From a virus: a DNA stretch of 36,771 bases. Of this stretch, positions 1 through 36,771 are shown piece after piece. The translations under genes and the position numbers were made by a program. The notes under the pieces are model-generated. The model was not told where the DNA came from. It worked only from the letters and a program-made list of their open reading frames with translations, and made no database searches. Positions within the stretch are counted from its first letter, which is position 1. Every line of letters starts with the position of its first letter. Where the stretch lies: the IMG/VR virus record IMGVR_UViG_3300010354_000238, positions 1 through 36,771 of that record. One strand, 5' to 3'.

Positions 1-588
1 CATTTCAAGAATAAGGAAACGGTCTTGGATAGCACGGTCAATTACACGGGTTGATGTATATTCAACACCGATATTGGCGGTAGCAAGGAAAGAAACACCG
101 GGTGCAACCTTGATAACTTCAGCATCAGGACTTTCATCAACACGAACATATCTTTGTCCGTCATCAAGAACGGTCATCAAGATATTCCACGCCTCTGGAT
201 GAGCACGGGACAATTCATCAAGCAGAATAACTGCATCAGGAATTTGAATTGCCTTGATAAAGGTGGATTGATTGAAATATGTTCCACTTTCTTTATCAAA
301 GTGGGTGGTTCCAATGAGAGCCGTTCTTGGATCCTGTGTTGAACCCAAATTGAAATAAAAGAACGGTCTATCCATAGCATCTGCAACGGTTCGGACGGCA
401 AGAGTTTTACCGGAGCCGGCAGGACCAGTTATCATAAGATTTTGACCACGAAGAACACTACGGACAAGATATTTCCATTTTATGTCCGAAAGAATTAGAG
501 ACTCCGGGCGAAATGATGGAGCCGTTGAAATAATGTCTGCAACAGACAAATTTTGTGATTTGGTTTTGGTTGTTTTGGTTCTAGACAT
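1..588 (-). CDS. MoxR/CobS-type AAA+ ATPase, partial (C-terminus outside window)
   Basis: Reading the minus strand from the ATG at 588-586 gives 196 open codons to the window edge. The product is an AAA+ ATPase: Walker A GPAGSGKT (residues 55-62), Walker B VILLDE (120-125), a sensor-1-like Asn in FLATAN (167-172) and an arginine-finger-like AIQDRF (186-191). The spacing and the DRF motif fit the MoxR/CobS branch, which remodels protein complexes, often with a VWA-domain partner; no such partner is visible here. The N-terminal ~25 residues are basic and polar. CAGGAA lies about 10 bases before the ATG and a host-type promoter lies at 635-665, so it can be transcribed alone as well as from the upstream minus-strand operon. 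The substrate is unknown. Confidence 0.85.
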   Translation of the reverse strand, partial: MSRTKTTKTKSQNLSVADIISTAPSFRPESLILSDIKWKYLVRSVLRGQNLMITGPAGSGKTLAVRTVADAMDRPFFYFNLGSTQDPRTALIGTTHFDKESGTYFNQSTFIKAIQIPDAVILLDELSRAHPEAWNILMTVLDDGQRYVRVDESPDAEVIKVAPGVSFLATANIGVEYTSTRVIDRAIQDRFLILEM

Positions 589-634
589 AGAACAATTCCT
601 GTAAGAAATGAATAAGGTTGTTTTTTAAGATATA

Positions 635-665
635 CAAATATAAGGCATTTTATTGAGAGATCAAA
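635..665 (-). promoter_or_regulatory. Bacteroidetes-type promoter for the AAA+ ATPase gene
   Basis: On the minus strand, TTTG (662-665) is separated by 19 bases from TATATTTG (635-642), an exact match to the Bacteroidetes primary-sigma consensus TTTG-N19-TAnnTTTG. It overlaps the 3' end of the upstream HTH gene. It shares flanking bases (TGCTTTGATCT before the spacer, AATGCC just before the -7 box) with the promoters at 2258 and 2354. Confidence 0.8.
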
Positions 666-940
666 GCATTATTTTTATTTTTTTTGTCAATTTTTGATAA
701 CTTCTTGTTTACCAATAACTTAACCGCATCTTCGTGAACCAAATACTTTACTTTCTTTTGGTTCTCTTTCTGGACTTTGAGGACAAGAGTTTGATCAACT
801 ACTGGTTTCTCATGTATTTTGTAACTTTGGTATTTTCGGGTTCTACCGTTAGTCAATCGGCGGACATACTGAAACGAACATCCGAGAATTTTTGCAACTT
901 CGGGTACTGTGTACCATTTGCCTTGCGGTGTGTCAATCAT
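650..940 (-). CDS. Excisionase/MerR-like helix-turn-helix protein
   Basis: A 96-residue basic protein. Residues about 9-40 contain WYTVPEVAKILGCSFQYVRR, the typical start of an excisionase-type winged HTH (HTH_17 class): an aromatic/threonine cap, EVAxxLG, then a recognition helix. The rest is lysine-rich. It probably binds DNA as a small transcriptional regulator; excision is unlikely since no integrase is seen. Its ATG overlaps the TGA of the preceding gene (ATGA, 937-940), and AGGAG lies upstream inside that gene, so the two are translationally coupled. Its 3' end overlaps the promoter of the AAA+ ATPase gene. The DNA target is unknown. Confidence 0.7.
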   Translation of the reverse strand: MIDTPQGKWYTVPEVAKILGCSFQYVRRLTNGRTRKYQSYKIHEKPVVDQTLVLKVQKENQKKVKYLVHEDAVKLLVNKKLSKIDKKNKNNALISQ

Positions 941-1497
941 TTCTTTCTCCTGGTTGTTTTGGTTGGTTTAATAGATTTGGTTGTTGTTTTTTTTATAGTT
1001 TTCTTCGTTACCTTAGCAGTCTTCGGTTTAGCCGTTTTCTTCTTTGTTGTTTTGGTAGCCGACTTTGCAGGTGCCTTTTTCTTCTGCAACTTCTTCGTTA
1101 TCTCTGCAGAAATTTTATCATCGAGCGTAACTTTCTTTTTCTTGTTTGGTGCAGGTGGTTTGATTTCCGTTACAGGTAATGTTCCAAACAATTCTGGCTT
1201 CTCTACGCCCTTATGATATACCTTGCCGTTCTCATGGACAAATTCCTTAAAAAATTTCCAACCGCGAGGAAACCCAGTGGAAACTGTTTTCTCATTCAGA
1301 GTAGGACCTGGAATCTTTGAAGCAACACATTTCCAACAAGTGGCAGAGACTATGCCTTCCATAACACGCAATTTCTCGTTGCAGGCACGGCCAGAATACC
1401 ACTTACTTTTTGGATCACCGCCTTCACAAGTTACTGTTTTCATCTTGATATTTTCAAGATTTCTTGTGTGTTTTTTTGATGTTCCTTTGCGTCTCAT
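937..1497 (-). CDS. Four-cysteine protein with histone H1-like lysine-rich tail
   Basis: A 186-residue protein. The N-terminal part has four cysteines (C24, C39, C54, C57; the last two as CWKC), which could bind zinc. The middle contains RGWKFFKEFVHENGKVYHKG, a block I do not recognise. From about residue 118 the chain is dominated by Lys, Ala, Thr and Pro (for example KKKTAKPKTAKVTKK), like the C-terminal tail of histone H1 or bacterial H1-like proteins. A role in coating or bridging nucleic acid is an inference from composition. AAGGAAAT precedes the ATG. It is followed by the HTH gene with a 4-base overlap. A shorter start at Met19 is possible but has no better ribosome binding site. Confidence 0.7.
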   Translation of the reverse strand: MRRKGTSKKHTRNLENIKMKTVTCEGGDPKSKWYSGRACNEKLRVMEGIVSATCWKCVASKIPGPTLNEKTVSTGFPRGWKFFKEFVHENGKVYHKGVEKPELFGTLPVTEIKPPAPNKKKKVTLDDKISAEITKKLQKKKAPAKSATKTTKKKTAKPKTAKVTKKTIKKTTTKSIKPTKTTRRKK

Positions 1498-1512
1498 AAT
1501 TTTATTTCCTTA

Positions 1513-1833
1513 TCATAATAAATTTTGTTTTTCTAAATCAACTCTAATTTCTTCAATCATTTTGTCCAAGTCTAATTTGGAATAATCCGGTTCGCCTGGA
1601 AAGAAATATCTGAAAGCGGTCTTGATACTGGTTACAATAAATCCTACAAACAGAACAAACGGAATAAGCAAAAGCAAGTAGTAATTTGAAGGATCTGTTG
1701 TTTTCCATAAACCAATGTACCATATAAATAAAGCGATGGATAATGCAAAACAAAGTAGTAGGTAACATATAAACAAAAATAAATAAATTGTGTATTTTAT
1801 ACCGTTACCAATTACGCCTAATATGAAATTCAT
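1513..1833 (-). CDS. Small membrane protein, unknown function
   Basis: A 106-residue protein with two strongly hydrophobic stretches (about residues 12-40 and 50-72) and a charged C-terminal tail rich in Asp, Glu and Lys (SKLDLDKMIEEIRVDLEKQN), probably an amphipathic helix outside the bilayer. The start is set by AAGGAAAG about 8 bases upstream of the ATG. It lies between two minus-strand genes in the same operon, 15 bases before the four-cysteine protein. I do not recognise a family. It could be an early membrane or superinfection factor, but nothing in the sequence proves that. Confidence 0.65.
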   Translation of the reverse strand: MNFILGVIGNGIKYTIYLFLFICYLLLCFALSIALFIWYIGLWKTTDPSNYYLLLLIPFVLFVGFIVTSIKTAFRYFFPGEPDYSKLDLDKMIEEIRVDLEKQNLL

Positions 1834-1883
1834 AACAAACTTTCCTTAATAAATTATTTCTTGTTACCGTTGTTGTTGGTGGA

Positions 1884-2216
1884 TTAAATATGGTTTGTAA
1901 TTATCATACCACCATTTTCAGAAGAATATCTACCGATAGGTGCCCATTGTGCACTATCAGGCCAAGGATGATTGTTCAAGAACCACATCCAATTTTTCTG
2001 ATGAATACGGACACCCGGAATGCCGTTCAATCTTTCTTTGGTTGTCTTTGTTTCCCAACCTGCAGAACGAACATAAACCATTCCGTCAGTATCGTCAATT
2101 TTTGCAATGGCATGGCCGTGTAGGTATAAGGTTGTGCCGTCTGTGTAGGTATTGTCTCTGCGGAATTTCTTACGCATTAACCAATTTGATACGGCGAGCG
2201 ATGTTACTTTTCTCAT
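1884..2216 (-). CDS. Conserved phage protein of unknown function
   Basis: A 110-residue basic protein rich in Trp and Arg. Recognisable stretches are TLYLHGHAIAKI (residues about 29-40) and TKERLNGIPGVRIHQKNWMW (about 60-79). I believe related proteins occur in other large phages and plasmids, where they are listed as hypothetical; this is memory, not a search. No catalytic motif is apparent. AAGGAT precedes the ATG. It is the first gene after two tandem host-type promoters (2258-2288 and 2354-2384), so it is probably expressed strongly and early, ahead of the membrane protein and four-cysteine protein genes. Confidence 0.7.
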   Translation of the reverse strand: MRKVTSLAVSNWLMRKKFRRDNTYTDGTTLYLHGHAIAKIDDTDGMVYVRSAGWETKTTKERLNGIPGVRIHQKNWMWFLNNHPWPDSAQWAPIGRYSSENGGMIITNHI

Positions 2217-2257
2217 TGTGAGATCCTTGAATATGTGGTTGTTATCAGTTTACAATA

Positions 2258-2288
2258 CAAATATAAGGCATTGCCAACTAAGATCAAA
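2258..2288 (-). promoter_or_regulatory. Bacteroidetes-type promoter, proximal of a tandem pair
   Basis: On the minus strand: TTTG (2285-2288), 19-base spacer, TATATTTG (2258-2265). This is an exact consensus match. It lies about 42 bases upstream of the ATG at 2216, giving a leader of about 35 bases. Confidence 0.8.
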
Positions 2289-2353
2289 GCACTTTTTGAA
2301 ATAATTGTAAAAATGTCCATATTTGTTTGTTTGGTTGTCATCATTTTATACTA

Positions 2354-2384
2354 CAAATATAAGGCATTTTTTTGTAAGATCAAA
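2354..2384 (-). promoter_or_regulatory. Bacteroidetes-type promoter, distal of a tandem pair
   Basis: On the minus strand: TTTG (2381-2384), 19-base spacer, TATATTTG (2354-2361). It sits exactly 96 bases upstream of the proximal copy. The two share the extended flanks (TGCTTTGATCT and AATGCC). No gene lies between them, so the distal one either boosts the same operon or makes a leader of about 130 bases. Confidence 0.75.
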
Positions 2385-2440
2385 GCAATAATAAAAAAAA
2401 ATTGTAAACCGTTGATTTGTAAGGAGTTACGCTAAGTCTA

Positions 2441-2478
2441 TAAAAATAAAGGACTTACGCCGAAAATGACGTAAATCC
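2441..2478 (-). terminator. Rho-independent terminator for the 3129-2505 operon
   Basis: On the minus strand GGATTTACG (2478-2470) and CGTAAGTCC (2459-2451) form a 9-pair stem with one mismatch and a 10-base loop. The T-rich tract TTTATTTTTA (2450-2441) follows. It lies 27 bases beyond the stop codon at 2505 and insulates that operon from the tandem promoters downstream. Confidence 0.65.
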
Positions 2479-2504
2479 TTGAAAATAAAAGACTTAAATG
2501 ATTT

Positions 2505-2933
2505 TTAGTCATCTTGTCTCATAAGTACATCTGGTCTTGTAATGATTTCACAATTTCCAATTTCATCTTCAACTAACATACTATTTTTGTCCCAAGATAT
2601 TATCTGATCAAAATACATACATCCGTATCTTTGAAAGTAACTGGAATGTTCTGTAAAAATTTCATTTATATCATCACTCTTTGTTGATTCATCAAAATAT
2701 GGTAATCCATATTCAGAAATAAACTTATATTCTGACTTATCAAATATTTGATAATATTCTTCGTATTCATCGGAATATTGTTCCGTGTTTGATATAATCC
2801 AATCTTCTACATTCTCTTTTGTTATCAAATATGCAGAATATTCTTCTTTCAATTCTTGAAGATTTTTACAATTTGATAATGGATTAAATTGTTTTTCATA
2901 CTCTTTGATTAAGTTATTGAAATCATTACTCAT
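2505..2933 (-). CDS. Acidic hypothetical protein
   Basis: I choose the ATG at 2933 (protein beginning MSNDFNN, 142 residues) over an upstream in-frame ATG at 2963. The shorter start overlaps the stop of the preceding gene by only 8 bases, the usual arrangement for coupled phage genes. The protein is acidic and rich in Tyr, Glu, Asp and Ser (for example SDEYEEYYQIFDKSEY), with no transmembrane segment or known catalytic motif. I do not recognise a family. Small acidic early phage proteins are often inhibitors or DNA mimics, but that is only a class expectation. The operon ends at the terminator at 2441-2478. Confidence 0.6.
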   Translation of the reverse strand: MSNDFNNLIKEYEKQFNPLSNCKNLQELKEEYSAYLITKENVEDWIISNTEQYSDEYEEYYQIFDKSEYKFISEYGLPYFDESTKSDDINEIFTEHSSYFQRYGCMYFDQIISWDKNSMLVEDEIGNCEIITRPDVLMRQDD

Positions 2934-3129
2934 AGATACAGTCCACAATTTTTGATTCCGCAATAGTTTTTACTTCAAATGGTTCGGTACTATTTTTCAA
3001 ATACTTATTAACCATAACTTCTGCATCGGTAACTGAAACTGCACTAACTACATATGTGCGGTTGTGCTTTTTTACTTTACCTTGTTCATTTGTGATTTCA
3101 AATTGAACTTTTGCGAGGTAGAACGCCAT
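2926..3129 (-). CDS. Small conserved protein, possibly DUF4494-like
   Basis: A 67-residue protein beginning MAFYLAKVQFEI. An upstream in-frame ATG exists at 3162, but AAAGGA sits 8 bases before the ATG at 3129, and the minus-strand promoter (3174-3205) would place the transcript start very close to 3162. The pattern (a beta-strand with V.FEITNEQGKVKK, then TYVVSAVSVTDAEVMVNKYL) resembles the short domain annotated DUF4494 in Bacteroidetes and their phages, where an adenine/alanine-rich helix follows DAxSxTDAE. This assignment is from memory and tentative. It is the first gene of a two-gene operon with 2505-2933. Confidence 0.6.
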   Translation of the reverse strand: MAFYLAKVQFEITNEQGKVKKHNRTYVVSAVSVTDAEVMVNKYLKNSTEPFEVKTIAESKIVDCIYE

Positions 3130-3138
3130 AACAAATCC

Positions 3139-3170
3139 TTTGGAAATGTGATAAAAAATCATTATATTTG
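3139..3170 (+). promoter_or_regulatory. Bacteroidetes-type promoter for the phosphodiester-glycosidase-like gene
   Basis: TTTG (3139-3142), a 20-base spacer and TATATTTG (3163-3170) on the plus strand. Its -7 box is only 3 bases from the -7 box of the oppositely directed promoter (3174-3181). Its -33 box overlaps the ribosome binding site of the minus-strand gene. Confidence 0.7.
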
Positions 3171-3173
3171 ATA

Positions 3174-3205
3174 CGAATATAAGAAATTGTTAAATACGAA
3201 GCAAG
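3174..3205 (-). promoter_or_regulatory. Bacteroidetes-type promoter for the 3129-2505 operon
   Basis: On the minus strand: CTTG (3205-3202), a 20-base spacer and TATATTCG (3181-3174), one mismatch from TAnnTTTG. With the plus-strand box it forms the near-palindrome TATATTTGATACGAATATA (3163-3181). Confidence 0.6.
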
Positions 3206-3256
3206 CAATTTTTGAAATTTTTTATTATAGTTATTATTTTCATTGAGGGAAAAACG

Positions 3257-3910
3257 ATGTTGAGATTTATTTTAGTATTGTTATTGGCATCACCTATGAT
3301 ATTGGGGAAAGAATGGGTAATTAAGTTGCCACTCACCAAAGTTCATGTTTATTCATCAGATACACTACGCCACCCATCATGGTATTCGGTAAAGTATAGA
3401 TTGAGAAATATGATAAACTTATCATTCTTTACTACAAAAGATGTAGTTCCACCGTTCAAAAATCATGGTTATATTAAACCAAATAACCCACATAGTTGGC
3501 CATTTGTGTCTATTGATGATCCACACGACTTTGGTGTTCCTAATTTAAGACCACATATCCACTTCAGCGATAGATATGGTGTACCAGCAATATGGTCAAA
3601 ATACATCTTTGCGGGAACGCCACTACTCGTTAAAGACAGTTTACCACAAAGTATACCAAATAACAGTTTTACAACAGCCAGAAGGCCGAGAACAGTATTT
3701 GGCAGTCATCATCCAGATAGTGTGTTTATCTACATCAACGATGGTATCAGAGTTGTTGATTTACCAAAAAGATTATTAGAATTAGGTTGTAAGGATGCCA
3801 TCAACATGGACGGTGGTGGTTCAACATTTTTATATCGTGGTAACAAATATGATTATGTTCAATCGCCAATTAAAAAAATGAGGAAATATCCGAATGTTCT
3901 TGCTTGGTAG
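3257..3910 (+). CDS. Exported phosphodiester glycosidase-like (NAGPA domain) protein
   Basis: I choose the ATG at 3257 (217 residues) because GAGGGA lies 7 bases before it and because it then opens with a clean signal peptide, MLRFILVLLLASPMILG. The mature part carries the hallmarks of the NAGPA/phosphodiester glycosidase fold: RRPRTVFG (142-149), a VFIYINDG strand (156-163) and DAINMDGGGST (180-190). Family members hydrolyse phosphodiester-linked sugars; bacterial ones act on cell-envelope polymers. In a phage an exported copy could trim wall or capsule polymers during lysis, or alter the surface of the infected cell. The target cannot be read from sequence. It has its own promoter and is followed by the repeat-rich region before the exported transglycosylase. 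Confidence 0.8.
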   Translation: MLRFILVLLLASPMILGKEWVIKLPLTKVHVYSSDTLRHPSWYSVKYRLRNMINLSFFTTKDVVPPFKNHGYIKPNNPHSWPFVSIDDPHDFGVPNLRPHIHFSDRYGVPAIWSKYIFAGTPLLVKDSLPQSIPNNSFTTARRPRTVFGSHHPDSVFIYINDGIRVVDLPKRLLELGCKDAINMDGGGSTFLYRGNKYDYVQSPIKKMRKYPNVLAW

Positions 3911-3920
3911 TAGATATTGC

Positions 3921-3951
3921 TTTGATCATATAGGTAAAATTTATTATCTTG
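3921..3951 (+). promoter_or_regulatory. Probable Bacteroidetes-type promoter facing the repeat region
   Basis: TGCTTTGATC (3918-3927) matches the extended upstream element of the minus-strand promoters. TTTG (3921-3924) is followed by 20 bases and TATCTTG (3945-3951), one base short of TAnnTTTG. It would transcribe the repeats at 3955-4030 and then the transglycosylase leader. Confidence 0.45.
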
Positions 3952-3954
3952 CCA

Positions 3955-4030
3955 GTGAACACGGAGAAAGTGTGAACACAAAGAAAGTGATCAGATATAG
4001 ATCTAATATAGATCTATAGATCTAATATAG
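3955..4030 (+). repeat. Two nested sets of direct repeats with central palindrome
   Basis: Two adjacent 17-base units, GTGAACACGGAGAAAGT (3955-3971) and GTGAACACAAAGAAAGT (3972-3988), differ at two positions. Seven bases later TATAGATCTAATATAG occurs twice without mismatch (3996-4011 and 4015-4030), 3 bases apart. Their junction forms the perfect 14-base palindrome AGATCTATAGATCT (4010-4023). There is no open reading frame of note in 3911-4205. Repeats of this form can be repressor sites, iterons or partition sites. Confidence 0.75.
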
Positions 4031-4061
4031 GGTTAGTGGATTTTAATAAGTAAAAAAATGC

Positions 4062-4092
4062 TTGTTTTATATTTATATTTTTCGTATCTTTG
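4062..4092 (+). promoter_or_regulatory. Bacteroidetes-type promoter for the transglycosylase operon
   Basis: TTG (4062-4064), a 20-base spacer and TATCTTTG (4085-4092), matching TAnnTTTG exactly. Transcription would start near 4098, giving a leader of roughly 108 bases before the ATG at 4206. Confidence 0.65.
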
Positions 4093-4106
4093 ATACAATA
4101 TCAAAG
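4088..4106. promoter_or_regulatory. Inverted repeat over the -7 box and start site (operator candidate)
   Basis: CTTTGATA (4088-4095) and TATCAAAG (4099-4106) are perfect 8-base inverted arms around a 3-base spacer. The left arm overlaps the -7 element TATCTTTG, the position expected for a repressor operator that blocks the polymerase. Confidence 0.55.
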
Positions 4107-4122
4107 TAAGTTCTTTGAAAAC

Positions 4123-4169
4123 ATGGTCGGTATATGTTTTAACCATTTTGTTGAAATCAACATTATGGT
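4123..4169 (+). promoter_or_regulatory. Structured 5' leader of the transglycosylase mRNA
   Basis: The leader contains ATGGTCGGTAT (4123-4133), which is complementary over 11 bases to ATACCGACCAT (4745-4755) beyond the stop codon of the same gene. It also contains a hairpin at 4142-4169 (ACCAT/ATGGT outer and GTTGA/TCAAC inner pairs with a small internal loop). The arrangement is seen in the sequence; a regulatory role is inferred. Confidence 0.4.
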
Positions 4170-4205
4170 GTGTTAAATATATTATCCATAAATGAGGACA
4201 AGATT

Positions 4206-4709
4206 ATGACTAACAAATGTAAACGGGTTATAGCAATGTTCTTAATTGGCTTTTGTTTTCCGTTAGTAGCAATGACAACTACTTTAAACAGAAGTGCTGA
4301 AACTAAAGCAGCAACAATGAAGAATGTGTTATATTCATCTATCGTTTGGGTTGAGTCAAAAGGCAATGCAACCGCACGATCAAAGGATGGTTCACTTGGT
4401 ATAGTACAAATTTTACCAGTAATGGTGAAGGAAGTGAACCGAATCTGTAAAATGAAAGGTATAAATAAAACTTTTACTTTACAAGATAGGCTAAATCCTG
4501 AAAAGTCTGAACAAATGTTTTGGATTTTTCAGAATTTCTACAATCCCAACATTAACTGGGAAACCATCACAATGAGTGAGATGGAGATCATTGCACGGAA
4601 GTGGAATGGAGGTCCTAATGGACATAAAAAAGGTGCTACTCGGCACTACTGGAATAAAGTTTCAAAATTGGTCTATAAAGACCTAAAAGAAAAGGGTTTT
4701 AAGGTATAA
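4206..4709 (+). CDS. Exported SLT-type lytic transglycosylase
   Basis: The ATG at 4206 is preferred over 4170 because GAGGA lies about 8 bases before it. The product (167 residues) opens with a basic N-terminus and hydrophobic stretch, KRVIAMFLIGFCFPLVAM, a signal peptide or signal anchor. The catalytic domain has SSIVWVESKGN with the likely catalytic Glu50, then GSLGIVQIL (62-70; the GxxQ motif of SLT enzymes) and ARKWNGGPNG (130-139), equivalent to the AYNAG loop. It should cleave the MurNAc-GlcNAc glycan strand in the periplasm, so it is a good endolysin candidate, exported by the host secretion system without needing a holin. Expression is probably tightly controlled: promoter with operator, a long structured leader, and a 3' hairpin at 4728-4765. 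Confidence 0.8.
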   Translation: MTNKCKRVIAMFLIGFCFPLVAMTTTLNRSAETKAATMKNVLYSSIVWVESKGNATARSKDGSLGIVQILPVMVKEVNRICKMKGINKTFTLQDRLNPEKSEQMFWIFQNFYNPNINWETITMSEMEIIARKWNGGPNGHKKGATRHYWNKVSKLVYKDLKEKGFKV

Positions 4710-4727
4710 TGATTATTATACTATAAT

Positions 4728-4765
4728 CGAGAGATATTTTTTACATACCGACCATTTTTCTCTCG
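4728..4765 (+). other. Stem-loop after the transglycosylase gene
   Basis: CGAGAGA (4728-4734) pairs with TCTCTCG (4759-4765) around a 24-base loop. The loop presents ACATACCGACCAT, the complement of a leader element at 4123. No T-tract follows, so it does not look like a simple terminator. Confidence 0.5.
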
Positions 4766-4800
4766 TAAAATATATTTATCTTAAACTTCAGGAGATAAAA

Positions 4801-5052
4801 TTGGAAATTATTACAGCATTTATTATTGGGTTTGGAAGTATGTGGATAGCATACAAACTAGATTTTACAAGACCAGAAACCTGTCCTATGAAAGAATCAA
4901 TGATTAACATTGCAACGATATATCCTAATAATCATAAATTATGCAGTGAAATAAAAAAATATTCATTTGATAAAATAAAAAACGGTAACTTTGAATATGT
5001 AGAAGTAATCGAGCACATAAAACGGCAAAAAAATGACAAAACAAGAACATAA
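4801..5052 (+). CDS. Small membrane-anchored protein
   Basis: An 83-residue protein with a TTG start, supported by GGAG about 8 bases upstream. Residues 3-18 (ITAFIIGFGSMWIAYK) form one transmembrane segment. The rest is soluble with two cysteines and many lysines. No family recognised. It overlaps the next gene by 20 bases. In this position a small membrane protein could be a lysis accessory (holin or spanin component), but a single N-terminal segment and the lack of a lipobox leave that unproved. Confidence 0.55.
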   Translation: MEIITAFIIGFGSMWIAYKLDFTRPETCPMKESMINIATIYPNNHKLCSEIKKYSFDKIKNGNFEYVEVIEHIKRQKNDKTRT

Positions 5053-5506
5053 ATTAAAATCCATGTTAAACTACTATGAAGTAGATTTAAAAGGAAAAAA
5101 AGATGAAAAAATGGACAAGAAAGATTTAAAAAAATTTCTTGATAAATTTAATAACATTATGGATTATTATATTCTACAAGATATAATTTCAAAAATAAAA
5201 GAAAAAAGGGAAGAAAGACCAAAGTTTGAAGATGAAGATGAAGAAGAAATTGATCCAATGTTAAAACCAAAAGACGAACAAAAACCTCCCAAAATCAATA
5301 TTGACAATTCTGATAAATTATTTGGTGATGATGAACTGGATACATCTAATTTTGATAATCTAAATGATCCAATAGATACTGACATAAATAAATTCTTAAA
5401 ATGGCTAACATTAGTATTATATTCAGGTGACCACTCTGTTATTATTACAGAAGATAAAAATGGAATTTATATTAAATTGATTAAAATAAATAAAGGTAAA
5501 AAATAA
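5033..5506 (+). CDS. Charged hypothetical protein
   Basis: A 157-residue protein with a lysine-rich N-terminal helix region (residues 1-55), a very acidic middle (FEDEDEEEIDPML at about 64-76, and GDDELDTSNFDNLNDPIDTD) and a short hydrophobic-rich C-terminal domain containing KWLTLVLYSGDHSVIITEDK. It has no known motif, and the middle is probably disordered. It overlaps the preceding gene and sits 3 bases before thyX, so it belongs to the same transcript. Function unknown. Confidence 0.55.
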   Translation: MTKQEHKLKSMLNYYEVDLKGKKDEKMDKKDLKKFLDKFNNIMDYYILQDIISKIKEKREERPKFEDEDEEEIDPMLKPKDEQKPPKINIDNSDKLFGDDELDTSNFDNLNDPIDTDINKFLKWLTLVLYSGDHSVIITEDKNGIYIKLIKINKGKK

Positions 5507-5509
5507 GTT

Positions 5510-6181
5510 ATGTCCGTAAAATTAGTTTCGATTACAGAACCTACCTCACTCATGGAAGGTGATTTTAATGGTAATTTTAAAATAATATCTCCCGAAGAAT
5601 TGATAGTTTATATTGCTAGAGTCAGTAATCCTTCAAATCAAATGAATATGGAAACCGCTAGTAAATTGATAAACTATTTGATTAAACATAAACACTGGTC
5701 ACCATTTGAATTTGTTGATATGACAGTTGAAATAGTTACCAGAAGAAGTATTGCTGCTCAAATTCTTCGTCATAAATCTTTTTCATTTCAAGAATTTTCA
5801 CAAAGATATTCAACAGCAACAGATATACAATCCGTTGAATTGAGAAAACAAGGAAAAACAAACAGACAGAGTAGTGAAGATATTATAGAAAATTATACAC
5901 TTGAAAGAGACATTGAACAACACTTTGCAAATTCAAAAATGTTATATGAAAAATTGATAAAGACAGGTGTATCAAGAGAAACTGCTCGTGATGTTCTACC
6001 ACTATCAACGGAAACAACGATGTATATGAAAGGTTCTGTTCGTAGTTGGATTCACTATCTCGAACTTCGTTGTTCTATTGATACACAAAAAGAACATAGA
6101 CAAATAGCAGAAGGTATTAAAAATATTTTTGTTAATCAATTTCCAAATATTTCAGAGGCACTAGGGTGGAAAAAGAACTAG
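5510..6181 (+). CDS. thyX: Flavin-dependent thymidylate synthase
   Basis: A 223-residue protein, the normal size for ThyX. The signature RHKSFSFQEFSQRYS (87-101) corresponds to the ThyX motif (RHR.....E.S.RY). ARDVLPLSTETT (159-170) followed by SVRSWIHYLELRCS (176-189) matches the conserved C-terminal region that binds dUMP and FAD. The enzyme methylates dUMP to dTMP using methylene-tetrahydrofolate, with FAD and NADPH for reduction. It supplies thymidine for an AT-rich phage genome and serves hosts lacking or limiting ThyA. The motif has Lys in place of the second Arg of RHR, a variation I would expect to be tolerated but cannot confirm. The next gene starts inside its last codons. Confidence 0.92.
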   Translation: MSVKLVSITEPTSLMEGDFNGNFKIISPEELIVYIARVSNPSNQMNMETASKLINYLIKHKHWSPFEFVDMTVEIVTRRSIAAQILRHKSFSFQEFSQRYSTATDIQSVELRKQGKTNRQSSEDIIENYTLERDIEQHFANSKMLYEKLIKTGVSRETARDVLPLSTETTMYMKGSVRSWIHYLELRCSIDTQKEHRQIAEGIKNIFVNQFPNISEALGWKKN

Positions 6182-6699
6182 AAATTGAAATTTGTAATGA
6201 TATATTATCATTTGGAATAGAACCAACTCAAAGAATATTACATTTAGGGTGTGGTGATAAACAAACTAATTTTTTAGATACGATGCAGCATATCCATCCT
6301 GGATTTTTTTATTTGGGGGTAGATGTTGATGTTGATGTGATCAATAGAATGGAAGAAAAATATTCTGACATTCCTATTTATTCATTCAATAATACAACAA
6401 TACAAAATTTTTTAGATTTTACAATGCACAATCGTGAAGGTAGTTTGGAATTTGAACATACTTTAATAACTGGTATTTTTGACAAACCAACATATAAAGA
6501 AAAACAATACATATTTATATCTACGGTAGTTAGAAAATGTTTATTATTTTCAAATTCAATAATTTTTACAGTAGATGACTACAATTATAGAGATTACAAT
6601 TACAATGTTTTATATGTAATAAACGGTTTAATTTCATCTTTTAATAACGTACAGATGAAAAAGAAATTAAATAAATATATTTTTTGTGTAACACATTAA
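6166..6699 (+). CDS. SAM-dependent methyltransferase-like protein
   Basis: A 177-residue protein with a GTG start overlapping thyX by 16 bases (GAGG lies upstream within thyX). RILHLGCGDKQ (residues about 23-33) is a class I methyltransferase motif I, and FFYLGVDVDVDVI (about 47-59) looks like the motif II strand with an acidic residue that would bind the SAM ribose. The remaining 110 residues do not show a clear substrate motif, and no DPPY or equivalent DNA-methylase motif is seen. It could modify a small molecule or protein, or be a degenerate relative. The coupling to thyX hints at nucleotide metabolism, but this is weak. Confidence 0.6.
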   Translation: MEKELEIEICNDILSFGIEPTQRILHLGCGDKQTNFLDTMQHIHPGFFYLGVDVDVDVINRMEEKYSDIPIYSFNNTTIQNFLDFTMHNREGSLEFEHTLITGIFDKPTYKEKQYIFISTVVRKCLLFSNSIIFTVDDYNYRDYNYNVLYVINGLISSFNNVQMKKKLNKYIFCVTH

Positions 6700-6709
6700 G
6701 GAATTAGTT

Positions 6710-6997
6710 ATGTTTGAAAGCTTAGTATTTATTCTACTGACAGTAGTAGGGTTTGTTGCTTTAACTTGGTATCTTATGAATCGAAAAGTTAAAGATATTC
6801 ACGAACAATTATCAGATAAACAAGTAGTTATTAACGAACTTGCAAATTATGCTGAAAAAATTACTCACGAAACAGATTCGGTTGTTGTGAAAAAGCCAAT
6901 TAAAAATAAAAAAAAGGTAACAACAAAACCCAAAAAAGAGTCTAAAAAGTCCGTAGAAACGCCAATTAAAAAAGGAAGAAAACCTAAACAAAAATGA
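6710..6997 (+). CDS. Membrane-anchored protein with lysine-rich, AT-hook-like tail
   Basis: A 95-residue protein. Residues 4-23 (SLVFILLTVVGFVALTWYLM) form an N-terminal membrane anchor, residues 24-60 a likely coiled helix, and the last 35 residues are dominated by lysine, ending KKGRKPKQK, close to an AT-hook core. A topology with the basic tail in the cytoplasm would present a DNA-binding surface at the membrane. That is inference; Lys-rich tails can also bind RNA or lipids. AAGGAA precedes the ATG. It is the last gene before the terminator at 7034-7062. Confidence 0.6.
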   Translation: MFESLVFILLTVVGFVALTWYLMNRKVKDIHEQLSDKQVVINELANYAEKITHETDSVVVKKPIKNKKKVTTKPKKESKKSVETPIKKGRKPKQK

Positions 6998-7033
6998 TCC
7001 ATTGTTCGGAATGGAAAGGGTTGGTTCCCTGAA

Positions 7034-7062
7034 AACCTCTACACTATGTAGGGGTTTTTTTT
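7034..7062 (+). terminator. Rho-independent terminator
   Basis: CCTCTACA (7036-7043), loop CTA, TGTAGGGG (7047-7054) with one wobble pair, followed by eight T residues (7055-7062). AA/TT extend the stem. It closes the transcript that contains the transglycosylase, thyX and the lysine-rich protein. Confidence 0.85.
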
Positions 7063-7064
7063 AT

Positions 7065-7095
7065 TTTGATCTTATTCATAAATTTTGTATATTAG
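7065..7095 (+). promoter_or_regulatory. Bacteroidetes-type promoter for uvsE
   Basis: TTTG (7065-7068), 19-base spacer, TATATTAG (7088-7095; one mismatch from TAnnTTTG). It lies directly after the terminator and about 37 bases before the uvsE start codon. Confidence 0.65.
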
Positions 7096-7132
7096 TATTC
7101 AATTAAACATTATACATTAACGCCAACCTACT

Positions 7133-8038
7133 ATGAAACTCGGCTATGCCTGTATCAATATGACCTTATCAAAAGATAAGATTACCACCAATCGTTCAAT
7201 GATTAAGAAAACCTTTCTACAAAAAGGTATCAATTATTGTTCCGAACTTGCTCTCCTAAATGTTCGTGACATGGAAACCATACTCAAATGGAATGTTGAA
7301 AACGGTATCTATTTCTTCCGAACATCATCAAATGTATTTCCTTGGGGTTCCGAATATGATTTGGAAACATTACCAGATATTGCAGAAATCAAAACTGTTC
7401 TTAAACGAATTGGTGATTATTCAAAAAAACATGGGGTTCGTTTATCATGTCATCCTGGTCCTTTCAATGTTCTATGTTCACCGAATGATAATGTTGTTAA
7501 AAATACCATAATTGACTTGGAACTACATGGTAAAGTATTTGATATGATGGGATTATCACATACACCTTACAACAAAATCAATATACATTGTAATGGTGTT
7601 TACGGTGACAAAATTGCTTCAATTGACCGTTGGTGCCGTAATTTTCATCTATTGTCCGATAGTGTTCGTTCAAGACTTACTATTGAAAACGATGATAAAG
7701 CCAGTATGTATTCAGTCAAAGACCTTATGAAAATACATGAATCTGTGGGTATTCCTATTGTATTTGACTATCATCACCACCAATTCTGCACAGGTGACTT
7801 ATCCGAACAACAAGCACTTGAACTTGCCATTTCAACATGGCCAGATGGTATTACTCCAGTTGTTCATTATTCATCTTCAAAATTGAAAGAAACAAATAAT
7901 CCAAAAGAAAAACCACAAGCACACGCTGATTACATATTAGAAAAAATTAACACATACGGACATGATGTTGATATTATGTTAGAATGTAAAGCGAAAGAAT
8001 TAGCCCTCAAACAATACCTAACCGAATACGGAATTTAA
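7133..8038 (+). CDS. uvsE: UV damage endonuclease (UVDE family)
   Basis: A 301-residue protein with the UVDE TIM-barrel pattern: GYACINMTL (4-12), a strand with RTSSNVFPWG (63-72), SCHPGPFNVL (105-114), INIHCNGVYGDK (149-160), LTIENDD (182-188) and IVFDYHHHQF (209-218). Family metal ligands correspond to His and Glu/Asp residues such as H107, E185, D212 and H214. The enzyme nicks DNA 5' to UV photoproducts and starts alternative excision repair, protecting the phage genome from sunlight damage and suggesting a lit, possibly aquatic habitat (inference). It is read from its own host-type promoter. No ribosome binding site is evident, in contrast to most neighbours. Codon choice looks slightly less AT-biased than the structural genes. 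Confidence 0.92.
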   Translation: MKLGYACINMTLSKDKITTNRSMIKKTFLQKGINYCSELALLNVRDMETILKWNVENGIYFFRTSSNVFPWGSEYDLETLPDIAEIKTVLKRIGDYSKKHGVRLSCHPGPFNVLCSPNDNVVKNTIIDLELHGKVFDMMGLSHTPYNKINIHCNGVYGDKIASIDRWCRNFHLLSDSVRSRLTIENDDKASMYSVKDLMKIHESVGIPIVFDYHHHQFCTGDLSEQQALELAISTWPDGITPVVHYSSSKLKETNNPKEKPQAHADYILEKINTYGHDVDIMLECKAKELALKQYLTEYGI

Positions 8039-8051
8039 TAAATTATCTTCA

Positions 8052-8087
8052 AATATTGATATTTATTGTTATGTATTTATCAATATT
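8052..8087. promoter_or_regulatory. 10-base perfect inverted repeat upstream of the coiled-coil membrane protein
   Basis: AATATTGATA (8052-8061) and TATCAATATT (8078-8087) are exact inverted arms around a 16-base spacer. It lies between the uvsE stop and the next start codon, and could be an operator or an RNA hairpin. No T-tract follows. Confidence 0.55.
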
Positions 8088-8098
8088 GTGAGAGTAAA

Positions 8099-9217
8099 AT
8101 GTTAAACAAGTTAATTTCTCTTAAAAATCTAATCTGGTTTTGTGCTATTGGATTAGCTGTTTTTTCGGGTTATTATTCAGTTTACGGTATATCCAAACTG
8201 TTTTCAGGTGGTTCTTGGTCAATCATAGGTATGGCTGGAATGCTTGAATTTTCAAAACTAGTAGTTGTTACTTTCCTTCACGATAATTTTAAAACTCTTA
8301 AAAAAGTATTTAAAATTTATTTAATGTGTTCTGCAATTATACTTATGATACTGACATCGGTTGGTGTTTATGGGTATCTTACAAATTCTTACCAAGAAAC
8401 TGCAAAATCAATATATGAAACACAAAATAAAATAGTGTTGATTGATAAGAAAAAAGATATTTATTTTGAACAAAAATCACAAATAGATACTCTTGTAAAA
8501 CAGAAATCACAGAGAATATCATCTTATGATCAATTAAGACTTACCCAAGAAAATTCTTTAAATGCTCAATTAAACTTAAAAAAGGGAACAAGAGGATTAC
8601 AAAAAAATATTCAATCCGTTGATAATTCAACACAAACACTAAATAAAGAAATATCGGAACTAAATCAAAAATCAATTGGTTTATCAGATAGTATTGCAAA
8701 ATTAGAACAAGAAAAATTAGTATTGGAAAACACCACGTTTTCATCAGAAATCGGTCCTTTATTATATTTGAGTAGATTAACAGGTGCTCCTATGGATATA
8801 ATAGTTAATTGGTTTATACTGATTTTAGTTTCTGTATTTGATCCATTGGCTGTCAGTTTGGTAATTGCTGCTAATCATTTGACACAAAAAGAAAAAACAA
8901 AAAAAGATAATATAAATAATCAAATCACAGATTTAGTAACAGAAGATATTGAAGAAGAAACTAATATAGATATTCCAATTGAAACAGAAGTTTTTAATAA
9001 AATTATTGAAGATGATGAACCTAAAAAAACAAATATAGAAGTAAACTCACAAATAACAGATTCCGTGACCGTTAATAAAAAAAGAAAAAAAAATAAAAAA
9101 AGCTTGGCAAATACAGAAGAAAATCGTATATTAGAAGAATTTAATTCTACACCACAAAATAATTTTTATGATGAACACTATAATCATATTGGATATAGAC
9201 GAGGTAGAAGTGTTTAA
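8099..9217 (+). CDS. Multi-pass membrane protein with long periplasmic or cytoplasmic coiled coil
   Basis: I choose the ATG at 8099 (372 residues) because the 11 residues added by 8066 lie inside the inverted repeat. Hydrophobic segments fall at about residues 11-32, 44-60, 76-98 and 236-262 (MDIIVNWFILILVSVFDPLA). Between the third and fourth lies a ~125-residue coiled coil with heptad-like Lys, Gln, Ser and Leu spacing. The tail from ~275 is charged and disordered, ending in a basic patch. I recall similar proteins in other large phages, annotated only as membrane or coiled-coil protein. The charged linker could bridge the membrane to a partner. Possible roles include lysis timing or superinfection immunity; the sequence does not decide. 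Confidence 0.65.
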   Translation: MLNKLISLKNLIWFCAIGLAVFSGYYSVYGISKLFSGGSWSIIGMAGMLEFSKLVVVTFLHDNFKTLKKVFKIYLMCSAIILMILTSVGVYGYLTNSYQETAKSIYETQNKIVLIDKKKDIYFEQKSQIDTLVKQKSQRISSYDQLRLTQENSLNAQLNLKKGTRGLQKNIQSVDNSTQTLNKEISELNQKSIGLSDSIAKLEQEKLVLENTTFSSEIGPLLYLSRLTGAPMDIIVNWFILILVSVFDPLAVSLVIAANHLTQKEKTKKDNINNQITDLVTEDIEEETNIDIPIETEVFNKIIEDDEPKKTNIEVNSQITDSVTVNKKRKKNKKSLANTEENRILEEFNSTPQNNFYDEHYNHIGYRRGRSV

Positions 9218-9232
9218 ATAATGGAGTTTTAT

Positions 9233-9901
9233 ATGGATCAATTCTATGATAATGAAAATGACAATGAAGTTCTTAAAGAAGAAACTTACATTGCAAAACC
9301 CAAAGATGCTGAAAACGATATTCCAGTTAGATGGAAAGAAGCAACAACTCAAATGGATTATGGAATTGATGTAGAAGCATCAACAATTCTGTTATTCGGC
9401 GAGATAATGGATGGTAGTTTATATGATATTATTACACGTATTCGTGCAATATTACACATGAGAACGGAAGAAAATAAAAATAATCCCATAAACCTAATTA
9501 TCAATTCCGATGGGGGTTCGGTATATGAAGCACTTGGTATAATAGATTATATGCAAAGTCTTGATGTTAAAGTTAATACAATTTGCAGAGGAAGGGCAAT
9601 GTCTGCTGCTGCTCTTATTCTTTGTGCAGGAACAGGTGTTCGTGCTGCTTCTCAATATAGCACTATTATGTTTCACGAAATAAGTTCAGACATTTACGGT
9701 AAATCATCCGATATGAAAGCTAATGTTCAACATATGGAAAAATTGGAAGAAATACTTTTGGAAATACTGAAATCAAATTCAAATAAAGATAAAGATTTTT
9801 GGAAAAATGTAACTATCAAAGATTATTATATCACACCAAAAGATGCATTAGACATGGGCGTTATAGATACTATAATTCCACCAAAACACAAAAGAGGTTG
9901 A
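9233..9901 (+). CDS. clpP: ClpP-like serine protease
   Basis: The ATG at 9233 is preferred over 9221 because GGAG lies 6-9 bases before it; the product is 222 residues. The ClpP/crotonase fold is clear: NLIINSDGGSVYEALGIIDY (87-106), then CRGRAMSAAALILCAGT (118-134) with nucleophile Ser124, IMFHEIS (145-151) with His148, and KDYYITPKDALDMGVID (196-212) with Asp197 as the third triad member. All three catalytic residues are therefore present. The first ~40 residues are an acidic extension beyond the usual ClpP. Phage ClpP-like enzymes often act as prohead proteases near capsid genes, but here it lies next to a sigma factor, so a regulatory or host-directed role with host ClpX-like partners is possible. 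Confidence 0.88.
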   Translation: MDQFYDNENDNEVLKEETYIAKPKDAENDIPVRWKEATTQMDYGIDVEASTILLFGEIMDGSLYDIITRIRAILHMRTEENKNNPINLIINSDGGSVYEALGIIDYMQSLDVKVNTICRGRAMSAAALILCAGTGVRAASQYSTIMFHEISSDIYGKSSDMKANVQHMEKLEEILLEILKSNSNKDKDFWKNVTIKDYYITPKDALDMGVIDTIIPPKHKRG

Positions 9902-9902
9902 T

Positions 9903-10271
9903 ATGTTAATTTTAATAATTATTTTATCCGTTTTATTGACGGTATCTATTTATGTCAATATAAATTTGACAAAAAAATATGAAGACTTGGAAACTATGGC
10001 GGAAGAAAGTGTTGATGTATTATTGGAAAATGAAAAGTTTTTAACGGAACTAAAAAATAGAGTTTTATCACAACAATCATATTTAAGACAATTGGATAGG
10101 ATTGGTTCGTTTGAATCAGATGATGAAACTGGATATTTTTTCAAAGAAATGAAAGATATTGTAAATGATATTGCAGTTTATTTTGGTGAAAAATCTTTAG
10201 ATGATGAAAGGAGTTCTATTCTTGAAAAACCAAAATTTGAAGCAAAATTTGAAAAGGACTATTATTTATGA
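9903..10271 (+). CDS. Small membrane-anchored phage protein
   Basis: A 122-residue protein. Residues 2-20 (LILIIILSVLLTVSIYVNI) are one membrane segment, followed by a helical region rich in Glu and Leu. The block IGSFESDDETGYFFKEMKDI (67-86) resembles a short motif I remember from small conserved proteins of marine T4-like phages; no function is known to me. GAGG precedes the ATG, one base after the ClpP stop. The stop overlaps the start of the sigma factor gene by 4 bases (ATGA), so the three genes are co-transcribed and coupled. Confidence 0.65.
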   Translation: MLILIIILSVLLTVSIYVNINLTKKYEDLETMAEESVDVLLENEKFLTELKNRVLSQQSYLRQLDRIGSFESDDETGYFFKEMKDIVNDIAVYFGEKSLDDERSSILEKPKFEAKFEKDYYL

Positions 10272-10993
10272 AACAAAAACGTAGTCCTAAAAAACCAAAC
10301 ATATATTTTACAAAAGACACAGAAAATGCGATAATTTTGTATAATCAAATGGATGACGATATTCAAAAAAATATTTTATACACACAAAAAATACATCCTG
10401 CATTTTACAAGTTAGCAGAAATTATGATACATAGGTTTAAATTTTACAATTTTGACGTATCACACGAAGATGTAAAACATGAAGTAATTGCATTTCTTCA
10501 CGAAAAAATAAATAAATATAAAGCAGAAAATGGAAAGGCATTTTCTTATTTTTCGATTGTTGCAAAAAATTATTTGATTGCAGAAAATAATAAAAATTAT
10601 TATCACTATAAAAGAAGTCACTCTATTGATGTTATAGATGCAGAAAGAGTGATAATAAATGAAGTTGTTAGACACGATATACTTGAAGAAAAAAGAGATT
10701 TTATAGACCTTTTTACTTCCGTATTAGAAAAAAATTTATCAATAATATTTACAAAAAATAGAGATATTCAAGTTGCAGATGCAATAGTCTATCTATTCAG
10801 AACAAGAGAAAATATAGAAAATTACAACAAAAAGGCAATATACATACTTGTTAGAGAAAGAACTGGAGTTAGTTCTCAACATATAACGAGTGTAATAAAT
10901 AAAATAAAGACAATATATGTCAAACTCTATAAAATGTACAAAGATGGATATGACATAGAAAAAATCAATTGGTATGAATTTGACAAAATATAA
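10268..10993 (+). CDS. gp55: T4 gp55-like late sigma factor
   Basis: A 241-residue protein. The N-terminal part has the pattern of gp55/sigma-70 region 2 relatives: IHPAFYKLAEIMIHRFKF (41-58), HEDVKHEVIAFLHEKINKY (66-84) and GKAFSYFSIVAKNYLIAENN (89-108), as in phage late sigma factors that melt promoters at a single -10-like box with the help of sliding clamp and coactivator. The C-terminal part is helical and basic (SSQHITSVINKIKTIYVK), a possible helix-turn-helix. In this family the factor replaces the host sigma to transcribe virion genes. The large structural block downstream is the obvious target. Clear late promoters were not found (see findings). Confidence 0.8.
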   Translation: MKQKRSPKKPNIYFTKDTENAIILYNQMDDDIQKNILYTQKIHPAFYKLAEIMIHRFKFYNFDVSHEDVKHEVIAFLHEKINKYKAENGKAFSYFSIVAKNYLIAENNKNYYHYKRSHSIDVIDAERVIINEVVRHDILEEKRDFIDLFTSVLEKNLSIIFTKNRDIQVADAIVYLFRTRENIENYNKKAIYILVRERTGVSSQHITSVINKIKTIYVKLYKMYKDGYDIEKINWYEFDKI

Positions 10994-11014
10994 AATAATG
11001 GTATATTTATCTAT

Positions 11015-11389
11015 ATGAAATTTGATACTGAAATATTTGGTAATAAAAAATTTTCTGATTTACTCAAAGACATTTATGATAATCAGAAGAAAAAAGACCG
11101 TCAAATAAATCTTTTGATTGCCGACTTAAAACCTATGTTAAATAACATAAGTGATGCTGCTATATTAGTACCGGCAATAAAAGATTTTATGGAAGTTGGT
11201 GTTAAGAATGACGAACATTTGGTAAAATTAGCTGCAGTTATACAACGTGCAATGGGCGATAAAGGCGAAGAATCTTCCTCATTCTTAACTGATGAAGAAA
11301 AAGAAGCTCTATTAAAGGGTATTCAAGAAATTCAAGAAGATCAAGAGGAAAACGAAATTGGCACACAGTCCCCAAAAAATTCTGGTTAA
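11015..11389 (+). CDS. Small helical protein next to the sigma factor
   Basis: A 124-residue protein, largely alpha-helical, with FSDLLKDIYDNQKKKDRQIN (13-32), ISDAAILVPAIKDFMEVGVK (45-64) and an acidic tail rich in Glu and Gln. It has no membrane segment. The size and position next to a gp55-like gene suggest a late-transcription partner like T4 gp33, but I see no diagnostic residues, so this is only a hypothesis. The ATG has no clear ribosome binding site; ATATTTAT lies 5 bases before it. The next gene starts inside its last 32 bases with a TTG. Confidence 0.5.
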   Translation: MKFDTEIFGNKKFSDLLKDIYDNQKKKDRQINLLIADLKPMLNNISDAAILVPAIKDFMEVGVKNDEHLVKLAAVIQRAMGDKGEESSSFLTDEEKEALLKGIQEIQEDQEENEIGTQSPKNSG

Positions 11390-12584
11390 TGGAGTAGAAC
11401 ACGATTTATACCCTGCACAGGTTATTTCGGTAGATTATTCTGGATACAATAAAGAATATCTTTATTCTATTAGATGTACTCTCATAGGTCCTTACATGAC
11501 ATTAGATCCTTCAAATGTTATTGTTGCAAAACCATTAGATGTTAATATAAAAAATATACCAATATCTGGTGAGATTGTTATGATAATGAGGGCACCAAAT
11601 GCATACAACTCACCTGGTAGAAATTCATCCGATTATTATTATACAAATGCAGTTTCACTCCAAGGATCCGTTCACCATAACGGTTTGCCTGGTATGACAG
11701 AATTTATACCACTAAAAAACACCTCAAATCAAGAAACAAGAACAAATGCAGAAGATGGTATAACAGTAAATTCAAGTGAACTGGAAGAAGTTACAAGTAC
11801 AATAGATCAATTTTTTCCAGAAAGATTAGATGTCTACCCATTACAACCTTATCCCGGAGATATATTGATTGAAGGAAGATTTGGCCAATCAATAAGGTTA
11901 GGATCCACAATAAATGAAGATACACGATACCCACTATCACCGTATTGGAAAGATGGAACTGGTGCTTCTGGAAATCCAATAATAATAATTTCAAATGGTA
12001 CGAACCCAAAAAGAGGAATGCCGTATAATTCTTTTATATTAGAAAATATAGATGAAGATGATTCTGGTATATGGTTAACATCTGGTCAGTCGGTATCATT
12101 CACTCCTGGATCTAAATTTTTCTCATCAATTCAAGATAAAGGCGTTGATTTATACAGAAGAAATGGTTATGCAGGAAACCAAGCAATTATTGCTTCTGAT
12201 AGAATAATATTAAATGCAAGAAAACAAGAATTGATTGGATTCAGCAGTGAAGGTATTGCATTTTCATCAGACAAAATATTTTCAATAGATTCAAGAAATT
12301 TATTTGAATTAGAAAGTCAAAGAATAAATCTTGGATTAAATGCAGAAGAACCTGTGTTATTAGGAAATACAACTGCAGATTGGTTTAATGATTTATGTGA
12401 TGTACTAAAACAAATGATTACTGAAATAAAAGCAATAACAGTACCAACAGGAGTTGGACCTTCTGGAATGCCAATAAATTCTCCAAATTTTACAAAAATA
12501 AATTCAAATGTTCAAGGACTTGTAGATAGAATTGAAGATTTAAAATCACAATTAGTTTTTTTAAATAAAAATTCATCATCTTAA
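11358..12584 (+). CDS. Baseplate central spike/hub-associated protein (gp5/gpV-like)
   Basis: A 408-residue protein with a TTG start, preceded by GAGGA. The N-terminal half looks like the OB-fold of T4 gp5 or P2 gpV: GEIVMIMRAPNAYN (about 72-85), then YYYTNAVSLQGSVHHNGLPG. The middle has DILIEGRFGQSIRLGST (169-185). The C-terminal half is repetitive, with strands such as AIIASDRIILNARKQEL and GIAFSSDKIFSIDSRNLFEL, as expected of a trimeric beta-helix spike, followed by a helical end. The lysozyme domain of gp5 is absent; wall-cutting is supplied by the next three genes. The protein probably forms the membrane-piercing tip below the tail tube. Confidence 0.75.
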   Translation: MAHSPQKILVNGVEHDLYPAQVISVDYSGYNKEYLYSIRCTLIGPYMTLDPSNVIVAKPLDVNIKNIPISGEIVMIMRAPNAYNSPGRNSSDYYYTNAVSLQGSVHHNGLPGMTEFIPLKNTSNQETRTNAEDGITVNSSELEEVTSTIDQFFPERLDVYPLQPYPGDILIEGRFGQSIRLGSTINEDTRYPLSPYWKDGTGASGNPIIIISNGTNPKRGMPYNSFILENIDEDDSGIWLTSGQSVSFTPGSKFFSSIQDKGVDLYRRNGYAGNQAIIASDRIILNARKQELIGFSSEGIAFSSDKIFSIDSRNLFELESQRINLGLNAEEPVLLGNTTADWFNDLCDVLKQMITEIKAITVPTGVGPSGMPINSPNFTKINSNVQGLVDRIEDLKSQLVFLNKNSSS

Positions 12585-12597
12585 ATGGAGAACAACA

Positions 12598-14289
12598 TTG
12601 AACGGAGAAATAAAAAAAGAAAATGCAAATGTAACCGAAGAAGATTTGGTAAAATTAACAATATCCAATAAAAAAACAACCGTTATTGATGTACGAACAG
12701 ATTTTGTAACAAGTGAATCCGATAAAAGAAATCTTATATTATCAGAATACAATGAATATAAAAGAAAAATAGATTATCCTTGGGAAGAAAATGCTGCATC
12801 AAAACCAAAAAGAAAGAATCCACTAAAAAAAATTGTAACAGTACCGGCTGCCGTTCAATCAAATATACCAATATATCGTCCAGGAATGTCAAGAGGGTTT
12901 GGTGGTTATAGTTATGTTGGATCAAATATATCAGCCGTTAGTGATTCTTTTGGAGGATCTGGAAACGCAATTGGAACTCGTTATCAAGAAGGAAAGTATG
13001 GCATAATAAAATTTTCTGATACATACAAGGACGGTCCACTTATATTTGTTGTTGGTGGTGTTAAAATTGAAGAAAAAACTTGGGAACCAGGAATGCCAAA
13101 TGCAAAACATAAAGAAGGTTATATGTGGGAACAAGGTTTTAATAATCTAAATAATTTTCACGTGTATATTTGTAAAACAGCATCCAATGTCACAAGCGCA
13201 TGGAAAGAATGTTTATCTATTTTAAGTTCAAAATCAATAACAATTACTAAAAAAATAATGGTTGGTTTTTCTCTTGGTGCATTTACAATGCATGAAGTTT
13301 TTAAACTAGAACCTGCTTCAAATTGGAGTATAATACATATCGTTGGACCATATATGCCAAATCCAGGAGATGCAAAAAAACACGTTAATATGATTAACGG
13401 TTTACCAGAACGTGGAAGAGTTTTTTATTTTCAAGTTGGTGGATTAGATAAAGCAACAGAAGGAGCAACCGTTGCAAATAAAAAAGCAATAGGTGACTTA
13501 TTTCTTGCTTCACCCAACAATATAATAAACACAACTACACATAATCCAGATGGTCCTTTCAAATCATCTTCATGGATTAAACAAAATATAAAATTAAGCG
13601 GTACAACTGTTATTACACAAGGTGGAAAACGTGTTGTTGTACAAGTAACTTCTGGTAATCCAATACCTGATACTGGTGCCAAATGGAAAGGTGATTCTGG
13701 AACAAAAGAAAAAGCAACACCTTTCAATCCTCAATCAAACGGTGGAAGACTTATACAAAATTATAGACCAATACCAGATGGAACAGGTCATAAATCTTGG
13801 TCATTCGTAATGATGCCTGGAGCAAAAACAGTTGATGATGTTCAAGGTAAACCAATACCATATGAAAATGGTAATTTACCTAATAATGTGTTATTAAAAG
13901 TTGAAGGAGAATGTACAGCACAAACTTGTTTAATGTATTATACTGCAGTATCTGCATATCTTGCAATGAAAAATGCTGCAGCCAAAGAGGGTGTAGTAAT
14001 AAGATATTCAAATTGTTATAGACCATTACAAATACAACTTAATAATTGGAAAAAAAATCCAAATCCCCAAAAAGTTGCAAAACCTGAATATAGAAATGGA
14101 AAATGGGTTGGTACTTCAAATCATGGATTGGGTAAAGCAATAGATGTTTCTTATTATCCATCAAGATTTAAGCTAACACATCAACAACAAATGGATGCAC
14201 AAAAATGGATTGCCATAAATGGTGGAAGATTTGGATGGTATTGGGGAGATGCACCAAGCGAAGATTGGCATTTTGTTTATGTATTATGA
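12598..14289 (+). CDS. Baseplate cell-wall enzyme 1: docking module, alpha/beta hydrolase-like, M15 peptidase
   Basis: A 563-residue protein, TTG start with TGGAGA about 8 bases upstream. Residues 29-64 contain VIDVRTDF and DYPWEE, part of a linker shared with the next two proteins. Residues about 120-330 resemble an alpha/beta hydrolase: a FVVGGV strand and the nucleophile elbow GFSLGA (223-228, Ser225), with a possible acid/His further on. Residues about 430-563 are a VanY-type M15 peptidase: RYSNCYRP, SNHGLGKAID (507-516, zinc ligands His509 and Asp516) and EDWHF (His558). It should cleave D-Ala or stem-peptide bonds of peptidoglycan; the substrate of the middle domain is unknown (an ester or acetyl group is possible). 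It acts outside the cell or in the periplasm during infection. Confidence 0.8.
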   Translation: MNGEIKKENANVTEEDLVKLTISNKKTTVIDVRTDFVTSESDKRNLILSEYNEYKRKIDYPWEENAASKPKRKNPLKKIVTVPAAVQSNIPIYRPGMSRGFGGYSYVGSNISAVSDSFGGSGNAIGTRYQEGKYGIIKFSDTYKDGPLIFVVGGVKIEEKTWEPGMPNAKHKEGYMWEQGFNNLNNFHVYICKTASNVTSAWKECLSILSSKSITITKKIMVGFSLGAFTMHEVFKLEPASNWSIIHIVGPYMPNPGDAKKHVNMINGLPERGRVFYFQVGGLDKATEGATVANKKAIGDLFLASPNNIINTTTHNPDGPFKSSSWIKQNIKLSGTTVITQGGKRVVVQVTSGNPIPDTGAKWKGDSGTKEKATPFNPQSNGGRLIQNYRPIPDGTGHKSWSFVMMPGAKTVDDVQGKPIPYENGNLPNNVLLKVEGECTAQTCLMYYTAVSAYLAMKNAAAKEGVVIRYSNCYRPLQIQLNNWKKNPNPQKVAKPEYRNGKWVGTSNHGLGKAIDVSYYPSRFKLTHQQQMDAQKWIAINGGRFGWYWGDAPSEDWHFVYVL

Positions 14290-14298
14290 GGTATTATC

Positions 14299-15963
14299 AT
14301 GGACAAAGATGTAAAAAAAGATACTGTTAAAATGACCAATAATGATCAAAAATCATTACGAGAACAAAATACTGTAACTATTCCAAAAATAGTTGTTGTT
14401 GATGACAGAACAGATTTTCCTAGTGGTGATGATTATTTAAAAGTAACAAACGAATATGATAGACAATTTAATACATACAGACCTGAATATCCGTGGGAAG
14501 ATTTTATGTCAATAAATGAAGGCATTCCTGAAGATAAATCAAAAGAAGAAATAGATGAAAATAAAGAAAAAAAATATAGAGTTGGTAAAGAAAGAATAAT
14601 AAGAAGAAGAAAGGCAAAATTAAAAAATATAAAATCAACACTTGGAATACCAGTATCAAAAGATTATTCATACATTCCAATTGGTGTATCCAGAGCAACC
14701 GCTTTTATTTATAGTTCAGGTGCAGGTGGAGTATCCGGAAGAATTGGAACAGATATTGGTTATGCCGGTATGGCATCAGCAGGATTTACACCAGATCTTT
14801 CAAAAAAAGAATCACAAAAAGAAATAAATTATGTTCAAAATAATTGGAATAATGCTGTTAATTCGTGTGGAAAATTTGGATTTGATCCTATTGTAGAATT
14901 AGCACAAGGAGCTGAAGAAAGTGGTTGGGGTAAATCACCCCTTGCACTTGAAGGAAATGGGTTTTTTGGAATAAAAGGTTCAGGATCACCAAATGAATAT
15001 TGGACTGGAACAAAAAGAGGTGCATTTAGAACATATACATCAGTTCAAAATTCATTTTATGATCATGGGAGGTTAATAAGTTCAAAATATAAAGATGCTT
15101 ATGCTGCAGCTAAACGTGATTACAAAGAATATGCACACGCTATTGCATATAGTGGATATATTGTTGATGGGGATGGAAGACCACAATACGAAAAAAAAAT
15201 AAAAAATTTATATGAAACTGTATACAAAATTGCAATTCAATTAAAGCTTTTTGATCCAGCAAATGCACAAAAAATTGCAACTCAACAGGCAGCAAAAAGT
15301 TCATTAAATAGTGGAACTGGAAAAGTTGTTACACCAACCGGTGCTTCGGCAGCAGATATTCCAGACCTTAATGAAAAAAGACCTCCCGTGTATAAAAATC
15401 CAATGATTCCAAACGGAAGACCATCATCGACACGTGAACAGATAGTAAAATTAACAAATAACTATTCTGGATACCCATACATTGTAGGACTTCGTGGATA
15501 TTTTAATGAATCAGGAAGACCTGGAAAAAATGATAGAGGATTATACGATGATGCAATATTTTTTGTAACATCAACTCAAATGTTTGCATTTAATGCAAAT
15601 ACTGATCCAGGATGGTATGGATACAATGCGGATGTAGATACACAAGACGGAGTTGCTACATTAAAAGAAGGTGTTTGGGAATATAAAATTGGTAGACATA
15701 ACGGTTCTGTTCCACACGAAGCATTGATACAACATGGAAACTTTACTGTTTATAGAGACGGTGATCCAAGAGCAAAAGCTAAAAGAAAAAGAGAACATAC
15801 AGGATATTTTGGTATAAATTTACATAGAGGTGGATCTAAATCAGTTTCATCTTCAGGATGTCAAACTATACCACCTAGTCAATGGAATGAATTTTTTTAT
15901 GGATTGGTAAAAAAACAAGTAAACAAAGGACAAATAATAAAATATTTCTTATTTAAGGTATGA
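14299..15963 (+). CDS. Baseplate cell-wall enzyme 2: docking module, glucosaminidase, L,D-transpeptidase-like
   Basis: A 554-residue protein with GAGG before the ATG. Docking module: VVVDDRTDF (32-40), EYPWEDF (63-69), RRRKAKLKN (102-110), DYSYIPIGVS (122-131). Residues about 175-315 are a FlgJ/LytG-type glucosaminidase: FDPIVELAQGAEESGWGKSP (195-214) with probable catalytic Glu207, NGFFGIKG (220-227) and a later GGY-like YSGYIVDGDGRPQY. Residues about 385-554 form a second domain with GINLHRGG (505-512) and SSSGCQTIP (517-525), the His...SxGC pattern of YkuD-type L,D-transpeptidases (His509, Ser519, Cys521). The first domain should cut glycan strands. The second may cut or remodel 3-3 crosslinks or act as an amidase-like relative; its chemistry is inferred. 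Confidence 0.8.
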   Translation: MDKDVKKDTVKMTNNDQKSLREQNTVTIPKIVVVDDRTDFPSGDDYLKVTNEYDRQFNTYRPEYPWEDFMSINEGIPEDKSKEEIDENKEKKYRVGKERIIRRRKAKLKNIKSTLGIPVSKDYSYIPIGVSRATAFIYSSGAGGVSGRIGTDIGYAGMASAGFTPDLSKKESQKEINYVQNNWNNAVNSCGKFGFDPIVELAQGAEESGWGKSPLALEGNGFFGIKGSGSPNEYWTGTKRGAFRTYTSVQNSFYDHGRLISSKYKDAYAAAKRDYKEYAHAIAYSGYIVDGDGRPQYEKKIKNLYETVYKIAIQLKLFDPANAQKIATQQAAKSSLNSGTGKVVTPTGASAADIPDLNEKRPPVYKNPMIPNGRPSSTREQIVKLTNNYSGYPYIVGLRGYFNESGRPGKNDRGLYDDAIFFVTSTQMFAFNANTDPGWYGYNADVDTQDGVATLKEGVWEYKIGRHNGSVPHEALIQHGNFTVYRDGDPRAKAKRKREHTGYFGINLHRGGSKSVSSSGCQTIPPSQWNEFFYGLVKKQVNKGQIIKYFLFKV

Positions 15964-15967
15964 TAAC

Positions 15968-17656
15968 ATGGAAGAAGAAATAAAAGATAATGGTATACAA
16001 ACTGGATATTTAGAAAGAGTTGATCCTCCAAGAGGTTATGGATCTCAGTTACGTCCTATAATAAATTTTGAAAAAGATAAAATAAATGAAAATGTTGAAT
16101 ATTTTTGTTCTTCCGATTTAAAAGGAAATTCATTTGGAATATCAACACAAATGCACAAAAGTTCTGTTTATATTGATTCTAATATAGAACAAGAATTATA
16201 CAAAGATTTTAAATTAAATGGACCATACAATATAGTTGGTTCACACAATCACCCAAATCACTCGGCTTTTTCAGATACAGATATTAACACTTTTATTGCT
16301 AGAAATTTTGAAATAGAATTAAGAGCTTGTGGAAAATTTTATACTCATGTTGTTCAAAAACCAAAAAACAGATTGAATAATTTAAAAGTACGCGATCAAT
16401 TTTTTAACGATTTTGTATGCAATCCAGATCCAAACGTAACCGTTAGGTTAGAAAGAGTTTGGAGAAGTCAAGAAATGTATTGGTACAGACGATGGAGACA
16501 ACTAGGTGAAAAGTCTGGAATAAAATTAAACCCAAAGTTTGAAAATGATCCAGAATATTCTATTTTTATGGAAACAAGTCATAAAGCAATAAAACAAATA
16601 TGTGAAACATATGGTATATTGTATTCAAGATACGAAACTGAATCTGGAGAAAATGTTGAAAATCAAGAAATTAAAGACAATAAAGTAGATATTGATGAAA
16701 CTGATATAAATTCATTATCTGAAATGAACAATATAGTAAAAATAGAACCTAAAAAAGTTGTTATTGATGATAGATACGATATTCTTACGCCATTAGATAC
16801 GAGAGATCTTGATTATGAGTTGACAATGTTTAGAAGACCATATCCTTTTGAAGATTATTCATCTTTTAATAAGAAAAAAATACAAGAAAAAAAAGAAGAA
16901 TACGAAAAAAATGGAATAGATGAAAAAACAAAAACAATAATAGAAACAAGAAATTTAACGGTAAGAAGAAAAGCAAAAATAAAAGGAGCTGCAGATATAG
17001 TTGGTGGTATAACACAAAGAAAAGATTATTCATATATTCCAATTGGTAGAACTTTTGGGATGGGTGGTTATGGATTAACTGTATTTGGTGGTACTGGTAC
17101 AAATGCTCCTTATACTGGAGGAAGAACTAAAAGTGGAAAATTACAGTATGATAAAGCAACAGAATCAAATAATGGTTGGGGTGTATTACCAAAAGAAATA
17201 CAAAGTCAATACATGGTTTCAGAAAGAATTCCAGGTTTAAAACCATACATTACTTGTAGAAAAGAAGTTTTACCAATTCTTTACAATTTAATGTATGATT
17301 TACATAAATCAGTTGAACCAATGGTAAGTACAAGTTGTTTTAATTTTAGAAAAATACGTGATGGTTCAACCACATGGAGTTGTCATGCAAGTGGTACTGC
17401 TATAGATTACAACCATAGAAAACATCCACATCATAAAGCAAATACTTTTAATTCAACACAAGTTGCTCAAATCCAAAAATTGATAAAAAGATATGGTTGT
17501 AGATGGGGTGGAAATTACGGAGGAACATCTGTTGATGATATGCATTTTGAAGTATGGATGACTGAAACAGAAACACAATTACATATACAAAAATTAAATT
17601 TAGTTGATAGAATGAATAAAATAAAATCTGGTATTAACGTTCCAGTTGAAGTTTAA
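15968..17656 (+). CDS. Baseplate cell-wall enzyme 3: JAB/MPN domain, docking module, M15 peptidase
   Basis: A 562-residue protein, AAGG upstream of the ATG. Residues 42-130 form a JAB/MPN metalloprotease-like domain with YNIVGSHNHPNHSAFSDTDI (87-106): His93, His95, Ser102 and Asp105 match JAMM ligands, but the spacing between His95 and Ser102 is one residue shorter than the common HxHx7SxxD. Residues 263-366 hold the shared module (VVIDDRYDI, RPYPFEDYSS, VRRKAKIKG, DYSYIPIGRT). Residues about 400-540 are an M15 peptidase of the L-Ala-D-Glu/CwlK type: SCHASGTAIDYN (471-482; His473, Asp480) and DDMHFEVW (523-530; His526). JAB domains of lambda K-type tail proteins process tail tips, so the N-terminus may act in assembly and the C-terminus on the wall. 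Confidence 0.8.
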   Translation: MEEEIKDNGIQTGYLERVDPPRGYGSQLRPIINFEKDKINENVEYFCSSDLKGNSFGISTQMHKSSVYIDSNIEQELYKDFKLNGPYNIVGSHNHPNHSAFSDTDINTFIARNFEIELRACGKFYTHVVQKPKNRLNNLKVRDQFFNDFVCNPDPNVTVRLERVWRSQEMYWYRRWRQLGEKSGIKLNPKFENDPEYSIFMETSHKAIKQICETYGILYSRYETESGENVENQEIKDNKVDIDETDINSLSEMNNIVKIEPKKVVIDDRYDILTPLDTRDLDYELTMFRRPYPFEDYSSFNKKKIQEKKEEYEKNGIDEKTKTIIETRNLTVRRKAKIKGAADIVGGITQRKDYSYIPIGRTFGMGGYGLTVFGGTGTNAPYTGGRTKSGKLQYDKATESNNGWGVLPKEIQSQYMVSERIPGLKPYITCRKEVLPILYNLMYDLHKSVEPMVSTSCFNFRKIRDGSTTWSCHASGTAIDYNHRKHPHHKANTFNSTQVAQIQKLIKRYGCRWGGNYGGTSVDDMHFEVWMTETETQLHIQKLNLVDRMNKIKSGINVPVEV

Positions 17657-17725
17657 TAAAACAAACAATTTTGGTGTATTTTGATATTTATAGTTTTACA
17701 AACAATATATTAGGTGGTTATTTAT

Positions 17726-18127
17726 ATGAATGCAAAAAGTTTTTTTGGTAAAATTCGTGAAATAATACGAGAAGAAATAGAATATGCTTTAGAAAAAAAG
17801 ATAAATGAACAAAGCATAGGAAAAATTGTTGAATCAAAAATTACACAAAAACCTAAAAAATCGGTAAAAAAATCAATTTCTTCTGGAGATTATTCAAATA
17901 TACAAGATTTATTGAATGAAACACGAAGAAGTTTACAAGAAAGTATGGAATATGATGATGAAATGATGTTTACATCGGATATGGCACAAAATTTTAATGG
18001 AATAAAACAAAATAGTGTAATACCAAATGGTTACTCAAAAGAAGATGTTCCTGAAGAAGTTATGTCTGCTCTTACAAAAAATTATTCTGCTCTTATGAAA
18101 AAGATAGACGAAAAGAAAGGGAGATAA
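17726..18127 (+). CDS. Small conserved baseplate-region protein
   Basis: The ATG at 17726 is chosen over a GTG at 17714 because the GTG lies within the likely ribosome binding site (TAGGTGG). The protein has 133 residues. Its N-terminus is a charged helix (FFGKIREIIREEIEYALEKK) and later blocks are YSNIQDLLNETRRSLQES and PEEVMSALTKNYSALMKKID. No enzyme motif is seen. Its position directly before gp25 and 70 bases after the third enzyme, with an ATATTTAT octamer at 17684-17691 upstream, places it in the baseplate module; it may be a wedge assembly protein. I do not recognise it as T4 gp53. Confidence 0.6.
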   Translation: MNAKSFFGKIREIIREEIEYALEKKINEQSIGKIVESKITQKPKKSVKKSISSGDYSNIQDLLNETRRSLQESMEYDDEMMFTSDMAQNFNGIKQNSVIPNGYSKEDVPEEVMSALTKNYSALMKKIDEKKGR

Positions 18128-18130
18128 TAA

Positions 18131-18619
18131 TTGGTTAAAAATAGACGTAAAATATATCAAGAATTAAATACACAACCGTCTGGTAGTCAATTAAGAGATT
18201 TAAAACCAATTGGTGTTTCAATACCTTTTAATGCAGAAAAAGGTGTTTTTAATCAAACATATACGAATACTGCTCAAGTAATTGAAAATTTGCGTAATCT
18301 TTTACAAACACATAAAGGTGAAAGAATAATGCAACCAGAGTTTGGAACAGATATTCATTATTATCTTTTTGAGCCAGTAGTCGATGAAGATTCTTTTAAA
18401 GAAAGAATAATGGGAGAAATATCTGCTGCTATAAGCAAGTGGATGCCTTATATTGCAATACAATCATCAGAAATTATTACAGATCCCCAAAATGATGCAA
18501 GATTTTCTGATAAAAGATATTCATTGGTAATTAGAATAAGAATATACATAATCAGTACAAACATATATTTACCAATAACATTAGGAATTACTGAATCTGG
18601 TAATTTTGATATTACATGA
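18131..18619 (+). CDS. gp25: Baseplate wedge protein gp25/gpW-like
   Basis: A 162-residue protein with a TTG start and GGGAG 5-9 bases before it. It matches the gp25/gpW lysozyme-like baseplate family: PIGVSIPFNAEKGVFNQTYT (26-45), then VIENLRNLLQTHKGERIMQP (50-69), EFGTDIHYYLFEP (70-82) and a C-terminal strand region ending in TESGNFDI. In T4 this sheath-initiator protein joins the wedge to the first sheath disc and is a hallmark of contractile systems. It lies 10 bases before gp6, the standard order in many myoviruses. Slightly longer than P2 gpW and T4 gp25. Confidence 0.92.
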   Translation: MVKNRRKIYQELNTQPSGSQLRDLKPIGVSIPFNAEKGVFNQTYTNTAQVIENLRNLLQTHKGERIMQPEFGTDIHYYLFEPVVDEDSFKERIMGEISAAISKWMPYIAIQSSEIITDPQNDARFSDKRYSLVIRIRIYIISTNIYLPITLGITESGNFDIT

Positions 18620-18629
18620 GGAAAATTAA

Positions 18630-20519
18630 ATGTCAGACTTATTAAAAAAAGATATAAGGTATTTAGGTAGAGATTTTAACTCTATAAAGTCTAATTTAAT
18701 TGACTTTGCTAAAACATATTTTCCAAATACTTATCAAGATTTTAATGAATCATCACCTGGAATGATGTTTTTGGAAATGGCTGCCTATGTTGGTGATGTT
18801 CTTTCTTATTACACAGATGTAACATTACAAGAATCTATGATAACCCATGCAGCTGAAAGACAAAATATAATAAATATTGCACAGTCTATGGGTTACATTC
18901 CAAGAAATAAAATTGCTTCTGTTGTTAGATTAAATGTTTTTCAATTATTACCATCGGTTGATGACGGATATGGAATTATGATGCCAGACTGGAGATATGC
19001 ACTTGCAATAAATGAAGGAATGACTGTATCTTCAAAAGCAACATCAAATTTATTTAGAACAACCGAATATATTGATTTTAAATTTAGTAGTAGTTTAGAT
19101 CCAACAGAAGTTACTCCATTTGAAATAAATGATGTAACAGGAGAAGTAGAGTTTTGGCTCGTTAAAAAATCAGTAAACGCAGTTTCAGGCAATGTTATCA
19201 ACCGTTCATTCCAATTTGGAGATGTTGTTCCTTATCAAAAAATAACACTTGAAGAACCAAATTTGATAGAAATTTTATATGGTATAGATAGTGACGGCAA
19301 TAAGTGGTATAATGTTCCATATTTGGCACAAGATACAATATTTGAATCGGTTCCAAACATACCAAGAAATGATAAATTTTTAAGTTCAGATAGAGGAGCT
19401 ACACCATATCTTTTAAAGTTAAGAAGAATACCAAGAAGATTTACTTCAAGACAAATTTTAGATGGAACGTTTGAGTTACAATTTGGATCCGGTGTAACTA
19501 ATTTTAATGAAGAATTATTGATACCAAATCCAGATTTAATAGGAAGTGCACTAAATAATATAACAAGTGGATTTTCAAATGAATTAAATCCTGCAAATTT
19601 TCTTTATACAAAGAGTTATGGTATAGCTCCAAGTAATACCAACATTTCAATATATTATAGTGTTGGTGGTGGTACTGCGGATAATGTTGCAAGTGATACT
19701 ATAAATAAAATAAATTCAAAACAAATTTTAGTAGATGAAACCGGTTTAGATTCCGTTTTATATCAAAGAGTATTAAATAGTCTTGCTGTTACAAATCCAG
19801 AACCTGCTAGTGGTGGTAAAAATGCTGATGATTTAGAAGAAATAAGACAAAATGCAATAGCTCAATTTGCATCACAAAATAGAGCAGTTACAAAAGAAGA
19901 TTATATTATACGAGCATATAGTCTTCCTTCAAAATTTGGTTCAATATCAAAAGCATATGTTGTAAAAGATACAGAACTTTCATATAATATGACAAGTGCT
20001 AATAATTTTTTACAAAATCAATTTGGTTTAAGTTTTTATGTACTTGGATATGATAGAAATAATAAATTAACTACTGTAAATAATGCAACAAAAGAAAACT
20101 TAAAAACATACCTTGATCAATACAGAATGCTTACAGACGCAATTACAATCAAAGATGCATACATAATAAACATAGGCGTTGAATTTGAAATAGTAACAAG
20201 ACCAAATGAAAATGGTAATCAAGTAATTTTAAAATGTATTCAAAAATTAAAAGATTATTTTGATGTTAAAAAATGGCAAATAAATCAACCAGTTGTAGTT
20301 AGCAATCTTTACACGGAATTAGATAAAATTGATGGTGTTCAAACCGTTGTTAATATTAAAATAAATAATTTACACGATGAATCTCTTGGATATTCAAAAT
20401 ATATTTATGACATAAATGCAGCAACAAAAGATGGTATATTGTTTCCCTCTTTAGATCCTTCAATGTTTGAAATAAAATATCCAGATAATGATATAATTGG
20501 TAAATCAAGGACATACTAA
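18630..20519 (+). CDS. gp6: Baseplate wedge protein gp6/gpJ-like
   Basis: A 629-residue protein, close to T4 gp6 in size, with GAGGAAA before the ATG. The N-terminus is typical: IRYLGRDFNSIKSNLIDFAK (9-28), FNESSPGMMFLEMAAYVGDV (38-57) and SYYTDVTLQESMITHAAERQ (59-78), the dimerising region of gp6/gpJ. The middle carries NADDLEEIRQNAIAQFASQN and AVTKEDYIIRA, conserved in gpJ-type wedge proteins. Six or more wedge copies build the iris-like ring that triggers sheath contraction. The stop overlaps the next ATG by one base. Confidence 0.92.
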   Translation: MSDLLKKDIRYLGRDFNSIKSNLIDFAKTYFPNTYQDFNESSPGMMFLEMAAYVGDVLSYYTDVTLQESMITHAAERQNIINIAQSMGYIPRNKIASVVRLNVFQLLPSVDDGYGIMMPDWRYALAINEGMTVSSKATSNLFRTTEYIDFKFSSSLDPTEVTPFEINDVTGEVEFWLVKKSVNAVSGNVINRSFQFGDVVPYQKITLEEPNLIEILYGIDSDGNKWYNVPYLAQDTIFESVPNIPRNDKFLSSDRGATPYLLKLRRIPRRFTSRQILDGTFELQFGSGVTNFNEELLIPNPDLIGSALNNITSGFSNELNPANFLYTKSYGIAPSNTNISIYYSVGGGTADNVASDTINKINSKQILVDETGLDSVLYQRVLNSLAVTNPEPASGGKNADDLEEIRQNAIAQFASQNRAVTKEDYIIRAYSLPSKFGSISKAYVVKDTELSYNMTSANNFLQNQFGLSFYVLGYDRNNKLTTVNNATKENLKTYLDQYRMLTDAITIKDAYIINIGVEFEIVTRPNENGNQVILKCIQKLKDYFDVKKWQINQPVVVSNLYTELDKIDGVQTVVNIKINNLHDESLGYSKYIYDINAATKDGILFPSLDPSMFEIKYPDNDIIGKSRTY

Positions 20520-21616
20520 TGATATACACAATATACCCATTTAAAGATGCAACAATATATGAAAAAACAGAATCCTTAAATACTGGTTTAGATTCTATAT
20601 TGGAATTATCACATGAAAAAGTAAATAATTCTACTGCAACATATAACAGTAGAATATTGATGTATTTTAACTTAAATGATTTACAAGATAAAATAAATTC
20701 GTCAATTATACCTACTTCTGCATCTTATTATTTATCATTAAGAACAACTGACGTAAAAGAAGTACCTCAAGAATACAAAATTTATGCTTATCCTGTAAGT
20801 TCTTCGTGGACAAACGGAACAGGTCAGTATGCATCAAGACCAAATATGACAGATGGTGTTTCTTGGAAATACAGAACATCAAAGCAATCAGCAGTAGAAT
20901 GGGAACCCACACAAAGTTTAAATCCAAACGTAACTGGCTCTTATTATACAAAAAAAGGTGGAGGAACATGGTGGACATATAATAACTTAATTTGTTCAGA
21001 ATCTTTTTATTATCAATCATCCGATGTTTACATGAATATTACACCTATGGTAAATTCTTGGATAAACGGCACTATTTCCAATGATGGCTTAATATTAAAA
21101 TTTGAGGACACAATTGAAACTTTACCTGAATATTTTTCAAGTTTAAAATTTTTTGGAGTAGATAGTAATACAATATATGTACCGAGACTACAAGTTATAT
21201 GGGATGATTCTACTTTTACAACAGGATCACTTTCAGAAGTAGCCGATGAAAATATAAACATAAATGTTAAATTAAAAAAATATTACTCAAAAGATGAAAA
21301 ATCAAAAATAAGAATATATGCAAACAAAAAATATCCACAAAAAACATATACAACCGAGGCATATCAACTAATAAATTATTTTTTACCAGAAACATCATAT
21401 TATGAAATAAGAGATGCTCATAGTGACGAAATAATAATACCATTTTCAACGGAAGGTACAAAAATAAGTTGTGATGAAAATGGAAACTATTTTAACCTTT
21501 GGATGAATTGTTTTCAACCAGAAAGATTTTATAGAGTAGTAGTTAAAATTGAAAAAGAAAATGGTAATAATGTTCAAATTTTTGATAATAATTTTTACTT
21601 TAAAGTAACGAGGTAA
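20519..21616 (+). CDS. DNRLRE/CBM-like structural protein
   Basis: A 365-residue protein whose ATG shares one base with the gp6 stop; AAGGA lies upstream. Residues 5-230 resemble the DNRLRE beta-sandwich domain: PFKDATIYEKTESLNTGLDS (7-26), SRILMYFNLNDL, SASYYLSLRT, VYMNITPMVNSWING and GLILKF. The C-terminal ~130 residues form another beta-rich region (INVKLKKYYSKDEKSKIRIY). DNRLRE domains often occur in secreted polysaccharide-associated proteins. Here it is most likely a virion component that decorates the baseplate or contacts surface glycans. No catalytic site is evident. Confidence 0.65.
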   Translation: MIYTIYPFKDATIYEKTESLNTGLDSILELSHEKVNNSTATYNSRILMYFNLNDLQDKINSSIIPTSASYYLSLRTTDVKEVPQEYKIYAYPVSSSWTNGTGQYASRPNMTDGVSWKYRTSKQSAVEWEPTQSLNPNVTGSYYTKKGGGTWWTYNNLICSESFYYQSSDVYMNITPMVNSWINGTISNDGLILKFEDTIETLPEYFSSLKFFGVDSNTIYVPRLQVIWDDSTFTTGSLSEVADENININVKLKKYYSKDEKSKIRIYANKKYPQKTYTTEAYQLINYFLPETSYYEIRDAHSDEIIIPFSTEGTKISCDENGNYFNLWMNCFQPERFYRVVVKIEKENGNNVQIFDNNFYFKVTR

Positions 21617-21621
21617 ATTTT

Positions 21622-22131
21622 ATGATTGAAAGAGATAATCGTGGAAAAATAATAATAGATTTTTCAAAAGAAGAATCAATGGATATTCCTATACGAGTTT
21701 TAGACGAAAGATATGTAAACGGCGATTTTAAGTATGCAGTAAATACAAGTTTTAAATCATTACCAAATGCAGTAAATGCTGAAAATTTTGTAATGTCAAA
21801 ATATAATGCTTTAATAAAAAATTTAGCAGGTGGTCTTGTTACAAGTCCTGAAAATGCAGAAAATTTAGAAAATTTTACTATTGCAGAACAATTTTTTAGT
21901 AATATTGCAAACTTGATAAATATAAATGCAGATAGTATAGTATCTCAAAATGAAAAAATCAAACAACTTGAACAAAATGTTGAAGATGTTAAATCTGAAT
22001 CACGCGAAAAAGACAGTTTACTCTATTCACAATCAAATGAGATTATGGAAAAAGATATGTTATTGCAACAAAAAGATAAAGAAATTGAACTTTTAAAAGA
22101 AAGCATTTCATCACTATTGAATAATACTTAA
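21622..22131 (+). CDS. Coiled-coil structural protein
   Basis: A 169-residue protein with GAGG before the ATG. The N-terminal ~100 residues include IPIRVLDERYVNGDFKYAVN and LPNAVNAENFVMSKYNALIK, and residues ~110-165 are a strongly predicted coiled coil (KIKQLEQNVEDVKSESREKD). No motif. It sits between the DNRLRE-like protein and the giant wedge protein, and shares one base with the next ATG (TAATG), so it is translated in strict coupling with that protein. A chaperone or trimeric fibre-connector role is plausible. Confidence 0.6.
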   Translation: MIERDNRGKIIIDFSKEESMDIPIRVLDERYVNGDFKYAVNTSFKSLPNAVNAENFVMSKYNALIKNLAGGLVTSPENAENLENFTIAEQFFSNIANLININADSIVSQNEKIKQLEQNVEDVKSESREKDSLLYSQSNEIMEKDMLLQQKDKEIELLKESISSLLNNT

Positions 22132-25100
22132 TGAATAATTTTCAATATCAAAATATAGAAGAAATATTAAACGCAAATATACCAATTCGTGGTTCTAGAT
22201 TTTTAGTTTCTCAAGATAGACGTGTTATAGTTCCGGTATTAAATGTTGTAGATGATCCAATAAATCAAATAAAGAAAGATTCTTTTGAAATGCATCTTTT
22301 TTATTCCGATGGAGGATATGTTGGATCTTTATATGATATAAAAAATTGGAAAGTAGATGATGAAAATGATCCATCAAATATACATTTAAACATAAATGAA
22401 AATTTAAATAATTTTATTGTACAACCAGGTTCGTATAAAATTGTTTACAATTTTTTTAGAAATTATGTCAGTAGTGAATTTAATGCAACTAAACTTTTTA
22501 TTGCAGAAATATCAAATGATAGACGTGAATTAGTTTTAGCATTAACAAATCCAAATGATTTAGCAGAAGTAGAGAAATTAAAAACTTTTGTATTAGAATA
22601 CCTTAAACCAAAAACATATTTTTCCCCAATAGTATTAAATTTTGGAGAAAATAAAATAATAGATGTAATAAATGTTACATCAGACGGTAGTGAAACATAT
22701 TTTTATGTAAAATTGTTTTATCCGTTACCTATGGATTTGGGTTTAAGATACGAGTGTTGGTTAGGAACTCAAATACTTAAACCATATATTGATAATATAA
22801 AAATACAATCGCAAGTTGTTGAAACTATAAAAAAAGAAAATATATTAAAAGGACCAAACTATAATGTAGATTATTCTTTTAACACAGTAACAGAAACGGA
22901 TTTTAAATCTTGGAATGATTTGTTATCAACAAATGTTCAAACTTCACAAGAAATATTAAATAAATATGTTTACGGTGATACCAAACCTATAAAATTAAAC
23001 ATAGATTTTACAGATTTTAATAACTTTTGTTTTTATTCTTCAGCAGAAGAACGTTTAAATAATTTTGTATACAAAATAAATTTGATAGAATCCTATAATG
23101 ATCAAATAAATAATCTTCAAACATACATTGGTTCTTTTGATGAAATAGATACCAACATAATAAACATTAAAAATTTAAAAGAAAAGTTAATTAGTGGGTT
23201 TGATGAATGGGAAAAATGGTTATACTATGAACAATTTAATTACGATCCTTTTGAAATTCAAACGTTTGTAATAACACCATATCCAAAATACACGGTTACA
23301 TCAGATGAAGACATTAAAACAAAGAACGGAAAATTTAAATTTTGGAAAAGTAACGAATCACCAGCAATAAATTGGTATAATTCTGTTCTTGAATTTGCCC
23401 AATTTTTTGACCAAAATAATACAAATGCTTTATACAAAACTTTACCAAGTTATATTATAGAAAATACGGAAAATGAGCAATTTATTTCTTTTGTAAATAT
23501 GATTGCTCAACATTTTGACATAATATACACCTACAATGAACATATATTACATAAACATTTAAGAAAAGAAGATCCAAATTCTGGTATATCACAAGATTTA
23601 ATACAAGTTGCAACAAAAAATTTAGGATGGAATTTATCATCTAATATCGGTGATAAAGAATTATGGGAATATGCTCTAGGATTAAATAATGAAGAAGAAC
23701 CAAAATATAACATATTAGGTGAAAAATACAATAAAACAGAAGAAGAAAGAACAAAAGAAGTTTGGAGACGTATATTAAATAACTTACCTTACATTTATGG
23801 AACAAAAGGTACAAGTAGGGGAATACGAGCATTACTTTCTGCATACGGTATACCACAAACATTATTGAGTATACGAGAATATGGTGGTGCATACAATCCA
23901 AATTCATACGATTTAGGTAAAAATTTATATGAAAAATCAACATATTATCTTAATTTTGAAGGATCACTTACTGGTAAAAATCAAAAAATTGAATTGCCTT
24001 GGGAAAAAGTAAATCATTATGATGAATGGAAATATCCAGACACGGTTACTTTTAGATGGAAAATGCAACCAGAAACACTTTATGATTATAGTAATAATGA
24101 AATACAAACAATACTTCAAAAAAGTTCTTCAAATGGTGTTGATTGGTTTGTAACTGCAAATAAAAATGGAACAGATATTGAAAAAGGAACAATTACATTT
24201 TATTTGGCAAGTGGTTCTACATATTTGTCTGCATCAATATATGATGAATACATATATGAAGATGAACCGCTTAATATAATGATAAAAAGAAATATATCTA
24301 GTGACGATAATTCTTTGCAACAAGTTTATGATTTTATATTAAAAACACAAAAATATGGTAAAATTGTAATAGATAGAACTGAAAGTATAGTTGTAAATGG
24401 ACAAGTTAAACCAGAATATAATAATTCTTGGAACAGAGATGGTAAATTATACATAGGTTCTGGATCAAATTTTGAAACAAACAAAATATTATCTGGATCT
24501 GTATACGAAATAAGATATTGGTCAAATCCATTATCCACTTCTTCATTTGATAATCATGTATTAGCTGCAAGAGCTTACAATGGTAATACCCCAACATCAT
24601 CTTTTTATGATTTACAAGGTCAATGGAAGTTTTGGCAATATTTTAATCCACAAACAACATCTAGTATTCAAAGTTTACACCCAAATCAAAAAAATAATAC
24701 GTTTTATAGTTCATCAAAAGTTGCAAATTTTGTTGGATTTACAACAAGTTCCTTTGAAAATTTTATAGAAACATATTTGATGGATACGGCAAATGTTGGT
24801 GCATCTACGGAATATTCACAAAAAATAAGAATTGATGAAACAACATTATCCGGTGCTTTAAGTGTAAATAATTCTTATGAAAAATCAAAATTAGAAATGA
24901 ATGCACCCGATTCAAATAGATTGATGGTAGCATTTTCACCACAAAATACAATAAATGAAGACATATATGAAGCAATTGGTGATGTTGATTTAACAGAATA
25001 TATGGGTGGGTATGCAACATTAAATGCTGATAGTTATCCAGATTTAGAAAATTTTTCGTATGAGTATTGGCAAAAATATGAAAATAGAAATGATTTTAAC

Positions 25101-26492
25101 GCATATATTTCTTTAATATCTCAATTTGATTTTAGTGTATTTGAACAGATAAGACAAACTTTACCTGCAAGAACTAATGAAATTTTGGGATTAGTAATAG
25201 AGCCAAATATTCTTGAAAGATCAAAAGTATCATCTATTAAAAAAATAAATGTAGAAACAGAAGGATTTGTACACGAAACAAACGTTTTATCACCATATCC
25301 AAATGCAATACCAGCTGAATATGATAGTAAAAGTACGGTATTATTTTTAGGATTTGAAGAAGGAGATTTACTTGATGTAAATATAATAGAATCAGAATCA
25401 ACCGTAGAAACAAATATAATAACCGATACCGATGAAAAAATAAAATTGGGTGATATGGATGTTGATTTACAAACAAAAGGTAAAGTAAATAATTTACCAA
25501 ATATCGCAATAAACAAACCAATTCAAAATGCTCCAAAATTTGAATTTAGAACATATAATACTTTATTAAATACAAGTCTAACAAATGAAACTATTGATGT
25601 AAAGTATATTTCATATGATATGAAGTTAGACTCAAAAACCTACAAAAATGTATCAGCAGAAACACTTGATATTTCAAATTATCCAAAAATTGATTTATTA
25701 TTTAGTTCATCTGGTTCATTGGCATTTATTAAAAAATCAAAAAATAATGAAATTTCTACGTATGAATCACATACTTATTATAGTTCAATATCACCAAAAT
25801 ATAAAAAAAATTATATTAAAAATGTTGGGTATTATACATTTGAAAAATCATACTATACAAATCCAAAAAATTTTGAAACTGCTAAACAAGGTAGAGAGTT
25901 TTTTGGGTGTAACGATTATCCATATCCTTACAAAAACTCAATTAGACCAGAATTAACACTTTATACATCAATTTCAAATCCTTTAAATTATTCTCTTATT
26001 CGTGAAAATTATGAATTTTCAAAACACAATTTAAATGACACATCATATTTAGACTATGAAAATGTTTTACATAATGGAAATGTTGTTGAATTTAATGTTT
26101 TTCCAAAAAGTGTATTTTGGAAAACTATAATTAAAGGTGGTTTTTTTGATGATATTATACTTGCACAAAACCAATATGGCATGCAAAATACAGCACCAAG
26201 AATAATAAAATTAAATACTGATGTAACACAACCGGTACCTGGTGGATCACCACAACCATATATGAAACCACTTTTTACACCCCAATATTTACAAGAAAGT
26301 ATTTTAGCTGGAACAAAAAAATATTTAAATTATCCAACATCACAAGATTATATTAGAGGATTTCCTTGGGTTATTTGGTGGAAGGGTAACAGTAGATTAC
26401 CAAATTTAGGACCAAGTTTAGGATTTGGTGAATCTTCGTTTTATACATCAAATATACAACCAATTTTTGGTGTACCACCAATAAATACTTAA
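22131..26492 (+). CDS. Giant baseplate wedge protein with tail-protein-I-like block and LamG-like domain
   Basis: A 1453-residue protein, the largest gene here. Residues ~430-590 contain FVNMIAQHFDIIYTYNEHIL, RILNNLPYIYGTKGTSRG and IRALLSAYGIPQTLLSIREY, the pattern of P2 tail protein I and of the matching part of T4 gp7-type wedge proteins, here much longer than in T4 (1032). Residues ~600-810 look like a concanavalin A/LamG sandwich: TVTFRWKMQP, KLYIGSGSNF and SGSVYEIRYWSNPLS. The remaining C-terminal ~600 residues are unrecognised, beta-rich and Asn-rich. It probably forms the wedge arm that links the hub to the tail fibres or receptor-binding parts, with LamG binding a surface glycan. The gp7 equivalence is inferred from gene order and this block. 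Confidence 0.6.
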   Translation: MNNFQYQNIEEILNANIPIRGSRFLVSQDRRVIVPVLNVVDDPINQIKKDSFEMHLFYSDGGYVGSLYDIKNWKVDDENDPSNIHLNINENLNNFIVQPGSYKIVYNFFRNYVSSEFNATKLFIAEISNDRRELVLALTNPNDLAEVEKLKTFVLEYLKPKTYFSPIVLNFGENKIIDVINVTSDGSETYFYVKLFYPLPMDLGLRYECWLGTQILKPYIDNIKIQSQVVETIKKENILKGPNYNVDYSFNTVTETDFKSWNDLLSTNVQTSQEILNKYVYGDTKPIKLNIDFTDFNNFCFYSSAEERLNNFVYKINLIESYNDQINNLQTYIGSFDEIDTNIINIKNLKEKLISGFDEWEKWLYYEQFNYDPFEIQTFVITPYPKYTVTSDEDIKTKNGKFKFWKSNESPAINWYNSVLEFAQFFDQNNTNALYKTLPSYIIENTENEQFISFVNMIAQHFDIIYTYNEHILHKHLRKEDPNSGISQDLIQVATKNLGWNLSSNIGDKELWEYALGLNNEEEPKYNILGEKYNKTEEERTKEVWRRILNNLPYIYGTKGTSRGIRALLSAYGIPQTLLSIREYGGAYNPNSYDLGKNLYEKSTYYLNFEGSLTGKNQKIELPWEKVNHYDEWKYPDTVTFRWKMQPETLYDYSNNEIQTILQKSSSNGVDWFVTANKNGTDIEKGTITFYLASGSTYLSASIYDEYIYEDEPLNIMIKRNISSDDNSLQQVYDFILKTQKYGKIVIDRTESIVVNGQVKPEYNNSWNRDGKLYIGSGSNFETNKILSGSVYEIRYWSNPLSTSSFDNHVLAARAYNGNTPTSSFYDLQGQWKFWQYFNPQTTSSIQSLHPNQKNNTFYSSSKVANFVGFTTSSFENFIETYLMDTANVGASTEYSQKIRIDETTLSGALSVNNSYEKSKLEMNAPDSNRLMVAFSPQNTINEDIYEAIGDVDLTEYMGGYATLNADSYPDLENFSYEYWQKYENRNDFNAYISLISQFDFSVFEQIRQTLPARTNEILGLVIEPNILERSKVSSIKKINVETEGFVHETNVLSPYPNAIPAEYDSKSTVLFLGFEEGDLLDVNIIESESTVETNIITDTDEKIKLGDMDVDLQTKGKVNNLPNIAINKPIQNAPKFEFRTYNTLLNTSLTNETIDVKYISYDMKLDSKTYKNVSAETLDISNYPKIDLLFSSSGSLAFIKKSKNNEISTYESHTYYSSISPKYKKNYIKNVGYYTFEKSYYTNPKNFETAKQGREFFGCNDYPYPYKNSIRPELTLYTSISNPLNYSLIRENYEFSKHNLNDTSYLDYENVLHNGNVVEFNVFPKSVFWKTIIKGGFFDDIILAQNQYGMQNTAPRIIKLNTDVTQPVPGGSPQPYMKPLFTPQYLQESILAGTKKYLNYPTSQDYIRGFPWVIWWKGNSRLPNLGPSLGFGESSFYTSNIQPIFGVPPINT

Positions 26493-26585
26493 ATTCTTGT
26501 ATAAAAATATCAAAAAAACATATTTATATTTGTATTGTATGTAATTTGCAAAGTTTTTATTTTATTTTAAAAAAAGGAGTATCGT

Positions 26586-27245
26586 ATGGGTTATTTAGAT
26601 AATACCACAATAACGGTAGATGCAATTCTCACAAAAAAAGGTAGAGAGTTATTGGCAAAAGGAAGAAATCAATTTAATATAACACAATTTGCTTTAGCAG
26701 ATGATGAAATTGATTATGATTTATGGAATCCATCACATCCAGGTGGTAGTGATTATTATGGTGCAGTTATTGAAAATATGCCAATAACAGAAGCAGTTCC
26801 AGATGAAACACAATCATTAAAATATAAATTGATAACACTTCCTCCCGGTACAACACAAATACCGTATATTGATCCAACAAGTCCAGGAATTGCATCTGGT
26901 GTTGTAAAACTTGAAACAAATAAAAGAACACAAGCATTGGGTGTTTTGATTAAACCAAAAACAATTCAATTAAGTACAACCGGAACAATTACTGATCCAA
27001 ACAGTTCTTATTCTTATCATATTCTCGATAATACATATGCAACATTTTCAACGGAAACATCAATGATGTCAGGTCGTTCAGTTAGTGTATCTGATGTTCC
27101 AGCATCACAAGGAGTTACAATTGTAGCAACAGGCACGGAATTACCAATTGGAACTGTTGCAACAACAAAACTTATTATTAGTGGAAATCAAACGGGTGCA
27201 CGAATAGTTGTTCCTATACAAGTTACACAAGCAGTAACTACGTAA
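26586..27245 (+). CDS. Conserved virion structural protein
   Basis: A 219-residue protein with the strongest ribosome binding site in the window (AAAAAAGGAG). The first 45 residues, especially MGYLDNTTITVDAILTKKGR and FNITQFALADDEIDYDLW, are a pattern I recall as highly conserved in structural proteins of marine and large phages; function is not known to me. The C-terminal half is Thr/Ser-rich with short beta-strands ending GARIVVPIQVTQ, like a small Ig-like or jelly-roll domain. The strong ribosome binding site and a 93-base gap upstream suggest it is made in many copies and may be read from its own promoter. Confidence 0.7.
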   Translation: MGYLDNTTITVDAILTKKGRELLAKGRNQFNITQFALADDEIDYDLWNPSHPGGSDYYGAVIENMPITEAVPDETQSLKYKLITLPPGTTQIPYIDPTSPGIASGVVKLETNKRTQALGVLIKPKTIQLSTTGTITDPNSSYSYHILDNTYATFSTETSMMSGRSVSVSDVPASQGVTIVATGTELPIGTVATTKLIISGNQTGARIVVPIQVTQAVTT

Positions 27246-27281
27246 TTATTTTTTAGGTTGAATATTCTTGTGAGATAATAT

Positions 27282-28412
27282 ATGTCAAATATTTTTAAAA
27301 ACGTTGCACAAAATGAAAATACCAGATTAACAGGAACTACTGCTAGTGAAATATTTACATCTCTTTATACAAAGGGATTATGGTCATCAACTGTTGCTAG
27401 TTTAAAATCGTTTCATACTAGTTCTGTGCAAAATACGGCATCAAAAGAATACTATTTACAAGTATGGATGTCATCATCTTTAAACACAAAAGAAAATGAA
27501 ATGTTTTCTATTGCCTACGGAAATATAAATGGTTCCGGATCAAAATATGTAACAACTGCATATGATGTAGTTGGACAGGCAAGCGATACTCCTTCAAGAG
27601 CAATTTATTCACAATACAAACTTATGTGTTTAGATGAAACAGAAACAAAATTTAAATTAGAAGATGATACCGAAGTAAATGATTTTTATGCAATAAACAT
27701 AAATAGAAATAGATTTGGTGATAAATTAGATCCTGGAAATTTTGAAATAAATATTGCAGAATTAAACGGTGGATTATTTGCCAATAATTTTTATACTGGA
27801 AGTAATGTTGAAGTTTCATCATCAAATAAAATAATATCTCTAATAGATGATTCATTAGATTCAATAGATCAATATGAATATTCTGAAAAACCTGCAAAAG
27901 TTCGTAATTTAGTAAGTGGATCTTTAGCAACAGGAATTTATGAACCATCAAATCCACATTATTACGGTAAAGTTTATCCAGATAACGGAACTATAATAAT
28001 ATCAGCTCAAAAATTAAATGAAAATGCATCATTCAATACTGTTGTTCAAAGTAACACAGATGGACAAAATTCTTACAAACTTTTAACAGCAATGAGTGGT
28101 TCTGCTCAAAATGCAAATTTAGGATTTGTTGCACGTGCAGTTCAAATAAAACATCAACAATCTATTTTTATACGAGTTGATTCTGGTGAAATGAATTATT
28201 CAAATAATCCAACATTTGTAAATACAGATTCAACAAAAGGTAGAATAGGAAAACCATATTTTGATAGTTTTATGTATAACCCACACGTTTACGTAACAAC
28301 AATAGGGCTTTACAATGATAATAAAGATTTATTAGCTGTTGCTAAATTAAGTAAACCTTTACAAAAATCATTTAATAGTGAATTATCAATAACAGTAAAA
28401 CTAGAGTATTAA
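27282..28412 (+). CDS. Structural protein consisting of the shared C-terminal domain, copy 1
   Basis: A 376-residue protein made almost entirely of a domain that recurs in the next three genes. Conserved blocks, in order: FHTSSVQ, FSIAYGNINGSGS, AIYSQYKLMCL, ININRNRFGDKLDPGNFEI, SLIDDSLD, YGKVYPDNGTIIISA, FIRVDSGEMNYSNNPTFVN, and the C-terminal signature TTIGLYNDNKDLLAVAKLSK (~350-369). No catalytic motif is seen. The repeat of a whole domain suggests assembly into a symmetric or pseudo-symmetric part of the baseplate or fibre, where copies occupy equivalent sites. The following gene starts 3 bases after the stop. Confidence 0.7.
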   Translation: MSNIFKNVAQNENTRLTGTTASEIFTSLYTKGLWSSTVASLKSFHTSSVQNTASKEYYLQVWMSSSLNTKENEMFSIAYGNINGSGSKYVTTAYDVVGQASDTPSRAIYSQYKLMCLDETETKFKLEDDTEVNDFYAININRNRFGDKLDPGNFEINIAELNGGLFANNFYTGSNVEVSSSNKIISLIDDSLDSIDQYEYSEKPAKVRNLVSGSLATGIYEPSNPHYYGKVYPDNGTIIISAQKLNENASFNTVVQSNTDGQNSYKLLTAMSGSAQNANLGFVARAVQIKHQQSIFIRVDSGEMNYSNNPTFVNTDSTKGRIGKPYFDSFMYNPHVYVTTIGLYNDNKDLLAVAKLSKPLQKSFNSELSITVKLEY

Positions 28413-28415
28413 ATT

Positions 28416-29540
28416 ATGGCTTATGTTTTTAAAAAATTTGAAATTGGATCAATTGCCTACGATAGACGTGATTTTATTTCAAGACCGTTATGGAGTGGTA
28501 ATAGTACAGATTTATTAAAAATCTATACAAGCTCCGCTCAATCAACAACACAACAACTATATTATGTAGATGCATACAATACTACAGGATCAAAAAAAGA
28601 AAAACAATTTAGTATAGCATATTGTGATTTTTTAAATAGCGGTTCTTCTGGTAATTTAAATCAAATTCAAAATAATGTTTCAGAGTCAAAAGCTTTATAT
28701 TCACAATATAAACAGTTATTATTGGAATCGGAAGATAATTTATTTGAATTTGTTTCAAAATTTGATGGTCTTGATTCAGTTGGAAATACAGTTACAACAT
28801 ACACAGAAACATCAGAATATGTATATGTTTTAAACATAAATCGTTCTAGATTTAAAGAAAAACTTGCTGCCGGTTCTTGGGAACTTTCTTTACATGAAAT
28901 GGATTTAAATACTGGATTGCCATCTGGTAACAAAATAACAACATTAGTAGATGAAACTATTAGTGAACTTTATTTATTGGGTAATTCATTATCAAGAACA
29001 GGTCCAGGAGGAAGTTTTTATTATGTTTATAGTGGTAGTTTAACTAATGGACTATACACAGGTAATTCATCAGCAACACCTTATGGAATAGTGTATCCAG
29101 ATGCAGGTATATTGGTTCTTAATGGAATGGCATTGGATGCTTCTGCTTCATTAAATACAAAAAGAAATCCTGCAACTGGAAGTAGTTCTTACAACGCTTT
29201 AAGATTATTCAATTCAATAAGTGGTGCAATGGATGTTTCCGTTAATAATAGTTTTAAAGGTAGAACATTAGAAACAATAAATTCAACAATATATTTTGCA
29301 AGAGTTGGAAATGGTGAATTTAATTTTAGTAATAATGTTTCCTACTATGAAACTGGAAGTCAACAATATATTAAACCACTAATGTTATCAACAGAAAATC
29401 AATATAAAAATATAACATATGTTACAACTGTTGGTCTGTATAATGATAATAATGACCTATTAGCAGTTGCTAAATTAAGTAAACCAGTCGGTAAAACATC
29501 GGATTCTGAAATGATTATTAAAATTAAATTAGATTACTAA
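28416..29540 (+). CDS. Structural protein consisting of the shared C-terminal domain, copy 2
   Basis: A 374-residue paralogue of the preceding protein, lacking any additional domain. Matching blocks: IYTSSAQ, FSIAYCDFLNSGS, KALYSQYKQLLL, NINRSRFKEKLAAGSWEL, YGIVYPDAGILVLNG, FARVGNGEFNFSNN and the signature TTVGLYNDNNDLLAVAKLSK. The two lie in tandem with almost the same length, so they probably arose by gene duplication. Identity appears concentrated in these blocks, with divergent loops between them, as expected if the loops contact different partners or receptors. Function otherwise unknown. Confidence 0.7.
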   Translation: MAYVFKKFEIGSIAYDRRDFISRPLWSGNSTDLLKIYTSSAQSTTQQLYYVDAYNTTGSKKEKQFSIAYCDFLNSGSSGNLNQIQNNVSESKALYSQYKQLLLESEDNLFEFVSKFDGLDSVGNTVTTYTETSEYVYVLNINRSRFKEKLAAGSWELSLHEMDLNTGLPSGNKITTLVDETISELYLLGNSLSRTGPGGSFYYVYSGSLTNGLYTGNSSATPYGIVYPDAGILVLNGMALDASASLNTKRNPATGSSSYNALRLFNSISGAMDVSVNNSFKGRTLETINSTIYFARVGNGEFNFSNNVSYYETGSQQYIKPLMLSTENQYKNITYVTTVGLYNDNNDLLAVAKLSKPVGKTSDSEMIIKIKLDY

Positions 29541-29552
29541 TAGAAGGAAATT

Positions 29553-32500
29553 ATGCAAACTTACGGACAATCCCCACAGTTTAAAGTTGATCAACTTGGT
29601 TTTGATGCAACAATTGCTGATACTATTTCAAATCTTCCAGTTGGCGGATACAGTTTAGATAGTTTATCAAATCTTTCTCCTTCCGATTTAAATACATTAA
29701 GATTTAATTTGAGTACAGCTTTAACTGAAGTAAGTTTTAGAAGCAATATAAGTCTTGGATTTTTAGGTGGAAACTCACAAGATCTAACAAATTTTTATTC
29801 GGCAATAACAAAAGATTTACAAAAATCTATAAATAATATAGACACAAAATTAAATGAAAAACCACCAGAAGATATTATCGTATTGCCTGCAGGAAAACCA
29901 GTAATAAATGTTAAAGGAGTAAGTTTTGATGACATTCAATTGGGTAATTCATCAACATTACCTATAATAATTGAAAATACAGGAAACGATTTACTTTTAG
30001 TAACCGGTTTTACGGGATTTGGTTCATCAACATCGTATTCTGTAATATCACCATATCAATGGCCTGAAATCACACAAGATAATCCAATACAATTACAACC
30101 TGGAGAAACAAAAAATTTAGACATTTTATTTTCTCCAAATGCAATTGTAAATTATACAGTAAATATTAAATTTACAAGCAATGCAACAGAAGGTGCTAAT
30201 TCTGCATCAATTAAAGGTAAAGGTAAAGCAATACCTGATCCTGGAATAGAAAGTATTTTAGGTAAAAAGAAAACTGGATCAAAACGTATTTTAACTATAA
30301 AAAATGTTAGAGAAGTAACAGTAAAATCAAAAAATAATCCAGATATAAAATCACCATATTTTGATCAACAAACAACAACTCATAGTGCAAAAATGGTTGT
30401 TGATATTTGGCAATGTTATACTCCATTTGGACAAGATAAACAAATACAAAAATTGTTGTTAGAAAATGTTGTAATTGGAGAAGGTGTAGGATCTTTTTGG
30501 TATGAAAGATGTGATGATTTTGTTGGTGGATTATTACCTGCATATCAATACTATTATGACACAGAACAAATAAATGATGTTTTAAATTGGAAACCATTAA
30601 CTACACAAGATAGATTATTTGACGCAGTTTTAAATAATAATCAAAATCTTTTAGATTCTACAAATGTAAATGAATTGTTTAAGTTTAGATCATTCATAAC
30701 AAAAATTAAAGATGAATTAGACTCAAATGATTCATATTGGGGAAAATTTGATTCAAAAAATCCAAATAAAACTTTATGTGAAGTTGGAAATGTAAGAGAT
30801 GAAATTTACTTAGCAGATGTAATAAAAACACAATTTCAATCAAAAACAGATATAAAAATATTTGGTGGTTTTAAAGAAAATGTACAAACAAGAAAAAATG
30901 GAATAACAGATAATAATTTACCAGATTTATTGTCATCCGTTGATGGAAATATCATACGAGAGTTAGATTTTGGTTTTATTTCAAAAAATGCTTATGGAAG
31001 ATTAAATTGTCTTCAACCAAAAACAGGTTGCTACATAAAGGCGGAAAAACAATTAAACGATGTACGAACATATGGTGATGCCATAATAAAATTGATTACA
31101 AAAGCATCTTTACCTGAAAAAATACCAAATAATTCATGTTATAGAGGATATAAAGCAACTTATATTCGTAGTTTTAATTGGGAAAGAAGATACGAACTTT
31201 TATTAGATTGTTTAGGCGTGGAGTATACTGAATATGAATGGAGATCAGACGAAAATCTGTTCACAGAAAGAGGAACGGTGTATGATGTTTGGGAAGATGT
31301 TGAATTTGCTGGAACAGAAATAGGTTTTACAGAAAATTGTATACCTGTGGAAAATCCAAAAGTTCAAGAACCATACGTTGATATGTCAGATAATTTAGGT
31401 TGTTATGAATTACAAACAACCAAAATTTATATGAAATATCCAAACTATAATTCTCCTGGAGACAGAGACTATATTAAAGGTCCTGAAGTTTTATCAATAC
31501 AAGATTATAGTGGTCTTGGTCCTGGAATAAAATTAAACAGAAAAGTAAAAAGAGCAGATTGTGATCAATCTCCTGTAAGAATATTTCATCCATTAAAAAT
31601 GGGTTCTGATATAATAACGGGAAGAGATAATTTAGTAACAAAAGGATTATTTAATGGAAATCAATCACCATTATCTCATTATACAAGTTCTACACAAAAT
31701 GAACAATCAAAAAAATATATTTACACCGTAGTTGATAATACAGTAATAAAAAATAATAAACCAATTTCGTATTATTCAGTTGCTTATGGTAATAAAAATG
31801 GATTAGGATCAGTTTATAGTGGTTATGAAACATCCGATTCAACAACAAAAGCAATTTACAGTCAAAATAGATTGTTAACATTAGATACATCGGAAACAGA
31901 ATTTAAAACATATACGAATGGTACACTTACAAGTGGAAGAAAAGACATATATGTAATAAATTTTAATAGAGATTCTTTAACTGATAGATTAGATCCTGGT
32001 AATTTTGAAATATCTTTTTCAGAATTAACAGCAATTCCATCAAAAGTAATGTCATTTATAGACAATTCAAAAGATGTTTTGGAAGATAAATTTTCAAATG
32101 ATCATGTATTTTCTTCTTTTGATATTGTTAGTGGTACTTTAGAAAACGGAATACATGATTCAGGAACAGGAAGTATAGAAACAAATTTATACATAACAAC
32201 TTATGGAAAAATATATCCATCACTCGGCATAGTTATTTTTGATGCTGAAAAATTAGATAATGAACTTTCATTTGGAACAGATTTATCTTCAAACATAGAC
32301 ACAAATAATGGATTAAAAATATTTAATGCAATAACAGGTGCAGCTGAACTTGGATATAATATGAAAGCAAGAGGTTCAAGTAATAAAAAATCAAATCATT
32401 ATTTTGTTAGAGTTAGTGCCGGTACATGTAATTATTCAAATAATCCAACAATGGTAAATGATACACTAACAAACCATAATATGATAAAACATGAATTTTT

Positions 32501-32642
32501 TAAACACAACCCAATTACTTACATAACAACAGTTGGATTGTATAATGATGCTGAAGAATTACTTGCTGTTGCTAAATTAAGTAAACCCGTTAAAAAAACA
32601 CCAGAAATAGATATTTTAATAAAAATAAGATTGAATTGGTAA
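29553..32642 (+). CDS. Large structural protein: ASH/HYDIN-type Ig-like domain plus shared C-terminal domain, copy 3
   Basis: A 1029-residue protein with AAGGAA before the ATG. Residues ~108-230 form an Ig-like domain of the ASPM-SPD2-Hydin/choice-of-anchor D kind: GVSFDDIQLGNSSTLPIIIE, NTGNDLLLVTGFTGF, LQPGETKNLDILFSPNA and an ASIKGKG end strand. Residues ~240-690 are unrecognised and contain ten or so cysteines (for example FWYERCDDF, RLNCLQPKTGC and SCYRGYKATYIRSFNWERRY). Residues ~690-1029 are the shared domain with YSVAYGNKNGLGS, NFNRDSLTDRLDPGNFEI and TTVGLYNDAEELLAVAKLSK. It is probably a baseplate-peripheral protein that attaches through its C-terminal domain and projects the other domains. 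Confidence 0.65.
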   Translation: MQTYGQSPQFKVDQLGFDATIADTISNLPVGGYSLDSLSNLSPSDLNTLRFNLSTALTEVSFRSNISLGFLGGNSQDLTNFYSAITKDLQKSINNIDTKLNEKPPEDIIVLPAGKPVINVKGVSFDDIQLGNSSTLPIIIENTGNDLLLVTGFTGFGSSTSYSVISPYQWPEITQDNPIQLQPGETKNLDILFSPNAIVNYTVNIKFTSNATEGANSASIKGKGKAIPDPGIESILGKKKTGSKRILTIKNVREVTVKSKNNPDIKSPYFDQQTTTHSAKMVVDIWQCYTPFGQDKQIQKLLLENVVIGEGVGSFWYERCDDFVGGLLPAYQYYYDTEQINDVLNWKPLTTQDRLFDAVLNNNQNLLDSTNVNELFKFRSFITKIKDELDSNDSYWGKFDSKNPNKTLCEVGNVRDEIYLADVIKTQFQSKTDIKIFGGFKENVQTRKNGITDNNLPDLLSSVDGNIIRELDFGFISKNAYGRLNCLQPKTGCYIKAEKQLNDVRTYGDAIIKLITKASLPEKIPNNSCYRGYKATYIRSFNWERRYELLLDCLGVEYTEYEWRSDENLFTERGTVYDVWEDVEFAGTEIGFTENCIPVENPKVQEPYVDMSDNLGCYELQTTKIYMKYPNYNSPGDRDYIKGPEVLSIQDYSGLGPGIKLNRKVKRADCDQSPVRIFHPLKMGSDIITGRDNLVTKGLFNGNQSPLSHYTSSTQNEQSKKYIYTVVDNTVIKNNKPISYYSVAYGNKNGLGSVYSGYETSDSTTKAIYSQNRLLTLDTSETEFKTYTNGTLTSGRKDIYVINFNRDSLTDRLDPGNFEISFSELTAIPSKVMSFIDNSKDVLEDKFSNDHVFSSFDIVSGTLENGIHDSGTGSIETNLYITTYGKIYPSLGIVIFDAEKLDNELSFGTDLSSNIDTNNGLKIFNAITGAAELGYNMKARGSSNKKSNHYFVRVSAGTCNYSNNPTMVNDTLTNHNMIKHEFFKHNPITYITTVGLYNDAEELLAVAKLSKPVKKTPEIDILIKIRLNW

Positions 32643-32643
32643 T

Positions 32644-35268
32644 ATGGATAAAGAATTTCATGTTATAGATGTTGGATTTATAGGATCATTTTTAGAAGAA
32701 AGAGCCGATAATGATGGTGATTCTTTAACACAAAATGTATCATTAAATATTCCAGATAATAACATATATGTAATAAACCCAATTACAGGATTACTTGAAA
32801 GCAAAATAGAAAATGCAAATACAGATGATCCTCAATTTGTACAATTTAATTCAGACAAACCAACAGCACCTTCTACAAATTTAGTAATAAAAAATATTGG
32901 AAAAACTATAAAAGTAATAAATACAACCAATACTGAAATATGTGTAAATGAAACTGTATCTGGAAGTAATTACAAATATGGAACAGGATCTATTCCTTTT
33001 GGTGCAGAACATTGTTTAAAATCAATTTATTTTACATCAAACAAAGGAATACACTGGCCAAAATTAGATCAAACATATGGTGTATTAAATGATTTAAGTA
33101 GTAAAATTCCATATGATGAAGGATTTTCAAAAAAATACTATAAATTACACAGTTTAACAGATAATGAGTTAAAAATTATTGAAAGTGAAACAAAAATTTC
33201 ACATGAGTTTCTTAAAAAATTACATACATTAGTTTTATTTGATTCTGAATATCCAGATAATATAGAATATAGTAGTGTAAAAATATCACCAGAATGGAAC
33301 GGATTTTCTGTTGATAAAAATAATCCAAATAATTTAGTTTATTCAGACTATTTTAAAACTGAAAATGCAGATTATGCTAATTTTGTTTTTTTAGTAAACG
33401 ATAGAACTTTAAATGATTTGCACCAATATTTTTTAACTGGATCCGTAGATAAACAAAATTATTTTGGAACAACAACCACATATAATCCAGAAATGTGGAT
33501 AAATAAAAAATATGAAAAAAAAGAATATTACGGAAATTTAATAGGACTAAATCCAAAAAATTTAAATCCAGATAATGTTCCCGAACAAATAGTTGCAACA
33601 GAAAATCAAATTTTGGATATAATTTACAAAAAAGAATTATACAGAATGGATCCAAGTGTAACTGATTTAGATTTGGTAAATGATATTGTTGCAACAAATA
33701 TGTTTATGGATATTGTTAATGATACTAGTTTATTTGTAATAAATAAAGTAATAGAACAACCATTAGATACAGAAATTATTTCAGAACCACAATCAATTCA
33801 AGAAAATATAAATATAATAAATCCATTATTAAAAAAATATGATGAATTGATACCAAACAACAAAATGGTAATAAATAATAAATTATTTTATTTAATAAAA
33901 TCATATGTAAAATTTCAAAAAGAAAATAGATTTCCACCAAGACAAAACATAGCATTTACAAAAGATAAATTTGGAACATTATTTACACAAGATGCTTTTC
34001 AAATTACAACAGAAGATGGTCTTTCATTTTTTCCTGAAAATTTAGCAAGAGAATTTATTTTAACAGAAAATGAAGATGGATCATTTATTACAGTAACTAC
34101 AGCAAGTTTTAATCCAATAGAAACAATATCTAATGAAGTACAAACACTAAATAATGAAGTTAGAGAAATTTTACAACAAAATTTTCCTGCAATTAAAAGA
34201 TTAAATTTATCAACCGATTATGCAAAATCAAAAATAACGTTTTTAACAAAACCAATTTTTGAAAATGGTACAGACAGAGAAAAAAATTTTTATACATCAT
34301 CTGCTCCATTAGGTCATATAAATTATTATATTCCAATTTATACTAATAATCCGCAAAATCCATTATCAAAATACATATTTGATATTGCATATGCACATGT
34401 ATCAGGATCAGGTTCTTCATACATAAATAATGATACGGAATATTTACCAGCAAAAACATTGTATAAAAAATATGTAGCAGAATGTTTTGGAAATCAAGAG
34501 TATATGATTTTTAAAAATAATGTTAGAAGCGATTATTTTTACATAATACAATTTAACAGAGATGCTTTTAAAGATAGATTAGATAGTCAAAATTTACAAA
34601 TTACGTTTTCTCCAATATCATCTAATATAAATCAACTAATAAATACAGGAAGCAATTTTTCATCAGATGAAACAAGCAATTTAATATACAAACTAATAGA
34701 TGATAGTAAAACTATGAAGACATATTCATCTTCTATGTTTGGAGTTGAAGAATACTATAATTTAGTGGAAGGAACTCAACAAGATGGTCTAAAATACGAA
34801 GAACAAAATGCAGAATCTTGGGGTATGATATTTCCAAGACGGGGATTAGTATTATTAGATGGACAAGTGATGGATAAATATTGTAATTTTAATACGGTAA
34901 CTGCTTCAATTGATGGCGATAATATAAAAAAATTATTTGTTTCAATAAGTTCATCATGTGCTCCAAATTTAAGTAGAACAAATCACGAACATTGGTATAT
35001 TAGATCTGCTGAAGAATATTCCGATGAAAATTATTTTTGTAGGGTTGGACAAAATGAATTTAATTATACGAATAATTATACATATATTAGTGGTTCAAAT
35101 AGAAAAATATTTGAAGATAAATTGAACAATACAACAAAAACCTACATATCTACTATTGGTTTATATGATGACAATAGAAATTTATTAGCGGTTGGTAAAT
35201 TAAAAAAACCATTATTAAAAGATAGTAGTCAAGAATATATTTTTAACGTAAGAATAAAGTCTAACTAA
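32644..35268 (+). CDS. Large structural protein with shared C-terminal domain, copy 4
   Basis: An 874-residue protein. Residues 1-540 are unrecognised; they include an early beta-rich part and a helical stretch around NEVQTLNNEVREILQQNFPA. Residues ~544-874 are the most divergent copy of the shared domain: NFYTSSAP, FDIAYAHVSGSGS, QFNRDAFKDRLDSQNLQI, WGMIFPRRGLVLLDG, FCRVGQNEFNYTNNYTY and the signature STIGLYDDNRNLLAVGKLKK. No enzyme motif. It follows copy 3 after 1 base, and its stop overlaps the next ATG. The order small, small, large, large suggests stepwise accretion of N-terminal domains onto one anchor. Confidence 0.65.
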   Translation: MDKEFHVIDVGFIGSFLEERADNDGDSLTQNVSLNIPDNNIYVINPITGLLESKIENANTDDPQFVQFNSDKPTAPSTNLVIKNIGKTIKVINTTNTEICVNETVSGSNYKYGTGSIPFGAEHCLKSIYFTSNKGIHWPKLDQTYGVLNDLSSKIPYDEGFSKKYYKLHSLTDNELKIIESETKISHEFLKKLHTLVLFDSEYPDNIEYSSVKISPEWNGFSVDKNNPNNLVYSDYFKTENADYANFVFLVNDRTLNDLHQYFLTGSVDKQNYFGTTTTYNPEMWINKKYEKKEYYGNLIGLNPKNLNPDNVPEQIVATENQILDIIYKKELYRMDPSVTDLDLVNDIVATNMFMDIVNDTSLFVINKVIEQPLDTEIISEPQSIQENINIINPLLKKYDELIPNNKMVINNKLFYLIKSYVKFQKENRFPPRQNIAFTKDKFGTLFTQDAFQITTEDGLSFFPENLAREFILTENEDGSFITVTTASFNPIETISNEVQTLNNEVREILQQNFPAIKRLNLSTDYAKSKITFLTKPIFENGTDREKNFYTSSAPLGHINYYIPIYTNNPQNPLSKYIFDIAYAHVSGSGSSYINNDTEYLPAKTLYKKYVAECFGNQEYMIFKNNVRSDYFYIIQFNRDAFKDRLDSQNLQITFSPISSNINQLINTGSNFSSDETSNLIYKLIDDSKTMKTYSSSMFGVEEYYNLVEGTQQDGLKYEEQNAESWGMIFPRRGLVLLDGQVMDKYCNFNTVTASIDGDNIKKLFVSISSSCAPNLSRTNHEHWYIRSAEEYSDENYFCRVGQNEFNYTNNYTYISGSNRKIFEDKLNNTTKTYISTIGLYDDNRNLLAVGKLKKPLLKDSSQEYIFNVRIKSN

Positions 35269-36771
35269 TGCATGAAAAAAGTATAAATATAATATTTGAT
35301 CCAATACGAATAGGTGATTACACAGTAAGATCTAATTCTTCCGATATTCCAAAAGAATCTAGATCAACTTCACCAACAAGACCATTTAATACAAATAAAA
35401 CTTGGATTTTTACATCGGATGATGTTCAAAATTTTCCAGTAGAAGAAACTGAAATAGTTGATATTGTATGGTCAACTGCAAATTTTACTTTCTTAAATGC
35501 AATAAATACTTGGATTCAACAATTAGGTACAACTTCAATTCTTGTTATTCCTGGATCAAAAACATCAAATTTAGATTCAGAACGTATAAATGTCTATCGT
35601 TATTTTTATCCAGAAAATGATAAATATTTTGGAAATATATTAAATGTATCTTCATCACTTTATCAAAATGCATATACGTTACAACCTTTAGATCCAAAAT
35701 TATTATGGTATTATTTGGATCACAATTATTATAGAGATTATAGAAAAGACAAAAATCCAGCAGATGAAACAAATTTTGATACAAATAATTATCTTTCACC
35801 AAGTGGATCTATAATAATGTTTCCTAGAAATATGACTGGAGAAACTATAAAAAAACAATCATTAAAAATTAAAAATTTTAATCCAATAGATGATAATTAC
35901 GAATATATTGTAAGTGATGATGGTTTAGGTAATGTAATAGATACAAGTATTGATGAATTAAAGATAATAGATCAAAAATACAATTTACTCTATGTTGGTT
36001 TTAATGAAAAATATCGTGAAACAAATTTTGTAAATACAAAACTTGATTATGTATTGGATTGGTCTAATAATTTAAATGAAGTAAAGGTAATAAATAAAAG
36101 AAATATATCGTATACAAGTGGTATATTAACAACCGACACACAAGAAAATTCAGGAATTTGCGCAAATTTTAGTTCATCTTATCTCGAAGTAACTGATAAT
36201 GAATTGTTTAATTTTTCAAATAATTTAGATTATGCATTTAGTTTTTGGATAAATATACCACCAACACAATCTATTCAAACATTTGAATATAATCCAATAT
36301 TTGATAAAAAATCTGTAAAACCAATAGATGTGTTTTCAAGTACAGCCGGAGTACATTTAGTAGATAGTAATTTAGAAAGCAAACAATATCCTTTTGATAT
36401 TGTTTTAACAAATAGTACATCTGCAGAACCGTATAAAATACAATTTAAACAAAGTGATAGTGTACTAACATCAACAGTTTCTTCAAACACATTATCAACT
36501 AATACTTGGCATCATATTGTTTGTCAAAAAACAGGAAGTTTATATGAAGTTTGGGTAGATGGAAATTTACACAATTCAAATATATTAGATATAAAAAATA
36601 ATGTTCAGAATAAAAATAAATTTTATATTGCAGGAAACGGTACAGATAAAAATAATTTTTCAGGATCTCTTGATGAAATTAGAATATTTAATAAAGGACT
36701 TACCCAATCTGAAATTGAAAATTTAGCAGATAATAGTTTAAAATATGGTTATGCATATCAAAGAAAAGAAA
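35268..36771 (+). CDS. LamG-domain structural/receptor-binding protein, partial (C-terminus outside window)
   Basis: An ATG at 35268 overlaps the TAA of the previous gene (TAATG) and opens a frame of 501 codons to the window edge. Residues 1-220 (start MHEKSINIIFDPIRIG) are unrecognised. Residues ~300-500 fit a LamG/pentraxin-like concanavalin A fold: LDYAFSFWINIPP, TNTWHHIVCQKTG, YEVWVDGNLHNS, FYIAGNGTD, SGSLDEIRIFNKGLTQSEIE. Such domains usually bind glycans or proteins, so this could be a receptor-binding or side-fibre component. It may or may not carry the shared C-terminal domain further on; that part is not visible. Confidence 0.75.
   Translation, partial: MHEKSINIIFDPIRIGDYTVRSNSSDIPKESRSTSPTRPFNTNKTWIFTSDDVQNFPVEETEIVDIVWSTANFTFLNAINTWIQQLGTTSILVIPGSKTSNLDSERINVYRYFYPENDKYFGNILNVSSSLYQNAYTLQPLDPKLLWYYLDHNYYRDYRKDKNPADETNFDTNNYLSPSGSIIMFPRNMTGETIKKQSLKIKNFNPIDDNYEYIVSDDGLGNVIDTSIDELKIIDQKYNLLYVGFNEKYRETNFVNTKLDYVLDWSNNLNEVKVINKRNISYTSGILTTDTQENSGICANFSSSYLEVTDNELFNFSNNLDYAFSFWINIPPTQSIQTFEYNPIFDKKSVKPIDVFSSTAGVHLVDSNLESKQYPFDIVLTNSTSAEPYKIQFKQSDSVLTSTVSSNTLSTNTWHHIVCQKTGSLYEVWVDGNLHNSNILDIKNNVQNKNKFYIAGNGTDKNNFSGSLDEIRIFNKGLTQSEIENLADNSLKYGYAYQRKE

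Follow-up and report, generated by a model that had tools for sequence, protein, structure and literature searches.

Three consecutive genes of a 36,771-nt virus fragment (IMGVR_UViG_3300010354_000238; the whole fragment is called the window here) encode proteins p1, p2 and p3, which possess one homologous module joined to different enzyme-like heads. The same module was found on further heads in related phages, always in proteins encoded between a spike-like gene and a small conserved gene. We consider it fairly probable that the module, which is short and probably disordered, acts as a docking tag by which exchangeable wall enzymes are tethered at a common place on the tail. The most likely position is the spike, the hub or the inner wedge in the centre of the baseplate, and p1-p3 would be located in the virion.

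Organization of the locus and enzyme heads

The ORFs of p1, p2 and p3 are co-directional with 4 to 13 bp between them. They are situated in a strand-consistent run which leads from the spike-like ORF through p1-p3 to gp25-like and gp6-like ORFs. The features are as follows.

11358..12584, + strand: spike-like protein, upstream border of the slot, seen again upstream of gp25-gp6 in relatives
12598..14289, + strand: p1, N-terminal module, alpha/beta-hydrolase-like domain and VanY-type peptidase
12598..12795, + strand: p1 module core (residues 1-66), hold-out profile E 1.4e-7
14299..15963, + strand: p2, N-terminal module, glucosaminidase and C-terminal PHROG 3000 domain
14299..14703, + strand: p2 module (residues 1-135), with EIKKE-type start, DxxxLxE, VDDRTDF, YPWED, RRKAK and DYSYIPIG
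15968..17656, + strand: p3, JAB-like domain, internal module and M15_4 peptidase
16661..17065, + strand: p3 module (residues 232-366), from BLASTP, alignment and hold-out profile
17714..18127, + strand: small conserved protein, downstream border of the slot, with helical N terminus and ALTxxYSALMKKIxEKKGR C terminus
18131..18619, + strand: gp25-like baseplate wedge protein, PF04965 E 7e-12
18630..20519, + strand: gp6-like baseplate wedge protein, phrog_219 E 2e-25, 63% identity to a Mel-JY01 protein

Six different enzyme-like domains had been counted in p1-p3 by an earlier sequence-only reading, which is overstated. Three of them have Pfam support and two of these three are M15-type peptidases. 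VanY in p1 (PF02557, E 2e-11) and M15_4 in p3 (PF13539, E 1e-10) are above the Pfam cut-off, and the metal-ligand motifs of M15-type heads are present (SNHGLGKAID...DWHF and CHASGTAID...DMHF), while the glucosaminidase of p2 (PF01832, E 2e-20) scored 74 bits against a cut-off of 30. The other three domains carry enzyme-like labels from motifs only. The alpha/beta-hydrolase-like middle domain of p1 possesses a GxSxG elbow (GFSLG), and 9 homologs all keep Ser103 and His193 (alignment numbering); no Pfam or structure match gives the domain a name. The N-terminal region of p3 contains HxH...FSxxD, a JAB/MPN-type motif invariant in 3 homologs; AlphaFold pLDDT is low there and no match was found in Pfam or solved structures. 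The C-terminal domain of p2 matches phrog_3000 (E 5e-23), a PHROG family without assigned function, and shows an H...SxGC motif which we take to resemble that of L,D-transpeptidases. This domain (window 15451-15960) shares 47% identity with a segment of a hypothetical protein from Bdellovibrio phage phi1422 (JQ177062 44920-45264). Solved-structure searches with the p2 C-terminus, the JAB-like region, the spike and the C-terminal region of p3 gave nothing convincing. The heads of p1-p3 would act as peptidoglycan-cutting enzymes.

The adjacent spike lacks the module according to BLASTP and the module profile, and no lysozyme domain was detectable in it by Pfam search, both as the sequence-only reading had claimed; Pfam and PHROG searches for any enzyme domain in it gave zero matches. 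The small protein at the other border and its homologs have conserved ends (IRxIIREEIEYAL, ALTxxYSALMKKIxEKKGR) and a variable middle. These ends are kept in nearly all relatives, with slot genes present or absent, and the protein resembles a two-ended linker.

Extent and predicted structure of the common module

Sequence comparison between the three proteins was strongest for p2 and p3, which showed 34% identity over 166 residues in BLASTP (E 3e-15 to 4e-13, about 1e-15). The E value was 2e-5 for p1 and p2, and the match of p1 with p3 was weak (E 0.09 to 1.5). Smith-Waterman Z scores against 2000 shuffles were 21 (p2/p3), 8.0 (p1/p2) and 4.8 (p1/p3). A hold-out profile constructed from the modules of other phages only, with p1-p3 and the L089 orthologs excluded, matched p2 (3.9e-14), p3 (1.7e-13) and p1 (1.4e-7), and the next ORF scored 0.22. 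BLASTP, shuffle scores and hold-out profile thus bear out a homologous module common to p1, p2 and p3.

The module is N-terminal in p1 and p2 and internal in p3, as had been read, but it begins ahead of the residues given, near residue 1 of p1 and p2 and at residue 232 of p3. It is composed, in order, of M(D/N)xEIKKE...DxxxLxE, standing ahead of (V/I)DDRxD, then RxxYPWE and, in p2 and p3, RRKAK and DYSYIPIG. K6, E22, D35, R61, W66 and E67 are nearly invariant across module paralogs which share 26-35% identity. The assignment of RRKAK and DYSYIPIG to two of the proteins holds for p2 and p3, but p1 has an eroded second half (KPKRKNPLKK...SNIPIY) reaching about residue 95, which is recognized as such because the p1 ortholog of L089 has an intermediate form (RRKNPLK...GDFSNIPM). 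The placement of the p3 module after a JAB domain is right as to its internal position (residues 232-366), but the domain in front is JAB-like by motif only. EIKDN occurs twice in p3, in the protein start MEEEIKDNG (15968-16000) and in the internal module start NQEIKDNK (16661-16690), as if the JAB-like part was inserted behind, or fused to, another module start.

The charge fraction is 0.38-0.39 in the module and 0.17-0.26 in the rest of the proteins. The charge-hydropathy rule draws a boundary between ordered and disordered chains, and the modules fall on its disordered side. AlphaFold models of p2 (19 rows) and p3 (14 rows) had mean pLDDT of 48 and 40, with helices 14-20 and 43-60 of the p2 module at about 55-72; the low confidence in the module is uninformative because the known enzyme domains scored low too. 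The sequence-only reading had held that disordered linkers without a common fold would speak against docking. Composition does point to disorder, but the AlphaFold models are too poor for a verdict on the fold. With moderate confidence, we regard the module as a linear tag with short helices and not as a folded domain. A disordered tag may still dock as a linear motif; the word 'domain' is therefore replaced by 'tag', and docking is not refuted.

Distribution and evolution in related phages

The variability of the module alignment precluded its use for scanning a collection, and relatives were therefore sought through gp6 and through a DNA pattern for RRPx(Y/F)PWE. Scans of viral contigs with gp6 reached 154 loci, and the loci of the annotated phages Mel-JY01, LR756508 and Flavobacterium phage immuto were added. 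The DNA pattern returned solely contigs of loci already in hand. The 5 kb region gave no match in a direct DNA search of annotated phages, the module alone gave chance matches only against annotated phages in tblastn, a scan of viral contigs for exact p2 peptides gave no match, and no relative was found in genome contigs searched for a host-linked copy with gp6.

All complete loci inspected have the gene order spike, slot, small protein, gp25, gp6. The slot, from spike to small protein, may be empty or contain up to four genes, whose lengths differ greatly. The module profile matched 22 of 3653 ORFs, all of them slot proteins, and no other ORF passed the threshold; the profile was partly trained on its own matched proteins, and independent support comes from the hold-out profile. 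In the gp6 tree, the module-bearing loci formed one clade with support 1.0. All complete slot proteins of this clade (19/19) possess the module, and by profile it is absent from every non-slot ORF of the examined loci. Its heads include VanY, M15_4, glucosaminidase, PHROG 3000, Phage_lysozyme2 (L006, L086, L091, L092), NAGPA (L091, L092), an SLT-like head with a weak SLT match, and a domain of L096 without profile match. The recurrence on other enzymes outside this phage, proposed earlier as a check, was therefore found in the slot proteins of related phages, and the idea of one conserved module with different enzymatic heads holds for p1-p3 and relatives alike. In L092, an N-terminal module directly precedes an M15_4 head, which is the layout of p3 minus JAB; because of this protein, p3 probably originated by addition of the JAB part in front of a module-M15_4 protein. 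Outside the module clade, the slots of L012, L017, L110, L118, L125 and L149 encode far larger proteins (up to about 1600 residues). Their domains are of CHAP, GH19, NAGPA-like and M15 type, and long TGG or SGT repeats occur in some of them.

Sister phages, Microcystis phage Mel-JY01 included, have one slot protein per genome with a shorter, related-looking N-terminal tag. It is an acidic stretch with K(L/I)(L/I)EY and DDxRxDxF. SGT or TGG repeats often come next, and the head after them is GH19-like, CHAP or M15. This order of motif, repeats and enzyme looks like the layout of a tethered tag. The Mel-JY01 (PP395634) slot protein WWT39505.1 begins with TEEEVIKIIDF...LTDDRFDSYTDF, followed by a chitinase-like head. 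It resembles the window proteins in its slot and in the N-terminal core motif before an enzyme head, but it has the short core motif only, a single enzyme and no YPWE and RRKAK parts. A core profile trained outside the module clade found L096 and L097 (E 7e-4 to 2e-3; best non-slot 0.11), while p2 and p3 scored like background with it. Homology of the sister tag to the window modules through L096/L097 is plausible, as a transitive link of moderate strength. A regular expression for the short motif matched 26 of 40 slot ORFs against 47 of 1022 other ORFs; this enrichment is descriptive, because the expression was designed after the sequences had been viewed and the count includes them.

The module is under purifying selection. 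Among the pairs compared, dN/dS was 0.06-0.54 in the first part of the module, and it reached 0.67-0.80 in the second half (window against L089, with rough synonymous estimates). Two L096 paralogs with unrelated heads share 71% module identity at dN/dS 0.17, and between L096 and L097 dN/dS was 0.06 in the module against 0.40 in the adjoining linker. In the p3 genes of L089 and L093, nucleotide identity is 95-100% along the module core and falls to 55-58% right after RRKAK, the pattern expected of an exchange there. The module is read as recombining at its RRKAK segment in this one allele pair. Between the window and L089, the module core is 41-49% identical and most enzyme domains 65-70%. Modules cluster mostly by head type and not by genome, and mean module identity is 0.35 within and 0.33 between genomes. 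The duplications are therefore old, and co-adaptation particular to one genome does not show. Concerted evolution among the modules of a genome was considered and found support in L096_2/L096_3 only.

Proposed function, rival explanations and known systems

In the proposed mechanism, each slot gene between spike and gp25 would contribute the tag with a different catalytic head, which is the arrangement observed. Recombination would swap the heads and purifying selection would keep the tag, as seen in one pair of alleles and one pair of paralogs. The anchors EIKKE, DxxxLxE, DDRxD and RxxYPWE may bind a tail component during assembly, and several enzymes on one virion could then cut the wall at entry, the role of the lysozyme domain of T4 gp5. 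The lack of genome-specific co-adaptation and the internal module of p3 were counted against docking. Comparison of the termini of spike and small protein across relatives revealed no co-occurring partner; both proteins are also present in relatives without slot genes, and co-occurrence therefore does not mark either as the partner.

Three other explanations were weighed. It is unlikely that the module reflects descent only, as a leftover of duplication, a flexible spacer or a recombination platform without binding function. The grouping of modules by head type, a core which evolves faster than most heads and the recombination break at RRKAK would suit it, but the six nearly invariant residues, dN/dS below 1 everywhere and below the adjoining linker where comparable, and retention in every complete slot protein of the gp6 clade speak against it. 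A charged, apparently disordered N-terminal tag on unrelated enzymes might instead be a loading signal into the lumen of the tail tube or hub; injection would then set the enzymes free, and they would not sit on the baseplate surface. There is a precedent in the N-terminal signal peptides which load payloads into the tube of the Photorhabdus virulence cassette (PMC11495950). The likeness covers a short N-terminal tag, unrelated cargo and a contractile tail-like machine, but tube loading is shown there, and one tag of the window is internal. Membership among such cargo leaders would also imply a dedicated AAA ATPase for tube loading. The tag is N-terminal in p1, p2 and the proteins of relatives, and internal in p3 and its orthologs. 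With this internal tag, and with heads of about 550 residues in two folded domains which would be large for a tube lumen, we regard loading as quite unlikely.

For several heads, the matching PHROG families carry endolysin annotations, and p1-p3 could in principle be lysis enzymes which the tag targets inside the dying host cell. This is highly improbable, as the genes lie 4-13 bp apart inside the spike-gp25-gp6 operon, the position of the slot is conserved among relatives, and endolysin labels reflect catalytic fold, not location.

The docking tag can be compared with known tail-borne enzymes. T4 gp5 is a spike with an internal lysozyme domain. The likeness consists in wall-cutting with the central spike, presumed here, and in a gene near gp25 and gp6 homologs; the difference is that no enzyme domain is detectable in the spike here and the enzymes form separate proteins, p1-p3. 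In the Anabaena myophage A-1(L), the hub protein gp15 unites lysozyme, endoglucanase and peptidase domains in one chain (PMC10966104). If the location proposed here is right, both phages would have several hydrolytic domains at their baseplate hub, but those of the window are separate tagged ORFs and not fused to the hub. Klebsiella phage receptor-binding proteins possess an N-terminal anchor and an exchangeable depolymerase (PMC8262889). A conserved N-terminal structural part, a variable enzymatic part and modular exchange are shared, but sequences, tail position and target differ (capsule there, peptidoglycan here), and several tagged paralogs adjoin in the window. The slot proteins thus have an N-terminal-anchor modular architecture, with one conserved non-catalytic part on different catalytic heads. 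The principle is known, and the tag family is apparently new with respect to the open-access literature searched.

If the tag docks, phages without a spike lysozyme could swap wall enzymes fast with the baseplate unchanged, and unannotated phage genomes could be searched for virion enzymes with a short portable sequence; in metagenomic contigs, the module profile already flags slot proteins which have no other name. Only tentatively do we extend this to a large aquatic lineage with a linear-motif socket. Its hypervariable slot would supply up to three separate wall enzymes per genome, which one disordered tag would bring as a mixed, exchangeable set to one baseplate site, and the sister LLEY...DDRxDxF tag would be the ancestral single-enzyme form.

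Other ORFs of the window were also noted. A 179-aa ORF (4170-4709) has weak endolysin/transglycosylase PHROG matches (E 2e-5 to 1e-3) and is possibly a separate lysis enzyme. An endonuclease-like ORF of 301 aa (7133-8038; PHROG 8420, E 5e-56) is situated ahead of the structural genes. The ORF at 9221-9901 is a homolog of the ClpP-like head maturation protease (PHROG 94, E 2e-34), and Mel-JY01 has a homolog of this protease at an equivalent relative position (L003 6269-6952).
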